Assembly: GCF_003148465.1 (NCBI RefSeq)
Contig: NZ_QGGI01000004.1
Span: forward strand, 91,930-155,929
Reading direction: 5' to 3'
DNA from: Oceanotoga teriensis
Lineage (GTDB): Bacteria; Thermotogota; Thermotogae; Petrotogales; Petrotogaceae
DNA length: 64,000 nt
Part shown: positions 1 to 64,000 of the stretch, one piece after another
Position numbering within the stretch: the first letter of the stretch is position 1
Layout of the letters: every line of letters starts with the position of its first letter
Notes under the pieces: model-generated
Seen by the model: only the letters and a program-made list of their open reading frames with translations
The model's database searches: none
What the model was told of the DNA's origin: nothing
Translations under genes and position numbers: made by a program

Positions 1-1111
1 TTATATCATTCAAAATTTTTTTATCGGTATATGAAAAATCTACATTCTCTAATTTTATTTCTTCTATATTTTCTACTATCTTTTCTTCTTCATTTTTTCT
101 TTCATCATTAAATTCAAAAATATCTTTAATTTTTATTATTGAAGGAGAAAAGAAGTTTCTATTTTTGAACAGATAATTCATAAAAGGAGTTATATTAGAA
201 TTTATTATACCTATATAAGTTAATATAAAAAATATTTGATCAATACCAATGCTTTTATTTAAAATATAAGAAATATAAAACCAAATAAATATCATTGAAT
301 AATAAATATAATCTAAAAAATTGAAAGGAAATAAAAAATTTGATAATTCTTTTGTCCAAATTCTTTTAAATCCTAAATAAATAGATTGCGAATTTTCTTC
401 AAATTTTTCTAATTCATAGTCTTGTGATAAAGTTGATTTTATTTCTAATCTTCCTTCCAAAGAATCATTAACATAACTAATTAATTTTCTCGAACTTTCC
501 ATTAAATTACTATAATCTTCAAATCCAGGTATTTTACCTTTATTTTTTTCCATAGAAGGCCTCAAAAAGATATATATATAAATAATAAAATATATTATTG
601 AAATAAAAGAAGATACAATATCTATAAAAGATAATATTATTATCGCTGTTATTGATATCAATATTGAAAATAAACTGTTTATACTTTGTAAGTTTAATGA
701 TTGAGAAGCTCTTTGTGTATCCGTTGAAATAATTTCTGAATAGTATGAACTTCCATCTTTTTTAATAGTTTTTTCTTTTGATAAAAATATTTTTTTATAA
801 AGTTTTTCTTTATAAGATTTTTCTATTTTATAAGAAAGTATAGAAGATATATAATCTAATATATAATTTAATATTAAACTTGAAGTGTAGAGTATTCCAA
901 ACAATAAAATTAAATTTAAGGCCATTTTATTTTCTAAATTTGAAATCAAATCTTTATATATAAATGGAATATATAGATTAATTCCAATTACAATGGCTGC
1001 ACCAAAAAATAAAACTGTGAAAATAATTTTTTCTTTTTTATTTAAATTTTTTGACATCCAAATAAGATTTTCAAATTCTTTTTTGGTATTTATTATAAAT
1101 TTATTTTTCAT
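1..1111 (-). CDS. ABC exporter, permease-ATPase half transporter (C-terminus outside window)
   Basis: The reading frame starts at 1111 (ATG, with GGAG six bases upstream) and runs off the left edge without a stop. The visible 370 residues form a transmembrane exporter domain with several hydrophobic helices. They then enter an ATP-binding domain at a 'LENVDFSYTDKK' type A-loop, just before the window ends, so Walker A is not visible. There is no C39 peptidase domain at the N-terminus. The gene lies 11 bp downstream of the radical SAM gene and is read the same way, so the two are probably cotranscribed. Exporters in this position usually move a modified peptide across the membrane. That role is inferred from context. 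Partial gene. Confidence 0.9.
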   Translation of the reverse strand, partial: MKNKFIINTKKEFENLIWMSKNLNKKEKIIFTVLFFGAAIVIGINLYIPFIYKDLISNLENKMALNLILLFGILYTSSLILNYILDYISSILSYKIEKSYKEKLYKKIFLSKEKTIKKDGSSYYSEIISTDTQRASQSLNLQSINSLFSILISITAIIILSFIDIVSSFISIIYFIIYIYIFLRPSMEKNKGKIPGFEDYSNLMESSRKLISYVNDSLEGRLEIKSTLSQDYELEKFEENSQSIYLGFKRIWTKELSNFLFPFNFLDYIYYSMIFIWFYISYILNKSIGIDQIFFILTYIGIINSNITPFMNYLFKNRNFFSPSIIKIKDIFEFNDERKNEEEKIVENIEEIKLENVDFSYTDKKILNDI

Positions 1112-1122
1112 AAAAAACTCCT

Positions 1123-2391
1123 TTAATAATTTAATAAATTAATATAATCATCTAAAAAATATTTTTGAGGTATACATGATTTCTTTTTTTTAATTTCTTT
1201 TATATAATTACAACCTCCAAGACATAATGGAAGAACTTTACATTTTTTGCATTCATCATCTAAACTCAATTTTTCCGAAAAGGTATTTTTATGTTTATAA
1301 AAAAACAAGTTACCGTCATTATTTATTTGGCCTATAATATTATTTTCGTTAAAATCTGTTCCTGTGCATATTATTAATTTAGAATTAGGTAAAATAAAGT
1401 AAGTGTTTTTTGTTCCTGCTTTACAAGAATTGTATTTATCTTCGTAAAACCAATGATCTACATTAAATCCTAAATTTTTTATATATAAATAAAAATTAAT
1501 TATTTTTTTTATAATTATTGTTTTTTCTTCTAATAAACCAGGAGATTTTTCTGGATTTTTATGAATAGGATTTAAACTTATTATTATTTTATTTTTATAA
1601 TTTAAGAAATTTTTTAAAAAATTTAGATTTTCTGTTTTCATATCACTATAAATATTGATTCTTAAAGTTAAGATTATATTGTTATAATTTTTTAATAAAT
1701 TTATTAAATTTTCAAAAATTACTTTAAAAGTATTAACATTTTTATTAATCTTTAAAAAACGATTTTTATTATGAGTCTCCTGATTACCATCAAGAGTTAC
1801 TTGAAAGAATTTAATATTTAAATTTTCTACTAGATTTTTAGTTATTTTATTTGATAAAATATATCCATTTGTGACAATTGATGAATTAAATTTTATGTTT
1901 GAATAATTATTAATTATATAAGAATTTACATCATTAATTTTATTTAATGATAATAAGGGTTCGCCACCAAACCAAGAAAGATTTAAAGTTTTTTTATCTT
2001 TTATATTTAAATCAATAAATTTAAATATTGAATTTATATTATAAGAATCAAAATTTATTTTTTTATGATGTTGATAACAATAGCTACATTCAAAGTTACA
2101 ATTTAATGTTGAAAATAAAATTAAATTTAATGTATCATTATTTTTTATTTTGTTTAATATCAAATTATTTATGAAAAATTCTTCTGAAAAATTATCTTCA
2201 ATTAAAAATTTATTTTCAGATAAAATATTCAATAAATCTTTAGAAATTTTTTTATTGGGAAAGTTTAAATTTATTAATAATTCGTTTTTTATATCTGAAG
2301 AAAAGATTATTATAGATTTATATAATAAATTACATAAAATGTAATCATTATTATTTACTTTTTTTATTACATTATAATTAGAAATTTTCAT
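1123..2391 (-). CDS. Radical SAM/SPASM peptide-modifying enzyme
   Basis: A 422-residue radical SAM protein. The 4Fe-4S/SAM motif CX3CX2C is C98-C102-C105 in 'CNFECSYC'. The C-terminus carries a SPASM domain with the spacing CX2CX5CX3C ('CKKCKVLPLCLGGC'), preceded by two further Cys and followed by one, for auxiliary iron-sulfur clusters. The first 85 residues resemble the N-terminal region common in RiPP-modifying enzymes of this class. The start has GGAGG just upstream. It sits between a 32-residue Cys-containing peptide gene and an ABC exporter, so installing a thioether or similar bond in that peptide is the likely job. The chemistry cannot be read from sequence. Family assignment is secure; substrate is inferred. 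Confidence 0.92.
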   Translation of the reverse strand: MKISNYNVIKKVNNNDYILCNLLYKSIIIFSSDIKNELLINLNFPNKKISKDLLNILSENKFLIEDNFSEEFFINNLILNKIKNNDTLNLILFSTLNCNFECSYCYQHHKKINFDSYNINSIFKFIDLNIKDKKTLNLSWFGGEPLLSLNKINDVNSYIINNYSNIKFNSSIVTNGYILSNKITKNLVENLNIKFFQVTLDGNQETHNKNRFLKINKNVNTFKVIFENLINLLKNYNNIILTLRINIYSDMKTENLNFLKNFLNYKNKIIISLNPIHKNPEKSPGLLEEKTIIIKKIINFYLYIKNLGFNVDHWFYEDKYNSCKAGTKNTYFILPNSKLIICTGTDFNENNIIGQINNDGNLFFYKHKNTFSEKLSLDDECKKCKVLPLCLGGCNYIKEIKKKKSCIPQKYFLDDYINLLNY

Positions 2392-2439
2392 GATAAACCT
2401 CCAATACTCAATAAAATATTTATTTATAATATTTATATA

Positions 2440-2473
2440 AAACTATAAGGTGCTTTTAAGCACCTTATAGTTT
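2440..2473 (-). terminator. Attenuator/terminator hairpin after the precursor peptide
   Basis: A perfect 16-bp inverted repeat (arms 2440-2455 and 2458-2473, two-base loop) begins in the last bases of the peptide gene. On the minus strand it is followed by a short T run (TTTTAT). It lies between the peptide and the radical SAM gene. Such a hairpin would let the peptide be made in excess over its enzyme by partial termination or by 3' end protection. Confidence 0.75.
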
Positions 2474-2570
2474 AACAGCCAAAACAATTACCATTTCCTG
2501 GTTCAACTTTATCTTTTTTATCCCCAGATATGTTTATTGGTCTAGAAATTACTTGAACCTTTTTATTCAT
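2472..2570 (-). CDS. Putative RiPP precursor peptide (32 aa, C-terminal CFGC)
   Basis: A 32-residue frame with ATG at 2570, GGGGGTG about 8 bases before it and a strong promoter upstream. The peptide begins MNKKVQVISRPINI, continues through a Lys/Asp/Glu-rich middle and ends EPGNGNCFGC. The two cysteines near the C-terminus are the likely modification sites, with the first 20 or so residues as leader. It is directly upstream of a radical SAM/SPASM enzyme and an ABC exporter, the classic order of a sactipeptide/ranthipeptide-type locus. From memory, Thermotoga maritima has a comparable arrangement around the small peptide TM1316; this was not checked. Alternatively the CXXC could bind a metal. 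Function is unproven. Confidence 0.72.
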   Translation of the reverse strand: MNKKVQVISRPINISGDKKDKVEPGNGNCFGC

Positions 2571-2601
2571 AATTTTCACCCCCATTTTTCGTTAAGGTTT
2601 A

Positions 2602-2836
2602 TTAATAAAATTATACATATTTTTATATGGTAGTCAAGTTGTCTTACGAATATTTGAAATTATCATTAATAAAGAATTTTTATTTTTTTATTTTTAAATA
2701 ATAGTTCGAATATGGCACTATTTTTTATTAAAATAAAAATAATACCTTTAACAAATAGAATTTAAAGGTATTTCAAAGTTTGAAAAATTAATTTATTTTT
2801 AAAAATGGAATGTTTTTTTTTAGTTAATTTTAAGTT
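2602..2836. repeat. Control-region repeat, copy 1
   Basis: About 230 bp that recur with frequent scattered differences at 4695-4931 in the same orientation. It contains a promoter (2610-2637) and a conserved 'gaatatggcactatttttta' block. It also has an inverted repeat (2740-2749 with 2764-2773) flanked by A/T runs, which could terminate the exporter gene ending at 2879. No other gene lies in this gap. Confidence 0.85.
2610..2637 (-). promoter_or_regulatory. Sigma-70-type promoter for the precursor peptide
   Basis: On the minus strand, TTGACT (2632-2637) and TATAAT (2610-2615) are separated by 16 bp. Transcription would start about 30 bases before the peptide ATG. The same promoter is present in the second repeat copy at 4703-4730. 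Confidence 0.8.
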
Positions 2837-2878
2837 AATTTCTGATAACTTTAAATTGATATAATTTTTATTTGAAAA

Positions 2879-4561
2879 TTATATTTGATTTTTAAAAATA
2901 TTTATATAATCTTTTGAATTTTTCATTAAATATTCATGAGAACCAGAAGCGGTTATTTTTTTATCATTTAATACGAATATTTTTTCACAGTATTTTATTG
3001 TAGATATTCTATGGGAAAGTATTATTATTATGCTATTGAGAGATAATAATTTATTCATAATATTTTTTTCATATATAGAGTCTATTCCAGAAGTTGCTTC
3101 ATCGAGAATGATTATATCTGGATTTCTTAAAAAAATTCTTGCAAGGCCTATTCTTTGTTTTTGACCTAATGATAAATCTCCAAATCCTTCTCCTATAAAA
3201 CTGTCTAATGATAGATTTAATCCACATATGTTAAGAATATCAGTTATTCTTTCTTTTTCAGTTTTTATACCCATCGTTATATTTTCATATACTGTTCCTT
3301 GGAATATGTGAGGATTAGAGCCTGTATAAAGTACTTTTCTTTCAAATTCTTTTACACAAATATTGGTGATATTCGTGTTGTTTATATATATTTCACCATT
3401 TTGGGGATATATAAATTTTAATAAGATATTTGCTAAAGTAGATTTTCCACTTCCACTTTGCCCGACTATAGCTATTTTTTGGTTTTCTTGAATTATTAAA
3501 TTTATATTTTCTAATATAGGATGATCTTTTTTATAATAAAAATTAATATTTTTGAATTCTACTTTATTTATCTTTTTAAAAGAAATACTTGAATCATAAT
3601 TCATTTTTGTTTCTGTTAAATTGAAAAAATCAATTATTTTTTCAGCTATAGGAATAGTTTTTAAAGTGGAATTCCATATATAAGATATTCTTTCTATATT
3701 ATTGTATAAAGTACCAAGATAAGAAAAGACCGCTATAACAACACCTATTGAGGTTAAATTTTTCTTTATTAATACTAATCCTAAACCGAGAAACAATAAT
3801 GGTAATAGCGTTGAAAGATACTGTTGTATTCCATAGTTTAAAGTTTGGTACTTTGCAAGTGGTTTAACTTTTGATATCCATTGTTGAATAAAATTTTTAA
3901 CTTTTGATATAAAAAATTTTTTTGAATTATATATATTTATTTCTTGTGAGCCATCTAAAGTATCTCTAAATATTTCAATAGTTTTTGAATAGTCTTCTCT
4001 TTCAGATCTTGATGAATCTTGTAATTTCTTTATATAACCACTCATAGAAAAATAATATAATAAGGTTGATAATAATGCCATTATTCCAAAGATATAATTA
4101 AAAGACCAAATTATTATTATACCTATTATAAAATTTAATATTTCAAGTAATATAGCATAAAATGCTGATATAGAACGTCCAACTTTTTCTGTATCTGAAA
4201 TAGCTATTGATAGTATTTTACCTCTTCCATTTTTATCAAAATAAGAGAATGGAAGATTTAAAGATTTTATCAGTATTTTTTCTTTTAATTGAGCTCCAGC
4301 AAGAGATTCTGAAATGTTACTAATATATCCAGATATTATTTCTATTAAAATACTCAAAGTTGAAGCTATTAAAATATATATTAAATATAATATGATTTTT
4401 TTTAATTCAAATTCTCCTATATTATCAAAAAGAACTTTTAGCATTATTGGAATTATTAATGTAAAAAAAATCTCAAATAATCCAAGAGTAAATAATGAAA
4501 TTTGATATTTTATATTTGTTTTTATAAGATTCAAAAAAAATTTAAAAGTTTTTTTATTCAA
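2879..4561 (-). CDS. ABC exporter, fused permease-ATPase
   Basis: A 560-residue half transporter. The N-terminal ~300 residues form the six-helix exporter domain. The ATPase domain has Walker A 'GQSGSGKST', the signature 'LSLGQKQR', Walker B 'IIILDEATSGIDS' and the H-loop 'LSHR'. The start is TTG at 4561 with GGAGTG seven bases upstream. No peptidase domain is present. It has its own copy of the promoter cassette that also precedes the precursor peptide, so the two units should be co-regulated. It may pair with the partial exporter at the left edge as a heterodimer, or act as a separate exporter or immunity pump. The family is certain; the cargo is inferred. Confidence 0.92.
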   Translation of the reverse strand: MNKKTFKFFLNLIKTNIKYQISLFTLGLFEIFFTLIIPIMLKVLFDNIGEFELKKIILYLIYILIASTLSILIEIISGYISNISESLAGAQLKEKILIKSLNLPFSYFDKNGRGKILSIAISDTEKVGRSISAFYAILLEILNFIIGIIIIWSFNYIFGIMALLSTLLYYFSMSGYIKKLQDSSRSEREDYSKTIEIFRDTLDGSQEINIYNSKKFFISKVKNFIQQWISKVKPLAKYQTLNYGIQQYLSTLLPLLFLGLGLVLIKKNLTSIGVVIAVFSYLGTLYNNIERISYIWNSTLKTIPIAEKIIDFFNLTETKMNYDSSISFKKINKVEFKNINFYYKKDHPILENINLIIQENQKIAIVGQSGSGKSTLANILLKFIYPQNGEIYINNTNITNICVKEFERKVLYTGSNPHIFQGTVYENITMGIKTEKERITDILNICGLNLSLDSFIGEGFGDLSLGQKQRIGLARIFLRNPDIIILDEATSGIDSIYEKNIMNKLLSLNSIIIILSHRISTIKYCEKIFVLNDKKITASGSHEYLMKNSKDYINIFKNQI

Positions 4562-4694
4562 GATATTTCACTCCACATATTAATAATAGAATTTATATCT
4601 CTTTTTTCTATTTATAAAATTTTTAGATACAACAATTTCTAAAGTTAATAGAAATTTATTTTCATTGATTAAGTTTAATCCATGTTAAGTATTG

Positions 4695-4931
4695 TTAATA
4701 AAATTATACATAATTTTATATGGTAGTCAAGTGATTTTGTAAATACTCAAAATCATTATTAATAAAGAGTTTTTGTTTTTTTATTTTTATTGAATATTTT
4801 GAATATGGCACTATTTTTTAATAAGATAAAAATAATATCTTTAAAAAATAGAATTTAAAGGTATTTCAAAGTTTAATGAATTCATTTGTTTTCGAAAATA
4901 GAATATTTTTTTAAAATTAATTTAAGGTTGT
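4695..4931. repeat. Control-region repeat, copy 2
   Basis: This matches copy 1 (2602-2836) over about 230 bp in the same orientation. It includes the promoter, the 'gaatatggcactatttttta' block and the inverted repeat (4834-4843 with 4856-4865). In this copy the stem carries a C-to-T change that still allows a G-U pair in plus-strand RNA. The 4562-5005 gap holds only this repeat, the exporter leader and the mpg promoter. No second precursor peptide was found in it. Confidence 0.85.
4703..4730 (-). promoter_or_regulatory. Promoter of the ABC exporter gene
   Basis: On the minus strand, TTGACT (4725-4730) and TATAAT (4703-4708) are separated by 16 bp, as at 2610-2637. The leader to the TTG start is about 135 bases and contains no convincing peptide gene, only frames of a few codons. 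Confidence 0.78.
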
Positions 4932-4952
4932 TTTTATGTTTAGTTTTTTTTG

Positions 4953-4981
4953 TTTAGATTTTATATTAAAATAAATATAAT
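4953..4981 (+). promoter_or_regulatory. Probable promoter of the DNA glycosylase gene
   Basis: TTTAGA (4953-4958) and TATAAT (4976-4981) with 17 bp spacing, 24 bp before the TTG start. The -35 matches consensus at four of six positions. Confidence 0.5.
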
Positions 4982-5005
4982 GAAGATATTTTTGGAGGTG
5001 TTGTT

Positions 5006-5590
5006 TTGATAAAAAATAGAGATTATTTTTTAAATAATGCATTATATACGGCTAAGAATATACTTGGGGATATTTTAGTTTTGAAAAAAGATAACTTTGT
5101 CTTTGAATTTAAGATAGTCGAGACAGAAGCATATTGTGGAATAAAAGATAAGGCTTGTCATTCTTATGAGGGGAAAAAAACAAAGAGAAATCTTTCTATG
5201 TACAAAAGTGGAGGGCATATCTATGTATATATGATATATGGAATGTATTATTGTATGAATATAGTGTGTTCTAAGGAAAATGATCCTCAAGCAGTTTTAA
5301 TAAGAGGGGTAGAACCTTTAAATCATTTAGATTTTTTAAAGAGAATAAGAAATGTTAAGAAAGTAAAAGATATAAGTAATGGACCTGGAAAGTTATGTAT
5401 GGCTTATAAAATAGATAAGAATTTTGATGGTTATGACCTTTTGGACTCCAAGGATTTATATTTGAGAAGAGGAAATAAAGCCTTTGAAGTGGTGGAGTCC
5501 AAAAGGATAAATATAGATTATTCTGAAGAGTTTAAAGATAAACTCTGGAGATTTTATATAAAAGATAATGAATTTGTATCAAAAAAATAG
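5006..5590 (+). CDS. mpg: 3-methyladenine DNA glycosylase, AAG/MPG family
   Basis: A 194-residue protein matching the alkyladenine glycosylase fold, which removes alkylated purines to start base excision repair. The hallmark 'VETEAYCGIKDKACH' contains the catalytic Glu, followed by 'KSGGHIYVYMIYGMYYCMNIV' and 'PQAVLIRGVEPL'. The start is TTG with GGAGGTG five bases upstream; no ATG fits the conserved N-terminus. It is a single-gene unit, divergent from the exporter and end-to-end with the transporter at 5591, with no gap between their stop codons. Length is usual for the bacterial family. Confidence 0.93.
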   Translation: MIKNRDYFLNNALYTAKNILGDILVLKKDNFVFEFKIVETEAYCGIKDKACHSYEGKKTKRNLSMYKSGGHIYVYMIYGMYYCMNIVCSKENDPQAVLIRGVEPLNHLDFLKRIRNVKKVKDISNGPGKLCMAYKIDKNFDGYDLLDSKDLYLRRGNKAFEVVESKRINIDYSEEFKDKLWRFYIKDNEFVSKK

Positions 5591-6451
5591 TTATATTTTT
5601 TTATTTTTTTTATTTGTATGAAAATATATTATTAAAGCAGCTATTATTATTAATGAGTATCCACCAAGACTTAGTATATCTGGAATTGAATCAAACATAA
5701 AATATCCAATTATTCCTGAAAAAAGAACATTCGTATAATTTAATATAGATATTTCACCTGCTGGAGCAAGTTTGTATGAAATTGTTAAAGTGAATTGACC
5801 TATTACAGCAGATATTCCCACTAAAAGCATTATTAATATTTGAAATAATGTCATTGGTTTGTATTGAATTATCATAACTGGTAATGTAGTTATACTTGAA
5901 AAAAATGAAAAGAAAAATACTATAGTATAGAAAGATTCTTTATTTCCAAGATATCTGACTGTTGTATAAGCACCGGCTGAGAATATTGCTCCAAAAAGCC
6001 CTATAATGGCTGGCAGTATATCAAAATTGAATTGTGGTTTTATTATCATTAGAGCGCCTAAAAAAGCTATTATTAATGTAGGAATCTGTATTTTTGAAAA
6101 ATTTTCTTTTAAAAGAAAGTAAGCAAAGATACTTACAAAGAATGGATTTAATTTGTTTATCATAGAAGCATCTGCAAGTAATAAATGATCTAAGCTGTAA
6201 AAGAATGATATCATTCCAAGAGTTCCTAATGCTGATCTGATTATTAAAAATTTTAGGTTTTCTCTCTTTCCAAAAAAATTTTCTTTTTTTCTATATATTA
6301 TAAAGCCCGTTATTATTACGGCTATTAGATTTCTAAAAAATGTTTTTTGGAATGTTGGAAGATCTCCTGCAAGTTTTACAAATGCTCCCATAAAAGCAAA
6401 TGCGAGTGATGACAATAACATTAAAAGTACTGCTTTCTTTTTATTATCCAT
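5591..6451 (-). CDS. EamA/DMT-family transporter
   Basis: A 286-residue, very hydrophobic protein with about ten predicted membrane helices in two repeats, as in EamA drug/metabolite exporters. The N-terminal helix 'LLMLLSSLAFAFMGAFVKLAG' and the second-repeat start 'IGLFGAIFSAGAYTTVRYLG' are typical. Positively charged tails (KNKKNKKI) end the protein. The substrate cannot be told; family members export amino acids, nucleosides or metabolites. It is monocistronic and convergent with mpg, which lies directly against its stop codon. About 250 bp upstream of it (6452-6706) contain no gene. Confidence 0.9.
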   Translation of the reverse strand: MDNKKKAVLLMLLSSLAFAFMGAFVKLAGDLPTFQKTFFRNLIAVIITGFIIYRKKENFFGKRENLKFLIIRSALGTLGMISFFYSLDHLLLADASMINKLNPFFVSIFAYFLLKENFSKIQIPTLIIAFLGALMIIKPQFNFDILPAIIGLFGAIFSAGAYTTVRYLGNKESFYTIVFFFSFFSSITTLPVMIIQYKPMTLFQILIMLLVGISAVIGQFTLTISYKLAPAGEISILNYTNVLFSGIIGYFMFDSIPDILSLGGYSLIIIAALIIYFHTNKKNKKI

Positions 6452-6706
6452 AATTCACCTCTTATAATATATAACTAATTTTATTATAGACTTTTTTTGT
6501 CAATCTCTTGTTAAGTGAATAAAGCTTTCTATTTAATATGTCTTTGTTTAAACTTTGCAATTTTCTGATTTTCGTTACCTTAATTTAAATTTTGGTGTTC
6601 AATTTTAACTTTTTGTACATCTTAATTTAGTTTTTATTTAATGAAATATATATAACATATTAATGTTGTGTGAAGATAAAATTTAGAAAATTTCAGAGGT
6701 GTTAAT

Positions 6707-8536
6707 ATGAAAGAGATTATGTTTAAAGCTTGGGTAGAAACATGGGAAGAAATATATGGTCAAAACCTTGTTAAAGAGGTTCTAAAAGAATTTTCACTTG
6801 TTTCTGAAAATGGAAAATCTGTATTAAAAGATTTAGAAGATAGTATAATATATAAAATTCTTGATAAAATGAGTATTAAAACAAAAAAACCTTTGAAAGA
6901 TCTTTTATTTGAAACTGGAACTAAGAATGTTAATACTTTCTATAAGATGTATGCACCTTTTTTTAAGAAAAAAGGAATATTATCATTTATGTCTGTTATG
7001 GATTTTGTACATAAATCTATTGCTGGAAGGATAAAAGGCTCTAAACCACCTAAAATAGATTTTGAGTATATAGATAAAAATAGTGCTTATGTCGTTTATA
7101 GGAGTGAAAGAAAATACCTTAATTATTATTTTCTTGGAATGTTGAGTGGAGCATCACAACATTTTGAAGATCCCATAGAGTATGAAATTATTGAAGAAAA
7201 TAATGATGATGGTTCTTATTTAAAAGTAAAATTAAAAGCTTCAAAGCAATATGGAGAAAGTATAATTTTGAAATTTTTTAAAATTCCAGGTCTTTCGTCG
7301 AAAAAGGGAAGCTTTATCATGTATATGTATTCTTTATTTATTAGTTTTATTATAAATTATTTTTCTATATCCTACGTTTTTAAATCCTTCATAGAGTCTA
7401 TTCCAATTTCTATATTTCTTTCTTTCAGTATATCAACTTTTTTTTATATAATTTTTCTTGTATATAAAAATGCTTTTGAAAAAATAATAAATAAAAGTAT
7501 TGAAAATATGGCTAAATTTAATTTTGAAGATCCAGTAATGATATATGGAGATAAAGTCATAAATGATAATAATAAAAAAGTTAATAATTTTAGAAGAAAA
7601 AATCAAGAAATATTTACTGAAATGATGGTCGATGTTGATCAGATAGAAAATTTCACAGAGAATATAGTAGATTATTCTAAAAACATAAAAGAAGATACTC
7701 AAGAATTAAAAGAACTCGTTGGAGAAGTGAAGAAAAGTTCAGAACTTATTTCAAATGATTCTCAAGATATATCTTCTATTATTAATAATAATTCTCAAAA
7801 GATAAATGATATTCTCGGTAAAGGAGATAGCATTTCTGATACTCTTTTGAAAAGTATAGAACTTTTAAAAAAGAATGATAAAATTGTTTTAGATTCTTCA
7901 GATGAAATTATTGAAATGACAGAAAGATTTAATATTTTGATGAGTGAGAGTAAAGAGGTTCAAAAAGATACACTCAATACTCTTAAAGTAATTGATTCTG
8001 TGACTTCTATAGCAGAACAAACTAATTTACTTGCATTGAATGCAGCAATAGAAGCTGCTAGAGCTGGAGAGTTGGGAAAAGGGTTTGCCGTTGTTGCTGA
8101 TGAGATAAGAAATCTTGCCGAAGAATCTAAAAGATCGGCTTCTGATATTTCTAAAGTAATAGTTAATATTTCAGATAGAATTAATAATCTAACAGAAAGT
8201 ATACTTTCTGAGTATAATAAATCAAGAAAAGAAGCAGATAATCTTAGTAAATCTGTTGAAGAGAGTGCAGAGAAAACTATTCAGCTTGAACATCTTTCAT
8301 TAGAAGTAAAAAATGTTTTTGATACTTTATTGGAAGAAGGAGAAGAACTTCAAAAAACTGCCATAAATATAGAGAGTCTCATGGCAACATCACAAGAAAA
8401 TTCGGCTGTTTCAGAAGAAATGTATAGTTCATTAAAAGAATTTATTATTCGTCTAGATAGCATATTTGATAGTCTTGAAAAATCAAAATTTTTTATAAAA
8501 GAATTTACGAATAAGTTTTCTAATATAAGATATTAA
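6707..8536 (+). CDS. H-NOX (heme) methyl-accepting chemotaxis protein, predicted O2 sensor
   Basis: A 609-residue chemoreceptor whose first ~185 residues are an H-NOX heme domain. Key residues sit at the same numbers as in the Caldanaerobacter (Tt) H-NOX: heme ligand H102, P115 and the YxSxR motif Y131-S133-R135. The distal O2-binding trio W9, N74 and Y140 is also present. Two membrane helices follow (about 200-255), then a cytoplasmic signalling domain with the conserved tip '[19 protein letters not shown]' near residue 437. The domain order matches known H-NOX-MCP fusions of anaerobes. Predicted role: binding O2 (possibly NO) and steering the cell through CheA. No che genes are nearby. It is monocistronic, with a terminator behind it. 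Confidence 0.95.
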
Positions 8537-8542
8537 TTTTTT

Positions 8543-8568
8543 GGACCACTTTTAGTGGTCTTTTTTTT
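8543..8568 (+). terminator. Rho-independent terminator after the H-NOX receptor gene
   Basis: Stem gaccact/agtggtc (8544-8550 with 8554-8560), three-base loop, then eight T. Confidence 0.9.
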
Positions 8569-8595
8569 GTATAATTACCATACTTTTTGTATAAT
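8567..8595 (+). promoter_or_regulatory. Probable promoter of the GH65 gene
   Basis: TTGTAT (8567-8572) and TATAAT (8590-8595) with 17 bp spacing, 30 bp before the chosen ATG. The -35 overlaps the T run of the upstream terminator. Confidence 0.55.
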
Positions 8596-8625
8596 ATATA
8601 TATAAGAAAAAGGGGGAAAAAATTT

Positions 8626-10890
8626 ATGAATTGGAATATCTTAGAAAAAAACTATAATAAAGATGATTATATTAAAAATGAGACAATTTTTGCCCTTGCA
8701 AATGGATTTTTAGGTATTAGAGGGAGTTTTGATGAAGGAAATATTATAGGACATGATGGAACATATATAAATGGATTTTATGAATTAAATGATATAAAAT
8801 ATGGAGAAAAATTCAAAGGCTATCCAAGTCAAGGACAAACTATGGTCAATGTGGCAAATACAAAAAGAGTGAATATCTTTTTTGATGATGAAAAATTTGA
8901 TTTAAACACGGGTGAAATAATAGAATATGAAAGAAATTTGGATATGAGAGAAGGGATTTTAAAGAGAGAAATAAAATGGAGGTCATCTCAGGGTAAGATT
9001 ATAAGATTAATTTTTGAAAGATTTGTGAGTTTTAAGGAAAAGGGTTTAATATTTTATAAGTATAATATAATTCCATTGAATGGAAGTGTGAAAGTGTCTT
9101 TTGAATCTATTTTGGATGGAGGAATTAGAAATTATTCTAATCCTGATGATCCAAGAGTTGCAAGCACTTCTGAAACGGTTTTTGAAACTATTGAAAACAA
9201 AACTTTAGATGATGATTTATATATATATCAAAGAACAAAAAGAAGTAAAAAAGAATATGGTGTTTATTTGAAACATAGAATTTTAAAAGGAGATTTGACA
9301 AGAAAAAGATATTATTCTAAAGATGATTCTTCAAGTATTATATTTGATTTTAATTTGAGAAGAAATGAGAGTGTTTCTATAATTAGAAATGCGTTTTATT
9401 CTTTAGGAGGTTTAAATTTTAAGCTTTTTGAATATTTAAAAGAAAAGTCAGAGGAAGCTTATGAAAATGGATATGATTATTATTTGGATTATCAAAAGAA
9501 ATATTATAGCGATTTTTGGAATAATTGTAATGTTGAAATTGAAGGTGATGATAAACTTTTACAAGGAATAAGATTTAATATGTTTCATATACTTAATTCA
9601 ACGGGTAAAGATGGTATAACAAATATAGCGGCAAAAGGATTGACTGGTGAAGGATATGAAGGACATTATTTTTGGGATACTGAAACATATATACTTCCAT
9701 TTTTTATATATACAAATCCTGAAATAGCTAAAAAATTGATTGAATTTAGATATAATACCTTAGATAAAGCTAAAGAAAGAGCTTTACAAATGAATCATAA
9801 AAAAGGAGCTTTGTATCCTTGGAGAACTATAAATGGATATGAATGTTCATCATATTTTCCAGCTGGTACTGCACAGTATCATATAAATTGTGATATAGCA
9901 ATATCTATAAAAAGGTATTTTGAAAGTACAAATGATGAAAATTTATTGGTGAAATTTGGAGCTGAAATACTTTTTGAGACTTCGAGACTTTGGATGGATA
10001 CGGGATTTTTTATAGATGGAGAATTTAGAATAAATGGTGTTACTGGGCCTGATGAATATACTGCTATAATTAATAATAATTATTATACAAATATAATGGT
10101 TAGTGAAAGTCTTAAGTTTTCTGTTTATGTTTATAATTTTCTGAAAAAAAATTATAATAAAGAGTTTATAAAACTTATAAATAAAATAGACTTGATGGAA
10201 GAAGAAGTTGAAGAATGGATAAATGCATCTGAAAATATGTTTTTGCCATATGATAAAAAACTTCAAATCAATGCACAAGATGATAGTTTTCTTAGTAAAC
10301 CTGTATGGGATCTTGAAAAAGAAAAAAATTTTCCTTTACTCTTACATTATCATCCACTTGTTCTTTATAGATATCAAGTTTGTAAACAAGCTGATTTAAT
10401 ACTTGCAGAAGTTCTTTTGAATTATAAGTTTGATAAGAAACAAATAAAAAAGGATTATGATTATTATGAAAAAATAACAACTCATGATTCTTCACTTTCA
10501 ACTTGTATATTTTCAATTGCCGCAAATTATATAGGATATTTAGAAAAAGCTTATAATTATTTTATGATGACTGCAAGGACTGATTTGGATAATCATCATG
10601 GGAATACTAAAGATGGAATTCATGCAGCCAATATGGCTGGTACATGGTTAGGCTTGACTATGGGGTTTGGAGGCATGAAAGTGTATAATGATAATATATA
10701 TTTTGAGCCTAAAGTGCCTAAAGCTTGGAAAAAATATTCTTTTAAAATCTTATATAAATCAAGAAGAATAAAAGTAGAAGTTGATAAACAATATATAAAA
10801 TATTCTCTTGAGAAAGGAGATCCTGTCAATATATATCATTTTAATAAACATATACTTTTACAGAGTTCATATAAGTTAAAAAATAGATGA
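8626..10890 (+). CDS. Glycoside hydrolase family 65 disaccharide phosphorylase (maltose/kojibiose/trehalose type)
   Basis: A 754-residue cytoplasmic enzyme of the GH65 family, which splits alpha-glucosyl disaccharides with phosphate to give beta-glucose 1-phosphate. The N-terminal beta-sandwich begins 'FALANGFLGIRGSFDEG'. The (alpha/alpha)6 barrel holds 'GHYFWDTETYILPFF' and the catalytic acid E477 in 'GPDEY'. 'HYHPLVLYRYQVCKQADL' and 'GIHAANMAGTW' line the active site and phosphate pocket. The ATG at 8626 has AGGGGGA upstream and starts at the conserved N-terminus; an in-frame upstream extension to 8587 overlaps the promoter. Which disaccharide is used cannot be decided. No sugar transporter or phosphoglucomutase gene is adjacent. 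Confidence 0.9.
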   Translation: MNWNILEKNYNKDDYIKNETIFALANGFLGIRGSFDEGNIIGHDGTYINGFYELNDIKYGEKFKGYPSQGQTMVNVANTKRVNIFFDDEKFDLNTGEIIEYERNLDMREGILKREIKWRSSQGKIIRLIFERFVSFKEKGLIFYKYNIIPLNGSVKVSFESILDGGIRNYSNPDDPRVASTSETVFETIENKTLDDDLYIYQRTKRSKKEYGVYLKHRILKGDLTRKRYYSKDDSSSIIFDFNLRRNESVSIIRNAFYSLGGLNFKLFEYLKEKSEEAYENGYDYYLDYQKKYYSDFWNNCNVEIEGDDKLLQGIRFNMFHILNSTGKDGITNIAAKGLTGEGYEGHYFWDTETYILPFFIYTNPEIAKKLIEFRYNTLDKAKERALQMNHKKGALYPWRTINGYECSSYFPAGTAQYHINCDIAISIKRYFESTNDENLLVKFGAEILFETSRLWMDTGFFIDGEFRINGVTGPDEYTAIINNNYYTNIMVSESLKFSVYVYNFLKKNYNKEFIKLINKIDLMEEEVEEWINASENMFLPYDKKLQINAQDDSFLSKPVWDLEKEKNFPLLLHYHPLVLYRYQVCKQADLILAEVLLNYKFDKKQIKKDYDYYEKITTHDSSLSTCIFSIAANYIGYLEKAYNYFMMTARTDLDNHHGNTKDGIHAANMAGTWLGLTMGFGGMKVYNDNIYFEPKVPKAWKKYSFKILYKSRRIKVEVDKQYIKYSLEKGDPVNIYHFNKHILLQSSYKLKNR

Positions 10891-10909
10891 ATTAAAAAGG
10901 GGGATTAGT

Positions 10910-11401
10910 ATGAATCAAAATGGAGTTATGAAATTTATATACGGTATAATTTTCATATTTATAGGGCTTTTAATATTTTTTAGAGGATATATAAATGTAA
11001 ATATCTGGGAGTATATATGGCCTTTATTTATTTTGTTGGCTGGATTTGGTTTTGAAATTAGTTATTTTGGTAATAGAAGACAAGATCCAGGGATACTTGT
11101 TCCAGGTGGAATATTAACATTTTTGGGAATTTTTTTCTTTTTTAATGCCTTTACCAGATTTTCATATATGGATACATTATGGCCTTTATTTATATTTGCT
11201 CCAGCTGTAGGGCTTTTTCAACTTGCATATCATTCTAAAAATAGAGCGGTTATGATACCTGTTTATATATTAACGGGTGTTTCATTTGTTTTTTTGATGA
11301 TAAATATTGCTGGAACTAAAGTAGGTTCTTCTTTGATAGGTGCAGGGCTTGTAATTCTTGGAGTATTGATACTATTAAATATGAAAAAAGAAAATAGATA
11401 A
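10910..11401 (+). CDS. Small membrane protein, LiaI/LiaF-like transmembrane region
   Basis: A 163-residue protein made almost wholly of about six short membrane helices. They are arranged in repeats with 'iWPLFiLlaG'-type turns ('YIWPLFILLAGFGF' and 'TLWPLFIFAPAVGL'). This pattern is seen in the transmembrane part of LiaF-like and DUF5668-type proteins. There is no soluble domain. It follows the GH65 gene by 19 bp with a GGGGGA ribosome site, so the two may be cotranscribed, although a functional link is not obvious. Function unknown; the family assignment rests on pattern only. Confidence 0.7.
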   Translation: MNQNGVMKFIYGIIFIFIGLLIFFRGYINVNIWEYIWPLFILLAGFGFEISYFGNRRQDPGILVPGGILTFLGIFFFFNAFTRFSYMDTLWPLFIFAPAVGLFQLAYHSKNRAVMIPVYILTGVSFVFLMINIAGTKVGSSLIGAGLVILGVLILLNMKKENR

Positions 11402-11472
11402 ATCGTTTAAAGAATATCTCAAAGTAACTATATTCATTATATCTATTTCTTGAATGAAACGGAGTGAAAAAG

Positions 11473-12036
11473 ATGGCTCAACAGTATACAAAGAAAATGA
11501 TACGTGATGTTTTTGTTCAAATGCTAAATGAAAAGCCATTTGATAAGATTACAGTGAAAAATATAGTTAATAAATGTAAAATTAATAGAAAAACATTTTA
11601 TTATTATTATGAGAATTTATATTCCGTTCTTAGAGAGATATTTGAAAGCGAAATAGAAGATGTTATAGCTCAATATAATGAAACTCAATCTTGGGAAGAG
11701 AGTTTTATATTCGCTGCGAGGTTTTCTTTAGAAAATAAAAAAGCAATTTATCATGTTTTTAACTCAATACATAGAGAAGAATTGGAAAGATATCTTTATA
11801 CTATTGCAGGTAATGTTATGTTTAGATATGTAGAAGATATAAATAAAAATATTCAAGCGAGTGACAGAGATAAGAAGATTATTGCCTCATTTTATCAAAG
11901 TGCTCTCACTAATATGGTACTTCATTGGATTGCAGATGGTATGGTTGAAAAACCTGAAATCATAATTCGACGTATAGGGGCTTTATTTGATGGCAATATA
12001 TCTGAATCCCTTAAAAGAAGTAAGAAATTACCCTAA
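11473..12036 (+). CDS. TetR/AcrR-family regulator, probable regulator of the oleate hydratase gene
   Basis: A 187-residue regulator. The N-terminal helix-turn-helix reads 'FDKITVKNIVNKCKINRKTFYYYYENLYSVL', and the helical C-terminus binds an unknown ligand. The ATG at 11473 has GGAGTG six bases upstream; an in-frame GTG at 11464 overlaps that ribosome site and is less likely. It sits 147 bp upstream of the oleate hydratase gene in the same direction, separated by a strong hairpin. In other bacteria TetR proteins beside ohyA respond to fatty acids. No clear palindromic operator was recognised here, so the regulatory link is inferred from adjacency. Confidence 0.85.
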   Translation: MAQQYTKKMIRDVFVQMLNEKPFDKITVKNIVNKCKINRKTFYYYYENLYSVLREIFESEIEDVIAQYNETQSWEESFIFAARFSLENKKAIYHVFNSIHREELERYLYTIAGNVMFRYVEDINKNIQASDRDKKIIASFYQSALTNMVLHWIADGMVEKPEIIIRRIGALFDGNISESLKRSKKLP

Positions 12037-12056
12037 TAAAATTAAATTTATTAATC

Positions 12057-12099
12057 AAATACAAAGCAGTGTCCAAAAATCGGACACTGCTTTGTATTT
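12057..12099 (+). terminator. Strong hairpin after the TetR gene
   Basis: A perfect 18-bp stem (12057-12074 with 12082-12099) and a seven-base loop, ending in tttgtattt. A TTGACC follows at 12098, but no well-spaced -10 goes with it: TATAAT at 12128 lies 24 bp away. A regulated ohyA promoter is possible. Confidence 0.8.
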
Positions 12100-12183
12100 G
12101 ACCGTAGTAATAATTTGATCACATTGCTATAATAAAAATGAATGAGATGTTTTAAATATGAAGCGAAAAAAGGAGGTTTTTTT

Positions 12184-13953
12184 ATGTATTATAGTAATGG
12201 GAATTATGAAGCATTTGCTCGTCCAGAAAAACCTGAAGGAGTAGATAAAAAATCAGCATATTTAGTAGGTTCAGGATTGGCATCACTGTCAGCAGCTGCA
12301 TTTTTAATTCGTGATGGTCAAATGAAAGGTTCTAATATTCATATACTTGAGGAATCTGATATTTCAGGGGGAGCATTAGATGGTATAAATGATCCACAAA
12401 AAGGTTTTATAAGTCGTGGTGGACGTGAAATGGATAATCATTTTGAGTGTTTATGGGATTTGTTTCGTTCAATTCCTTCAATTGAAACGGAAGGTATAAG
12501 TGTTTTAGACGAATATTATTGGTTAAATAAGCATGATCCAAATTATTCATTGATGAGAGCTACAGAAAACAGAGGTGAAGATGCTCATACTGATGGGAAA
12601 TTTGAGCTTTCAGAAAAAGCCTCTATGGAAATAATGAAAGTATTTTTTATGCGTGAAGAAGATCTTTATGATAAAAGAATAAATGATGTTTTTTCAGAAG
12701 AATTTTTTTCATCTAATTTTTGGTTGTATTGGTCAACTATGTTTGCATTTCAAAAATGGAGTAGTGCGCTTGAAATGCAGAGATATATAAAAAGATTTGT
12801 TCATCATGTTGGCGGACTTCCAGACTTTAAGGCTTTAAGATTTACAAAATATAATCAGTATGAATCTCTTGTATTGCCTTTGATGGAATATTTAAAGAGT
12901 TATGGTGTTGATTTTCAATACAATGTAGCCGTTACAAATGTTATTTTTGATATTGATAAAGATAAAAAAGTGGCAAAAAAAATAATTTGTACACGTGATG
13001 GAAGAGACGATGAAATATCTTTAACAGAAGATGATCTTGTATTTGTAACTAATGGTAGTATAGTTGATAATTCAACACTAGGTGATGATGACCATGTACC
13101 AGAAATAAATTATTCAGAAGGTAATTCTTGGAAAGTTTGGAAAAATATTGCAGCACAAGATTCAGTGTTTGGTCGTCCAGAAAAATTTTGTAATAGTATA
13201 GAAGAAACAAATTGGGAATCAGCCACAGTTACAACTTTAGACAAAAGAATACCAGAATACATAGAAAAAATATCAAAAAGAGATCCATTTAGCGGTAAAG
13301 TCGTTACTGGTGGTATTGTTACGATTAAAGATTCCAATTGGTTGATGAGTTGGACTGTAAATCGTCAACCTCATTTTAAATCACAACCTGATGATCAAAT
13401 TGTTGTATGGGTTTATTCTTTATTGACAGATGTTCCAGGCAATTATATAAAGAAGTCTATGAAAGATTGTACAGGTAAAGAAATAGTTCAAGAGTGGTTG
13501 TATCATCTTGGAGTACCTGAAGATCAAATTGAAGAAATGTCTGAAACTGGAGCTCATTGTATTCCATGTATGATGCCTTATATAACGGCTCATTTTGCAC
13601 CAAGAGCTGAAGGAGATAGACCAAATGTAGTACCAGATGGATGTACTAATTTTGCATTTATTGGTCAATTTACAGAAACACCACGTGATACAGTATTTAC
13701 AATAGAATATTCTACAAGAACTGCTATGGAAGCTGTTTATACTTTATTGAATATAGATCGTGGAGTACCGGAAGTTTATGGCTCTAAATATGATGTTAGA
13801 TGTTTGCTTGATGCAACATCAAAGATGAGAGATGGTAAAAAAATAACAGATGCGGGACTTTCTCTTGAAGCAAAACTTGCAATTAAGAAAATAAAAGGTA
13901 AGATAGCTGGTACTGTAATTGAAGATCTTTTAAAAGAATATAATTTGATATAA
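12184..13953 (+). CDS. ohyA: Oleate hydratase (myosin-cross-reactive antigen family)
   Basis: A 589-residue FAD-dependent enzyme that adds water to the cis-9 double bond of oleic and related acids, giving 10-hydroxy fatty acids. The dinucleotide-binding motif is '[17 protein letters not shown]' (residues 29-45). The family signature '[17 protein letters not shown]' places the catalytic Glu at E82, the number it has in Staphylococcus OhyA. The ATG at 12184 follows AGGAGG. Length is normal for the family, and no break is seen. The role is usually detoxifying host- or environment-derived unsaturated fatty acids. It is monocistronic, with a terminator behind and a TetR gene in front. Together with the fab operon regulator, it suggests exposure to exogenous fatty acids. 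Confidence 0.95.
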
Positions 13954-13957
13954 GAAT

Positions 13958-13995
13958 AAAACCTTCTTTGATTTAAATCAAAGAAGGTTTTTTTA
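13958..13995 (+). terminator. Terminator after oleate hydratase
   Basis: A 17-bp stem aaaaccttctttgattt (13958-13974) pairs with its complement (13975-13991), followed by T. Its T run abuts the 3' end of the minus-strand tRNA-Asn gene. Confidence 0.88.
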
Positions 13996-14070
13996 TGGCT
14001 CCGGCTGAGGGATTCGAACCCCCGACCTAATGGTTAACAGCCATCCGCTCTACCGCTGAGCTAAGCCGGA
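13996..14070 (-). tRNA. tRNA-Asn (anticodon GTT)
   Basis: The cloverleaf is complete: acceptor TCCGGCT/AGCCGGA, D arm GCTC-AGCGGTA-GAGC, anticodon loop CTGTTAA, and T arm GGGGG-TTCGAAT-CCCTC with one wobble. The discriminator is G and CCA is encoded. The anticodon GTT gives asparagine. Confidence 0.97.
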
Positions 14071-14156
14071 TCTTTTGTTTCCGAAGAAGATTATATCACT
14101 AAAACAATTGTTTGACAATCAAATTTAGGTAACGAAAATATTAATTTTTTTTAATA

Positions 14157-16091
14157 TTATAGGTAGTTTTGAAATCTTATATTGTTATATAATGTTTCAT
14201 ATAACTCTTTTTTATTTGCATAATTATTTTTTATTAGTTCATTTATTAGTGAATTTAAACCATTTAACTCTATTTCTTTGCTTAAATTTTCTATTTCATA
14301 TAATACTATAGATTCATTTTCTATTTCTTCATTGTTCAATATAGAAATTTTTCTTTCTAGAGCATTTATTATTTTTTTATAATCTTTTTTAGTAGCTTTT
14401 TCAGAGTGTAATATTTCATATTTTGAGAATGATTTTTCTATATCCTTTTTAAAGTTAAAATTTTCTATTTTTTCTTTGTTTATTTTTGAAGGAATTATTA
14501 TAATAAACTCCGTACCTTTTTCAGGGGTTTTTACTTTTATAGATCCACCATGCATTTTTATATAATGTTTTGATATAGATAAACCTATTCCAAGTCCATC
14601 TCTTCTTCTTTTTAAATAATTATCTGTTTGAAAAAAATCTTCGAATAGTATATCCATATCTTCTATATTTATTCCTGGACCATCATCTTTTATAGTTATT
14701 ATAGTATCCTGTTTATTTTTATCTATTATTACTTCTATTTGACCATCATCTGTAAATTTTATTGCATTGTCTAAAATCTCTTCTAAGATTCTTTTTATTT
14801 TGTATTTATCTATCAAAATTTCTTCTGGATCATTCATTACTTTTAAGATGAATTTTAAAGATTTTTTTTCACATAATGATTCAAATTTAGAAGATACTGT
14901 CATTATAAAGTTGATCATATCAATTTTTTCAATATTTAATTTTGGACCATCATTTTCTGATTCTGATTCTATTTTTGCCCTTTCATGAAGTCTTTCAAAC
15001 TTGTTTAAAAGGTCATAAGAACTGTTTTTTATCATTTCCAACATCATTTTATTTTCTTCTGAAGTGTTTATTTTTAATTGTGAAGAATAACCTATTATTG
15101 ATTGTAAAGGAGTTCTTATTTCATGTGATAATATTTTTAATATATTGCTTTTAAATTCAGAAGATTTTTTTGCATTGGTTTCTGATATTTTTAACTCGTT
15201 TATAGTTGTGTCGAGACTTTTGTATAGGGAGTTAAATTCTTTACTTATCATTTTAAATTCATCATTTCCGTCATAATTTATACTTTTTTCATTTTTCATT
15301 CTTATAGATTTTATACCTTCAACTATAGTGTTAATGGGTGTTTTTATTTGATTATCGAGATATGCACTGATCATTTTTATTATTATAAAAGATAATATTA
15401 TAAAAAATATAGCTATAAATATTATAAAATCTTTGAATTGATCTAATATATTAGAATTTATTAAAACATAATAAGATATAAAATTATTTGATGAACTTTT
15501 TATTTCATATCTTTCATAGTTTAGTCTTATACTTTTTATATTTTCAGATAAAATATTATCTATATTTTTTTTGAAAATTATTCCAGAAGGATAATAAATA
15601 TCGTTTTTGATTCTAAGTATTACATAGTATTTTCCAAATTCATTTTCATTGTTTAAAATATTTATAAAGTGATTTATATTTATTCCATATATATATTTAT
15701 CACCTTGAAAGTATTGATAAGATATTAGATAATCTTTTTTATCTAATTTTATTGTTGATTGTGAATAATTTATATTTGATATTTTTTCTTCTTTTTCCAA
15801 AAAGTTTTTGTATAGATATTTATCAGTTTTTGTGTTATATATGAAATCAAGAGTTTGAATTGAATTGGGTTTTTCAGTCACATAGTTTCTAAATTCATCA
15901 GACATTGTTAAGAAAACATTATTAATAATATTTTCTTTATTTCTAAATAAAATATTCAGATTATTTTGAACATTTTGCTTTATAATTCCATATGTAACAA
16001 GAAAAATAGTTGTTATTAAAATTAATGAGTATATAATAAAATTATAGTTTATTATTTTAATGATTTTTTTCGAAAAATTTTCTATCATCAT
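14157..16091 (-). CDS. Orphan membrane sensor histidine kinase with C-terminal extension
   Basis: A 644-residue kinase. It has a membrane helix (residues 15-37), an extracytoplasmic sensor region to about 220, a second helix and a HAMP-like linker. The HisKA box is 'LKILSHEIRTPLQ' with the phospho-acceptor His. The ATPase domain has N box 'EILDNAIKF', 'DDGPGI' and 'GLGIGLSISKHYIKMHGG'. After the ATPase domain a highly charged ~110-residue helical tail follows that is not a recognisable receiver. No response regulator is adjacent. The start (ATG-ATG) has GGATGTGA upstream. It diverges from the ThrE gene with only 25 bp between, so each promoter must lie within the other gene's 5' part. Signal unknown. 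Confidence 0.9.
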   Translation of the reverse strand: MMIENFSKKIIKIINYNFIIYSLILITTIFLVTYGIIKQNVQNNLNILFRNKENIINNVFLTMSDEFRNYVTEKPNSIQTLDFIYNTKTDKYLYKNFLEKEEKISNINYSQSTIKLDKKDYLISYQYFQGDKYIYGININHFINILNNENEFGKYYVILRIKNDIYYPSGIIFKKNIDNILSENIKSIRLNYERYEIKSSSNNFISYYVLINSNILDQFKDFIIFIAIFFIILSFIIIKMISAYLDNQIKTPINTIVEGIKSIRMKNEKSINYDGNDEFKMISKEFNSLYKSLDTTINELKISETNAKKSSEFKSNILKILSHEIRTPLQSIIGYSSQLKINTSEENKMMLEMIKNSSYDLLNKFERLHERAKIESESENDGPKLNIEKIDMINFIMTVSSKFESLCEKKSLKFILKVMNDPEEILIDKYKIKRILEEILDNAIKFTDDGQIEVIIDKNKQDTIITIKDDGPGINIEDMDILFEDFFQTDNYLKRRRDGLGIGLSISKHYIKMHGGSIKVKTPEKGTEFIIIIPSKINKEKIENFNFKKDIEKSFSKYEILHSEKATKKDYKKIINALERKISILNNEEIENESIVLYEIENLSKEIELNGLNSLINELIKNNYANKKELYETLYNNIRFQNYL

Positions 16092-16116
16092 TTCACATCC
16101 TTATGGAGGTATTTAT

Positions 16117-16857
16117 ATGCATTTAGAAAGAGTTGTTGACGTTTTTTTAGAATTAGCAAGACAATTGTATTATCATGGTTCTAATGCAACAGAAATAGAA
16201 AAATATATATCAGATGCGGCTCTTGCATATAATTTAGAAGTACAAATAGCTTCTATAGGGACTGTAATATATTTAACCGTTGTTGATAAAAAAGGAAAAT
16301 CTATAACGAGAATAGAAAGAATTCAAAATACCTCAATAGATTTTAATAAACTTGAACAATGGGAAAATCTTATTAAAAAAATGATTTCCGAGACGCCTCC
16401 TATATCTTTTGTTAGAGATGATATATTGATACTTAAGTATGAACAGAATAAGATCATAAGGTCTATGCCTATAAATATTATAGCAGTTTTTATAGCATCT
16501 TTCTCATTTTCATTTGTTTTTAAAGGAGGATTTTTTGAAGGTATTGCTTCAGGTACTGTGGGTACTATAGTATATCTTTTAACTATGAGGATTAAAAATA
16601 AAATTTTTAAAGATTTTATGGCAGGGTTTTTACTTCATACTTTGATAAAAATATTATCTTTGTATTATTCAATAAATCCTTTTCCAACTTTAGCTGGAGC
16701 TGTTATGGTTTTTGTTCCTGGTTTGTTATTAACTAATGGTATAATGGAGATTGGAGACAGAAATTTGGTTTCAGGAAGTTCTAAGTTGTTAGAAGCCATT
16801 TTTGTTCTTGGAGCTCTTGTTATGGGAGCGGGTATTTCCGCAGCATTCTGGAGGTAA
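16117..16857 (+). CDS. Threonine/serine exporter ThrE-like, N-terminal half (DUF1212)
   Basis: A 246-residue protein with a soluble N-terminal domain ('LYYHGSNATEIEKYISDAA') and a C-terminal bundle of about five membrane helices. This is the YjjP-type half of the two-gene ThrE exporter, which expels threonine and serine to avoid toxic build-up. The ATG at 16117 follows GGAGGT by six bases; an upstream in-frame start at 16060 would overlap the divergent kinase gene and lacks a ribosome site. The partner half begins 3 bp after the stop. The assignment rests on family pattern and the split-gene layout. Confidence 0.88.
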   Translation: MHLERVVDVFLELARQLYYHGSNATEIEKYISDAALAYNLEVQIASIGTVIYLTVVDKKGKSITRIERIQNTSIDFNKLEQWENLIKKMISETPPISFVRDDILILKYEQNKIIRSMPINIIAVFIASFSFSFVFKGGFFEGIASGTVGTIVYLLTMRIKNKIFKDFMAGFLLHTLIKILSLYYSINPFPTLAGAVMVFVPGLLLTNGIMEIGDRNLVSGSSKLLEAIFVLGALVMGAGISAAFWR

Positions 16858-16860
16858 TTT

Positions 16861-17310
16861 ATGTGGATTCGAGTATTTTTTTCTTTTTTAGCTACAGGGT
16901 CTTTTGCAGTTATCTTTAATACACCTAAAAAACATATACCTTTTGCGGCTTTAACTGGAGCTATAGGTTGGTTTTTTTATGAGGTCTTTAAAGAAGCTTA
17001 TGGCTTTGAAAGTGGAATAATTTTTGCCTCTTTGAGTGTTGGTTTTACTTCTTATGTTATGTCAAAAATTTTTGATACTAACGTTCATCCATTTATTACA
17101 GCTGGAATAATACCACTTGTGCCGGGTGCAACTGCTTTTTTTACATTTCAATATTTTATACAGGGAAATCTTGAAGAAGCTTCAAGTTATGCATATCAAA
17201 CTTTTGTTGCTGCTTTTGGTATAGTGATAGGAATTGCAGCTTCTTTTAATGTTGCAGATTTGATAAGTAATAAACTTAAATCTCAAAAATTTATTAATAA
17301 GAAAAAATAA
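16861..17310 (+). CDS. Threonine/serine exporter ThrE-like, C-terminal half (DUF3815)
   Basis: A 149-residue membrane protein with about four to five helices, of the YjjB type. Typical segments are 'FFSFLATGSFAVIFNTPKKHIPFAALTGAIGWFFYE' and 'PFITAGIIPLVPGATAFF'. It starts 3 bp after the N-terminal half, with GGAGG overlapping the end of that gene, so the two are translationally coupled and form one exporter. valS follows 34 bp later and may share the transcript. Confidence 0.88.
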   Translation: MWIRVFFSFLATGSFAVIFNTPKKHIPFAALTGAIGWFFYEVFKEAYGFESGIIFASLSVGFTSYVMSKIFDTNVHPFITAGIIPLVPGATAFFTFQYFIQGNLEEASSYAYQTFVAAFGIVIGIAASFNVADLISNKLKSQKFINKKK

Positions 17311-17344
17311 TATAATTTTTATATAGTATGAGGAGGATTCGTAG

Positions 17345-19966
17345 ATGGATATAGGAAAAAGGTATACACCGCATGAATTAGAAAATAAATGGTATAAAAT
17401 ATGGCAGGATAAGAGAGCTTTTGAGCCAAATAATAAAGGAAAAGAGTCGTTTACTATAGTCATTCCTCCACCAAATATAACTGGCAAATTACATGTTGGA
17501 CATGCTTTAAATATTACATTACAAGATATTTTGACGAGATATTATAGAATGAAAGGTTATGATACTTTATGGTTGCCAGGTGAAGATCATGCTGGAATAG
17601 CTACTCAACATGTTGTTGAGAAACATTTGAGAGCCACTGAAGGAAAAAGAAGAGAAGAGTATGACAGGGAAGATTTTGTTGGTAGAGTATGGGATTGGGC
17701 CAATGAATACAGAGATCATATAAGAGAGCAAATAAAGGGCCTTGGAGCTTCAGTAGATTGGTCAAGAGAAAGGTTTACACTTGATGAAGGACTCAATGAA
17801 GCTGTGAACAAGGTTTTTGTACAACTTTACAATGAAGGTTTAATATACAGAGGGAAATATATAGTTAATTGGTGTCCAAGTTGCGGTACTGTTTTAGCAG
17901 ATGATGAAGTTGAACATGAGGATGAAAATGGACATTTGTGGAATATTAAATATCCTATAAAAGATGAAGATGATTTTATAGTTATTGCAACAACAAGACC
18001 TGAAACAATGCTTGGAGATGTTGCAGTGGCAGTTCATCCTTCTGATGAAAGAAATAAAGATAAGATAGGTAAAAAAGTAATTTTGCCATTAATTGGTAGA
18101 GAAATAGAGATAATTGCTGATCCCTATGTAGATCCTGAATTTGGAACGGGATTTGTTAAAATAACACCTGCTCATGATCCAAATGATTATCAAATTGGCA
18201 TAAGGCATGATCTTGAACAAATTCAAATAATGGATGAACATGCTAAAATAAATGAAAATGGTGGTATATATAAAGGGCTTGATAGATATGAAGCCAGAAA
18301 AAAAATTGTACAAGATTTGGAAGAACAAGGATATCTTGTTGAAATTCAAGATCATAAACATGCAGTAGGGCATTGTTATAGATGTAATACAACTGTAGAG
18401 CCATTTTTGATGGATCAGTGGTTTGTTAAGGTTAAACCGCTTGCTGAAGAAGCTATAAAGGCTGTTGAAAACAATGATATAAACTTTTATCCAGAAAGAT
18501 ATAAAAAAGTTTATTTGAATTGGATGAATGAAATAAGGGATTGGTGTATTTCGAGACAACTTTGGTGGGGTCATAGAATACCTGTATGGTATTGTGATGA
18601 TTGTGGTGAAATAAATGTTTCTGAGAAAGCTCCGGATAAATGTCAAAAATGTGGTTCAAAAAATCTTATTCAAGATAGTGATGTCTTAGACACCTGGTTT
18701 TCATCAGCTTTATGGCCGTTTTCAACTCTTGGTTGGCCAAATAAAACAGAAGATGTTGAAAGGTTTTATCCAACGACAACATTAATAACGGCTTTTGATA
18801 TTATATTTTTTTGGGTTGCGAGAATGATAATGATGGGAGAAAAGTTTATGGATAATAAGCCTTTTTCCAATGTCTATATAACGCCTTTGGTTAGAGATAA
18901 AAAAGGAAGAAAAATGTCTAAATCTTTAGGTAATGGTATAGATCCTCTTGAAATAATAAAAGAATTTGGTGCAGACCCTTTGAGGTTTACACTTGCTATA
19001 CTTGCAGCTCAAGGAAGAGATATAAAACTTGATAACAAATCTTTTGAGCCATATTCTAAATTTGCAAATAAAATATGGAATGCTACAAGATTTGCACTTT
19101 TAAATCTTAAAGATTTTGAAAAACTTGATAATATGGCATTTGAACAATTAAAGGTTGAAGATAAATGGATTCTCACAAGGATGAATAGAACAATAAAAAT
19201 TGTAGATAAGGCTCTTGAAACTTTTAATTTTAATCATGGAGCAAAAGCTATATATGATTTTGTATGGAGTGAATTGTGTGATTGGTATATAGAATCTGTT
19301 AAACCAAGATTATTTTCAGAGGGTGAAGATAAAAAGATTGCTCAGAATGTTATTTTACATGTTTTTGATAATGCATTGAGACTTTTACATCCATTTATGC
19401 CTTATGTATCAGAAGAATTATGGCAAGCATTACCAATTGAAAAAGAAGAACTCTTAATAACGAGTCATTGGCCAGAATATGATGAAGAAACAGTTTTTGA
19501 AAATGATGAAAATCTATATATAAAAATAATGGAAAGTGTTAGAGGTATTAGAAATGTAAAAGCAGAAATGAATATCCCTTCAAGTAAAAAGACTGATATG
19601 ATGTATAAAGAGTTAAAAGATTCTTCATGGATAGATTTGAATAAAAATCTTATAAAGAATCTTGCAAATATAGATAATATTAATAAAGTTTCTATTAAAC
19701 CAGATAAATCTGGAACTGCTTTTGTAGATGAAAATGTAGAGGTATATGTTCCACTTGGTGAATTGATCGATGTGGATGCCGAAAAAGAAAGATTAACTAA
19801 AAAAATAGACAAACTTGAGTTAGAAGTTCAAAAAATGAATAAAAAACTCTCAAATAAAAATTTTATAGAAAAGGCAGATCCAGAAGTTGTTGAAGATGCA
19901 AAAAGAAGATTAGAAGAAGGTCAATATCAACTTGGTAAGGTTAAGAAACTTTACGAGGAGTTATAA
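17345..19966 (+). CDS. valS: Valyl-tRNA synthetase
   Basis: An 873-residue class I synthetase charging tRNA-Val. The HIGH-type motif is 'PPPNITGKLHVGHALN' and the KMSKS loop 'KGRKMSKSLGN'. The editing domain carries 'ATTRPETMLGDVAVAVHP'. Zinc-binding CxxC pairs ('CPSCG' and 'CDDCGEINVSEKAPDKCQKCG') are present. A C-terminal coiled coil rich in Lys/Glu (last ~65 residues) contacts tRNA, as is usual for ValRS. AGGAGG lies before the ATG. It heads the cluster valS-folC-ruvA, with 3 bp before folC. Confidence 0.98.
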   Translation: MDIGKRYTPHELENKWYKIWQDKRAFEPNNKGKESFTIVIPPPNITGKLHVGHALNITLQDILTRYYRMKGYDTLWLPGEDHAGIATQHVVEKHLRATEGKRREEYDREDFVGRVWDWANEYRDHIREQIKGLGASVDWSRERFTLDEGLNEAVNKVFVQLYNEGLIYRGKYIVNWCPSCGTVLADDEVEHEDENGHLWNIKYPIKDEDDFIVIATTRPETMLGDVAVAVHPSDERNKDKIGKKVILPLIGREIEIIADPYVDPEFGTGFVKITPAHDPNDYQIGIRHDLEQIQIMDEHAKINENGGIYKGLDRYEARKKIVQDLEEQGYLVEIQDHKHAVGHCYRCNTTVEPFLMDQWFVKVKPLAEEAIKAVENNDINFYPERYKKVYLNWMNEIRDWCISRQLWWGHRIPVWYCDDCGEINVSEKAPDKCQKCGSKNLIQDSDVLDTWFSSALWPFSTLGWPNKTEDVERFYPTTTLITAFDIIFFWVARMIMMGEKFMDNKPFSNVYITPLVRDKKGRKMSKSLGNGIDPLEIIKEFGADPLRFTLAILAAQGRDIKLDNKSFEPYSKFANKIWNATRFALLNLKDFEKLDNMAFEQLKVEDKWILTRMNRTIKIVDKALETFNFNHGAKAIYDFVWSELCDWYIESVKPRLFSEGEDKKIAQNVILHVFDNALRLLHPFMPYVSEELWQALPIEKEELLITSHWPEYDEETVFENDENLYIKIMESVRGIRNVKAEMNIPSSKKTDMMYKELKDSSWIDLNKNLIKNLANIDNINKVSIKPDKSGTAFVDENVEVYVPLGELIDVDAEKERLTKKIDKLELEVQKMNKKLSNKNFIEKADPEVVEDAKRRLEEGQYQLGKVKKLYEEL

Positions 19967-19969
19967 TAT

Positions 19970-21277
19970 ATGAATTTTAATGAACTTTTGGAGTTACTTT
20001 ATGAAAAAAAAGCAGGTAATATAAAAATAAAACTTGGTTTAGAAAGAATGAAAGCTTTAATAGATAGAATGGATAATCCTCAATTTTCTTATAAGGTTAT
20101 TCATGTAGCTGGAACAAATGGTAAAGGAAGTATTACTAAAGCTGTTTCTGATATGCTTATATCTCAAGGGTTTAAAGTTGGAACTTTTATATCTCCACAT
20201 CTCATAAAGATAAATGAGAGGATAAGTGTTGATAATAAACTTATTGAAGATGATGAACTTTTAGAGTTATACAATCAAATGTCACCTATATTAGAAAGTT
20301 TAGAGCATTCTGATGAAGATATGTCACCATCATTCTTTGAGATAATTACTGCTATGGCTTTGAAGTATTTTAAAGATAAAGAGGTAGATGTGGCAGTTAT
20401 AGAGGTTGGACTTGGTGGAAGATTAGATTCTACAAATGTTGTCAAATCTGATGTTTCTGTTATTTCTAATATTCAAAAAGATCATACTAAAATACTTGGA
20501 GATACCCTTGAAGAGATAGCTTTTGAAAAAGCTGGAATTATAAAAGAAGGGAATTATGTTGTAATAGGAGATATAAATGGTAGTCCAAAAGAAGTTATAA
20601 AGAAAAAAGCTGAAACTGTCAATGCAGAATATGTTTTTGAGATTAATAATAATTTTAAATATCAAAATCCAAGATATTCTATGGATTGGAATATGATAGA
20701 TTATTATGGTTTAAAACTTGAACTTAAAGATCTTGTTTTTAAGGCAAATGGTGCATATCAGCCACACAATGTATCTGTGGCTTTAGCTACTATAGAATCT
20801 TTTTTTCTCAAAAACAATTATAAAATAGATCTTGAAAAACTTAGAGAAAGTTTAAAAGAATTTTCATGGAATGGTAGATTTGAATTAATCGAATATAATG
20901 GTAAAAAAATAATTCTTGAAGGAGCTCATAATATTGAAGGAATAAAAATGTTGAAAAAAACATTAAATTTATATACTCCTTTTGGGAATAAAGTTGCTCT
21001 TGTTGGAATACTTGATGATAAAGATATTGAAGATATGGTTAAAGAAATTCCGAGTTCTTTTGATAAAATAATTGTTACATCTATAGAAAATAATAGATCT
21101 ATAAATCCACGAAGGATACAGCAAGAAATGCAAAAATATTCATCTTATCCTATAGATTATGTGGAAGATACATCGGAGGCTTTTAAAAAGCTTCTAAATG
21201 AAAGAGCAGATTATTATTTTGTTACCGGTTCTTTATATTTAGTTGGACAAATAAAAAGCTTTTTAAATTGTCAATAA
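19970..21277 (+). CDS. folC: Folylpolyglutamate synthase / dihydrofolate synthase
   Basis: A 435-residue Mur-ligase-family enzyme that adds glutamate to folates. The ATP-binding loop is 'VAGTNGKGSITKAV' (about residue 45) and the family motif is 'EVGLGGRLDSTNVV'. 'SNIQKDHTKILGDTLEEIAFEKAGIIK' and the C-terminal domain 'GAHNIEGIKMLKKTL' agree. It starts 3 bp after the valS stop, with GAGGAG inside the end of valS. Length is normal. Whether it also has dihydrofolate synthase activity cannot be told. Confidence 0.96.
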   Translation: MNFNELLELLYEKKAGNIKIKLGLERMKALIDRMDNPQFSYKVIHVAGTNGKGSITKAVSDMLISQGFKVGTFISPHLIKINERISVDNKLIEDDELLELYNQMSPILESLEHSDEDMSPSFFEIITAMALKYFKDKEVDVAVIEVGLGGRLDSTNVVKSDVSVISNIQKDHTKILGDTLEEIAFEKAGIIKEGNYVVIGDINGSPKEVIKKKAETVNAEYVFEINNNFKYQNPRYSMDWNMIDYYGLKLELKDLVFKANGAYQPHNVSVALATIESFFLKNNYKIDLEKLRESLKEFSWNGRFELIEYNGKKIILEGAHNIEGIKMLKKTLNLYTPFGNKVALVGILDDKDIEDMVKEIPSSFDKIIVTSIENNRSINPRRIQQEMQKYSSYPIDYVEDTSEAFKKLLNERADYYFVTGSLYLVGQIKSFLNCQ

Positions 21278-21289
21278 AGGAAGGTTTTT

Positions 21290-21847
21290 ATGATTAAAAA
21301 AATAAAAGGAAAAGTTTTGAATATTGAAGATGAATTTATAGATATAGAAATAGGGCCTCTTACAATTGAGGCCTTTCCTTCTTATAGAATAATGAAAGAT
21401 TTAAAAGAGGGCGATGATTATAATTTTTATGCAAGTCTTGAAATTAATGAATGGAATACATCTTTTTATGTGTTTAAAGATGAAATAGAAATATCGGTTT
21501 ATAAAGCGTTAAAAACAGTTTCAAAAATAGGACCAAAAACTGCTGCGAGAATAACTAAAACTAATGATGCAGAAAATGTTGCAATAATGATTTCTTCAGA
21601 AGATGTTAAAGGTCTATCTAAACTTCCTGGCATAGGGAAAAAAACAGCGGAAAGGCTTATTTCTGAATTAAAAAATAAATTTGATATCGGAAAACTTGAA
21701 AAAGCCGATAACAGTATTTCAGATTCTGTTGATGCTCTTGAAGCTCTTGGTTTTGATAGGGCGATTATTATTAAAAACATTAAAGCTTTAAATTTAGAAG
21801 ATAAAAGTACTGAAGAAATAATAAAAATTTTATTGTCTAAAATGTGA
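21290..21847 (+). CDS. ruvA: Holliday junction branch migration protein RuvA
   Basis: A 185-residue protein that binds four-way junctions and loads the RuvB motor. The N-terminal OB fold begins 'IKKIKGKVLNIEDEFIDIEIG'. The two helix-hairpin-helix motifs read 'LKTVSKIGPKTAARI' and 'LSKLPGIGKKTAERLI'. The C-terminal helix bundle 'DALEALGF' that contacts RuvB is intact. It lies 12 bp after folC. No ruvB or ruvC is in the window. Confidence 0.95.
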   Translation: MIKKIKGKVLNIEDEFIDIEIGPLTIEAFPSYRIMKDLKEGDDYNFYASLEINEWNTSFYVFKDEIEISVYKALKTVSKIGPKTAARITKTNDAENVAIMISSEDVKGLSKLPGIGKKTAERLISELKNKFDIGKLEKADNSISDSVDALEALGFDRAIIIKNIKALNLEDKSTEEIIKILLSKM

Positions 21848-21919
21848 GTTATGAATTAACAATTCGGTACTAATCAGTAACTTTATTTAAAGATATAAAT
21901 GTTAACATGGAGGTGTACA

Positions 21920-23263
21920 ATGAAAGTATTAATTTTAGCTGCTGGCATGGGTACAAGGATGAAATCTAAAAAGCCAAAAGTTATGCATGAAATAATGGGT
22001 AAACCTATGTTAAACTGGGTTATTGATACATCTAAAGAATTAACTAATGATATTGCGGTAGTTTTGGGGCATGGAATTGATAAAGTAAGAACTATTTTAA
22101 ATGATGATGTTGAAATTTTTGAGCAGAAACAAACTTTGGGTACAGGCCATGCTGTTATGTCTGCTGAAGAATTTTTAACTGGAGAAGAATTATTGATCCT
22201 TTATGGAGATGTGCCTTTGATATCTTTAAAAACATTAAAAAATTTGATATCTAAGCATAGAAAAGAAAAAAATGATGCAACTTTATTGACAGTAGATCTT
22301 GAAAATCCTTATGGATATGGAAGAGTTGTGAGAAACAAAGATGAATTTGAAAAAATAGTTGAACACAGAGATGCCGATGAAAAACAATTAAAAATAAAAG
22401 AAATAAATAGTGGTATAGCTATTTATAATATAACAAGTCTAAGAAAAGCATTAAAGCAGATAAATTCTAATAATTCGCAGGGGGAATATTATCTAACTGA
22501 TGCTTTTTTATATTTTAAAAAAGTGGGTATTTTTAAGACAGACAATAAATATGAAGTTTCGGGAGTTAATAATAGAGTTCAATTATCAGAACTTTCTTAT
22601 ATTGCAAGAAAAGAAATTTTAAATAATTTAATGCTAAATGGAGTTACTATCTTAGACCCAGAAAGTACATATATAGATAAAGAAGTCAAAATAGGTTTTG
22701 ATACAGTCATAATGCCACAAACATATATTTTTGGAGATACAACAATAGGAGAAGATTGTTGTATAGGACCTATGACAAGGATTAATTGTTGTAAAATAGG
22801 AGATAATGTTAAAGTTTTGAGATCTGAATGTGAGAAGGCTGAAATTTTTAATAATGTATCTGTTGGTCCTTATAGTAGGATAAGAGAGAAATCTATTATA
22901 GAAGATAATGTAAAAATAGGAAATTTTGTAGAAACTAAAAAGACTAAAGTGAGTAAAAACTCGAAAGCCCAACATTTATCATATCTTGGTGATGCGTGTA
23001 TAGGAGAAAATGTAAATATAGGTGCGGGAACAATAACCTGTAATTATGATGGAAAAAATAAATTCAAAACAAATATAGGTAAAAATTCATTTGTTGGAAG
23101 TAATACATCTTTAGTGGCACCTGTAAATGTTGGAGAGAATTCTATAATAGCTGCAGGATCAGTTATTACAGAAGATATTCCTGATTCTACTTTGGCATTT
23201 GGAAGGGCCAGACAAATAAATAAAGTGGGAAAGCTTGAAAAAGAAAGAGAGAAGGGAGAGTAA
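21920..23263 (+). CDS. glmU: Bifunctional GlcN-1-P acetyltransferase / GlcNAc-1-P uridylyltransferase
   Basis: A 447-residue enzyme making UDP-GlcNAc for peptidoglycan. The uridylyltransferase part starts 'LILAAGMGTRMKSKKPKVMHE' with 'EQKQTLGTGHAVMSA'. The C-terminal left-handed beta-helix of hexapeptide repeats holds 'IGAGTITCNYDGKNKFKT', with residues of the acetyltransferase site. The ATG at 21920 follows GGAGGT by five bases; an in-frame ATG at 21899 lies upstream of that site. It opens the block glmU-prs-rplY-pth. Confidence 0.97.
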   Translation: MKVLILAAGMGTRMKSKKPKVMHEIMGKPMLNWVIDTSKELTNDIAVVLGHGIDKVRTILNDDVEIFEQKQTLGTGHAVMSAEEFLTGEELLILYGDVPLISLKTLKNLISKHRKEKNDATLLTVDLENPYGYGRVVRNKDEFEKIVEHRDADEKQLKIKEINSGIAIYNITSLRKALKQINSNNSQGEYYLTDAFLYFKKVGIFKTDNKYEVSGVNNRVQLSELSYIARKEILNNLMLNGVTILDPESTYIDKEVKIGFDTVIMPQTYIFGDTTIGEDCCIGPMTRINCCKIGDNVKVLRSECEKAEIFNNVSVGPYSRIREKSIIEDNVKIGNFVETKKTKVSKNSKAQHLSYLGDACIGENVNIGAGTITCNYDGKNKFKTNIGKNSFVGSNTSLVAPVNVGENSIIAAGSVITEDIPDSTLAFGRARQINKVGKLEKEREKGE

Positions 23264-23268
23264 GAAAT

Positions 23269-24222
23269 ATGTCTTTAGTTGGGCGTTCTGAGATGAAAGT
23301 TTTTACTGGTAATTCTAACCTGGCTCTTGCTAATAAAATAGTTGAATACATGGGTACCAGATTAGGAGATTGTGAAGTTAAGAAGTTTGCAGATGGAGAA
23401 ATAAATGTAAAGATAAATGAAACTGTTAGGGGTTATGAAGTTTATATAATTCAGTCTTTATCTAATCCTGTAAATGATAATCTTATGGAACTTCTTATAA
23501 TGATTGATGCACTAAAGAGAGCATCAGCGGCTTCTATTTCTGTTATAATTCCTTATTATGGATATGCAAGGCAGGACAGAAAAGCAAGAGGTAGAGATCC
23601 GATAACGGCAAAATTAGTTGCAAATTTATTAACAACAGCTGGTGCTGATAGAGTTGCTACGATAGATCTTCATGCCGAACAAATTCAGGGTTTTTTTGAT
23701 ATACCTCTTGATAATTTATGGAGTTTCCCAGTTTTTGCAAATTATTTTTTGGATGAAGCAAAAATAAATCCAGAAGAGTATGTGGTTGTATCACCTGATG
23801 TTGGCGGAGTTAAAAGAGCAAGAAAATTTGCTGAAAAAATTTCTGCACCTCTTGCAATACTCGATAAAAGAAGACCTAAAGATAATGTTGCTGAAATAGT
23901 TAATGTTATAGGTAATGTAGAAGGTAAAAAATGTATTATTTTTGATGATTTAATAGATACAGGTGGATCTATAGTTGGTGCAGCTAATGCATTATATGAA
24001 AGTGGTGCAAAAAGTATAACCGCATGTGCAACTCATGGCGTTTTTTCAGATGATGCAAAAGAAAAAATGCAAAATTCACGTCTTGATAAAATTGTTGTTA
24101 CAGATACAGTATATCATAATGAACTGCCAGAAAAGTTTAAAGTATTATCAGTTGCACCACTTTTTGGTGAAGCTGTTGTAAGGATAAGAAAAAATTTGTC
24201 AGTTAGTATTTTATTTAGATAA
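23269..24222 (+). CDS. prs: Ribose-phosphate pyrophosphokinase (PRPP synthase)
   Basis: A 317-residue enzyme making PRPP from ribose 5-phosphate and ATP. Conserved parts are 'FADGEINVKINETVRG', 'PYYGYARQDRKARGRDPITAK' (ATP binding), 'DLHAEQIQGFFDIP' (metal His) and the PRPP loop 'IIFDDLIDTGGSI'. It starts 5 bp after glmU with GGGAG upstream. The glmU-prs pairing is widespread, and both are needed for nucleotide and wall precursors. Confidence 0.97.
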   Translation: MSLVGRSEMKVFTGNSNLALANKIVEYMGTRLGDCEVKKFADGEINVKINETVRGYEVYIIQSLSNPVNDNLMELLIMIDALKRASAASISVIIPYYGYARQDRKARGRDPITAKLVANLLTTAGADRVATIDLHAEQIQGFFDIPLDNLWSFPVFANYFLDEAKINPEEYVVVSPDVGGVKRARKFAEKISAPLAILDKRRPKDNVAEIVNVIGNVEGKKCIIFDDLIDTGGSIVGAANALYESGAKSITACATHGVFSDDAKEKMQNSRLDKIVVTDTVYHNELPEKFKVLSVAPLFGEAVVRIRKNLSVSILFR

Positions 24223-24241
24223 AACTTAGGAGGTAAAGACG

Positions 24242-24874
24242 ATGGCGAGAAAATATAATCTTGAAGTAGTCGAAAGAGATTTAAAGAAAAAAGCAAATGT
24301 ATTGAGAGCAGAAGGATTTGTACCTGCTGAAGTTTATGGTCCTGCTTTGAAGGAAAATAAACATATAGCTATTGCTGAAAAAGAAATGTCAAGAATGTTA
24401 GAAAAAATAACAGAAGCTTCATTAATTGATTTGGATTTTGGAAATGAAAAAATAACAGTATTTTTAAAAACAATTCAAAGACATAAAGTTTCAGATAAGC
24501 CTATTCATGCTGATTTTTATATTCCAGCTGAAGGACGTAAGATGACATTAAATATTCCATTTGAAGTTGAAGGAGATCCAATTGGTGTAACAAGAGATAA
24601 TGGAGTTATGGAAGTTGTATTATTCGAAATACCTGTTGAAATTCTTCCAAAGGATGTTATTGAAGAAATAAGAATAGATGTTTCAAATTTAGAAATAAAT
24701 CAACATATAACAGTTGCTGATATTGCTGAATTAATACCTGAAAATGCAAAAGTTCTTCTTGATGAAGATGAAGTTCTTGTAACAATCAATAAAAAAGTTG
24801 TTTCTGTTGAAGACGAAGAAACTGGTGAAGAATCAGCTGAACCAGAAGTAATCGAAGAAAAAACAGAGGAATAA
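24242..24874 (+). CDS. rplY: 50S ribosomal protein L25 (general stress protein Ctc type)
   Basis: A 210-residue 5S rRNA-binding protein of the long TL5/Ctc form. An N-terminal L25 domain ('RKYNLEVVERDLKKKANVLRAEGFVPAEVYG') is followed by a second beta domain to about residue 185. An acidic, Glu-rich tail ends the protein. AGGAGG precedes the ATG. Its TAA stop overlaps the ATG of pth in TAATG, indicating translational coupling. Confidence 0.96.
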   Translation: MARKYNLEVVERDLKKKANVLRAEGFVPAEVYGPALKENKHIAIAEKEMSRMLEKITEASLIDLDFGNEKITVFLKTIQRHKVSDKPIHADFYIPAEGRKMTLNIPFEVEGDPIGVTRDNGVMEVVLFEIPVEILPKDVIEEIRIDVSNLEINQHITVADIAELIPENAKVLLDEDEVLVTINKKVVSVEDEETGEESAEPEVIEEKTEE

Positions 24875-25455
24875 TGAAAAAAATAATCATTGGATTAGGT
24901 AATCCGGGTCCACGTTATGTTTTTACAAGACATAACGTGGGCTTTTTAACAGTTGACAGATTCGTGGAACTTAATAAAAGGTATATAGATTATAAAAAAA
25001 TATCAGCAAAGACTTTTGAAGGATTTGAAACTAATGAATATGTAATTGTTAAACCAATTACATATATGAATTTATCTGGTCAATCACTTTTTGAACTCAA
25101 AAAAAAATATGGAGAAATAGAAGCACAAAATATTATTGTTGTATATGACGATGTAGAACTCGATTTAGGAAAAATGAGAATAAGGCCAAAAGGATCTGCT
25201 GGAGGTCATAATGGCGTTAAATCTATAATAGGGGCTTTAAATTCAGATGATTTTGCAAGAATAAGAATTGGTGTCAATAAAAAACCACCATATATGGATT
25301 TAGCAGATTATGTACTTTCTGAATTTTCTAAAAATGAATTAGAAAATATTTATAAAATAATAGATCCCGCTTGTGAAGCCCTGGAAGAGCTTTTAAATGA
25401 AGATGTTCAAAATGTTATGAATAAATTTAATGGTAAAAATTTTTTGGACGCTTGA
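24874..25455 (+). CDS. pth: Peptidyl-tRNA hydrolase
   Basis: A 193-residue esterase that frees tRNA from prematurely released peptidyl-tRNA. Family motifs are 'IGLGNPGPRYVFTRHNVGF' with the catalytic His, 'KPITYMNLSG' and 'YDDVELDLGKMRIRPKGSAGGHNG'. Its ATG shares one base with the rplY stop codon. An 11-bp perfect inverted repeat followed by CTTTTT lies early in the coding region (24910-24940), noted separately. It ends the glmU block. Confidence 0.97.
   Translation: MKKIIIGLGNPGPRYVFTRHNVGFLTVDRFVELNKRYIDYKKISAKTFEGFETNEYVIVKPITYMNLSGQSLFELKKKYGEIEAQNIIVVYDDVELDLGKMRIRPKGSAGGHNGVKSIIGALNSDDFARIRIGVNKKPPYMDLADYVLSEFSKNELENIYKIIDPACEALEELLNEDVQNVMNKFNGKNFLDA
24910..24940 (+). other. Terminator-like hairpin inside the 5' part of pth
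   Basis: ccacgttatgt (24910-24920) pairs perfectly with acataacgtgg (24930-24940) across a nine-base loop. It is followed by g-cttttta. It begins about 36 bases after the pth ATG and encodes the conserved region around the catalytic His. It could attenuate transcription into pth or slow translation. It may be a chance product of codon choice. Confidence 0.55.
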
Positions 25456-25523
25456 TATTTTATTGTTGAATTTATGTTATAATTATTACATATAAGATTA
25501 ACAATTAAGCGGGAGTTAAAATT

Positions 25524-27119
25524 ATGAGATTTAAAAATATTTTTAATAAAACAGCAAGAAATATGACATTACAGAATATCTTTCTTGTTGTTACTATAAT
25601 ATTGTTATGGTTTATATTGATATTTTTTACTGGTAGCAAGGTTAGAAATATTTCTAAAAATAATATTAATTCATTTGATTATGTTATTGATGTTTATAAA
25701 AGTAATTTTGATTATTTATTTAAAAATGATATTGGACAACTTCCAGATATTTTTAATGATATTTATATTTTAAATGATGGAGAAGAAAATAAAAATTTTG
25801 TTTTTAATAGAAGTATTTTTGAAACTCTGAATAAAGAAGATTCTTTATTTTTACATGAAGATAAATTATTTTTGTATTTCAATTATACTGATAAAACAGT
25901 TGTAGCAGAATTGAACAAGGATAATCTTATTTTTGAAAATAGTCATTTTTTTTACATTTTGAATGAAAATAATGATATTATTATTGGAAATAATATGGAT
26001 CATGAAGTTAAAATTGGGAGAAATAACTTAAATTTTCAGAAATTTAAATTTTATTTTAATGAAATAAAAAAAATAAATAATTTGTTTTTTGTAACATCTA
26101 TAGATATTTCTTTAGAGTCATATATAATTATTTTTTATACAATATTATCTTTTGGATTATTATTTTGGAATATAAGAACTAAATATAGATCTTTGAAACT
26201 TCTTGGGGATTTTGAGACAGAGTTTTCTCAAATAATAAGTAGTATAGAACTTCTTTTAAAAGAATTAAGAAATTTTGATAATCAAAGTATTTCAATAATA
26301 CCTGAAGTGAAATTCGATGGTATTCTTGATAATATTAAGAATAAAGAATTTAAATTCGAAGGATTGAAAGAATTAAAAGAAGTAGAGGAAATAACCTTAA
26401 AAGAATTTATAGAATTACTTGAAAATTTAAGTGCATCTTATGAAGAGATAACATCTTCAAATGATGAACTTGAAAGTCTTTATAGAGAACTTGAAAAGAC
26501 ATATAATAAACTTGAAGATACGTATATTAATTTTTCTAAAAAATTGTCTAAAATAGCTGAAAAATATGATGATATAACTGGTAAACATATTGAAAGAGTT
26601 GCAGAATACTCTGTTTTTATAAGTCAACAATTGAATATGAATACTTCTTTTACCGATAAAATTCATTATTTTGCCCCTTTACATGATATAGGGAAACTCC
26701 TGATAGATAAAAAAATTTTGAATAAAGAAGGAAGATTGACAAAAGAAGAGTTTGAAGAAATGAAGAAACATACTCTTTATGCAGCTGAAATTCTTGGTGA
26801 TGATGAAGAGTTTGAATTTGCAAAAAATATAGCTTTGTACCATCATGAAAAGTATAATGGCAAAGGTTATCCTTTTAATAAATCTGGAGAAGAAATACCT
26901 TTAGAAGCAAGAATTATATCTTTGGCAGATGTTTATGATTCTTTAAGATCTCCAAGAAGTTATAAACCTTCTTTTTCGCATGAAAAAGCTTATGATATAA
27001 TTGTAAATGGAGATTGGAAAACATCGCCAGATGATTTTGATCCTAAAATAATGAAAATTTTTAAAGAAAATCATGAAAAATTTAATGAAATATATGAATC
27101 ATATAAAGAAGACATTTAA
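25524..27119 (+). CDS. Membrane HD-GYP domain protein, predicted cyclic-di-GMP phosphodiesterase
   Basis: A 531-residue protein. It has two membrane helices (about 20-38 and 205-222) enclosing an extracytoplasmic sensor region, then a helical/coiled-coil linker (to about 350). A C-terminal HD-GYP domain carries 'LHDIGKLLID', 'HHEKYNGKGYP' and 'SLADVYDSL'. HD-GYP enzymes hydrolyse cyclic-di-GMP; activity here is inferred from the intact HD and GYP residues. The sensor ligand is unknown. It starts 68 bp after pth and ends in a terminator whose stem includes the stop codon region. No GGDEF protein is in the window. Confidence 0.9.
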   Translation: MRFKNIFNKTARNMTLQNIFLVVTIILLWFILIFFTGSKVRNISKNNINSFDYVIDVYKSNFDYLFKNDIGQLPDIFNDIYILNDGEENKNFVFNRSIFETLNKEDSLFLHEDKLFLYFNYTDKTVVAELNKDNLIFENSHFFYILNENNDIIIGNNMDHEVKIGRNNLNFQKFKFYFNEIKKINNLFFVTSIDISLESYIIIFYTILSFGLLFWNIRTKYRSLKLLGDFETEFSQIISSIELLLKELRNFDNQSISIIPEVKFDGILDNIKNKEFKFEGLKELKEVEEITLKEFIELLENLSASYEEITSSNDELESLYRELEKTYNKLEDTYINFSKKLSKIAEKYDDITGKHIERVAEYSVFISQQLNMNTSFTDKIHYFAPLHDIGKLLIDKKILNKEGRLTKEEFEEMKKHTLYAAEILGDDEEFEFAKNIALYHHEKYNGKGYPFNKSGEEIPLEARIISLADVYDSLRSPRSYKPSFSHEKAYDIIVNGDWKTSPDDFDPKIMKIFKENHEKFNEIYESYKEDI

Positions 27120-27132
27120 TGTCTTCTTTTTT
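27105..27132 (+). terminator. Terminator after the HD-GYP gene
   Basis: A 12-bp stem aaagaagacatt (27105-27116) pairs with 27118-27129, followed by T's. The stop codon lies in the loop and stem. Confidence 0.85.
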
Positions 27133-27213
27133 AATTCTATTTTTAAAAGTATCTTGAGTATGATAGAATAATTATATAAGATGATTATTTTAAATAAGGC
27201 AATAGGTGATATT

Positions 27214-28638
27214 ATGGATGATTATAAAAGAGATAAAGTAATGGTTTTTAATGATACAGGAGAAGAGATAAGGGTCGCTTTGTTAGAAAATAATATACTT
27301 TCTGAGATCTTCTTTGAAGATATAGAAGCGGATAAAAATTCTGGGAAAATATTTATAGGAAGAATAGAAAATGAAGTTACAGGCCTTGAAGCTTTTTTTG
27401 TAAATATAGGCATGAAAAAAAATGGTTTTTTAAGATTTAAAGATCTTGTAGGATTACCCAATGAATACAAACGTGGTGACAATGTTATAGTACAAGTTAG
27501 AAAGGATGGTAATTCAAGAAAAGGTCCCCAACTTTCCATGCAAATAAATATACCAGGTAATTACACTGTTTATATGCCTTATGGTGAGGGAAGTATTGGT
27601 ATATCGAGAAAAATAACAGAACAAAGTGAGAGGGATAGAATAAGAGAGATAGCTGAAGATATAATGTATGAAACTGAAGGTTTGATTTTTAGAACTAATT
27701 GTCAAGGAATTGATAGGGAAACCATAAACGAAGAGGTACTTAAGTTAAGAAGAATAATGCATAAGATTTTATTAGATTATAAAGATTCAAATAAACCGGG
27801 ACTTCTTTATTCTGAAGAAGATTTTGTTGATTATGTTCTCAGAGAAAGATTAGATTCAGCTGTTTCAAGAATAGTTATGGATTCTAAAGAATTATATCTT
27901 AAAATAAGGAGAAAAATAGATAAAATAGATTTTTCTCCAGTATTGGAATTAAAAACAAAAGATTCATTTAATTATTATGATATATATTTACAAATAAATG
28001 ATATATTTGCCAGAAAAATAGATTTAAAAAGTGGTGGAACCATAACAATAGATAAAACTGAAGCTATGACTGTTATAGACATAGATTCAGCGGGAAATAT
28101 AAAAGGTGAAAATATCGAAGAAACTTCTTTTTCTACAAATATGGAAGCAGCTCGAGAAATAATGAGACAATTGAGGTTAAGAAATATAGCAGGTATCATA
28201 ATAGTTGATTTTATAGATATGTACAATGAAAAACATAAACAAGCTATAATAGAATTAATATCCTATGAATTAAGAAAAGATAAGGCTAGAGTTACTATAG
28301 TTGGATTTACAGAACTTGGACTACTTGAGTTGACAAGGAAAAGAACAAGTCCTTCAATAGATTCTTTAATATATACTCCTTGTCCAGTTTGTCATGGTAC
28401 AGGAAGAGTTTCAGCCCCATCTGTAGTTTATAATAGGATGATTCAAGAAGTTGAAGATTCTTTAAAAGAACTATCAGAACATGATATAAAACAAGTTTTA
28501 GTCAGTATTCATCATAATTTGTCTGGATATGTCACTCCAGAAATAAAAGCAAAACTTGAAGAAAAGACTGGTACAAAGATTAAATTTGAATTTAATTGGA
28601 CAGATCCAAATACATACAATATAAGATATAAAAAATAG
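27214..28638 (+). CDS. rng: Ribonuclease G/E family endoribonuclease
   Basis: A 474-residue RNase G-type nuclease acting on single-stranded RNA in rRNA and tRNA maturation and mRNA decay. An N-terminal S1-like domain ('GKIFIGRIENEVTGLEAFFVNIGMKKNGFLRF') comes first. The catalytic metal site is 'VIDIDSAGN...IIIVDFIDM', and the zinc link is 'CPVCHGTGRV'. It lacks the long RNase E scaffold tail. The ATG at 27214 follows AGGTGAT; an in-frame ATG at 27181 has no good ribosome site. It ends 8 bp before the next gene, with which it is probably cotranscribed. Confidence 0.95.
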   Translation: MDDYKRDKVMVFNDTGEEIRVALLENNILSEIFFEDIEADKNSGKIFIGRIENEVTGLEAFFVNIGMKKNGFLRFKDLVGLPNEYKRGDNVIVQVRKDGNSRKGPQLSMQINIPGNYTVYMPYGEGSIGISRKITEQSERDRIREIAEDIMYETEGLIFRTNCQGIDRETINEEVLKLRRIMHKILLDYKDSNKPGLLYSEEDFVDYVLRERLDSAVSRIVMDSKELYLKIRRKIDKIDFSPVLELKTKDSFNYYDIYLQINDIFARKIDLKSGGTITIDKTEAMTVIDIDSAGNIKGENIEETSFSTNMEAAREIMRQLRLRNIAGIIIVDFIDMYNEKHKQAIIELISYELRKDKARVTIVGFTELGLLELTRKRTSPSIDSLIYTPCPVCHGTGRVSAPSVVYNRMIQEVEDSLKELSEHDIKQVLVSIHHNLSGYVTPEIKAKLEEKTGTKIKFEFNWTDPNTYNIRYKK

Positions 28639-28646
28639 GTGATAAG

Positions 28647-29897
28647 ATGAAATTTATTAAAGGTATTATTATTATTATTTTAGTTTTTATAGCAATTATG
28701 CTATTTATAAGTGTTTTTAATGTTTTTAATTCTAAGAATTATAGATCTCATGAAAATATAACCTCTAAAACGGCTTATGAAAGACAAAATTTTGTCGACT
28801 ATATACAAAACCCAGATATAATAAAAAATGTTTCTAATAGTTATTATTTTAAAACAATTCAGGACAAAGGAATTGTTTTTAATAAAGTAAAAAATATAAA
28901 CAATGAGAAATATGCTGTATTGGGGTATGGAGATAATAATAATTTGTTATATGAATTTGATATTGAAGGAAATATTCAAAAAAAGTTTTTAATAGAAAGT
29001 GGATATGTTAGATTTTATGATTTTGCTTATAAAAATGGAAGTTATATATTTGTAGGTGAAAAAGGTCAAAAACCTTATATTTTGAGTATAGATTCAAATG
29101 GAGGAAAGACTTGGTCTAATATATTTCAAAAAGATGGTAGATTTTATGTAGTGAATTCCACACTTGATGGATTTATCGTTGGAGGATATTCTAAAAAAGA
29201 TGATAATAGACAAGCTTATATTGCAGAGTTGAATTCTATAGGTAATAAAATTTGGGATTCGGAATATGGTAGAGAAGATGCCGAAGAAATAAAAGATATA
29301 TATGTAAATCCTAATTATATTGTTGCTGTTGGAGTTACAAATTCTAATCCTAAAAAACAAAATGATATATTGATATTAAAATATAGCCGAGAAGGTGTTT
29401 TAAAGTTCGATGGTGAGTATGGGAACTCTATTTATGATGAATTTACCACATCTGCTATTATAGACGAGAATAACAAATTATATGTGTCTGGATACATAGT
29501 TCCAGAAAATCAAAGTACATGGAAACCATTTTTGTTAAAAACTGTTTCTGATATAGAAAGAGATGGTCAGGTAAAACCAGAATTTTTTGAGACGAAAGCC
29601 GTTCAAAATTTATCAAGAATATTAGAGATGAAGAAAATAGGAGAAAGAATTTATACGGCTGGATTTTCAGTTGAAAAATGGCCAGACTATGATGGATTTA
29701 TAAAAATAATGAATTTAAATGGAAATCTTATAGAACAAAAAATATTTGGCACAGAAAATGAAGATAGAATATATTCTTTTGATATTGCAGAAGATCATTC
29801 TATAATAGCTGTTGGATATCAAAGTGCTGGAAACACTGTTTATCCGCTGATTTTAAAGACTGACTCTAATTATAGATTGCCTGGATATGAGAAATGA
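28647..29897 (+). CDS. Membrane-anchored beta-propeller-like protein of unknown function
   Basis: A 416-residue protein with an N-terminal hydrophobic anchor (residues 6-27) and a large extracytoplasmic part. That part contains repeated beta-strand segments such as 'YAVLGYGDNN', 'DGFIVGGYSKKDDNRQAYIAELNSIGNKIW', 'YIVAVGVTNSNPKKQNDILILKYSREG' and 'SIIAVGYQSAGNTVYPLILKTDSN'. The 'G(V/G)(G/T)...D..(I/L)...(D/N)..G...W' rhythm, about 45-50 residues per unit, is typical of beta-propellers in secreted bacterial proteins. No catalytic motif is recognised. It follows rng by 8 bp with a GGTGAT ribosome site. Function unknown. Confidence 0.7.
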   Translation: MKFIKGIIIIILVFIAIMLFISVFNVFNSKNYRSHENITSKTAYERQNFVDYIQNPDIIKNVSNSYYFKTIQDKGIVFNKVKNINNEKYAVLGYGDNNNLLYEFDIEGNIQKKFLIESGYVRFYDFAYKNGSYIFVGEKGQKPYILSIDSNGGKTWSNIFQKDGRFYVVNSTLDGFIVGGYSKKDDNRQAYIAELNSIGNKIWDSEYGREDAEEIKDIYVNPNYIVAVGVTNSNPKKQNDILILKYSREGVLKFDGEYGNSIYDEFTTSAIIDENNKLYVSGYIVPENQSTWKPFLLKTVSDIERDGQVKPEFFETKAVQNLSRILEMKKIGERIYTAGFSVEKWPDYDGFIKIMNLNGNLIEQKIFGTENEDRIYSFDIAEDHSIIAVGYQSAGNTVYPLILKTDSNYRLPGYEK

Positions 29898-29942
29898 AAC
29901 GAAAAAGAAAAAATAATTAAGGTACTCGTTACAACTTGTAAC

Positions 29943-29971
29943 TTGACAGATTTTAATTCTTAGGTTATAAT
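29943..29971 (+). promoter_or_regulatory. Consensus promoter of the tRNA operon
   Basis: TTGACA (29943-29948) and TATAAT (29966-29971), both perfect, with 17 bp spacing. It lies about 75 bp upstream of tRNA-Lys and is the best sigma-70 promoter in the window. Confidence 0.92.
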
Positions 29972-30046
29972 AAATATCGGTTAGCGAATGAAACGAGCGA
30001 AACAAAAGAAACAAGCTTCAAGTAATGAAGTTAACCACTATGCAGT

Positions 30047-30122
30047 GACCCGCTAGCTCAGATGGTAGAGCATTTGACTTTTAATCAAAGGGCCCTGGGT
30101 TCGAGTCCCAGGCGGGTCACCA
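30047..30122 (+). tRNA. tRNA-Lys (anticodon TTT)
   Basis: The cloverleaf is complete: acceptor GACCCGC/GCGGGTC, anticodon stem TTTGA/TCAAA around loop CTTTTAA, T arm CTGGG-TTCGAGT-CCCAG, discriminator A and encoded CCA. It is the first gene of a three-tRNA operon. Confidence 0.97.
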
Positions 30123-30140
30123 TTTTTTTATATCTAAAGG

Positions 30141-30225
<85 letters not shown>

Positions 30226-30231
30226 AAGCAT

Positions 30232-30306
30232 GCGGAAATAGCTCAGCGGTAGAGCACTTGCTTGCCAAGCAAGGGGTCGCGGGTTCAAATCCCGTTTTCC
30301 GCTCCA
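30232..30306 (+). tRNA. tRNA-Gly (anticodon GCC)
   Basis: Acceptor GCGGAAA/TTTCCGC, anticodon stem CTTGC/GCAAG around loop TTGCCAA, T arm CGGG-TTCAAAT-CCCG, discriminator T and encoded CCA. It is the last gene of the tRNA operon, six bases after tRNA-Leu. Confidence 0.97.
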
Positions 30307-30310
30307 AAAT

Positions 30311-30340
30311 AAACGAAAGCATAATTGCTTTCGTTTTTTT
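30311..30340 (+). terminator. Terminator of the tRNA operon
   Basis: Stem aaacgaaagc/gctttcgttt (30311-30320 with 30327-30336), six-base loop, then T's. Confidence 0.92.
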
Positions 30341-30438
30341 ATTTTATTTTTTATTTCACATAATTTCACATAATTAGAACATTTTTCTGCCAATCTTTTT
30401 TTTTATAATATAAATGAAAATAAAAGGAGGCGGATTTT

Positions 30439-31026
30439 ATGAAGAAGATTTTATTAGTTGGTGCTGTTATTGGATTAATAAGTTTATTTGCATTTGCAGG
30501 TTATATGGGATATAAAGGCGATTCAAGGAATTATGGTGATTTTGATAAAACATTTAGTTATGGAAGTAGATCATGTCATGATTATTATGATAATTCATAT
30601 GGCAGAAATATGATGAATGATGATAGAAGGTATGATATGAGAAATAATATGGGATATAGAAGTGATGATAGAAGATATGATATGAAAAATAATATGGGAT
30701 ATAGAAGTGATGATAGAAATTTTAATAATTATTCGCATATGAAGAATAACTCTTATAGTGATTTACTCGTAGAGAAATATTTACCAGAAAGATTAGATGA
30801 ATACAAAGATTTAAAAGAACAAAAGATTTCATTGATGGAAGAGATGAGAGGTTTAAGATTTAGAGATTATAATGATAATTATAGAGGATATCAACATATG
30901 GAAGATTTAAATATTGCTTTAGATAATGATGATGATGAACAAATAAAAAATATTTTGAATGAAATGATTAATGAACAAAAAGAAAGAATAAAAGATATGC
31001 AAGATTTTTTAAATGAGAATAAATAA
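30439..31026 (+). CDS. Exported Met- and Tyr-rich protein with tandem repeats
   Basis: A 195-residue protein with an N-terminal signal or anchor helix (residues 4-20, ending 'FAFAGYMG'). A low-complexity middle (about 30-100) contains two 15-residue repeats of the form DDRRYDM(R/K)NNMGYRS plus a partial third. The C-terminal ~90 residues are helical and charged. The middle is rich in Met, Tyr, Asn, Asp and Arg, with one Cys and two His. AGGAGG precedes the ATG. It lies 65 bp upstream of a response regulator/kinase pair, with a terminator between. The size and layout recall CpxP/Spy-like or metal-binding envelope proteins, but no LTxxQ motif is present. Function unknown; a metal or envelope-stress role is a guess. 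Confidence 0.75.
   Translation: MKKILLVGAVIGLISLFAFAGYMGYKGDSRNYGDFDKTFSYGSRSCHDYYDNSYGRNMMNDDRRYDMRNNMGYRSDDRRYDMKNNMGYRSDDRNFNNYSHMKNNSYSDLLVEKYLPERLDEYKDLKEQKISLMEEMRGLRFRDYNDNYRGYQHMEDLNIALDNDDDEQIKNILNEMINEQKERIKDMQDFLNENK
30619..30718 (+). repeat. 45-bp tandem repeat (two full copies plus start of a third)
   Basis: Copies at 30619-30663 and 30664-30708 are nearly identical, followed by a partial copy. The unit is 45 bp, so the frame is kept and copy number could vary by slippage. It encodes the Met-rich segment of the exported protein. Confidence 0.92.
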
Positions 31027-31052
31027 TATATAATAGAAGTAAATTAATCAAT

Positions 31053-31080
31053 GCTCAGAATTTAAAATTCTGAGCTTTTT
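31053..31080 (+). terminator. Terminator between the Met-rich protein and the response regulator
   Basis: Stem gctcagaatt/aattctgagc (31053-31062 with 31066-31075), then TTTTT. It separates the exported protein from the two-component genes, or lets only part of the transcripts continue. Confidence 0.85.
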
Positions 31081-31091
31081 GAGGTGATAGT

Positions 31092-31760
31092 ATGAACTAT
31101 AAAATTTATCTTCTTGAAGATGAAGAAAATTTAAATACTATACTAAAAAGTTATCTTGAAAAAGAAGGTTGGGAAGTTAAAAGTTTTTTAAAAGGATTTG
31201 ATGCTGAAAAATATATAGAAGATAAACCAGATTTGTGGATACTCGATATAATGTTACCGGATACTGATGGATTTGAGTTTATAAAAAAAATAAAAAATTT
31301 TGATAATACTACTCCCGTTATTTTTATATCAGCGAGAGACACTCAAATAGATAGAGTTGTTGGCCTTGATATGGGATCTGATGATTATCTTTCAAAACCT
31401 TTTATGCCGAGAGAACTTATTATAAGAGCAAAAAATCTTTTAAATAGAGTTTATGGACATAGCTTAGTAGATAAAATTATAGATCTTGGAAATATAAAAA
31501 TAGATCCATTAAAAAGAATTATAATAGATTCCGGAGTAGAAATAGAATTAACTTCTAAAGAATTTGATATGGTTTATTATTTATCTAAAAATGCTGGAAA
31601 TGCTTTTTCACGTGAAAAATTATTAGATGAGATATGGGGAAAAGATTATTTTGGCTCAGATAGAGTAGTTGATGATTTAATAAGACGGCTCAGAAAAAAA
31701 GTTATTAATTTGAATATAGAATCAATATATGGATATGGATATAGAGTATCTAAATCATGA
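31092..31760 (+). CDS. OmpR/PhoB-family response regulator
   Basis: A 222-residue regulator. The receiver domain has acidic pocket 'LEDEEN', phospho-acceptor Asp in 'DLWILDIMLPDTDG', conserved Ser in 'VIFISARD' and Lys in 'YLSKPFMPREL'. The C-terminal winged helix carries 'IELTSKEFDMVYYLSKNAGNAFSREKLL' and 'RVVDDLIRRLRKKV'. Its stop overlaps the kinase start in ATGA, so the pair is translationally coupled. Targets are unknown; the Met-rich gene upstream is a candidate. Confidence 0.94.
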   Translation: MNYKIYLLEDEENLNTILKSYLEKEGWEVKSFLKGFDAEKYIEDKPDLWILDIMLPDTDGFEFIKKIKNFDNTTPVIFISARDTQIDRVVGLDMGSDDYLSKPFMPRELIIRAKNLLNRVYGHSLVDKIIDLGNIKIDPLKRIIIDSGVEIELTSKEFDMVYYLSKNAGNAFSREKLLDEIWGKDYFGSDRVVDDLIRRLRKKVINLNIESIYGYGYRVSKS

Positions 31761-33094
31761 TAAAAAATAGACTAGGTTTAAAAATTTGGATAAGTTTTAC
31801 ATTAATAATAATATTAATATATATTCTTATGGCTTTTATGAATATAAATTCTATAAGGAATTTTTTTACTGAAGAAGTTTATAAAGCTCTTGAGGATGCT
31901 CAAAATTATGTTATAAACAATGATATAAATATGCATGATATGATGATGGGAAATCAAATCAGAGGCTTTCAAAACATAAGAAATGTTCAACATGTTATAA
32001 TAGATAATTATGGTAATATAAGTTCTTATAAAATGATGGGTAATAGAAATTTAGAATATAATAAATTTTTTTATAAAATTTGGGATAAGATTCAAAAAGA
32101 TAATTATTCGAACTTTGGGTATTTGAACAATGAAAACAATAAAATTTATTATAAAATTTCAAGAATAAAAGAAGGTTATCTCATATCTTTTACTCCTGAT
32201 ACATATAAAAAAGAACTTGAATTTTCCCTTTTTAGAAGACTTTTGATAGGGGCTTTGATATCTTCTATTATAGTTTTTTTTATTTCTTATATTTTATCAA
32301 GATATTTAACTGTACCTATTTTAAAACTTGAAAAGACAGTTTCAAAAATCTCTAAAAGACAGTGGGAAGAAGAAGTAAAAGTTAAAAGAAATGATGAAAT
32401 AGGAGATTTAGCAAATTCTATAGAACTTTTGAGAAAAAGATTGATAGAAAATGATGATTCTCAACAAAAGTCTTTACAGTATATTTCGCATGAATTAAAA
32501 ACACCTTTAATGGTAATAAGAAGTTATACACAGTCTATAAGAGATGGTATATTTCCAAAAGGAAATCTTCAAAACACTCTTAATGTTATAGATGAAGAAA
32601 TGGATATTATGGAAAAAAGAGTTAGAGATCTTATCTATTATTCTAAACTTGATTTTATAAGTAAAAACCAAAAAGAAAAAAGTATTTATAATATTTCAAA
32701 AATAGCTTTTGAAGTTTCTAAAAGATTTGAAAATATGAATGAAAATATAAAATGGATTTTTGAAGCTAAAGATATAAATTTTTTAACTAATGAAGAGCAA
32801 ATAATAGTTTTATTTGAAAATATATATGAAAATCAAATAAGATATACAAAAACTTTCATTAAAACACTTATAGATGAAGATAAAGATAATATATTTATTA
32901 TTGTAGAAAATGATGGAGAAAAAATAAAAGAAGAAAATGAGACTTTTCTTTTTGATGCTTTTTATAAGGGAAATAAAGGTAAGTTTGGACTCGGTCTGTC
33001 CCTTGTATATAGAATAGTTAAACTTTATGGTGGAACGATAAGTATATATAATTCATATAATGGTGTGAAATACGATATAAAAATAAAAAAATGA
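31757..33094 (+). CDS. Sensor histidine kinase, partner of the response regulator
   Basis: A 445-residue membrane kinase with helices at about 10-29 and 159-181 and a small extracytoplasmic sensor between them. The sensor holds a Met cluster near residues 59-64 (M59-H60-D61-M62-M63-M64). A HAMP domain follows, then HisKA 'LQYISHELKTPLMVI' with the phospho-His. The ATPase domain has 'LFENIYENQIRYT', 'VENDGEKI' and 'GLGLSLVYRIVKLYGG'. The DHp and ATPase motifs are complete enough for activity. The Met cluster, beside a Met-rich exported protein, suggests metal (for instance copper) or oxidation sensing; that is inference. The last codons lie in a bidirectional terminator. Confidence 0.92.
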   Translation: MIKNRLGLKIWISFTLIIILIYILMAFMNINSIRNFFTEEVYKALEDAQNYVINNDINMHDMMMGNQIRGFQNIRNVQHVIIDNYGNISSYKMMGNRNLEYNKFFYKIWDKIQKDNYSNFGYLNNENNKIYYKISRIKEGYLISFTPDTYKKELEFSLFRRLLIGALISSIIVFFISYILSRYLTVPILKLEKTVSKISKRQWEEEVKVKRNDEIGDLANSIELLRKRLIENDDSQQKSLQYISHELKTPLMVIRSYTQSIRDGIFPKGNLQNTLNVIDEEMDIMEKRVRDLIYYSKLDFISKNQKEKSIYNISKIAFEVSKRFENMNENIKWIFEAKDINFLTNEEQIIVLFENIYENQIRYTKTFIKTLIDEDKDNIFIIVENDGEKIKEENETFLFDAFYKGNKGKFGLGLSLVYRIVKLYGGTISIYNSYNGVKYDIKIKK

Positions 33095-33120
33095 GCAGTT
33101 CATATGAACTGCTCATTTTA
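33089..33120. terminator. Bidirectional terminator between the kinase and degV genes
   Basis: A palindrome centred on gagcagttcatatgaactgctc (arms about 33089-33103 and 33104-33118), flanked by A and T runs. It contains the stop codons of both convergent genes. Confidence 0.88.
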
Positions 33121-33993
33121 TATTGCACATTCTACAAAACCTATTCCTATTGATCCAGGACCAGAGTGGGCTCCTATAACAGCTCCAAGAGTGCCAGAGT
33201 ATATTTTTATATCATCAAAAGATTCTTTCAAAAGTTCTATTATGTAATTTTCATCATTTTTACATAAAGCTTCTCTTGTACATATTATAAGGTTCTTAGG
33301 CTCTTTAATTCTTAATAGAGCAATTTTTGTCATCGTATTTAAACTGTTTTTTCTACCTCTAACTGCCTTTACCGCTTTTACTTCTCCTTCGACAAATTCT
33401 GCTATTGGTTTTATATTTATTATTTTTCCTAAAAATGCAGTAGCGCCGCCTATTCGTCCACCTTCTTTCATATATTTAAGGGTTTTAACAGAAAATAAGG
33501 TGTTCATGGTGTTGAGTGTTTCTTTTGCTTTTTTTACTACTGTTTCATACTTGAAATTATTTTTTATCATTTTTGCTATTGATATTTCCAGTGCAGCCTG
33601 ACCACAAGTACAGCTTTTAGAATTTATTACTTCTATATTTGAATCTTTATATTTTTCTAAAAATTGTTTTTTTGCTATATTGGCATTTTGAAAACTTCCA
33701 GAAAGTTGTGGAGATATTGTTGTTACTATGATATCTTTATTGCCATTTTTATAAGATTTTTCATATCTTTCATACCAATCATTTATATTTGGAGCAGCTG
33801 TTTTTGGTATTTTCTTAGGATTTTTTTCCATTCTTTTAAAGAATTCTTCATCAGATATATCAATGTTATGTCTATAAAAATTAACATCATCAAAAGTTAT
33901 ATAAAACGGTATTTTCAATATCCCAAACTCTTTCACTAGATTATCAGGAAGATTACTTGCAGAATCACATATTTGACCTATACTATTTTTCAT
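33118..33993 (-). CDS. DegV-family fatty-acid-binding protein
   Basis: A 291-residue DegV protein. Members bind a single fatty acid and (as FakB) present it to the kinase FakA for phosphorylation. Family marks are 'ICDSASNLPDNL' near the N-terminus, 'PKTAAPNINDWYE', 'ISPQLSGSFQNA' and 'MKEGGRIGGATAFLG'. The C-terminus 'GAVIGAHSGPGSIGIGF' is also typical. It is a single gene with AGGTTTTTATG-type spacing and its own upstream region of about 230 bp. A second DegV gene lies in the fab operon (54356). No fakA (DhaK-like) gene is in the window. Confidence 0.93.
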   Translation of the reverse strand: MKNSIGQICDSASNLPDNLVKEFGILKIPFYITFDDVNFYRHNIDISDEEFFKRMEKNPKKIPKTAAPNINDWYERYEKSYKNGNKDIIVTTISPQLSGSFQNANIAKKQFLEKYKDSNIEVINSKSCTCGQAALEISIAKMIKNNFKYETVVKKAKETLNTMNTLFSVKTLKYMKEGGRIGGATAFLGKIINIKPIAEFVEGEVKAVKAVRGRKNSLNTMTKIALLRIKEPKNLIICTREALCKNDENYIIELLKESFDDIKIYSGTLGAVIGAHSGPGSIGIGFVECAI

Positions 33994-34224
33994 AAAAACC
34001 TCCCCCTTTAAAATATCTTTTTACTCTATTATAACATTTTATTTCTGAATAAAAATGTTCAATTTATATACTAAAGTTTATTTTTGAATGAAAAAGTTAA
34101 TTTTATAATAATGATAATTAAAATAAACATTAATTTAATTTAGGCTTACTTAGTCTTAATTATTATGATATAATATTTTTGTGATATAAATTTTATTTTT
34201 AGTGGGATACTTGGAGGGAATTTT

Positions 34225-35889
34225 ATGCAAATTGGTCAAAAACTTTTATTATTATTTATTACAATCATGGTATTTATGGGAATAATATTTACTGGATTAT
34301 TGCTGTATTCTTTGCAATATTCTTCAAATACAGTAAAAGATGATCTCATTGAGGGAATATTGGAAATGAGTGAGAATGTTATAGAAAGTAAATATCCAGG
34401 GGATTGGGTTATTAAAAATGATGTTATTTATAAAGGTGATGTAAAGATAAATAAAAATCAGGAATTTATAAACAGTTTAAAGAGCGATAAATTTTATTAT
34501 TCTTTTTTTGCAGAAAATAAAAGAATTTTAACCAGTATAGAGAATGTAGAAAATCAATTTCTCGAAGATGATATATATCAAGAGGTTTTGAAAAATGGAA
34601 ATTATGATGTAAATATTAAAATTAATGAAATTAGTTATAGAGGAACTTATAAATTACTTAGAGATAAAAATAATAGAGCTATAGGAATATTTTTTGTTGG
34701 AGCAAGAAATGATGATTCTGATAAAATAATGAAATTTGATAGAAACATGGCATTGATAATAATTTTGATTTTAGTAATAATAAGTAGTGTTATATTTTAT
34801 TTTTATGCTAGAAAAAATATAACTTTACCTCTTCTATATTTATCAGAACAAATTGTTTTATTTGGTGATGGGGACCTTTCAATAAAATTCAAACAGAAAA
34901 CTAAAGATGAAATTGGTAAAATGGCTGGTGCTTTAAAGGCGATGACAGATAATTTAAGAAATTCTATAGAAGAAATAAAAGAAAATTCTAATGAAATTAA
35001 TAATGCTTCAACCTCTTTACTTGGTATTTCACAAGAATCAAATGCATCTATAATACAAATAAGTACTACATTGAGTAATATAAATGAAAGCAGTATGCAA
35101 ACATCGAACTCTGTTAATCAAATAAATTCTGGAGTTGAGGAAATAGCACATAATTCTGAAAGTATTTCAAAGTCTGCTCAAAGACTTTTAGAAATTTCTC
35201 AAGAAACATCTGATAATGCTTTAGAGGGAAAGAATAGTATAAGTCTAACTGTGAATACAATTGAAAAAACTGTTGAACAATCTTTAATAAACGAAAAGAC
35301 TTCTAATCAATTGGGAGAATATGTTAATGATGTTAATTCTATTCTCATAAGTATAAATTCAATAACAGAACAAACAAATCTTTTAGCTTTAAATGCTGCA
35401 ATCGAAGCTGCACGTGCAGGAGAAGCAGGAAAAGGATTTGCTGTAGTTGCAGATGAAATAAGAAAACTTGCTGAAGAGAGTAAAAAAGCTACTGAAGAGA
35501 TAGCGGTTATTTTAGATAAAGTTCAAATAGGTACCAAAGAAGTAAAGAATTCCTCTACTAAAACAAAAGATCTCATTTCGGATATAGATAAAAATGCCAG
35601 AGTTATAGAAGATAAGTTCAACAATATAGATGAAAGAGTTAAATCTATAACTGATATGGTAGAAAATTTAACCGTTTCAAGTGAAGAACAATCAGCTTCT
35701 ACAGAAGAAATAAGCTCAACCATGAATGAGATATCTGTTTCTGTTGAAAACATATGTTCTGAGATAGAAAATACAACAAATGCGATTGTTTCTCAAGCCA
35801 ACAATGTAAGTAATCTAACAGATAATTCTGAAAAATTAAAACTTATGGCTGAATCTTTGATGAACTTTGTTAATCAATATAAAATATAA
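34225..35889 (+). CDS. Methyl-accepting chemotaxis protein with single Cache-type sensor
   Basis: A 554-residue chemoreceptor. Membrane helix 1 (8-30) is followed by an extracytoplasmic region to ~180, with '[20 protein letters not shown]' typical of single Cache sensors. Helix 2 (183-200), a HAMP domain and the signalling domain follow, with tip '[38 protein letters not shown]'. The ligand is unknown, likely a small organic acid or similar. GGAGGGA lies before the ATG. Monocistronic; a 19-bp-stem terminator follows. Confidence 0.95.
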
Positions 35890-35890
35890 T

Positions 35891-35930
35891 AAAATATAAT
35901 AGCTTATCTTTAGATAAGCTATTATATTTT
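35891..35930. terminator. Bidirectional terminator between the receptor and ABC-2 permease genes
   Basis: A perfect 19-bp inverted repeat (35891-35909 with 35912-35930), two-base loop, with A and T ends. It serves both convergent transcripts and overlaps the 3' end of the permease gene. Confidence 0.93.
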
Positions 35931-36722
35931 GAAATCTGATCTTTTAAAAACATTGTATGAAATAAAAGTTATTATAAAAGATAGAAAAATTATTATTATA
36001 CTATTTGAAAAAAATATTTTATTATTTTCAACGGTTTCTATTAAAGGAATATATTTGAATATACTCATATAACTTATAAAATTTATAGATTCAAAGCTCT
36101 CTCCAAGAGTATTTCCAAAATACATAAATATTAATATTATCGTTGATACAGCTGTATTTACTGAAGATTTTTGAGATATTATACCTATGAGTGTTGATAA
36201 AGAATAAAAAAACAATTGAACTGTAAGTGAATAAAGTCCAAAACCAAGAAGTATTTTTACAGAATATTCTGTTTTTATAAAAATATTGAATAATAATAAT
36301 GTATTTACTGTAAAAATTAAATTTAGGATTATTATATAGAAAATCCCAGAAAGTAGTTTTTGTATAAAAATAAATTTTCTTGAAACGGGTTTTGTAATTA
36401 AAAATTCTATTGTTTTAGAATCGAATTCTTTTACATATAAATTCGAAGATAAAAAGGTTGCAAAAAAAGCTCCGAGAAAATAAGTAAAAGTCATTCCTTC
36501 AGAACCAAAAATACCTTCAGCTTTAGAAAACATTTCTTTATTAAAATTAAATGTTTGTAGTAAAAATTTTGGGAATTTATCCACAAAATCCATTAAAGGT
36601 CCCATATTTTCGAGTAATTTATTTGTTATTGGTATATACATAAAACCAAAAAGAATAAATATCATTGCCCAAATAAAGAAATTCTTGAAATTATATTTTA
36701 ATTCTTTTTTTATTAAAAACAT
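35922..36722 (-). CDS. ABC-2 type transporter permease
   Basis: A 266-residue membrane protein with six predicted helices in the ABC-2 layout, including 'FATFLSSNLYVKEFDSKTIEFLITKPVSRKFIFIQKLLSG'. That region is typical of NatB/bacitracin-type exporters. It lies 11 bp after its ATPase gene. The substrate is unknown. Confidence 0.9.
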   Translation of the reverse strand: MFLIKKELKYNFKNFFIWAMIFILFGFMYIPITNKLLENMGPLMDFVDKFPKFLLQTFNFNKEMFSKAEGIFGSEGMTFTYFLGAFFATFLSSNLYVKEFDSKTIEFLITKPVSRKFIFIQKLLSGIFYIIILNLIFTVNTLLLFNIFIKTEYSVKILLGFGLYSLTVQLFFYSLSTLIGIISQKSSVNTAVSTIILIFMYFGNTLGESFESINFISYMSIFKYIPLIETVENNKIFFSNSIIIIFLSFIITFISYNVFKRSDFKI

Positions 36723-36733
36723 TTTTTCACCTC

Positions 36734-37594
36734 TTATTTATAATATTCTATGAAAATATCTTCAAGTTTTGGTCTGTCAATTTTTATATCATCAAAACTA
36801 CATTTTGAAAGTATTCCAAAAAAAATTTTCAGATTTTTATTTTTTATTTTAAATAAATAATCATTATCTTTAATTCTTTTATGATTATATTTATTTAAAT
36901 CATTTATAAAAGTCAAATTAGATAAATAAATTTCTTTTATGGAATAATCTTTTAGCTCATCTATTTCAAATTCTTTTATAAGATTCCCTTCTTTTACTAT
37001 ACCAACACGATCACAAATTTTTTCAACCTCTGATAATATATGAGATGAAAAAAGAATAGTAGATCCTTTTTGTCTTTGTAATTCTATTATTTCATAAAGT
37101 TTTTGTTGCAAAATTGGATCTAAACCATTTGTGGGCTCATCTAATATTAAAAAATCTGGATTATGAACAACACTTTGAAGAATTCCAATCTTTTTTTTAT
37201 TTCCCAAAGATAATTCTTTAAATTTCTTTTTTGTGTCTATATTTAATGTTTCTAATAAATATTTTTCATATTTTTCATCGTAATTAATATAAAAGTTTTT
37301 ATTGAATTGTAAAAAATCATATATTTTCATTTCACCATAAAAATTGACTTCACCAGGTAAATACCCCAATTTTTGTTTTATTTCTTTATTATCACTTGGC
37401 AATTCATATTTATCAAAAAAAATATTCCCTTCATCTTGTTTTAATAATCCTATTAATATTCTCAAAGTAGTTGTTTTCCCAGCTCCATTAGGGCCTATAA
37501 GACCATAAACTTCACCTTTTTTTATTTGAAAATCAATATTTTCTATACCTCTATTTTTCCCATAATATTTTTTTAGATTTTTTACTTCTATCAT
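36734..37594 (-). CDS. ABC transporter ATP-binding protein
   Basis: A 286-residue ATPase with Walker A 'GPNGAGKTT', signature 'ELSLGNKKKIGI' and Walker B 'FLILDEPTNGLDP'. The H-loop is in 'ILFSSHILSEVE', and a C-terminal extension of ~80 residues is typical of ABC-2 exporters. The ATG at 37594 follows AAGGAGG; an in-frame upstream ATG at 37624 is less likely. It pairs with the downstream permease. Confidence 0.93.
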   Translation of the reverse strand: MIEVKNLKKYYGKNRGIENIDFQIKKGEVYGLIGPNGAGKTTTLRILIGLLKQDEGNIFFDKYELPSDNKEIKQKLGYLPGEVNFYGEMKIYDFLQFNKNFYINYDEKYEKYLLETLNIDTKKKFKELSLGNKKKIGILQSVVHNPDFLILDEPTNGLDPILQQKLYEIIELQRQKGSTILFSSHILSEVEKICDRVGIVKEGNLIKEFEIDELKDYSIKEIYLSNLTFINDLNKYNHKRIKDNDYLFKIKNKNLKIFFGILSKCSFDDIKIDRPKLEDIFIEYYK

Positions 37595-37707
37595 TTTATA
37601 CCTCCTTGAATTGTATATTTTCATTATACATTAAATTTAATATAAAAATTTAAAATGAGAATTATTTTAATATTTTTTTGATAATTTGTAAAAATAAACT
37701 CATTTTA

Positions 37708-37716
37708 TGGTATAAT
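37708..37716 (+). promoter_or_regulatory. Extended -10 promoter of the stefin-like gene
   Basis: TGGTATAAT matches an extended -10 (TGnTATAAT). A weak TTGTAA lies 19 bp before the -10. The ~70-base leader contains a short hairpin gctcttt/aaagagc (37759-37772) just before the AGGAGGG ribosome site. Confidence 0.6.
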
Positions 37717-37793
37717 TTTGTTGAATTAATTTTTATTTATAAAAACCTTTGTATAAAAGCTCTTTAAAGAGCATAATATAAGGAGGGTTTTAT

Positions 37794-38072
37794 ATGGAAG
37801 ACAAGATGATAGTTGGAGGTTGGAGTGAGTTTAAAACTGATATTTCTGATGAAGAAATGAGTGTTTTCAGTCAATCTATGGAACATTTTGTTGGAGTTAA
37901 ATATACACCAATAGCAGTTGCAACTCAAGTCGTAAGTGGTATGAACTATTGTTATTTTTGTAATGCAAAGGCTGCATATCCAAATTCTCCTAATGAAGCA
38001 GCTATGGTCGAAATATATAAACCTATTAAAGGAGATGCACATATAACTCAAATTAGAAAGTACATATTGTAG
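37794..38072 (+). CDS. Stefin/cystatin-like small protein, putative cysteine protease inhibitor
   Basis: A 92-residue protein without a signal peptide. It shows the three stefin hallmarks in order: a near-N-terminal Gly-Gly ('MIVGGWSE', G8-G9), a QxVxG loop (Q45-V-V-S-G49 within 'TQVVSGMNY') and a C-terminal strand 'MVEIYKPIKGDAHITQI'. In stefins these parts form the wedge that blocks papain-like proteases. Length matches stefins (~98). Two Cys (C53, C56) form a CxxC. It has its own promoter and terminator. Small proteins of this kind are known in some bacteria but have no settled role. The fold is inferred from motif order; activity is not shown. AGGAGGG lies before the ATG. Confidence 0.7.
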   Translation: MEDKMIVGGWSEFKTDISDEEMSVFSQSMEHFVGVKYTPIAVATQVVSGMNYCYFCNAKAAYPNSPNEAAMVEIYKPIKGDAHITQIRKYIL

Positions 38073-38104
38073 ATAATAATTTAATTACATAATAATTTTT
38101 TAAG

Positions 38105-38151
38105 ATCCAAGACTATACTCGATTATATTGAAGTATGGTCTTGGATTTTTA
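38105..38151 (+). terminator. Terminator after the stefin-like gene
   Basis: Arms atccaagactatact (38105-38119) and agtatggtcttggat (38132-38146) pair with one wobble, then TTTTT. Confidence 0.88.
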
Positions 38152-38212
38152 ATTTGATTAAATCATAATATTGTTGTAAAATTATAGTGTATTATTAAAA
38201 GGAGATGATACC

Positions 38213-39085
38213 ATGGAAAAAATTTCTGAGGATTTAAAAAAGAAAATTCTTGTATACCAAAAATATGAATTAACTGAATATTTAATATATAACAAAATTG
38301 CAAATAAAATCAAAGACGAAAAAAATAAATATGTTCTTAAATCTATAGCTGAAGATGAAAAAAAACATTATGAATTTTGGAAAAAATATACCGAAAAAGA
38401 TGTAAAACCAAATTATTTTATGGTTTATTTTTATTATTTTATTTCAAGGCTTTTTGGACTTATTTTTGGTATAAAGCTTATGGAAAAAGGTGAAGAACAA
38501 GCTCAACTTACGTATGAAGATATTGTCGATAAAATTCCAGAAGCTATATCAATAATAAAAGATGAAGATAAACATGAAAATGAATTAATAAATTTGATTC
38601 ATGAAGATAAATTGAATTATGTTGGTTCAATAGTCCTTGGATTGAATGATGCCTTAGTAGAACTAACTGGAACTCTTGCGGGTTTAACTTTTGCGTTGAG
38701 AAACACCAATATAATAGCGATATCAGGTCTTATAACTGGTATAGCGGCATCTTTTTCTATGGCTGCTTCAGAATTTTTATCTAAAAGATCAGATGGAGAT
38801 GAAGATGCTTTAAAATCATCTTTTTATACTGGAATAGCTTATATTTTAACAGTTTTTTTCTTGATTTTACCTTATTTATTGTTAAAAAATTATTTTTTAG
38901 CTCTTTCTATAACCCTATTTATAGCGGTTCTAATAATTTTAATATTTAATTTTTATATATCTGTTGCAAAAGATATGTCTTTTAAAAAACGTTTTTTAGA
39001 AATGTTTTTTATAAGTATGGGAGTTTCAGCTTTTTCTTTTTTTGTGGGGTATTTAGTTAGAATAATTTTTGGGATTGATATTTAA
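38213..39085 (+). CDS. Ferritin-like/VIT1 (CCC1) fusion, predicted Fe/Mn exporter
   Basis: A 290-residue two-domain protein. Residues 1-130 are a rubrerythrin-like helical bundle with metal-binding Glu/His positions ('[13 protein letters not shown]', '[10 protein letters not shown]', '[10 protein letters not shown]'). Residues ~140-290 are a VIT1/CCC1 membrane domain with five helices and the conserved '[20 protein letters not shown]' and '[12 protein letters not shown]'. The layout is that of MbfA-type proteins, which export iron (or manganese) and protect from metal and peroxide stress. AGGAG lies before the ATG. The stop codon is shared base-for-base with the convergent receptor gene (TTAA at 39082-39085). 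Confidence 0.92.
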
Positions 39086-40989
39086 AATTTAAATACATTT
39101 ATTTTTTTATTTAATTTATTTGATATATTTTTTAATTCAGAAGCTTTTAAATTTAAGTCCAATGAATTTTTGTTATTTGTATCAGATATTTTTTCTATAT
39201 CTGATATTGAATTATTTATAATCTCAAGTTCTTTATTCAATGAAACTATAATATCATCTATAGTTTTAGTTTGATTGTATTGTTCATTTGCCATTTGATT
39301 TAAATCAATGATATCTTCATTTAAATTTTTAGTTTTTAAAAATATAGAATTAAATATTTCTAAAGAATCTTCTAATATTTTTTTTGAATTATTCAATGAA
39401 ATATTAGTTTTTTGAGTGCCTTTTTTTGAAATTTCACTAAATTTACGAGTTTTCATCAATATATTTGATATTTGTTGAGTTGCTTGTTTACTTTGATCGG
39501 CAAGCTTCCTTATTTCTCCAGCAACAACGGCAAATCCCTTCCCGGATTCTCCAGCACGAGCTGCTTCAATAGAAGCGTTTAATGATAATAAATTAGTTTG
39601 TTCTGTTATATTTTCAATGGTATATAATATTTCTTCTATTTTTAGAGAATTTTCAATCAATTTGTTTATATTTTGAGTTGATTTTTGTACTTCATCATGT
39701 ATTCCATTTATATTTTGGCTTATATTTTGTAGATTGTTTTGACCTTTATTTGATAATTCCAAAAAATATAAATGTTCTTGTTTAAGATTTGAAGATGATT
39801 TAGACAATTTCTTAGAGTTTTGTGATAGAAAATTTTTATTTTTGTTTAATATATCTACATCTTTTGAAAATGAAAACACTCTTTCATTAACATTTTTAGA
39901 TCCTCTTTTTAAATTTTCTGAATTTATTTTTAAGTTTTCTGACATATTATAAAGATTTTGAGATATATTATTTATATCTTTTGAATTAGAATTTATATCT
40001 AAAAAGGAATTTTTTAATTCTTTAGTAGTTGATTCGAGTGAATTAAATATTTTTGAAATTTCATCTTTAGTATTTATTTTAAATTCAGTATTCAAATTTC
40101 CATTTTTTAATTCTTTGATATTATTTTGTAGTTTTATTATGGGCGTTGAAATTAACTTTCCCATTATTATAGATATAATTAAAAAAACTATTATAGATAT
40201 AAAAAAAATCATAATTAAAGAATTGTTTAATCTGTCCAAATCTTTGTAAAGAATATTTTTATTTATTGTAAGACCTAAAATCCAAGGGGAATCTTTAATC
40301 TTTTTTATCATTATTATATCTTCATTTGAATCTATTTTTTGTATTTTTGAATTATCATTCAGTATTATATTTTTATATGAAATATCTTTTATATTATCAA
40401 GCCATGCTGACCCTTTTCCTGATAGATTAATTTTTGAAACTATATTTTCAATTCTTTCAAATTTTATTGTAACACCATAAATACCGATTTTTTCTTGATT
40501 TATATCTTTTAAAATAAATATCATATCAAATAATTTTTTTTTAGAATCATTTAAATATATATTGCTTATATGAAAGTCTTGATTTTCTTCTATTATTTTT
40601 AAATGAGGAGAATTTGAATAAGAGGTTTCTCCTTCTTTTAAAGACCATCCATCCCCTTTTTTATCAAATATAAATATATTTTCATATATATCTTCTTTTT
40701 GCATTAATCTATTTTCAAATTCTCTTTCTATCATATCCCAAGTACCCATTATAGTGGCATCTTCGATGAGCCAATTATTTGTTAAATAACTTTGAATTTC
40801 ATCTTTTAATCCATATATTAATGTATTTATTTGATTTGTAGATGCATTCATTATTTCAAAACTAAAATCAGAAGTTAAATTTTTTATTGTATTTGATGAA
40901 TTTGAAGATATTATCAAGTATAAAATTATGAAGATTATTATTAAGGTAGAAGAAAACATTAAAATTATTTTATGGCTTATCTTTTTCAT
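39082..40989 (-). CDS. Methyl-accepting chemotaxis protein with Cache-type sensor
   Basis: A 635-residue chemoreceptor. It has a membrane helix near the N-terminus, a ~230-residue extracytoplasmic region of probable double Cache type, a second helix and a HAMP domain. The signalling tip is '[38 protein letters not shown]'. The tip has Ser and Gly at spots where the other two receptors have Ala and Asp ('NASIEA', 'VVAGEI'). The ATG at 40989 follows GGGGTG; an in-frame GTG at 40998 overlaps that site. Monocistronic. Ligand unknown. Confidence 0.94.
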
Positions 40990-41134
40990 TGACCACACCC
41001 CTACAATATTAATTTATGAATCTATTTTAATATTATTGAAGTATGGTTTGAATTATATTAAGAAATTTTAAGTAATATTAATTTTTTTTATTTTAAAAAT
41101 ATTTTATAAAGAAAATGAGAAGATATAAATCTTC

Positions 41135-41926
41135 TCATTTGCATATAGTATCTATAATATTTCTTGCGATAGAGCCTTTTTTAGGTATATCGGGTAAATT
41201 ATTTTTATCAAACCATTTTGCATCAGTTATTTCAACTCCATCTGGTATTATTTCACCAGAATCATATTCAGCAGTAAAACCAACCATCAAAGAATTAGGA
41301 AAAGGCCATGTTTGAGAGTTGAAATATTTAATATTTTTGATTGTTATCCCAATTTCTTCCATTACTTCCCTCTTTACAGTATCTTCAAGGGATTCTCCCC
41401 ATTCTACGAAACCAGCTATAATAGAATACATATTTTCTTTAAATTTATCATTGTGAGCTAATAGTATTTTATCATCTTTGGTTATTCCAACTATGATTGC
41501 GGGAGATATTTCTGGATATATTATAAAACCACATTTATTGCATCTCAAAAATCCTTCAGAAATATTTTCTGTAATTCTTTCACCACATTTACCACAGAAT
41601 TTATGTTTAGTTTTCCAGTTTATTATTTCAAGAGCTCTTGATAAAATTATAAAATCTTCTTGTTCTATAAAAGGTAATAAATTTCTGAGATTTATTTTTT
41701 CAAAAAAAATTTTTTCTTGTTCTTTTATATTAATTGCGAATATTTTTTTTGAATTTAATTTCCCTATATAACTTCTATCTATTAATTCTATATTTTTATT
41801 TTGAAGCTCTAAAGGCGTCATATAAAAACAGTTGTTTGTATTTATAAAAATCTCATTATTACTAATACAAACTATTAAAAAATCATTATCTTCTGGAATA
41901 TCAGGATCCCAATTTATATTTATCAT
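41135..41926 (-). CDS. nudC: NAD+ diphosphatase, NudC-type Nudix hydrolase
   Basis: A 263-residue enzyme that cleaves NAD(H) and removes NAD caps from RNA. A zinc ribbon 'FCGKCG...RCNKCG' precedes the Nudix box 'GFVEWGESLEDTVKREVMEEIGI'. The NudC-specific signature normally written SQPWPFPxS appears here as 'SQTWPFPNS', with Thr for Pro. The fold and zinc ligands are complete. AGGGGGA lies before the ATG. Monocistronic. Confidence 0.93.
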   Translation of the reverse strand: MININWDPDIPEDNDFLIVCISNNEIFINTNNCFYMTPLELQNKNIELIDRSYIGKLNSKKIFAINIKEQEKIFFEKINLRNLLPFIEQEDFIILSRALEIINWKTKHKFCGKCGERITENISEGFLRCNKCGFIIYPEISPAIIVGITKDDKILLAHNDKFKENMYSIIAGFVEWGESLEDTVKREVMEEIGITIKNIKYFNSQTWPFPNSLMVGFTAEYDSGEIIPDGVEITDAKWFDKNNLPDIPKKGSIARNIIDTICK

Positions 41927-42054
41927 AAAATCCCCCTAAAATTTAATTTTTAAATACATTAAAAATTATACCAAAATTTAATTTTTTTTAGTAATTGAAT
42001 AATATTTTATAAAAATATATAATTAATATAGAAATAAATAAAGAAAGGAGTAAT

Positions 42055-42927
42055 ATGATGAGAAATATTGTTAAAAGAGTCGCTGCAGTACATGATTTAT
42101 CGGGTTTTGGAAGATCTTCACTCTCGGCAATAACTCCTATTATTTCAACTATGGGAGCCCAAGTCTGTGCAATACCTACAGCAGTTTTATCTACACATAC
42201 CGGAGGTTTTGAAAATTATAGTTTTGTAGATCTTACAGATTCTATGACTGAATATATTAATCATTGGAAAAGTCTTAATATAGATTTTGACTGTATATAT
42301 ACAGGTTTTTTAGGTTCTCCTAAACAGATCGATATTATTACTGATTTTATAGATTACTTTAAAAAAAATGATAATTTTGTGGTTATAGATCCTGTTATGG
42401 CAGATAATGGTGAACTTTATGCCACTATGACTGAAGAAATGGTTATGAAAATGAAAAATTTTATAAAAAAAGCCGATATTATAACTCCAAATTTTACCGA
42501 GGCTTGTTTTTTATTGGGAGAGAATTATGAAAAGATTACAGATGAAAAAATATTAAAAGACTGGATGATAAGATTATCTGAAATGGGGCCTCAAATAATA
42601 ATACTTACAAGTGTACCTGAAAAAAATGAAAAAGACACTTCTACTTTAGCTTATAATAAAAAAGATAATAAATTTTGGAAAGTAAGCTGTCAATACATAC
42701 CAGCTTTTTACCCAGGTACTGGAGATGTTTTTACATCTGTTATAGTGGGAAGTCTTTTAAATGGAGACTCTTTGCCAATAGCGATAGACAGAGGAGTAAA
42801 GTTTATAACTACGGCTATAAGAGCGAGTTATGGTTATGATTATCCAAAAAGAGAAGGTGTTTTATTAGAAAAAGTTTTGGATAGTCTGAAAGTACCAGTT
42901 ACAATAAGTACATATGAATTAATGTAA
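42055..42927 (+). CDS. Pyridoxamine/pyridoxal kinase-like protein
   Basis: A 290-residue ribokinase-superfamily enzyme of the pyridoxal/pyridoxamine kinase branch, which phosphorylates B6 vitamers. Features are 'AAVHDLSGFGRSSLSAITPIISTMGAQVCAIPTAVLSTHTGGF', 'IDPVMADNGELY', 'ITPNFTEACFLLG' and the catalytic loop 'YPGTGDVFTSVIVGSLL' with the Asp base. AGGAG precedes two ATGs in tandem. It lies 14 bp before the aminopeptidase gene and is probably in one operon with it. The paralogous HMP-P kinase activity cannot be excluded. Confidence 0.88.
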   Translation: MMRNIVKRVAAVHDLSGFGRSSLSAITPIISTMGAQVCAIPTAVLSTHTGGFENYSFVDLTDSMTEYINHWKSLNIDFDCIYTGFLGSPKQIDIITDFIDYFKKNDNFVVIDPVMADNGELYATMTEEMVMKMKNFIKKADIITPNFTEACFLLGENYEKITDEKILKDWMIRLSEMGPQIIILTSVPEKNEKDTSTLAYNKKDNKFWKVSCQYIPAFYPGTGDVFTSVIVGSLLNGDSLPIAIDRGVKFITTAIRASYGYDYPKREGVLLEKVLDSLKVPVTISTYELM

Positions 42928-42941
42928 ATGGAGGGATTAAA

Positions 42942-44174
42942 TTGAATTTATTAGAAAATATGGAGAAGTATGCAGATTTAATTTTAAAAGTTGGAATTAA
43001 TCTTGAAAAAGGACAGAAATTAGTTATTAAAACCGATACTGATTCTATAGAACTTGCAAGAGTAATTCAAGAAAAAGCATATGATATTGGTGCAAGAGAT
43101 GTTTATATGGATATCTCTGATTCAAAATCTACTTTAATAAAATTTTTAAAAGCTCCAGATGAAGCTTTTAAAGAATATCCATCTTGGAAGGCAGAAGGAA
43201 TGGAAAAGCTTGCGGAAGATGGAGCTGCATTTTTATCAATTATCTCTGAAGATCCAGATTTATTCAAAAATGTAAATCCTGATAGACTTTCTAAATGGAA
43301 TATAACAGCTTCCAAGGCTTTAAAAAAGTATAGAAATATATTGATGAGCGGATCGATAAATTGGTGTGTTGTAGCCTCAGCATCTCAAAGATGGGCTGAC
43401 AAAGTTTTTCCTAATATAGAAAAAAATAAAAGACTTGAAAAATTATGGGAATATATATTTAAAACAGTAAGAGTAGATAATTTAGACCCTATTTCAGCTT
43501 GGAAAATCCATATGCAAAATTTGAATGATAAACTTTCTTATTTAAATAAAAAACAATTTGATAAATTAATATACAATTCTAAAACAGCAAATCTTGAAAT
43601 AGGATTACCTAAAGATCATATTTGGATTGGAGGGGGCCTAAAAAATACTAAAAGTTTAGTTGAATTTGTTCCAAATCTTCCAACTGAAGAAATATTTACA
43701 ATGCCTGATAGAAATAGAATAGATGGTATTATAAAATCAACTATGCCACTTTCATATTCTGGAAATATAATAGAAAATTTTGAATTAAAATTTAAAGATG
43801 GAAAGGTTATTGATTTTAAAGCTGAAAAAGGTGAAAAAATATTAAGAAGTATTTTAGAAACAGATGAAAATGCTAAATATATTGGAGAAGTAGCTTTAGT
43901 ACCAGATAATTCACCAATTTCTAATTTGAATTTATTATTTTATAATACTTTATTTGATGAAAATGCATCATGTCATTTGGCTTTTGGAGAGGCTTATAGG
44001 TATACTTTGAAAAATGGGTCAAATATGACTGAAGAAGAATTTAGGAATAAAGGTGGAAATACCAGTTTAACTCATGTGGATTTTATGGTAGGTTCTTCGG
44101 ATCTTGAAATTATTGGTGTTGATAAAGAAGGAAATGAAGAAAAAATATTTTCTGACGGAAATTGGGCTTTTTAG
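42942..44174 (+). CDS. M29-family (thermophilic) aminopeptidase
   Basis: A 410-residue metal-dependent aminopeptidase of the AmpS/PepS/aminopeptidase T type. The start is TTG with GGAGGGA upstream. The family marks are the N-terminal 'YADLILKVGINLEKGQKLVIKTD', 'EIFTMPDRNRIDGII' and 'EVALVPDNSPIS' near the first metal Glu. The C-terminal 'HLAFGEAY' and 'THVDFMVGSSDLEI' provide His and Asp ligands. Role: trimming N-terminal residues from peptides in the cytosol. Confidence 0.94.
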   Translation: MNLLENMEKYADLILKVGINLEKGQKLVIKTDTDSIELARVIQEKAYDIGARDVYMDISDSKSTLIKFLKAPDEAFKEYPSWKAEGMEKLAEDGAAFLSIISEDPDLFKNVNPDRLSKWNITASKALKKYRNILMSGSINWCVVASASQRWADKVFPNIEKNKRLEKLWEYIFKTVRVDNLDPISAWKIHMQNLNDKLSYLNKKQFDKLIYNSKTANLEIGLPKDHIWIGGGLKNTKSLVEFVPNLPTEEIFTMPDRNRIDGIIKSTMPLSYSGNIIENFELKFKDGKVIDFKAEKGEKILRSILETDENAKYIGEVALVPDNSPISNLNLLFYNTLFDENASCHLAFGEAYRYTLKNGSNMTEEEFRNKGGNTSLTHVDFMVGSSDLEIIGVDKEGNEEKIFSDGNWAF

Positions 44175-44281
44175 TATTAAAATCAACTCACTAACCAAAA
44201 ATATCTAACATAAAATATTTACAAGTAATTTAATAATTTATTTAAATTTAATCAGATTTACATTACGATTTAGTATTATGG

Positions 44282-44290
44282 TGGTATAAT
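44282..44290 (+). promoter_or_regulatory. Extended -10 promoter of rpoD
   Basis: TGGTATAAT (extended -10) lies 20 bp before the TTG start, so the leader is very short. No good -35 is seen at 17 bp. The preceding 100 bp contain no gene. Confidence 0.55.
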
Positions 44291-44310
44291 GGTTATGTGA
44301 GGTGATATGT

Positions 44311-45531
44311 TTGGATAAACAGTCATTAAAAGAAAAAAATTTAATAGAACAGATTAAAAATCTTGATATTGAAAGTATAGAAAAAGACAATCAAGAAGCA
44401 GTTATAAGGTATAAAAAGAAAAAAACACCTAATATTGATAAAGTCATGAAAAAATTGTTTTCTAAAGCATCTAAAAACAGTAACATTCTTTATTATGAAG
44501 ATATAGATAGAGTTATACCTGTTGAAGCAAATAATGAAATAGACAGTTCTTTTATTGAAAATATTTATAATGAACTTGAAAAAAATGATATAAAAGTTGT
44601 GGAAAGAGTAGAAGAAGAATATGATGATGATGAATTTAAGAATGTTTATGCTGAAATAGGTTCAGAAATGTATGATAATATTAGTGTTTCAGACCCTATA
44701 AAAATATACCTTAAAGAAATAAGCAGAGTTAAATTGTTAAGTCCTCAGAGAGAAAGAAATCTTGCAAGAAGAGCTCAAAAGAATGATAAACGTGCAAGAG
44801 AAGAGTTGATAAAAGCGAATTTGAGACTTGTAATAAGTATAGCGAAAAGATACTCTGGTAGAGGATTGAGTTTTTTAGATTTAATCCAAGAGGGAAATAT
44901 GGGATTAATAAAGGCGGTAGAAAAGTTTGACTGGACTAAGGGATACAAATTTTCTACTTATGCTTATTGGTGGATAAGACAAGCAGTTACAAGAGCTATT
45001 GCTGATTATGGAAGAACTATAAGAATTCCTGTTCATTTAGTTGAAACAATAAATTCTATGAACAAAGTTATAAATGATTTTGTTCAAAATAATGGAAGAA
45101 GTCCCGAAGTCGAAGAAATTGCTAAGATCATGAAAAAAACACCCGATAAAATTAAAGAAATATTGAATAATTCTAAAAGTATATTTTCTTTGAATTCTCC
45201 TATTTCAAATGATTCGGAAGGAGAAGGAGATTCTGAAATGATAGATTTTATAAAAGACAATGCTCCAACTCCAGAACAAATAGGTGAAAAAATGATTATT
45301 AGAGATACCATTGAAGAACTTATAAATCAACTCAAACCGAGAGAAGCTATGGTATTAAAAATGAGATATGGATTTCTTGATGGTAAACAAAAAACATTAG
45401 AAGAAGTTGGTGCGTTTTTTAATGTAACGAGAGAAAGGATAAGACAAATAGAAAATAAATCACTTAGAAAACTCAGACATCCAAAGAGAAGTAAAGTAAT
45501 AAAAAGTCTATTAGAAGATTTCAAATATTAA
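44311..45531 (+). CDS. rpoD: Primary sigma factor (RpoD/SigA)
   Basis: A 406-residue sigma-70. Region 1.2 begins '[22 protein letters not shown]'. Region 2 carries '[75 protein letters not shown]'. Region 3 follows, and region 4 has '[30 protein letters not shown]'. The N-terminal 130 residues are charged and poorly conserved (region 1.1-like). The start is taken as TTG at 44311, five bases after GAGGTGA; a GTG at 44302 overlaps that site. No dnaG or rpsU is adjacent. A terminator overlaps the stop. Confidence 0.96.
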
Positions 45532-45562
45532 AAGGAAGAGGTTATCCTCTTCCTTTTTTGAT
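45530..45562 (+). terminator. Terminator of rpoD
   Basis: Stem aaaaggaagagg/cctcttcctttt (45530-45541 with 45546-45557), four-base loop, then T's. Confidence 0.93.
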
Positions 45563-45594
45563 ATAATTAATGATAGACAAGGGGGAAGATTAAC

Positions 45595-46812
45595 ATGATG
45601 AAAATAGGAGAGTTTTCTAAAAAATATGATTTAACGCCAGATACTGTAAGATATTATATATCTGAAGGACTTTTGATACCAAAAAAAATTCATAATCAAT
45701 ATTATTTTGATGAAAAATCTGAAATACAGATTAAAGAAATATTAGAACTCAAGAAATTAAAGTTTACAATATCTGAAATGAAAAAATTAATATCTTTTAA
45801 TAGAATAAATGAGATATTAAGTGATGATCAAATTTATTTAGATGATTTTCTTGTTCAGAAAGAAAAAGAATTGAATGAAGAAAAAGAGAAGATAGAAAAT
45901 GCCTTAAAAGTTATAAAAGAAAAGAAAAAACAGATGAGTTCTTTAAAAAAGAAGAAATTTAAATATGGAGTTCCAGTGAATGTTATTAATAATTTTTATT
46001 GTCCAACTTGTAAAAAAACATTAAAAATAAATACGTCTCAAATAATAGATAGTAGTATTTTTGATGGTTTTTTAGAATGTGAATGTGGTTATAAAGTTGA
46101 AATATCCGAAGGGATAATAAAAGCTCCGGGTTTTGATAATTTTGGTGTTGATAGAATTAAAAAATATGATGAAAATACTAAATTGAAAAAATATAATTCA
46201 GAAATAACTCCATATTTTTCAGCATTTTTTAAAAAATTATATGAATATAATATAAACTATGTAAAAGATGATTATAATGAAATACTCGAATTTGAATATG
46301 GAGATATAAACTTTCTTAAGTATTTTGATGATAATAAAAAAAAGAAAGTGAATTATTATTTATATAATAAAAGTTATCCAGCTATAAGTTTTGTAAAAAA
46401 GAAAATAGAGAAAAGTGAACTTGTTTTAAATCCAATATTTATGTGTGGTGATTTTGATGCATTACCATTTAGAGATAATTTTTTTGATATTATATTCGAT
46501 ATCACAGGGTCTATAAATTATTTATCTTTTTTACAAGAACCAAATTTTTCTGAATATAATAGGGTTTTAAAAGATGAACATTATTGTATTATTCACAGTC
46601 TTTTTTATGATGAATGGGCTCAAACTCTTAAAAGTAAAAAAATAAATCCAAATTATTATAAATTAGAGTATTTTAAAGATTTTTTCTTTAAGTCTAAATT
46701 TAATTTATTCAAACAATATGATATTGGAAGTATGAAAAAAGCATCAAGCTATGTAACTGTTCATGTTGATGGTGATGAAGTATATTTTAAAAATTTTGTA
46801 TTTAAAAAATAA
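45595..46812 (+). CDS. MerR-family regulator fused to a zinc ribbon and a degenerate SAM-methyltransferase-like domain
   Basis: A 405-residue protein with three parts. Residues 1-70 are a MerR winged helix ('MKIGEFSKKYDLTPDTVRYYISEGLL'). A coiled coil (85-125) leads to a zinc ribbon with C136-x2-C139 and C162-x-C164. Residues ~220-405 resemble a class I methyltransferase: the post-II motif 'GDFDALPFRDNFFDIIFD' (285-302) and a following 'SINYLSF' are clear. The motif I region 'ILEFEYGDINFLKYF' has lost the usual GxGxG. The ribbon-plus-methyltransferase layout recalls rRNA guanine methyltransferases of the RlmA type. It may be a ligand-binding relic that senses a drug or SAM. GGGGGAAG precedes ATG-ATG. 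Function unknown. Confidence 0.8.
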   Translation: MMKIGEFSKKYDLTPDTVRYYISEGLLIPKKIHNQYYFDEKSEIQIKEILELKKLKFTISEMKKLISFNRINEILSDDQIYLDDFLVQKEKELNEEKEKIENALKVIKEKKKQMSSLKKKKFKYGVPVNVINNFYCPTCKKTLKINTSQIIDSSIFDGFLECECGYKVEISEGIIKAPGFDNFGVDRIKKYDENTKLKKYNSEITPYFSAFFKKLYEYNINYVKDDYNEILEFEYGDINFLKYFDDNKKKKVNYYLYNKSYPAISFVKKKIEKSELVLNPIFMCGDFDALPFRDNFFDIIFDITGSINYLSFLQEPNFSEYNRVLKDEHYCIIHSLFYDEWAQTLKSKKINPNYYKLEYFKDFFFKSKFNLFKQYDIGSMKKASSYVTVHVDGDEVYFKNFVFKK

Positions 46813-46814
46813 TA

Positions 46815-47372
46815 TTATAAAAATTTTATAGTATTGCCAGATATATCATCTGATTTTGCGAATAAAATATAACTTTTATCATTTGGATCTTTAATTATGC
46901 AGTATAAAAAATTTTTTTTGAAAGTAATTTTTTTGAAATTTATATCTTTATAATATTTTTTCAAAGTAAATAAAAAATTTTCTTTATTATCTGTAATATT
47001 TATTTTGAAATAATTTTTTGTTTTTTCTTCTATCCAATTTAAAGCTGTTTTTTCTATAGTTAATAAAGTTTTATTTTTTAAAATATTTTGAAAATTTTCG
47101 GCTTTTAGAAGTGAAGGCATTTCATTTAAAAAGTGAAATTTAATGCTATTTTCGTCGATATAAAATATTGTTATTTCATATATATCCATATCGGAAAAGT
47201 TTATCAAATAAAATTCTTCATTAGAATTACTATAATTCATAACTTTTTTAAAAAATACTGTTGGTTTTGAAATTGGTAAAGATATTCTATTCAATTTTCT
47301 TATTAAAAATAACAATGAAAAAATTAATAAAATTATTGTACATGTTAAAACAAAAACTAAAATAAATTCCAT
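46815..47372 (-). CDS. Membrane-anchored protein of unknown function
   Basis: A 185-residue protein with one N-terminal membrane helix (residues 4-23) and a soluble, cytoplasmic or external domain of ~150 residues with mixed alpha/beta character and many Lys and Phe. No motif is recognised. GGGGGGA precedes the ATG. It converges on the MerR fusion gene with only 2 bp between stops and no clear terminator. Confidence 0.7.
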   Translation of the reverse strand: MEFILVFVLTCTIILLIFSLLFLIRKLNRISLPISKPTVFFKKVMNYSNSNEEFYLINFSDMDIYEITIFYIDENSIKFHFLNEMPSLLKAENFQNILKNKTLLTIEKTALNWIEEKTKNYFKINITDNKENFLFTLKKYYKDINFKKITFKKNFLYCIIKDPNDKSYILFAKSDDISGNTIKFL

Positions 47373-47464
47373 TTTAATCCCCCCTGTTTATAAGATATTT
47401 TATCATTTTTAAAGAAAAAATTGACTATTTAACAATAAGAAATAAAAATTAAATACGATATAAA

Positions 47465-47493
47465 TTGACTAATTAAGATATAAGTAGTAAAAT
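47465..47493 (+). promoter_or_regulatory. Probable promoter of the sufC-sufB-like operon
   Basis: TTGACT (47465-47470) and TAAAAT (47488-47493) with 17 bp spacing. The leader then runs about 55 bases to the sufC ATG and contains the hairpin at 47510-47532. Confidence 0.6.
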
Positions 47494-47509
47494 AATAATA
47501 GAACTTTTA

Positions 47510-47532
47510 AAATACGCTTAAAAAGCGTATTT
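47510..47532 (+). other. Leader hairpin before sufC
   Basis: aaatacgctt (47510-47519) pairs with aagcgtattt (47523-47532) across a three-base loop. It lies between the predicted start of transcription and the GGAGGA ribosome site. No gene precedes it on this strand nearby, so it is more likely a leader element than a terminator of an upstream gene. Confidence 0.55.
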
Positions 47533-47555
47533 AATAAATTCATGGAGGATTTCAC

Positions 47556-48302
47556 ATGCTTGAATTAAAGAATATATCTTTTTGTACATCCGAAAAAAAT
47601 ATATTAAATGATTTGAATTATACTTTTGAAAGAGGAAAAACTTATTCGGTTCTCGGCAATAACGGTGTTGGTAAATCGACGCTTGCAAAGATAATAATGG
47701 GTCTCAATGGATATTATAAAAATCATAAAGGTGAAATAATTCTTAATAATGAAGATATAACTGATTTAAAAATAGATGAAAGAGCAAGAAAAGGTATAAC
47801 AATGGCTTGGCAAGAGCCAGCAAGATTCAAGGGAATGTCCGTTATAGATTATTTGAAACTTGGAAATAAAAATCAACTTACAATGAATGATATGATAAAA
47901 TATTTAAATCTTGTAGGTCTAAATGAAAAATATTTAAATAGAAATGTTGATAAAACTCTTTCTGGAGGAGAGAGAAAAAGGATTGAACTTGCTTCAATAG
48001 TTATTTTAAAACCAGAAATTGTTATATTAGATGAGCCTGATTCAGGTATAGATATGATGTCAAATTCTATGATAGATTCAATACTTAAAGAACTTAAAAA
48101 TAATAATAGTACTGTAATAACTATCACACATAGGGAAGAAATATCATTATTATCAGATAAAGCTATTTTGTTATGCAATGGAATGATAAGAAATGAAGGT
48201 ACTCCAGAATATATTGGGAATATATATAAAAAATTATGTGATTTTTGTACTAATATCAATGAACCTGCTGAAAAAATAGAGGTGAAAAAAGTTGCAAATT
48301 GA
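47556..48302 (+). CDS. sufC: SufC-type ATPase of iron-sulfur cluster assembly
   Basis: A 248-residue soluble ABC ATPase: Walker A 'GNNGVGKST', 'GITMAWQEPARFKGMSV', signature 'LSGGERKRIELA', Walker B 'IVILDEPDSGIDMMS' and H-loop 'TITHREE'. A Cys pair lies near the C-terminus (CDFC). It is followed, with an 11-bp overlap, by a short SufB/SufD homologue. SufC drives conformational change in the SufB scaffold during cluster assembly. The promoter and leader hairpin lie upstream. Confidence 0.92.
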   Translation: MLELKNISFCTSEKNILNDLNYTFERGKTYSVLGNNGVGKSTLAKIIMGLNGYYKNHKGEIILNNEDITDLKIDERARKGITMAWQEPARFKGMSVIDYLKLGNKNQLTMNDMIKYLNLVGLNEKYLNRNVDKTLSGGERKRIELASIVILKPEIVILDEPDSGIDMMSNSMIDSILKELKNNNSTVITITHREEISLLSDKAILLCNGMIRNEGTPEYIGNIYKKLCDFCTNINEPAEKIEVKKVAN

Positions 48303-49251
48303 AAAGAATTATTCTAAAGAGTTTGAATATATACAAAAAGCTTATGATAAAGCAGGTGGAGATGTAAGTGGACTTCTTACAAAAGATATAGTTTCCATAA
48401 TTGTTAGTGGACATAAAATTCTTGGAAGAAACACTGTAGAAGGAGTCCATATTGAAGCTGATTGTGATGAAAATCATGTTAAATTGTATTTCAAAGTAGA
48501 TGATGGGGTTGTTGTGAAAAAACCAGTTCATCTTTGTGTAGGTTATTTAAAAGATTTTGGAGAACAAAATCTTGATTATGAATTTGATATAGGTAACAAT
48601 GTTATAATAAATTTTATATCGCATTGTTCTTTTCCAGCAGCTAAAGATATTTTGCATAAAATGAAATCTAAGATGATTATAGGAAATAATTCTAAAGTTA
48701 CTTATGAAGATGTTCATTTTCATAATGAAGAAGGGTTGGTAAATTTAGATACTGATTATGAGACCATTGTTGGAAATAATTCTAAATATGATAATAGATT
48801 TACACTTACAAAAACAAGAGTTGGAAATATGAAAATAAAGATGGATGTAGATTTAAAAGACGATGCAAAAGCTTATATTGAAACCAAAGTTAGAGAAAAG
48901 AAAGATGATTATGTTGAAATAAATGAGATATTGAGATTAAATGGTAAAAATTCTTCTGGAATAGCTAAAACTTTTGTTATAGCTACAGATGAAAGTAAAG
49001 CTAAAGTTATTACAGAAGCTTATGGTAATGGAGATTATTCTAAAGGTCATATAGAATGTGATGAAATAGTGGATGGTCCGAAAGTAGATCTTTCTACAAT
49101 TCCGCTTTTAAGAGTAAAAAATGAGCTTGCTGAATTAACTCATGAAGCATCTGTTGGAAGGATAAATTCTGATCAACTTGAAACTTTGATGTCAAAAGGA
49201 CTTACAGAAGAAGAGGCCTCTGAAATGATAATAAAATCAATATTAAAATAA
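48292..49251 (+). CDS. Short SufB/SufD-type scaffold protein
   Basis: A 319-residue SufBD-family protein with TTG start 7 bases after GAGGTGA, overlapping sufC. The core beta-helix carries 'VHFHNEEGLVNLDTDYETIVGNNS'. The conserved C-terminus 'GHIECDEIVDGPKVDLSTIPLLRV...LTHEASVGRINSDQLETLMSKGLTEEEA' is intact. It is much shorter than usual SufB (~470) and is the only SufBD protein here. sufS, sufU and sufD are absent from the vicinity. This matches the two-gene minimal SUF-like systems described for archaea and anaerobic bacteria (SmsC-SmsB). Role: scaffold on which Fe-S clusters form; several conserved Cys are present. Confidence 0.88.
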   Translation: MQIEKNYSKEFEYIQKAYDKAGGDVSGLLTKDIVSIIVSGHKILGRNTVEGVHIEADCDENHVKLYFKVDDGVVVKKPVHLCVGYLKDFGEQNLDYEFDIGNNVIINFISHCSFPAAKDILHKMKSKMIIGNNSKVTYEDVHFHNEEGLVNLDTDYETIVGNNSKYDNRFTLTKTRVGNMKIKMDVDLKDDAKAYIETKVREKKDDYVEINEILRLNGKNSSGIAKTFVIATDESKAKVITEAYGNGDYSKGHIECDEIVDGPKVDLSTIPLLRVKNELAELTHEASVGRINSDQLETLMSKGLTEEEASEMIIKSILK

Positions 49252-49281
49252 AAAAATCAGGATATTTTCCTGATTTTTTTA
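49250..49281 (+). terminator. Terminator of the suf operon
   Basis: Stem aaaaaatcagga/tcctgatttttt around 49251-49279 with a short loop, then T's. It also covers the 3' end of the small minus-strand gene at 49279. Confidence 0.9.
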
Positions 49282-49437
49282 TTCTTTTTTATTTATACCT
49301 AAAATTATTATTATAATTCCTAAAAAAAATAGAAAAACTTCACCAAACCCGCCAAGATTACTCATATCATCGATTAATATAAATCCAGAAATTAGTATTA
49401 TACTTAAACCGAGTATACAAATTTTTAGCCCTTTCAT
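49279..49437 (-). CDS. Small two-helix membrane protein (52 aa)
   Basis: A short frame with ATG at 49437 and GGAGGTG five bases upstream, which supports real translation. The protein starts MKGLKICILG and contains two hydrophobic stretches (5-22 and 35-48) joined by a short loop (DDMSNLGG), ending in KKE. No family is recognised. It fills the otherwise empty 49252-49554 gap. Confidence 0.65.
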   Translation of the reverse strand: MKGLKICILGLSIILISGFILIDDMSNLGGFGEVFLFFLGIIIIILGINKKE

Positions 49438-49554
49438 GAAAACACCTCCATATACTTATTAAAGTTTATCATATTTTATTTTTCTTAACAATATTTTGTA
49501 ATATCTAAAAATAAAGATGAGAAAATAAGTTTAAATATTAAAGGGGGTGAATCA

Positions 49555-50961
49555 ATGAAAAAAACATTTTTGTTGATTACTGTATTGGTATTAAGTGTAT
49601 TATCATTTTCTCAGATAAAGTATGTTTTCTTTTTTATTGGAGATGGGATGGCTTTGCCACAAATAAATTCTGCGGAACTCTATCTTACCAAAATTAATAA
49701 CAAAGACACGAAATTGCAAATGAGCAAATTTGAAGCGCAGGGTATGACAACAACATATTCTCAAGATTCTTTTATAACAGATTCAGCAGCAGCAGGTACT
49801 GCTTTAGCAACTGGATATAAAACATTATCGGGTGTAATTAATATGAATGCTGATAAAACGATCAAATATGAAACTATCGCTGAAAGAGCCAAGAAAAATG
49901 GAATGAAAGTGGGTATAATATCTTCTGTTTCACTTGATCATGCTACACCAGCAGCGTTTTATGCACATCAATCTTCAAGAAGTAATTATTATGAAATAGC
50001 TATGGAACTTGTTGAAAGTGATTTCGATTTTTTTGGTGGTGGTGGAATAAAGTATCCTAAAGGAAAAAGTAAAAACGAAAAAGATTTTTATGAATATGCT
50101 GAAGAAAACGGATATAAAATATTAAATACAGAAAAAGAATTTGATAATTTTGAAGATAAAAATCAAAAAGTAATAATAATAAATGAAGATTTATCAAGCG
50201 GTTCTGCGATGAAATATGATATAGATAGACAAGATGAATTCTCTCTTTCAGATATAACAAAAAAGGCTATAAATATTCTTGATAATGAAAAAGGTTTTTT
50301 TCTAATGGTTGAAGGTGGAAAAATTGACTGGGCTGGACATGCAAATGATGCAGTTACAAATATATATGATACATTAGCTTTTGATGAATCTGTGAAAAAA
50401 GCTTATGAATTTTATGAAGAGCATCCAAATGAAACTTTAATAATAGTTACTGGAGATCATGAAACAGGTGGAATGACTATAGGTTTTGCTGGAACAGCTT
50501 ACTCTACATATTTTGATAGAATTAATAATCAAAAAGTATCTTTTGAAAATTTTGATCAAGTTTTATCGAAATATAAAAAGCAGAATGCATCATTTGAAGA
50601 TATTAAACATTTAATAAATGAGAATTTTGGATTATTTTTTCCAGAAGATAAAGAAAAAGCTAAAGATAAAGGTATGATATTGAACGATTATGAAGTAAAA
50701 AAAATAAAACAAGCATATGATATGTCATGGAAAGATAAAGTGCCAAATACTGAATATACATACTTATTATATGGTGGATATGAACCATTAACTATAACTT
50801 TAACTCATATATTAAATGAAAAATCTGGAATATCTTGGACTACATATTCTCATACAGGGGTTCCTGTTGCAACATTTGCACAAGGATATAATTCAGAAAT
50901 GTTCAATGGATATTATGATAATACAGATATAGCGAAAAAATTATTTCAAATAATAGGGTAA
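49555..50961 (+). CDS. Alkaline phosphatase, exported
   Basis: A 468-residue PhoA-superfamily phosphomonoesterase with a signal peptide (residues 1-19, 'LITVLVLSVLSFSQ'). The first metal Asp is in 'FFIGDGMALPQ' and the nucleophile Ser in 'DSAAAGTALATGYKT'. 'SLDHATPAAFYAH' (His), 'MVEGGKIDWAGHAND' and 'VTGDHETGGM' supply the remaining metal ligands. A C-terminal 'YSHTGVPVATFAQG' provides the last His. It releases phosphate from organic phosphates outside the cytoplasm. GGGGGTGA lies before the ATG. No Pho box was recognised. Confidence 0.95.
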   Translation: MKKTFLLITVLVLSVLSFSQIKYVFFFIGDGMALPQINSAELYLTKINNKDTKLQMSKFEAQGMTTTYSQDSFITDSAAAGTALATGYKTLSGVINMNADKTIKYETIAERAKKNGMKVGIISSVSLDHATPAAFYAHQSSRSNYYEIAMELVESDFDFFGGGGIKYPKGKSKNEKDFYEYAEENGYKILNTEKEFDNFEDKNQKVIIINEDLSSGSAMKYDIDRQDEFSLSDITKKAINILDNEKGFFLMVEGGKIDWAGHANDAVTNIYDTLAFDESVKKAYEFYEEHPNETLIIVTGDHETGGMTIGFAGTAYSTYFDRINNQKVSFENFDQVLSKYKKQNASFEDIKHLINENFGLFFPEDKEKAKDKGMILNDYEVKKIKQAYDMSWKDKVPNTEYTYLLYGGYEPLTITLTHILNEKSGISWTTYSHTGVPVATFAQGYNSEMFNGYYDNTDIAKKLFQIIG

Positions 50962-50987
50962 TAGTGTAAAATATACAGTTATTATTA

Positions 50988-51014
50988 TGCAGGGATTTAT
51001 CCCTGCACTTTTTA
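50988..51014 (+). terminator. Terminator after alkaline phosphatase
   Basis: Stem tgcagggat/atccctgca (50988-50996 with 50999-51007), then CTTTTTA. Confidence 0.88.
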
Positions 51015-51033
51015 ATTAAGGGGAGTGAATGAT

Positions 51034-52200
51034 TTGAAAATGAAATTAAATATAAATAATGAAAATTTTTTCGTAATTTTTCTATTAATGATAAATGTAT
51101 TACTCTTTTATATTCCAGTTAATGAAACAAAAAATAATTATGAATATTATAAATCTGAAGTTATTTCTGTAGATAATTCTGAAATTCAACAGTTTGGAAT
51201 TATAAAACAAGGCGAACAATACGTTGAATTAAAAATACTTAATGGGGAAGACAAAAATAAAATAATTATTTTAAGCAATATTTTAATCGGTAAGATGGAA
51301 TTAGATAAAAATTTTAAGATTGGAGATAAAGTTTTAATAGAAAAAAACACTAATTCTAATAGTTTAAACTATTCTATAGTAGATTTTTATAGAGCAGATT
51401 CACAAATATTGTTAATATTATCATTTTCTATAATACTCATATTAATATCGGGCTGGACCGGAGTAAAATCATTACTTTCATTTACAACAACTATTCTATT
51501 TCTATGGAAAATAATGATACCTCTTTTTTTAAAAGGTTATAATCCAATAATAATATCTTTGTTAATAGTTTCGATGTTAACATTTATAATAATTTTTTTG
51601 GTTGCAGGATTCAACAAAAAAGGTCTTATTGCTTTTTTGGGAGCTATTTCTGGTGTATTAATAACAATAATAATATCTGAATTGTTTTCAAGACCATTTT
51701 ATATAAACGGTTCTGTAAAACCATTTTCAGAAACTTTACTTTATTCTGGGTATTATATGCTTGATTTAAATAAATTATTTATAAGTGGAATTTTTTTAGC
51801 TTCTTCTGGGGCAGTTATGGATATTTCGATGGATATTTCTGCTTCTATGAATGAGGTGAAAAATAAAGCAAAAAATATAAATTCTAAAGAACTTATAAAA
51901 TCCGGTTTGAATGTTGGGAAAGCAGTTATAGGAACGATGGCTACTACATTACTTTTAGCCTATTCAGGAGGATATGCAACTTTATTAATGGCTTTTATGG
52001 CAAAGAATACTAATGAATTTGCACTAATAAATATAAATTATATATCTTCAGAGATCCTTAATATAATAGTGGGAAGTTTTGGTTTAGTACTTACAGCACC
52101 ATTAACAGCAATAATAGGTGGATTTATTTTAAGCTTTGAAAAGAAAAATATAATAAAAATTAACAAAAAAGCAAAAAATGTTTCTAAACTTGAATTGTAG
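51034..52200 (+). CDS. YibE/F-like multi-helix membrane protein
   Basis: A 388-residue protein. It has an N-terminal membrane helix and an extracytoplasmic beta-rich segment (about 30-120, with 'EQYVELKILNGEDKNKIIILSN'). Then come about seven or eight helices with the YibE/F hallmarks 'GWTGVKSLLSFTTTILFLWKIMIPLFLKGYNP', 'SGAVMDISMDISASMNEV' and 'GTMATTLLLAYSGGYATLLMAF'. Its biochemical role is unknown. The start is taken as TTG at 51034, eight bases after GGAG; a GTG at 51025 overlaps the ribosome site. Monocistronic, with a terminator behind. Confidence 0.85.
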   Translation: MKMKLNINNENFFVIFLLMINVLLFYIPVNETKNNYEYYKSEVISVDNSEIQQFGIIKQGEQYVELKILNGEDKNKIIILSNILIGKMELDKNFKIGDKVLIEKNTNSNSLNYSIVDFYRADSQILLILSFSIILILISGWTGVKSLLSFTTTILFLWKIMIPLFLKGYNPIIISLLIVSMLTFIIIFLVAGFNKKGLIAFLGAISGVLITIIISELFSRPFYINGSVKPFSETLLYSGYYMLDLNKLFISGIFLASSGAVMDISMDISASMNEVKNKAKNINSKELIKSGLNVGKAVIGTMATTLLLAYSGGYATLLMAFMAKNTNEFALININYISSEILNIIVGSFGLVLTAPLTAIIGGFILSFEKKNIIKINKKAKNVSKLEL

Positions 52201-52216
52201 AGCTTTTAAGGCATAG

Positions 52217-52250
52217 GAGAAAACTTAAAATTTTTTAAGTTTTCTCTTAA
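52217..52250 (+). terminator. Terminator after the YibE/F-like gene
   Basis: A 14-bp stem gagaaaacttaaaa (52217-52230) pairs with 52233-52246, followed by a short T/A stretch. Confidence 0.82.
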
Positions 52251-52280
52251 ATATTATTTAGAAGTAATTTTTAACTATTG

Positions 52281-52309
52281 TTGATAAAATAAAAAAAAAG
52301 TGTTATAAT
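52281..52309 (+). promoter_or_regulatory. Promoter of the TetR regulator of the fab operon
   Basis: TTGATA (52281-52286) and TATAAT (52304-52309) with 17 bp spacing. The operator at 52323-52335 lies just downstream of the expected start of transcription. Confidence 0.8.
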
Positions 52310-52322
52310 AAAAAAAGAAAAA

Positions 52323-52335
52323 TGACCATTGGTCA
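52323..52335. promoter_or_regulatory. Operator TGACC-ATT-GGTCA, copy 1
   Basis: A perfect 13-bp palindrome at about +7 to +20 relative to the predicted start, 13 bp before the tetR ATG. Identical or near-identical palindromes at 53024-53036 and 53055-53067 precede fabF. The likely binder is the TetR protein encoded between them, giving autorepression. Confidence 0.82.
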
Positions 52336-52348
52336 GAAAGGTGATCTA

Positions 52349-52993
52349 ATGAAAGAAAAAATTCCAGAAAAAATAAATAAAGAAGAAAAACGTCTAATGA
52401 TAATAGATGCATCTGAAAAATTATTTTTTGAAAAAAATTATGAAGATACAACAATGACAGAAATAGCTAAAAATGCAGGAATAGCTAAAGGAACATTGTA
52501 TCTTTATTTTTCAAGTAAAAAAGATCTTTATTTTTCTGTTGTTGTAAGAGGTTTAAAACTAATAGAAGATTTAATAAGAAAAAATATAAAAACATGTCAT
52601 ACCGGTATAGAAAAAGTTGTAATGATGGGAAAATCTTATGTAGAATTTTATAAAGAATATCCTGGTTATTATAATTTAATAGTAAATTATGAGTCTCAAA
52701 AAGCACATTTGAATCCAGAAGATCCTCTTGTGAGACTTTCTTATGAAAAAAGTGAAATGATATTTGATTATTTAAGTAAGTCAATTATAGAAGGAATAAA
52801 AGATAAAACTATAAGAAAAGATGTAGATCCACAAAAATTAGCTATGGTCTTGTGGACTCAAACTACAGGAATGGTTCAGCAAGTAAAACTTAGAGAAATA
52901 CTTTATAAAAAATGGAGTAATACAACTCCTGAAACTATACTTGATTATTATATAGAGTTAACAAAAAAAACTCTACAAAATAATGAAAGTTAG
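52349..52993 (+). CDS. TetR/AcrR-family regulator, predicted repressor of the fatty-acid synthesis operon
   Basis: A 214-residue regulator: helix-turn-helix 'NYEDTTMTEIAKNAGIAKGTLYLYFSSKKDLYFSVV' (about residues 30-65) and a ligand-binding helical domain. The ATG at 52349 follows AAGGTGAT; an in-frame start at 52322 lies inside the operator. Palindromic operators flank the gene on both sides. It is followed by fabF after 118 bp in the same direction. Its ligand is plausibly an acyl-CoA, acyl-ACP or fatty acid, by analogy to other TetR lipid regulators. That is inference. Confidence 0.9.
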   Translation: MKEKIPEKINKEEKRLMIIDASEKLFFEKNYEDTTMTEIAKNAGIAKGTLYLYFSSKKDLYFSVVVRGLKLIEDLIRKNIKTCHTGIEKVVMMGKSYVEFYKEYPGYYNLIVNYESQKAHLNPEDPLVRLSYEKSEMIFDYLSKSIIEGIKDKTIRKDVDPQKLAMVLWTQTTGMVQQVKLREILYKKWSNTTPETILDYYIELTKKTLQNNES

Positions 52994-53067
52994 CCATTGG
53001 CTAATTTTTATTTTAAAACAAAATGACCAACGGTCATTTTGTTTTAAATGATTATGACCATTGGTCA
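52991..53067. promoter_or_regulatory. Operator cluster before fabF
   Basis: Three palindromes lie in 77 bp: TAGCC-ATT-GGCTA (52991-53003, overlapping the tetR stop), TGACC-AAC-GGTCA (53024-53036) and TGACC-ATT-GGTCA (53055-53067). The middle one sits within a longer 14-bp-arm inverted repeat (53015-53028 with 53032-53045, ending TTTT) that could also terminate tetR. The last two match the operator before tetR. A clear -35/-10 pair for fabF was not resolved in the AT-rich stretch 53061-53100. Confidence 0.8.
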
Positions 53068-53111
53068 TAACATTAATTTAATATTTTATTTTAATTTACA
53101 GGAGGCTTAAA

Positions 53112-54347
53112 ATGAGAAGAGTAGCTATAACAGGTTTAGGAACTATAAATTCTATTGCAAAAAATATAAACGAATTTGAAACAAGTCTTAGAGAGATGAA
53201 AATAGGTATTGATAATATAACCCAATTTGATACTGAAGATCATAAAGTCACTATTGCAGCTGAAATAAAAAATTTTGATCCAAAAGATTATATGGATAGG
53301 AAAAAAGCAAGAAGGTATGATAGAGTTTTGCAGTTAGCTATGATAGCTGCTGAAGAAGCTATTAAAAATTCAGGATTAAATGATGAGAATGATGAATGGA
53401 GAGAAAATGCTGCAGTTATAATAGCTTCTGGGATAGGTGGATTTAAAACTCTTTATAATGAATTTAATAATATGAATAAAAAAGGGCCAAAATTTGTTAG
53501 TCCATTTTTGATTCCAATGATGATAGCTGATATGCCTTCTGGAGTAGTTTCAATAGAAAATAATTTAAAAGGTCCTAATTTTTCTACTATGAGTGCCTGT
53601 GCATCTTCAGTTCATGCTTTAATAACTTCAGCTATGCTTATAAAACATGGATATGTTGATATTGCTGTTGCTGGTGGAACAGAAGCTTGCATAGATCCAA
53701 TGCCAATTGCGGCTTTTGCAAATATGACAGCATTATCTCAAAGAAATGAAGACCCAAAAACTGCTTCAAGACCTTTTGATTTAAATAGAGATGGTTTTGT
53801 TATGGGGGAAGGATCTGGAGTTCTAATACTTGAAGAAGAAGAACATGCATTGAAAAGAGGGGCTAAAATTTATGGATATCTTGAGGGATTTGGTATGACA
53901 GGAGATGCATATCATATAAGTAAATCAGATCCTGAAGGAAAAGGTGCTGCAAAAGCTGTTCAACTTGCTTTAAATATGGCAAATATAAAATCAGAAGACA
54001 TAGATTTAATAAATTGTCATGCTACAAGTACACCTGTTGGAGATAAATCAGAAAAAATAGCTCTTGAAAGTGTTTTTAAAGAAAACATATCAAAACCTTA
54101 TATTCAATCCACTAAAACTCTTATAGGTCATAGTCTTGGAGCGGCAGGAGCTATTGAATTAATAGCCAGTATAATTCAAATGGAAAAAGGTTTTATTCAT
54201 GGTATGCCAAATTTATTTGAAATTGACGATGATTTTAAAGATTTAAATATAGTGAAAAAAACTGTTGAAAAAGAAACTAAGATTATGTTAAAAAATTCTT
54301 TTGGATTTGGTGGACATAATGCATCGATTGTTTATACCAAGAGGTAG
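53112..54347 (+). CDS. fabF: Beta-ketoacyl-ACP synthase II
   Basis: A 411-residue condensing enzyme elongating acyl-ACP with malonyl-ACP. The nucleophile Cys is in 'SACASSVHALIT' (near 164). The two catalytic His are in 'CHATSTPVGD' and 'GHSLGAAGAIELI'. Conserved 'PFDLNRDGFVMGEGSGVL' and 'NSFGFGGHNAS' are present. AGGAGG lies before the ATG. It is the first gene of the fab operon. No fabH is in the window, so initiation must be encoded elsewhere or done differently. Confidence 0.97.
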   Translation: MRRVAITGLGTINSIAKNINEFETSLREMKIGIDNITQFDTEDHKVTIAAEIKNFDPKDYMDRKKARRYDRVLQLAMIAAEEAIKNSGLNDENDEWRENAAVIIASGIGGFKTLYNEFNNMNKKGPKFVSPFLIPMMIADMPSGVVSIENNLKGPNFSTMSACASSVHALITSAMLIKHGYVDIAVAGGTEACIDPMPIAAFANMTALSQRNEDPKTASRPFDLNRDGFVMGEGSGVLILEEEEHALKRGAKIYGYLEGFGMTGDAYHISKSDPEGKGAAKAVQLALNMANIKSEDIDLINCHATSTPVGDKSEKIALESVFKENISKPYIQSTKTLIGHSLGAAGAIELIASIIQMEKGFIHGMPNLFEIDDDFKDLNIVKKTVEKETKIMLKNSFGFGGHNASIVYTKR

Positions 54348-54355
54348 GTGAACTT

Positions 54356-55198
54356 ATGAAGATTGGAATAGTAACGGATAATACATGTAATATATCAAAA
54401 GAAAAACTTAAAGAATTAAATATTGGTTATGTGCCATTATATATAAATAAAGAAGATGAATTTATAAAAGCAAATAGACTTGATTTAGAAGATTATTATG
54501 AATTTATAAAAAATTCAAATTATGTTCCTAAAACTTCACAGCCATCTGTTAAAGATTTTGAAGAAGTTTATACTTATATGATACAAGAGTTTGATTATAT
54601 AATTTCTGTTCATCTTTCGGCAGTTTTAAGTGGTACATTTAATTCAGCTTTGATGGCGGCAAATATAGTAAATTCGGATAAAATAAAAGTTATAGATTCT
54701 AAATTAGCTTCTTGGGCTCTTGGTTTTTTAATTGAAGATTTAGAAAAAAAAATAAAGAATGATGAAAAAAATTTAGAAAGTATAATAAATTTTTGTAAGA
54801 ATTATTATAAAAGAGTTAAAGTTTATTTCAGTGTTGGAGATTTAAATTATCTTTATAAAGGTGGAAGAATAGGAAAAGCGAAAAGCCTCATGGGAGGACT
54901 TTTAAAACTTAAACCAATATTATCATTGAACGATGGAATATTGACACCCATTAAAAATATTAGAGGGATGAAAAAATTAAATAAGGAAATAGTTGATATG
55001 AGTTTTGAAAAAAATAAAAATATTAAACATATAATGGTTTTACATACTAATAATAAAGAAATTGCAGAGGATATATATTTAAATATTAAAAATAAAAACA
55101 TAGATCTTGAAATAAGAAAAGATTATATAGATATTGTCATTGGAACACATTTAGGTCCAGATTCTGGAGGTCTTATAACTGTTTGGGAGGAATCTTAA
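54356..55198 (+). CDS. DegV-family fatty-acid-binding protein within the fab operon
   Basis: A 280-residue DegV protein: 'IVTDNTCNISKEKLKELNIGYVPLYI', 'PKTSQPSVKDFEEVY', 'SAVLSGTFNSALMAA', 'YKGGRIGKAKSLMGGLLKLKPIL' and 'GTHLGPDSGGLITVW'. It lies 8 bp after fabF, and its stop shares a base with the fabZ start (TAATG). DegV proteins bind fatty acids (FakB role), so its place in a synthesis operon suggests it feeds or senses fatty acids. The partner kinase FakA is not in the window. It differs clearly from the other DegV at 33118. Confidence 0.92.
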   Translation: MKIGIVTDNTCNISKEKLKELNIGYVPLYINKEDEFIKANRLDLEDYYEFIKNSNYVPKTSQPSVKDFEEVYTYMIQEFDYIISVHLSAVLSGTFNSALMAANIVNSDKIKVIDSKLASWALGFLIEDLEKKIKNDEKNLESIINFCKNYYKRVKVYFSVGDLNYLYKGGRIGKAKSLMGGLLKLKPILSLNDGILTPIKNIRGMKKLNKEIVDMSFEKNKNIKHIMVLHTNNKEIAEDIYLNIKNKNIDLEIRKDYIDIVIGTHLGPDSGGLITVWEES

Positions 55199-55623
55199 TG
55201 CTTATGAACATAGATGAAATAATGGAAATTTTGCCTCATAGATATCCGTTTTTATTAGTAGATAATGTGATTTCTATGGATGAAAAATCAATAAAAGCTG
55301 AAAAAATGGTCAGTATAAATGAACCGTATTTTCAAGGACATTTTCCGATGTATCCTTTAATGCCAGGTGTTTTACTTGTTGAAGGAATGGCACAAACAGC
55401 TGGAATTCTTCTTTTAAAAGATTATAAAGGACAAAATGTTATACCTTTGTTTATAGGTATAGATAATTGCAGATTTAAAAAAGAAGTGAGGCCTGGTGAT
55501 AGAATTGTATATGAAGTTAGAATTATTCAAAGCAAAAAAGAAGTTTATAAATTAGAAGCAAAAGTTTTTGTAAGAGAAAAACTTGCAGCTAAAGCTGAAA
55601 TCATGGCTGGAATAAAAAGGTAA
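55198..55623 (+). CDS. fabZ: 3-hydroxyacyl-ACP dehydratase FabZ
   Basis: A 141-residue hot-dog fold dehydratase making trans-2-enoyl-ACP. 'ILPHRYPFLLVDNV' opens the protein. The catalytic His is in 'FQGHFPMYPLMPGV' and the catalytic Glu in 'LLVEGMAQTAG'. The start is ATG at 55198 after GGGAGG, overlapping the degV stop; an ATG two codons later is also possible. Confidence 0.96.
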   Translation: MLMNIDEIMEILPHRYPFLLVDNVISMDEKSIKAEKMVSINEPYFQGHFPMYPLMPGVLLVEGMAQTAGILLLKDYKGQNVIPLFIGIDNCRFKKEVRPGDRIVYEVRIIQSKKEVYKLEAKVFVREKLAAKAEIMAGIKR

Positions 55624-55634
55624 GGTGAATTATT

Positions 55635-56582
55635 ATGGATTTTTCTGAAAATTCTATAGTTAAACTTTTAAATATAAAATATCCCATTATCGAAGGTGGA
55701 ATGGCTTGGGTTGGAACAGCTAAACTTGCTGCCGAGGTTTCAAATGCTGGAGGACTTGGAACTATTGGTTCTGGAAGTATGACACCAGATATTTTAAAAG
55801 AACAAATAAAAAAAATAAAAGAACTTACAAATAAACCTTATGCAGTAAATATTATAATGATAAATCCTTTTATTGAGGATATAATAAATATTGTAATAGA
55901 AGAAAAAGTGCCTGTTGTTATAATGGCGGCTGGAAATCCAGGAAAATATATACCTATTTTAAAATCAAATAATATAATAACTGGTGCAGTTGTTTCATCT
56001 GAAAATCTTGCTTTAAGGCTTGAAAAAAAAGGAATAGATTTTATAGTAGGTGAAGGAATGGAATGCGGTGGGCATATAGGTGATGTTACCACTATGGTAA
56101 TAATACCAAAATTAACCTCTATTTTAAAGATTCCTGTAATTGCAGCCGGTGGAATAGCAGATGGAAGAGGTATGGCGGCAGTTTTTATGTTGGGTGCGAG
56201 TGGAATTCAAATGGGAACAAGATTTATAGCTTCTTATGAATGTGAAGCACATGAAAATTATAAAAATAAAATTTTAAAGGCTGGTATAAGAGATAGTGTT
56301 ATAACTGGAATAAAAATGGGACATCCAGCGAGATCTATAAAGAATAAATTTGTGAAAAATATAAATAAGATAGAATCTGAATCAATAGAAGAAGCAGAAA
56401 GACTTTTAATAGGAAGTTTAAAAAAAGCTCATATTGATGGAGATAATGATAATGGTTCTTTTATGGCTGGACAAAGTGTTGGATTAATAGAAAATATAAA
56501 AAGTGTTAAAGAAATAATAGAAGATTTATGTTCTGATATGGATTATACTATTAAAAATTTTTCGGGGGTGTTATCTAAATGA
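55635..56582 (+). CDS. fabK: Enoyl-ACP reductase II (FabK type)
   Basis: A 315-residue FMN-dependent TIM-barrel enzyme reducing enoyl-ACP. It starts 'IKYPIIEGGMAWVGTAKLAAEVSNAGGLGTIGSG', has 'GEGMECGGHIGDVTTM' with the active-site His, and ends in FMN-phosphate contacts 'IAAGGIADGRG' and 'GIQMGTRFIAS'. It resembles Streptococcus-type FabK rather than FabI. The stop overlaps the fabD start (ATGA). No fabI is in the window, so this is likely the main enoyl reductase. Confidence 0.93.
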   Translation: MDFSENSIVKLLNIKYPIIEGGMAWVGTAKLAAEVSNAGGLGTIGSGSMTPDILKEQIKKIKELTNKPYAVNIIMINPFIEDIINIVIEEKVPVVIMAAGNPGKYIPILKSNNIITGAVVSSENLALRLEKKGIDFIVGEGMECGGHIGDVTTMVIIPKLTSILKIPVIAAGGIADGRGMAAVFMLGASGIQMGTRFIASYECEAHENYKNKILKAGIRDSVITGIKMGHPARSIKNKFVKNINKIESESIEEAERLLIGSLKKAHIDGDNDNGSFMAGQSVGLIENIKSVKEIIEDLCSDMDYTIKNFSGVLSK

Positions 56583-57454
56583 AGGCTTTAATTTTTCCAG
56601 GACAAGGATCTCAAAACTTATCTATGGGTAAAGAATGTATAGCTCTTGATGAAAGATATGAAAAATATTTTGATATAGCAAATGAAATTTTAAATTTTGA
56701 TATAAAATCTATAATATTTGGTGAAGATATAAATCAACTTACATTAACTGAAAATGCTCAACCTGCAATACTCATATGTAGTTATATAAAGTACATTCAC
56801 AATGAAAGTAAGTATTTGAATATAAAAGCTTTAGCTGGACATTCTCTTGGCGAATGGACAGCACTTGTAGTTTCAGGAGTTATAAGTTTTGAAGAGGCAG
56901 TTGAAGCTGTTCATAGTCGAGGTTTATTTATGAGTAATGCATGTGAACCTAATAAAGGAAGTATGGCTGCTGTTTTAGGAATGAAAATAGAAGAAATAGA
57001 AAAAATTTTAAACAATTATGATGATGTTATAATAGCAAATTATAATTCTCCAATGCAAACAGTTATAAGTGGAGAGACAGAACAATTATTAAAATCTATG
57101 GACGAACTCAAAGAAAATGGTGCAAAAAGAATAATAAAATTAAATGTTAGTGGTCCATTTCATTCACATCTTTTGAACAAAGCTGAAGAGAATATGAGAA
57201 TCAAATTAGAGAAAATAAATTTTAAAACGCCAAAAATTCCAATTGTTCAGAATGTAAATGCAAAATTTGAAATAGATCCATATATAATAAAAGAAAATAT
57301 TATAAAACAAATAACAAGACCTGTAAAATGGGTAGAAAGTATAGAAAATATGAAAGAAAATGGAATAGATGAATTTATAGAAATAGGACCATCAAAAGTT
57401 TTAAGTAAAATGATTAAAAATATACTCATGGATGTAAAACTTGAATATGTTTAG
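56579..57454 (+). CDS. fabD: Malonyl-CoA:ACP transacylase
   Basis: A 291-residue transferase loading malonate on ACP. 'FPGQGSQ' opens the protein. The nucleophile S89 is in 'GHSLGEW'. The catalytic His lies in 'SGPFHSHLL', and the end is 'EIGPSKVLSKM'. It overlaps fabK by 4 bp. It is followed by fabG, whose ribosome site lies over its stop. Confidence 0.97.
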   Translation: MKALIFPGQGSQNLSMGKECIALDERYEKYFDIANEILNFDIKSIIFGEDINQLTLTENAQPAILICSYIKYIHNESKYLNIKALAGHSLGEWTALVVSGVISFEEAVEAVHSRGLFMSNACEPNKGSMAAVLGMKIEEIEKILNNYDDVIIANYNSPMQTVISGETEQLLKSMDELKENGAKRIIKLNVSGPFHSHLLNKAEENMRIKLEKINFKTPKIPIVQNVNAKFEIDPYIIKENIIKQITRPVKWVESIENMKENGIDEFIEIGPSKVLSKMIKNILMDVKLEYV

Positions 57455-57464
57455 GAGTGAATTT

Positions 57465-58199
57465 ATGAATTTAAAAGATAAAATTATTTTAATTACTGGT
57501 GCATCAAGGGGTATAGGATTTGAAATAGCGAAAAAATTTATTGAAAATAATGCGATTGTAATAGCCATATCAAGAGATGAAAAAACATTGAATGAAAATA
57601 AAAGTGAACTTAAAAATTATATACCTTATCCTTTAGATATAACAGATTCTGAAGGAATAAAAAATTTGAGTACATTTTTAAAAGAAAATTTTGAAAAAGT
57701 AGATGTTCTCATCAACAATGCGGGAATTACAAAAGATAATTTTTTGATAAGGATGAAAGAAAAAGATTTTGATGATGTTATAAATATTAATTTAAAAGGA
57801 ACCTTTCTCATGACAAAGGAAATATCAAAATTTTTTAAAAAACAAAAATATGGTAATATAATAAATATTTCATCAATTGTTGGAATAGAGGGAAATTCTG
57901 GTCAAACTAATTATTCTGCTGCAAAAGCTGGAATAATAGGGATGACAAAAACATGGGCAAAAGAACTTACTCTAAGAAATGAAAATATAAGAGTTAATGC
58001 AATAGCTCCAGGTTTTATAAAAACAAGTATGACAGAGAACTTATCTGAGACAGTATTAGAAAAAGTTAAGGAAAAATGTTTAATAAAAAGACTTGGTGAA
58101 GCTGAAGACATAGCTAATCTTGCTTTATTTCTTGCATCTGACAGATCGTCTTATATAACTGGACAAATTATAAGAGTGGATGGAGGATTAAGTATATAA
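57465..58199 (+). CDS. fabG: 3-oxoacyl-ACP reductase
   Basis: A 244-residue short-chain dehydrogenase reducing beta-ketoacyl-ACP with NAD(P)H. The cofactor loop is 'TGASRGIG' and 'NNAG' is present. The catalytic Ser is in 'NISSIVG' and Tyr/Lys in 'NYSAAKAG'. The end is 'ITGQIIRVDGG'. The ATG at 57465 follows AGGAGTGA; an in-frame start at 57441 inside fabD lacks a ribosome site. Confidence 0.96.
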   Translation: MNLKDKIILITGASRGIGFEIAKKFIENNAIVIAISRDEKTLNENKSELKNYIPYPLDITDSEGIKNLSTFLKENFEKVDVLINNAGITKDNFLIRMKEKDFDDVININLKGTFLMTKEISKFFKKQKYGNIINISSIVGIEGNSGQTNYSAAKAGIIGMTKTWAKELTLRNENIRVNAIAPGFIKTSMTENLSETVLEKVKEKCLIKRLGEAEDIANLALFLASDRSSYITGQIIRVDGGLSI

Positions 58200-58216
58200 A
58201 AGAGGTTGAAAACAAA

Positions 58217-59278
58217 ATGATAAATCATTTTAGAATAGGAGAATTAAACATAAAATATCCAATAGTTCAAGGAGGAATGGCTGTTGGAATATCTTTAGAT
58301 AATTTGGCTTCTTCCGTTGCAGAAGCAGGTGGAATAGGGGTAATAGGTACGGCAGGTATAGGATTATTTGAAGATGAAAAAAATTATAAAAAAGCTTGTA
58401 TAGATGCATTGAGAAAATATATAAAAAGTGCGAAAGAAAAGACTAAAGGTGTTGTTGGAGTAAATATAATGGTAGCATTAAATAATTATGCGGATATGGT
58501 TAAAACATCTATTGATGAAGGAATAGATATAATTTTTTCTGGAGCTGGATTACCTTTAGAACTACCATCATATTTAAAAAAAGATAGTAAAACAAAATTA
58601 GTTCCAATAATATCATCTTTAAAAGCAGCTCAAGTAATAGTTAAAAGATGGATTAGGAAATATAATTATTTGCCAGATGCTTTTGTTTTAGAAGGACCCA
58701 AAGCTGGAGGACATTTAGGATATAAATATGAAAATATATTTGAAGAAAATTATAGCCTTGAAAAAAATATACCAGTATTAAAAAAGTATATGAAAGAATT
58801 AAAAGATAATTATCAAAAAGAAATTCCAATAATTGCAGGCGGAGGAATAAACTCCAAAGAGGATGTAGAAAAAGTTTTGAATCTCGGTGCAGATGCGGTT
58901 CAAATGGGAACAAGATTTATTGCAACATATGAATGTGATGCTGATATTAATTTTAAAAAAGCTATAATTAATGCAAATGAAAAAGATTTAACAATAATAA
59001 AAAGTCCTGTAGGTCTTCCAGGTAGAGCTATAAAAAATGAATTTATAGAATCTTTTAGAAAAGGAGAAAAAAAGCCATTTATATGTAATTATCATTGCAT
59101 AAAAACATGTGATTTTAAAAATACTCCTTATTGTATTGCTAGAGCTTTGTATAATGCAGCTAAGGGGAATATAGAAGAAGGCTTTGTTTTTTCTGGTTCT
59201 TCAGTTGATAAGGTAAATAAAATTCAAAAAGTAAAAGAAATCATAGAAGAAATTTTTGAGGAGGATAAAAATGAGTAG
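58217..59278 (+). CDS. Nitronate monooxygenase/FabK-like flavoprotein with a Cys cluster
   Basis: A 353-residue FMN TIM-barrel paralogue of FabK: 'KYPIVQGGMAVGISLDNLASSVAEAGGIGVIG', 'EGPKAGGHLGY' and 'IAGGGINSKEDVEKVLNLGADAVQMGTRFIAT'. It differs from fabK by a longer insert and by a C-terminal Cys cluster C-x3-C-x3-C-x7-C (within about residues 296-312) that could bind zinc or an Fe-S cluster. It may be a second enoyl reductase, a nitronate monooxygenase or another reductase tied to lipid synthesis. It overlaps acpP by 8 bp, so it is part of the operon. Confidence 0.85.
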   Translation: MINHFRIGELNIKYPIVQGGMAVGISLDNLASSVAEAGGIGVIGTAGIGLFEDEKNYKKACIDALRKYIKSAKEKTKGVVGVNIMVALNNYADMVKTSIDEGIDIIFSGAGLPLELPSYLKKDSKTKLVPIISSLKAAQVIVKRWIRKYNYLPDAFVLEGPKAGGHLGYKYENIFEENYSLEKNIPVLKKYMKELKDNYQKEIPIIAGGGINSKEDVEKVLNLGADAVQMGTRFIATYECDADINFKKAIINANEKDLTIIKSPVGLPGRAIKNEFIESFRKGEKKPFICNYHCIKTCDFKNTPYCIARALYNAAKGNIEEGFVFSGSSVDKVNKIQKVKEIIEEIFEEDKNE

Positions 59279-59513
59279 AGAAGAATTATTAAAAAAGGTA
59301 GTTTCTATAATATCAGAAAGTTTAGATATTGAAGAAGAAAAGATAAAAGAAGATTCAAGATTAATAGAAGATTTAGATGTTGATTCATTGGAATTAGTAG
59401 ATTTAACAATGGATTTTGAAACAGAACTTGAGGTAAATATAGAAGATTCTCAAGTTGAAAATATAAGAACGGTAAAGGATATAGTAAATATACTTCAAGA
59501 AAAATTAAATTAA
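59271..59513 (+). CDS. acpP: Acyl carrier protein
   Basis: An 80-residue acidic four-helix protein with the phosphopantetheine Ser S39 in 'DLDVDSLELVDL'. The ATG at 59271 follows GAGGAGGA; the start lies inside the end of the preceding gene. It carries growing acyl chains for all fab enzymes here. It is last in the operon, with a terminator behind. Confidence 0.95.
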   Translation: MSREELLKKVVSIISESLDIEEEKIKEDSRLIEDLDVDSLELVDLTMDFETELEVNIEDSQVENIRTVKDIVNILQEKLN

Positions 59514-59515
59514 TA

Positions 59516-59551
59516 AAAATGAGGATAATTTTATAATTATCCTCATTTTTT
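59516..59551 (+). terminator. Terminator of the fab operon
   Basis: Stem aaaatgaggataatt (59516-59530) pairs with aattatcctcatttt (about 59535-59549), followed by T's. The following 59552-59727 stretch contains no gene; TATAAT at 59686 may be the iorA -10. Confidence 0.92.
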
Positions 59552-59727
59552 TATTTTTCATATACAATGAAATATTTTTCATGATTTATCGAAATAATCC
59601 TAAATAAAAAGATATAGCTTTAATAAAAGACAATAATTATTAATAATCTTAAAAATCGAGATGAAAAAAATTTCATTAACTGTTGTATAATAAAAATGGG
59701 AGAATATCAAAGGAAAGGGGAGAGTTT

Positions 59728-61503
59728 ATGAAAGTATTAATGACTGGTAATGAAGCTACTGCCAGAGGTGCTTATGAAGCAGGAGTTACATTTGCGTCGG
59801 CATACCCTGGAACTCCAAGTACAGAGATTTTAGAAAATCTTGCAAATTATAAAGAAGTTTACTCTGAATGGACTCCAAATGAAAAAGTTGCAATTGAAGT
59901 TGGAGTTGGAGCATCTATTGCAGGTGCAAGAAGTTTGTCTGCCATGAAACATGTTGGCTTAAATGTTGCTGCAGACCCTATGTTTACTTATGCATATTTA
60001 GGAGTTAATGGAGGATATGTTATAGTAACTGCTGATGATCCTGGTTTACATTCATCGCAAAACGAACAAGATAATAGATATTATGCAAGACATGCTAAGA
60101 TGCCTTTAATAGAGCCATCAAATTCTCAAGAGGCAAAAGATTTTTTAAAGGAAGCATATAAAATATCAGAAAGATTTGATGTTCCAGTTTTATTCAGATT
60201 AACAACTAGAATATGTCATTCAAAAAGTGTTGTAGAACTTGAAGAAAGAAAAGAAGTAGAAAAGAAACCTTATAAAAGAAATATATCTAAATTTGTTGCA
60301 ACACCAGCAGCTTGTAGAAAGCATCATGTAGAACTCGAAGAAAAGTTAAAAAAATTAGAAGATTTCTCAAGTAATGATACTTGGTTAAACAGAGAAGAAA
60401 TAAATAACTCAGAAATAGGAATCATAACTTCAGGAATTTCTTATGAATATGCAAAAGAAATTTTTGGAAATGAAGCTTCATACTTAAAATTAGGAATGAG
60501 TTTTCCTATACCAAAAGAAAAAATAAAAAATTTTTCTTCCAAGGTAAAAAAACTTTATGTAATAGAAGAAAATGAACCTTTTCTTGAAACAGAAATAAAA
60601 GCTATGGGGATAAATGTTATAGGTAAAGAGAAAATACCTTTAACTGGGGAATTAAATCCAGATATAATAGCTGAAAAACTATTGGGAAAAGAAAATAAAA
60701 AAATTTCTGTTAATCCGGAAATGATAGTTCCTAGACCTCCTACACTTTGTTCAGGCTGTCCACATAGAGGATTATTTTTTGAATTAAGTAAAAGAAAAAA
60801 TGCAGTTATAACAGGTGATATAGGTTGTTATACTCTTGGTTCAGCAGATCCTTTAAATGCTATGGATACAGTTATATGTATGGGGGCTGGAATATCTGCA
60901 GCTCATGGTTTTTCAAAAGTATTTGAAAAATCTGGAGAAGAAAAAGAAATTTTTGGTATTGTTGGAGATTCAACATTTTTTCATTCGGGTATAACAAGTC
61001 TTATAGATATCGTTTATAATAAATCAAAAGTTATATCTATTATACTTGATAATAGAGTTACAGGAATGACAGGACATCAAGAAAATCCTGGAACTGGTTA
61101 TACTTTAATGGGAGAAAAGACGGAAGAAATAGATATAGAAGCTATTGTTAAAGCTGTAGGAATAAAACATGTTAAAACGGTTGATCCTAACAAACTCGAT
61201 GAAGTTAGAAGTGCTATAAATGAATTTACAGTATTAGAAGAACCTTCAGTAATAATAACTAAATGGCCTTGTGCATTAAAAAAACTAAGAGAAGAAGAAA
61301 AACAAAAATATAAAATTAAAACGGTTAGATATCAAGTAAATCATGAAAAATGTAAAAAATGTAAGATGTGTTTGAAGGTAGGTTGTCCATCAATTTCTTT
61401 TGACAAAAATGTAGGATCTATAATAGATATAAATACCTGTGTTGGATGTTCAGTTTGTGCACAAGTTTGTCCTTTTGATGCAATAGAAAAGGCAGGTGTT
61501 TGA
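59728..61503 (+). CDS. iorA: Indolepyruvate:ferredoxin oxidoreductase, alpha subunit
   Basis: A 591-residue thiamine-diphosphate enzyme subunit that oxidatively decarboxylates aryl pyruvates from Trp, Phe and Tyr, passing electrons to ferredoxin. It starts 'MTGNEATARGAYEAGVTFASAYPGTPSTEI'. The ThDP site is 'CSGCPHRGLFFEL', 'TGDIGCYTLG' and 'GIVGDSTFFHSG'. The C-terminal domain holds two 4Fe-4S clusters ('CKKCKMCLKVGCP' and 'CVGCSVCAQVCP'). The ATG at 59728 follows AAGGGGAGA; an in-frame extension to 59683 is unlikely. It is translationally near-coupled to iorB. Confidence 0.96.
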   Translation: MKVLMTGNEATARGAYEAGVTFASAYPGTPSTEILENLANYKEVYSEWTPNEKVAIEVGVGASIAGARSLSAMKHVGLNVAADPMFTYAYLGVNGGYVIVTADDPGLHSSQNEQDNRYYARHAKMPLIEPSNSQEAKDFLKEAYKISERFDVPVLFRLTTRICHSKSVVELEERKEVEKKPYKRNISKFVATPAACRKHHVELEEKLKKLEDFSSNDTWLNREEINNSEIGIITSGISYEYAKEIFGNEASYLKLGMSFPIPKEKIKNFSSKVKKLYVIEENEPFLETEIKAMGINVIGKEKIPLTGELNPDIIAEKLLGKENKKISVNPEMIVPRPPTLCSGCPHRGLFFELSKRKNAVITGDIGCYTLGSADPLNAMDTVICMGAGISAAHGFSKVFEKSGEEKEIFGIVGDSTFFHSGITSLIDIVYNKSKVISIILDNRVTGMTGHQENPGTGYTLMGEKTEEIDIEAIVKAVGIKHVKTVDPNKLDEVRSAINEFTVLEEPSVIITKWPCALKKLREEEKQKYKIKTVRYQVNHEKCKKCKMCLKVGCPSISFDKNVGSIIDINTCVGCSVCAQVCPFDAIEKAGV

Positions 61504-61504
61504 T

Positions 61505-62083
61505 ATGATTAAAGAAACTAAAAATGTTTTACTTGTTGGTGTAGGTGGACAAGGAATAATTTTAACTTCAAAGATAATATCTACGGCACTTTTAAATGCT
61601 GGATACGATGTTAAAATGTCTGAAGTTCATGGTATGGCCCAAAGAGGTGGATCTGTTACAACTCAGATAAGATATGGAGAACAAGTTTATTCGCCCATAA
61701 TCGGAAAAGGGCAAGCCGATGTTTTAATATCATTTGAAAAAATGGAAGCTATGAGATGGATTGAATATTTAAAACCTGATGGATTATTGGTTATAAATGA
61801 TCATGAAATCCAATCAGCACCTATACTTTCAGGAAAAGCAGAGTATCCAGAAGGAATAATTGAAGAATTAAAAACAAAAGTTAAAACCTTAATAATTCCA
61901 GCTACTAAAATTGCGATAGAATTGGGAAATATAAAAACACAAAATATAGTACTTCTTGCACCTTTGACCAAGGCTTTGGGTCTTGAAAATATAGATTGGG
62001 AAGAATCAATAAAAAATAATGTTAAAGAGAAATTTATAGATATGAACTTAAAAGCTTATAAAAAAGGACTTGAAATATCCTAA
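61505..62083 (+). CDS. iorB: Indolepyruvate:ferredoxin oxidoreductase, beta subunit
   Basis: A 192-residue partner of IorA: 'VGVGGQGIILTSKIISTALLNAGYDVKMSEVHGMAQRGGSVTTQIRYG' is the gamma-domain signature of 2-oxoacid:ferredoxin oxidoreductases. The ATG at 61505 lies one base after the iorA stop, with AGGTG upstream inside iorA. Together they form the alpha2beta2 enzyme of peptide fermentation. Confidence 0.95.
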   Translation: MIKETKNVLLVGVGGQGIILTSKIISTALLNAGYDVKMSEVHGMAQRGGSVTTQIRYGEQVYSPIIGKGQADVLISFEKMEAMRWIEYLKPDGLLVINDHEIQSAPILSGKAEYPEGIIEELKTKVKTLIIPATKIAIELGNIKTQNIVLLAPLTKALGLENIDWEESIKNNVKEKFIDMNLKAYKKGLEIS

Positions 62084-62085
62084 AA

Positions 62086-62117
62086 TAATACCCGGATTTT
62101 TAATAATCCGGGTTATT
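62086..62117. terminator. Bidirectional terminator between iorB and the next minus-strand gene
   Basis: Arms aatacccggatt and aatccgggttatt pair around 62087-62116 with A and T flanks. It serves iorB and the convergent hypothetical gene. Confidence 0.85.
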
Positions 62118-62719
62118 TATAGATCGGGATTTATTTCGTTTGATACTGTAGAAACTATTATTTTAGTATCATTTCCAATTTTAAAAAGTTCTAATACTAT
62201 ATCTTTATAATCTTTTTTCCATACAGTTTTTAAAGTTGCTTGATTGTTGTCAAAAGCATTTTCAAGTTTTCCAATCCAAAAACTGTTACTATAATATATT
62301 TCATCTTCATCGGGATTTCCATAAATTTCTATTAATTTGCTCTTTATTTTTTCATAGTCTGAAATCCAATATTTTGCAGAATAATGAACTACTAAGAAAT
62401 CAGAAATAGTTTTATAAAATAAATCATCATAAAAAAAATAAAAAGAATCTAAAGAGTATTCATTAAATTTTTCTCTGAATAAAAGATAATCCACATCTTT
62501 TTTCAATAATAATTCTTTATTATTTTGTTCTATAAAATCTCTTGTTGATCCAAAATATATATCATCATACATTCCATAATATTTTTTTTCTTGTTCTACA
62601 AAAGACCAACTACCATTCTCATCAAGTTTTACTTCATTATCATAATATGTAAAAACACTCAAAGGTATAAAAATTAATATAAAAAAAATCAAAAATTTTT
62701 TAAAAATGCTATCACCCAC
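62117..62719 (-). CDS. Exported protein of unknown function
   Basis: A 200-residue protein with a hydrophobic N-terminal signal or anchor (about residues 8-25, 'FLIFFILIFIPLSVFTYY'). The ~170-residue exported domain is rich in Tyr, Phe, Asp and Lys ('YYGMYDDIYFGSTRDFI', 'YYSNSFWIGKLENAF'). The 'IYFGSTRDFI...IYGNPDEDE...WKKDYKDI' pattern recalls small exported proteins that compute a charge/size-matched beta-sheet fold, but no family is named. The start is uncertain: GTG at 62719 overlaps GGTGGGTGA, and a downstream non-ATG start is possible. Confidence 0.65.
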   Translation of the reverse strand: MGDSIFKKFLIFFILIFIPLSVFTYYDNEVKLDENGSWSFVEQEKKYYGMYDDIYFGSTRDFIEQNNKELLLKKDVDYLLFREKFNEYSLDSFYFFYDDLFYKTISDFLVVHYSAKYWISDYEKIKSKLIEIYGNPDEDEIYYSNSFWIGKLENAFDNNQATLKTVWKKDYKDIVLELFKIGNDTKIIVSTVSNEINPDL

Positions 62720-62926
62720 CTTCAGATATAAAATCGACTATAAAAATAAAAACTTAAAAAATAAGAGATATTTATAAAACGAAAGATAATCAATTATAAT
62801 CTAAAATAAATAACAATAACCTATTTAAAATGTAATTTAATTATTAATAATTATAATGTATAATTAAAATGAGAGATGATTCACTTTTACAAAAAGTCGA
62901 AAATAAAGTTTATAAAAGTAAAACTA

Positions 62927-62944
62927 AAGTGAATATTTTCACTT
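62927..62944. promoter_or_regulatory. Rex-like palindrome before the acyl-CoA dehydrogenase gene
   Basis: AAGTGAA-TATT-TTCACTT is a perfect 7-4-7 palindrome, 26 bp before the GTG start. It has the shape of the redox regulator Rex site (TTGTGAA-N4-TTCACAA), sharing the GTGAA-N4-TTCAC core. A further TTCACTT half-site lies near 62880. The binder is inferred. Confidence 0.55.
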
Positions 62945-62969
62945 ATATAACAAATAAGGAGGTATAGCT

Positions 62970-64000
62970 GTGAACTTCAACTTGACAAAAGAACAGGAAA
63001 TTGTAAAAAAAATGGTAAGAGAATTTACAGAAAATGAAGTAAAGCCAATTGCAGCTGAGATAGACCAAACTGAAAGATTTCCTATGGAAAATGTAGAGAA
63101 GATGAAGAAATATGGTTTTTTTGGTATGAATATGCCAAAAGAATATGGTGGTGCTGGAACAGATGAAATGAGTTATGTATTAGCTGTAGAAGAGTTATCA
63201 AGATATTGTGCTACAACAGGAGTAATTCTTTCTGCACACAATTCTTTAGCTTGTTGGCCTATATATAAATTTGGGACAGAAGAACAAAAACAAAAATACT
63301 TAGTTCCTCTTGCAAAAGGTAAGAAATTGGGTTCATTTGCATTAACAGAACCAAATGCTGGAACAGATGCTGCTGGTCAGCAAACTTTCGCAAAAAAAGA
63401 TGGGGAAGATTGGATAATAAATGGATCAAAAATATTTATAACAAATGGTAAGTATGCGGATATATATGTTATTTTTGCTATGACAGAACCTAGTAAAGGA
63501 ACTAGAGGAATAAGTGCCTTTATAATAGAAAAAGGAATGGAAGGTTTTTCAATAGGTAAAATAGAAGACAAAATGGGAATAAGAGGATCAGCTACCGCAG
63601 AACTCATATTTCAAAATTTAAGAGTACCTAAAGAAAATATGTTGGGTCAAGAAGGAAAAGGTTTTAAAATTGCTATGCAAACTTTAGATGGCGGAAGAAT
63701 AGGTATAGCTGCTCAAGCATTAGGTATAGCTCAAGGTGCAATGGATGAAACTTTGAATTATATCAATCAAAGAGAACAATTTGGCAGATCTATAAGTAAA
63801 TTTCAAGCATTACAATTTAATATAGCTGATATGGAAACTCAAATACAAGCTGCAAGACTATTAGTTTATCAATCTGCTCAGGCAAAAAATGATGGACAAC
63901 CTTATTCAAAGCTTGCGGCTATGGCAAAATTATTTGCTGCTGAAACAGCGATGTTTGTAACTACAAAAGCGGTTCAACTTCATGGTGGTTATGGATATAC
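62970..64000 (+). CDS. Acyl-CoA dehydrogenase, short-chain (butyryl-CoA) type, C-terminus outside window
   Basis: The GTG start at 62970 follows AAGGAGG, and the frame runs off the right edge (343 residues visible). The FAD enzyme oxidises acyl-CoA or, in anaerobes, reduces crotonyl-CoA with an electron-transfer flavoprotein. Visible marks are 'YGGAGTDEMSYVLAVEELSR', 'FALTEPNAGTDAAGQQTFA', 'WIINGSKIFITNG', 'KMGIRGSATAELIF' and 'REQFGRSISKFQALQFNIADM'. The last visible residues, 'QLHGGYGY', precede the catalytic Glu, which is not in the window. It may head a bcd-etf operon. Partial gene. Confidence 0.95.
   Translation, partial: MNFNLTKEQEIVKKMVREFTENEVKPIAAEIDQTERFPMENVEKMKKYGFFGMNMPKEYGGAGTDEMSYVLAVEELSRYCATTGVILSAHNSLACWPIYKFGTEEQKQKYLVPLAKGKKLGSFALTEPNAGTDAAGQQTFAKKDGEDWIINGSKIFITNGKYADIYVIFAMTEPSKGTRGISAFIIEKGMEGFSIGKIEDKMGIRGSATAELIFQNLRVPKENMLGQEGKGFKIAMQTLDGGRIGIAAQALGIAQGAMDETLNYINQREQFGRSISKFQALQFNIADMETQIQAARLLVYQSAQAKNDGQPYSKLAAMAKLFAAETAMFVTTKAVQLHGGYGY

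Follow-up and report, generated by a model that had tools for sequence, protein, structure and literature searches.

What does a gene of 32 codons, ending in two closely spaced cysteines, make beside a radical SAM enzyme and ABC exporters, and what governs its expression? The gene was found in a stretch of 64,000 nucleotides from Oceanotoga teriensis (hereafter the window; G000:C4:91930-155929 of a 2.79-Mb genome), and the adjoining stretch of the contig (L037, C4:80001-99500) was read as well. Positions given without a contig or locus name refer to the window.

Precursor gene and its homologue

The gene (2472..2570, minus strand) encodes the peptide MNKKVQVISRPINISGDKKDKVEPGNGNCFGC, with the core ...GNGNCFGC, and GGGGGTGA sits immediately 5' of it. 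Since 45 open reading frames of at least 25 residues overlap the first 9 kb of the window in the ORF listing, a 32-codon frame by itself could be due to chance. This explanation was ruled out by a homologue in G038, a genome of the same family but of a different genus, where a 32-residue frame, MKKDTKIKIISKPTTLSGSISPSPKNGNCFGC, preceded by a perfect ribosome site (AAGGAGGTGA), is followed after 61 nt by a radical SAM gene whose product is 55% identical to the window enzyme (rSAM1). The two peptides share their length and the NGNCFGC end, and their alignment score was 75, compared to 24 for the best of 2,000 shuffles. The preliminary description had placed a gene with an NCFGC end and a strong promoter of its own at these coordinates, which proved correct, and the homologous small peptide that it proposed to look for beside related radical SAM genes in other genomes is present in G038.

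Among 103 Thermotogota genomes, a small gene ending in NCFGC-stop beside a radical SAM gene was identified only in the window genome and in G038, a count that leaves out three further matches (L145-L147); the CFGC core is so far known from these two genomes only. Four other candidates were rejected: at L143 and L149 the NCFGC-stop or GNCFGC-stop motif ends no short precursor gene, and the locus maps of L150 and L151 hold neither a radical SAM gene nor a small Cys gene. A stricter CFGC-end pattern had three hits among 398 genomes from a different phylum, none of them with a radical SAM gene within about 1.5 kb. In profile searches no NCBIfam or Pfam model matched the precursor, and its two Cys in 32 residues set it apart from SCIFF peptides, which have six Cys in about 45 residues.

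Maturation enzymes, exporters and operon layout

The radical SAM/SPASM maturase rSAM1 (P0001; 1123..2391, minus strand) matched the Radical_SAM profile with 48.2 bits and the SPASM profile (TIGR04085) with 38.5 bits (cut-off 27). In an alignment of four sequences, C98-X3-C102-X2-C105 and seven cysteines of the SPASM region (323, 342, 381, 384, 390, 394 and 406) were invariant, in agreement with the intact CX3CX2C and SPASM motifs reported earlier. The locus thus has the hallmarks of a radical-SAM RiPP: a short precursor with a C-terminal Cys core, adjoining and conserved with an enzyme that carries the CX3CX2C motif and the SPASM auxiliary-cluster cysteines. The NCBIfam profile nearest to rSAM1 is the Clo7bot maturase TIGR04334, and those of TIGR04463, CefB and PapB (NF047865) are close as well. 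TIGR04334 and TIGR04463 are matched over nearly their full length; however, rSAM1 reached only 143.7, 139.3 and 81.6 bits for TIGR04334, TIGR04463 and PapB, against cut-offs of 600, 525 and 340, and it stays under every NCBIfam equivalog cut-off, that of the Clo7bot maturases included.

Downstream of rSAM1 lies ABC exporter 1 (2..1111, minus strand; covering the membrane part and the beginning of the ATPase), which the window edge truncates and which a scaffold gap of 97 N (L037:11833-11929) interrupts immediately ahead of the first window position. Outside the window it is followed by ABC 2 (G000:C4:89365-91065) and, overlapping the latter, by a second radical SAM gene of 361 codons (rSAM2; G000:C4:88290-89375), for which the best NCBIfam match, TIGR04340, scored 176 bits (cut-off 400). 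The order of the operon, which extends beyond the window edge, is precursor, rSAM1, ABC, ABC and then rSAM2. Upstream of the precursor, an ABC exporter of 560 residues (2879..4561, minus strand) forms a transcription unit of its own, with a copy of the precursor-operon promoter in front; its domains are ABC membrane and ATPase only, and no leader peptidase was found. Both exporters of the preliminary description, one on either side, are therefore present, and its reading of the layout as that of a radical-SAM RiPP system is well supported by the homologous peptide beside a related enzyme. The RiPP encoded here combines a new core with an extra radical SAM enzyme.

The tandem ABC genes (L037:9365-11065 and 11055-13040) have ATPase parts with 99.9% DNA identity over 776 nt, while in G038 the corresponding stretches (L133:1-769 and L039:1-769) are 100% identical over 769 nt, and both assemblies break at this repeat. 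The near-identical ATPase halves look like the outcome of concerted evolution, unless they are an assembly effect. In G038, contig C7 begins inside an ABC gene; the first 769 nt of contig C6 are identical to that gene and lead into a second radical SAM gene, whose product is 60% identical to rSAM2. Relatives of rSAM2 (E<=1e-20) occur in two of the 103 Thermotogota genomes, which are the two with a CFGC precursor. Judging from these sequences, and with the G038 genes joined by deduction across the contig break, the five-gene pathway is very likely a conserved unit. A role in defence was set aside, as both radical SAM enzymes match viperins in PADLOC, proteins with the radical SAM fold in common. 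Separately, a contig filed as archaeal (Thermococcus sp. MAG, L112:2389-4180) carries a relative of rSAM1 together with two Cys-rich precursors in tandem, their Cys regularly spaced; this could reflect a transfer or a misbinned contig.

Predicted chemistry

In the four closest precursors, Asn stands at position -3 of eight of the ten Cys (binomial p 1.5e-6 versus 12% Asn), in the forms NGNC, NDGC, NTNC, NCNC and NGTC; the remaining two are the last Cys of CFGC, which have Cys at -3 instead. Across 18 precursors from related loci, Asn precedes 42 of the 107 Cys at this position, and no other offset exceeds 22. Among the closest relatives, the leaders resemble one another near an I-x-[KR]-P motif, although the exact residues vary (for example MQGVKVIKKP..., MQGVKVVRKP..., ...KIKIISKP... 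and ...VQVISRP...). Both CFGC peptides contain N26-x-x-C29, which has the spacing of NxxC ranthipeptides. In NxxcA of Streptococcus orisratti, a C-beta thioether joins Cys23 to Asn20 (PMC8326336). Given the likeness of the NxxC pattern to this link, a ranthipeptide-type thioether between Asn26 and Cys29 is predicted for the window peptide. Of the earlier label “sactipeptide/ranthipeptide-like”, the radical-SAM class was upheld, and the Asn counts at -3 narrow it to predicted NxxC (ranthipeptide) chemistry.

The window peptide resembles NxxcA and NxxcB in being a presumed radical SAM-made Cys peptide with Asn three residues before Cys (PMC8326336), but its locus differs from theirs in the second radical SAM gene, the terminal CFGC and a host that belongs to a phylum of diderm thermophiles. 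In short, the operon probably cross-links the 32-residue peptide at a cysteine and then exports it.

A promoter shared across the locus

The precursor operon is preceded by the promoter box TTGACTACCATATAAAAATATGTATAAT (2610..2637, minus strand; TTGACT-N16-TATAAT), with the element TAGTGCCATAT 83 nt upstream of it (2710..2720, minus strand). A second copy of the box, TTGACTACCATATAAAATTATGTATAAT (4703..4730, minus strand), and a second copy of the TAGTGCCATAT element (4803..4813, minus strand) stand before the 560-residue exporter. These belong to a duplicated promoter region of 251 bp (family D2), the copies of which (2591..2841 and 4684..4934, minus strand; L037:14520-14770 and L037:16613-16863) are 83% identical. 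The third gene with such a box is a small one outside the window, at C4:86208-86336. All three sites share the form TTGACTACCATATA-N-AA...TAT, with TAGTGCCATAT 82-83 nt further upstream.

This pattern was found at three sites in the 2.8-Mb genome, all of them within the locus, compared to none in the reversed control. A broader form of the box, TTGAnnnYCATATnnnAAnnnnTATnAT, gave 28 sites in eight genomes of the family and none in the controls, most of them adjoining regulator, signal-peptide or RiPP genes. Where the downstream gene was read, it mostly encoded a signal peptide, 93-104 nt off, and the remainder were mostly radical SAM, transporter or RiPP-cluster genes. In the CFGC locus of G038, a near-match to the broader box lies between the regulator and the operon.

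The secreted peptide and the regulator family

The small gene at C4:86208-86336 encodes a peptide of 42 residues, MKKVIVILTLLFILLIQISIFGDEIIRKDPTSISPINKEKLI, consisting of a signal sequence and about 20 further residues, and has a weak ribosome site (AAGG). Candidate forms of the signal would include DEIIRKDPTSISPINKEKLI and its C-terminal 5-15-mers. Divergent from it is the gene of a 532-residue regulator (C4:86632-88230), and this pair sits at the far end of the operon in G000. Judged from the starts of homologues, the likely start codon of the regulator is ATT at L037:6632 (C4:86632), after AAAGGGGTGG, and this unusual start might limit its expression.

No Pfam or NCBIfam model matched the regulator family in profile searches. 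Of the 103 Thermotogota genomes, 57 contain the family, one of them with as many as 15 matches, and some copies carry stop codons. Outside the phylum, 299 sampled genomes from the phylum of Tissierella gave six marginal matches; of the four examined, three read as MiaA-like and the other as a general TPR-like protein, and none was taken as a true member of the family. Among the individual cases, a second copy in the window genome (L099:8398-9999, G000:C8) lies near ABC genes, with no detectable signal peptide or box. Another genome of the same family (G048) has 15 matches (L089-L093, L141 and L142), some of them broken by stops, and several of its regulators adjoin different RiPP-type operons, with SPASM radical SAM enzymes or other CX3CX2C proteins.

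A divergent gene for a signal-sequence peptide was present within 650 nt of 31 of the 46 regulators, compared to 8 of 251 other genes (Fisher p ~2e-23), counting non-redundant, testable cases under a heuristic definition of signal peptide, in loci that were gathered through radical SAM and regulator searches and come in part from related, hence not independent, genomes. In one locus (L087) the count also picked up a Cys precursor beside the true signal peptide, and for 15 of the 46 regulators no signal peptide was detected by the criteria used. The paired peptides (for example MKKFIVALLITVLVLGSIFVFGGDDGGENGTSGLKPTEIVSVVEEVE and MKKIIILIMAIIILSSTMVYGGDDKSNSTTHSTNPQIQTEVSE) have variable C-termini behind a similar signal sequence, and many are followed by a Cys precursor, a radical SAM gene and ABC exporters. 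Conversely, a signal-peptide gene with a box (L137:2982-3125) has no regulator within the 6-kb stretch read, and possibly represents an orphan pheromone. Gene content, conservation, co-occurrence, promoter sharing and the pairing of peptide with regulator are established at the level of sequence; the shared promoter and the pair of secreted peptide and regulator look like an unrecognised signalling family of the phylum that controls RiPP loci.

Predicted structure of the regulator and likeness to RRNPP systems

The AlphaFold model of the regulator (41 sequences; pLDDT 89.1, pTM 0.89) comprises helices over residues 1-275, a short segment of strand and helix (284-336) and a helical C-terminus. 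The middle segment (consensus SxxxLxxILxGKTKxIxxxTLRKII) was read as a putative Cro/CI-type HTH from its sequence pattern and weak matches. A profile search of PDB sequences returned weak TPR-type matches and, over residues 295-351, the HTH protein HipB (E 0.033). Foldseek found no match to the model at E<=0.001, so that the likeness to RRNPP receptors is suggestive only; TPR proteins were common in the list, none at this threshold, and the non-significant second rank was Rap of phage phi3T with its pheromone (E 0.11, probability 0.98). The C-terminal half alone gave no significant Foldseek match, with PrgX, PlcR and Stl among the noise. We infer, as a motivated reading rather than a demonstrated homology, that the regulator would be both pheromone receptor and transcription factor.

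SHP/Rgg pairs, which are RRNPP systems, control radical-SAM RiPPs in streptococci (PMC13361665). The present locus shares with these a short secreted propeptide beside a predicted helical-repeat regulator, with promoters in common with a radical-SAM RiPP operon, and the small adjacent propeptide gene typical of RRNPP systems is reflected in the pairing counts given above. However, the regulator has no Pfam TPR or HTH match, its model places the helical repeat first and the HTH-like segment internally, whereas RRNPP regulators have an N-terminal HTH followed by TPRs, and its family was found in Thermotogota, with no true match in the 299 genomes from the phylum of Tissierella. By analogy, we propose that the circuit may work like RRNPP signalling, and do not claim membership. 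Text searches returned no paper on RRNPP signalling in Thermotogota; the one containing both words concerns phage-plasmids.

The probable TM1316 locus of Thermotoga maritima

The preliminary description had compared the locus with TM1316 of T. maritima, and the comparison is apt. In a genome that we take to be that of strain MSB8 (G090, with locus L087), three genes of the regulator family were identified. One of them (L087:10311-11918) is divergent from a 54-residue signal peptide, which is followed by an operon (L087:12355 onward) with a 31-residue Cys peptide, MQKMPKPVVPNDYLNPGKGCGGAGLVCGWCG, a 463-residue CX3CX2C protein and ABC genes. From layout and length, this locus is presumably TM1315-TM1319, and the 31-residue peptide TM1316. 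Under this assignment, the pheromone would be TM1315, with TM1316 as the output. In work by Frock and colleagues from 2013, TM1316 reportedly exceeded all other T. maritima genes in transcription during stationary phase; we know of no regulator or activity for it, and no paper containing TM1315 was found in text searches. The two loci have in common a divergent regulator of the same family, a signal-sequence peptide, a short Cys precursor, a radical SAM gene and ABC exporters. Unlike the window locus, that of TM1316 has the precursor MQKMPKPVVPNDYLNPGKGCGGAGLVCGWCG, which lacks CFGC, and a more distant radical SAM enzyme, and rSAM2 has no relative in its genome at E<=1e-20. In a T. maritima-like genome (L088), identical 65-residue signal peptides (L088:3133-3330 and L088:13161-13358) occur in two regulator pairs about 10 kb apart, the second of which has no Cys precursor directly behind it on the locus map.

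Proposed circuit and alternative explanations

We consider it rather probable that the RiPP operon is under peptide-pheromone control, through the regulator and the secreted peptide. We infer peptide import and binding, the direction of regulation, the chemistry and the activity of the product as follows. The 42-residue prepeptide would be secreted by Sec and trimmed, and at high density its C-terminal part would re-enter the cell and bind the helical-repeat domain of the divergent regulator. Acting at the three promoters of CATAT type in the locus, this protein may then switch on the precursor operon as well as the genes for the signal peptide and the extra exporter. rSAM1 would join a Cys thiol to the beta-carbon of the Asn three residues upstream, rSAM2 would make a further change, perhaps at Cys32, and the ABC exporters would secrete the modified peptide, for which a role in competition or towards kin is more likely than one as the signal.

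A different view accepts the RiPP operon as real and lets the regulator, as an ordinary repressor or activator, answer another cue, with the secreted peptide merely one of its targets (envelope or toxin-like). It is in keeping with the lack of a significant structural match to RRNPP receptors, with a ligand and direction of the circuit that are deduced, and with at least one signal-peptide gene that has no regulator nearby (L137). Yet the consistent divergent pairing, the variable C-termini behind a similar signal sequence, the many paralogues per genome and the predicted helical-repeat fold all resemble pheromone circuits, and we hold this view to be unlikely. Alternatively, the CFGC peptide could itself serve as signal or could be an aggregation factor associated with the envelope, in line with what has been suggested for TM1316, for which antibody work by Frock and colleagues in 2013 is said to have indicated a location in envelope and aggregates and no growth inhibition. 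A core that is identical in two genera, unlike that of a fast-evolving bacteriocin, fits such a role, but the secreted peptide with its paired regulator and the same promoter already fills that of the signal, which makes this still less probable.

The preliminary description had leaned towards signals rather than bacteriocins for such peptides, a suggestion for which no support was found; the signal is better sought in the 42-residue secreted peptide, and the output in the CFGC peptide. As for a metallophore or redox cofactor precursor, the C-terminal CxxC, its conservation as CFGC and the two radical SAM enzymes may recall peptide-derived cofactors, but three exporters under shared promoters, relatives that are multi-NxxC peptides and no dehydrogenase partner seen nearby make this very improbable. 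Pheromone control of the operon remains the reading that we favour.

Implications for Thermotogota

Whether Thermotogota own a pheromone and receptor family, its receptors built of a helical repeat, an internal HTH and a helical C-terminus, with many paralogous pairs per genome that each gate a different radical-SAM RiPP operon, appears to us evenly balanced. If true, this would amount to phylum-wide quorum sensing in diderm thermophiles, unrelated in sequence to RRNPP, and to a large number of RiPP operons, as yet uncatalogued, whose NxxC code can be read. With a regulator and pheromone pair heading the TM1316 locus and its relatives, the puzzle of TM1316 would become experimentally approachable.

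Follow-up and report, generated by a model that had tools for sequence, protein, structure and literature searches.

A stefin-like gene of Oceanotoga teriensis, probably acquired by horizontal transfer and apparently the first stefin in the phylum Thermotogota

Stefins of animals and protists block papain-like peptidases, and they are usually regarded as a eukaryotic means of control over eukaryotic cathepsins. Bacterial stefins were first described in 2009 by Kordis and Turk, who reported them from eight phyla, none of them in Thermotogae, and proposed host cathepsins as their targets (PMC2784779). Oceanotoga, which is placed in the family Petrotogaceae (PMC11326445), is an anaerobe from oil wells and a sinkhole with a genome of 2.84 Mb and 26.2% G+C (PMC10112263). 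The window analyzed here, that is, the whole stretch of 64,000 nucleotides of O. teriensis DNA, has a G+C content of 26.1% and belongs to a genome of 2.79 Mb. It carries a small gene which an earlier note, made from the DNA alone, had taken for a bacterial stefin or cystatin, describing such inhibitors as rarely studied. That description is right, although the kind is not new, as the 2009 survey (PMC2784779) demonstrates. Judged from its sequence, the product is apparently the first stefin in the phylum Thermotogota, of a kind already known.

Table 1. Coordinates of the stefin-like gene and of the signals around it
Feature	Position in window	Strand	Basis
Stefin-like gene, 92 aa	37794..38072	+	Open reading frame and translation; profile and fold matches
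Ribosome binding site AAGGAGGG, 6 nt ahead of ATG	37780..37787	+	Sequence
Candidate extended -10 TGGTATAAT (TGnTATAAT)	37708..37716	+	Sequence; weak
Perfect 14-base palindrome GCTCTTTAAAGAGC in leader	37759..37772		Sequence scan
Probable intrinsic terminator of stefin-like gene	38102..38149	+	Predicted fold, -27.3 kcal/mol, z -6.5

The open reading frame (Table 1) is intact, with an ATG start, 92 codons and a TAG stop, and its translation contains the motifs named in the earlier note: a Gly pair (residues 8-9), QVVSG (45-49), MNY (50-52) and the segment VEIYKPIKGDAHITQI (72-87). The segment MIVGGWSE, which had been given as the N-terminus, is also present, but at residues 5-12 behind MEDK. The order of these elements is that of stefins, as had been stated, while the match in spacing is only rough: 36 residues lie between the second Gly and the Gln, compared with 41 in human stefin A, and in the alignment the loop between strands 3 and 4 is longer. 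Global alignment to human stefin A gave a score of 47, the shuffled sequences having a mean of 10.8 and a standard deviation of 5.4 (z 6.7; none of 1000 shuffles scored as high). A degenerate DNA pattern for QVVxGxNY had a single occurrence in the whole 64 kb, whereas 100 shuffled windows contained none; together with the alignment score this rules out a chance motif. The cytosolic location given in the earlier note is in keeping with the N-terminus MEDKMIVGGWSEFK, which has no hydrophobic leader. The protein has only two Cys residues (53 and 56), and a disulfide bond between them is unlikely because both sit in the same strand. A spurious frame was ruled out by the ribosome binding site, the terminator, the relatives with conserved residues and the low dN/dS ratios described below. 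The overlapping reverse frame at 37764-38051 (95 aa) was rejected as a frame shadow, with a third-position G+C of 0.45 compared with a mean of 0.15.

The gene had been credited with its own promoter and terminator. A promoter of its own is plausible but weak: the extended -10 TGGTATAAT is in place, and it is rated weak because it has no good -35 and because the consensus scan listed no promoter on the + strand upstream of the gene. The terminator fared better, since the hairpin, whose folding energy includes flanking pairs, is followed by U residues, despite its absence from the strict consensus terminator scan. The leader (37722-37800) is predicted to fold around GCTCTTTAAAGAGC and to pair the ribosome binding site (z -3.0), and on this model translational or temperature control is possible. 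No Rfam family matched the leader.

With the single sequence, homology was not evident. The Pfam scan gave no match to Cystatin (PF00031) up to E 1, the NCBIfam and PHROGs scans returned nothing useful, and the best phmmer match reached only E 0.56. A search of the organism's own genome with PF00031 was likewise negative, but the control genomes were equally without a match. The relationship became clear only with a profile. Based on six bacterial relatives, a profile searched against all PDB chains found the type 1 cystatin of Fasciola hepatica (6i1m) as its best match at E 2.9e-7, and a second profile search of solved chains returned the same protein at E 5.7e-6. Weaker matches were to cystatins and stefins of ticks, plants, Dictyostelium and mammals.

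An AlphaFold model built on an alignment of 13 sequences had a mean pLDDT of 89.8 and a pTM of 0.80, with the order strand, helix and four strands. The helix spans residues 19-29 (11 residues) and the strands following it residues 35-46, 49-60, 67-77 and 83-90. In this model the helix is wrapped by an antiparallel sheet, which is the cystatin fold that the earlier note had expected from structure prediction. QVVSG is placed where strand 35-46 turns into strand 49-60, and a second hairpin loop, around P77-G80, is present at residues 78-82. The first 35 Foldseek matches were all stefins, cystatins or fetuins, with no E-value reaching 0.001. VIA-align placed Dictyostelium cystatin A2 at Z 10.4, ahead of stefin B as solved with papain (Z 9.5) and of stefin A (Z 8.2). 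Since profile and predicted fold agree, the protein is filed here as a stefin-type (I25A) member of the cystatin superfamily, an assignment based on sequence and model. It has the features of that type, namely a QxVxG motif in the first hairpin loop, a Gly near the N-terminus, a length near 100 residues, and neither a signal peptide nor, in all likelihood, disulfide bonds. The signal peptide and two conserved disulfides of type 2 cystatins were not found, as the protein is leaderless and has two Cys only.

Relatives were identified by translated searches. The homolog of Puteibacter caeruleilacunae (Bacteroidota; L002) is 58% identical, and others were found on a Persicobacter megaplasmid, a Bradyrhizobium conjugative plasmid and, as a protein of two domains, an Aureibacter plasmid. 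Three more stefin-bearing genomes were present among 198 relatives of Puteibacter, and two genomes, G114 and G145, have two stefin genes each. Relatives also occur on contigs classed as viral in IMG/VR, although this DNA may belong to a host or to the border of a prophage. Among phage records there was no relative. A tree of 21 bacterial rows left most forks open and no sister group is therefore claimed.

In genome G114 the two genes stand in tandem (L011 and L015), one with an intact QVVAG and the other with REKGF instead, which suggests that the motif-less copy is decayed or diverged. This copy was excluded from the alignments, in which the first Gly, Q45, V46, V47, G49 and N51 were invariant and P77 nearly so. 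Values of dN/dS among close relatives were mostly low (0.02-0.28 where a pair differed by more than a few changes), one close pair having 36 synonymous and 5 replacement changes. As far as codon changes can tell, this shows selection acting on the protein, and since the conserved residues are those of the putative inhibitory wedge, it is these that selection appears to keep.

Two further observations concern the relatives. In one IMG/VR contig (IMGVR_UViG_3300002462_000006) the stefin domain forms the C-terminal end of an open frame of 1,750 aa (L008:3-5255), which also holds GLUG, Ig-like, cadherin-like and Cu_amine_oxidN1 domains. A series FCWGMC...HHSILAL...YDVNHP in this frame resembles the Cys-His-Asp triad of papain-like enzymes; if true, enzyme and inhibitor would be united in a single protein. 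A sequence search with that part of the frame found no solved relative. At four other loci (L007, L022, L018 and L004) MVSGIH stands near the start of reverse-strand frames shortly upstream of the stefin gene, as if the gene travelled with a fixed upstream segment on otherwise different contigs.

Within Thermotogota no stefin relative was found in any of 102 other genomes. The gene of O. teriensis is solitary between unrelated genes. In a relative genome (G004) the ferritin-like/VIT1-type gene and the chemoreceptor gene are still adjacent, and a DNA-glycosylase-like gene occupies the place of the stefin. With a scatter of relatives in Bacteroidota, on a plasmid of Bradyrhizobium and on contigs classed as viral, and with none in those 102 genomes, the gene was probably gained by horizontal transfer from another bacterium, which is the simplest reading of its origin. 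Base composition is uninformative on this point, since the gene (33% G+C; third-position 0.20) is only about one standard deviation above the open reading frames of the window. A separate frame of 45% G+C at 30085-30393 on the - strand was rejected as spurious, being antisense to a tRNA cluster (Lys, Leu, Gly; 30047-30306).

The earlier note had seen no papain-like target in the window and had proposed a search for co-occurring C1 peptidases. The observation extends to the whole genome: Peptidase_C1, Peptidase_C1_2 and Peptidase_C39_2, the clan CA families covered, had no match, while control genomes were matched in each search. An endogenous papain-like target is thus unlikely, and the target is most likely foreign. 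In four stefin-bearing Bacteroidota genomes Peptidase_C1 did match, in long frames of 364-422 aa, which were taken for C1B-type enzymes. Inhibition of such enzymes by cystatins is not known.

The reading considered probable here is that of a horizontally acquired cytosolic stefin which would plug a papain-like, and most likely foreign, cysteine peptidase. A wedge would be built from three elements, the Gly segment at the N-terminus and the two hairpin loops, the first of them with QVVSG, and would enter the active-site cleft as in eukaryotic stefins. Compared with stefin A, the protein has a shorter helix, a shorter segment from Gly to Gln and a longer loop between strands 3 and 4, which makes its fit to papain uncertain. 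The likeliest targets would be foreign papain-like enzymes, either enzymes of the cathepsin type from a host or predator, or papain-like protease toxins that a rival bacterium delivers into the cytosol.

The first of these targets corresponds to the proposal of Kordis and Turk for bacterial stefins (PMC2784779), protection against the cathepsins of eukaryotic hosts or grazing protists. For the present protein this narrower reading is a real but lesser possibility. QVVxGxNY and the Gly pair match those of eukaryotic stefins, and the nearest fold matches inhibit C1A enzymes. The protein has no export signal, however, and would meet predator or host enzymes only after lysis or engulfment; its bearer, moreover, is an anaerobe of oil wells and a sinkhole (PMC10112263) and is not known to live in association with animals.

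The second target would make the protein an orphan immunity protein, shielding the cytosol specifically from the papain-like protease toxins of competitors, and for a cytosolic protein such a toxin is as reasonable a target as host cathepsins. Interbacterial papain-like toxins active in the cytosol exist; Cpe1, which is delivered by a rival, cleaves GyrB and ParE (PMC12136450). The cytosolic and solitary nature of the protein, the patchy distribution of its family across phyla and the presence of relatives on plasmids and near phage genes agree with this reading. So do the double or tandem copies (the two Aureibacter domains; G114 and G145), one of which has lost QVVxG, as is seen in fast-evolving conflict genes. 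The reading is nevertheless unlikely, as no toxin gene adjoins the stefin in the window or at the loci of relatives inspected, and the cognate immunity protein of Cpe1 is described as a competitive blocker of substrate binding and not as an active-site plug (PMC12136450). Somewhat more doubtful is its general form, in which bacterial stefins would be a mobile cytosolic defence against rivals' papain-like toxins and the present one an orphan immunity protein in a cell without a papain-family enzyme. Tandem copies, the lost QVVxG and phage-gene neighborhoods fit a conflict role without proving one.

It is improbable that the protein regulates a cysteine peptidase, or some other enzyme outside the searched families, of its own cell. 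Control of the cell's own enzymes is the classical role of stefins (PMC2784779) and the three clan CA families searched are not exhaustive; these families are nevertheless unmatched in the genome. Absence from the 102 other genomes of the phylum is unlike a core regulator, and the position of the gene between unrelated genes also speaks against this role.

The cystatin fold is reused elsewhere, in monellin, latexin, the fetuins and the aspartic protease inhibitor SQAPI, and non-inhibitory cystatin relatives usually lose the residues inserted into papain. A binding or packaging domain without protease inhibition is the least probable reading, as the papain-inserting residues are the most conserved of the family. 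In its favor are such reuse, a cystatin-like domain for which a packaging role in polymorphic toxins is proposed (PMC12419801), and the relative that closes the multidomain frame of 1,750 aa.

A single stefin with its inhibitory residues kept, in an anaerobe without a detected papain-family enzyme, would be an inhibitor parted from its usual endogenous target, and the purpose of bacterial stefins thereby becomes testable using one small protein.

Among known systems, eukaryotic stefins A and B (MEROPS I25A; 1dvc, 1stf) resemble the protein in length, N-terminal Gly, QVVxG-xNY and fold. They differ in that the helix and the segment next to it are about 5 residues shorter here and the loop before the fourth strand is longer, and identity in the structural alignments is 14-22%. 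The Fasciola hepatica cystatin shares GG...QVVAGTNY but comes from a eukaryote, is secreted and has a longer helix region. Chagasins have an immunoglobulin-like fold, in contrast to the cystatin-like model obtained here. They too are protein inhibitors of papain-like peptidases in bacteria (PMC2784779). The Puteibacter homolog has the same motifs and is also a stand-alone gene, although its neighboring genes are unrelated. Bacterial stefins, compared by description, are alike in being leaderless and single-domain, with QxVxG, a patchy distribution and signs of horizontal transfer (PMC2784779). Thermotogae lies outside the eight phyla of that survey, and with the gene of O. teriensis the range of bacterial stefins is probably extended to Thermotogota.
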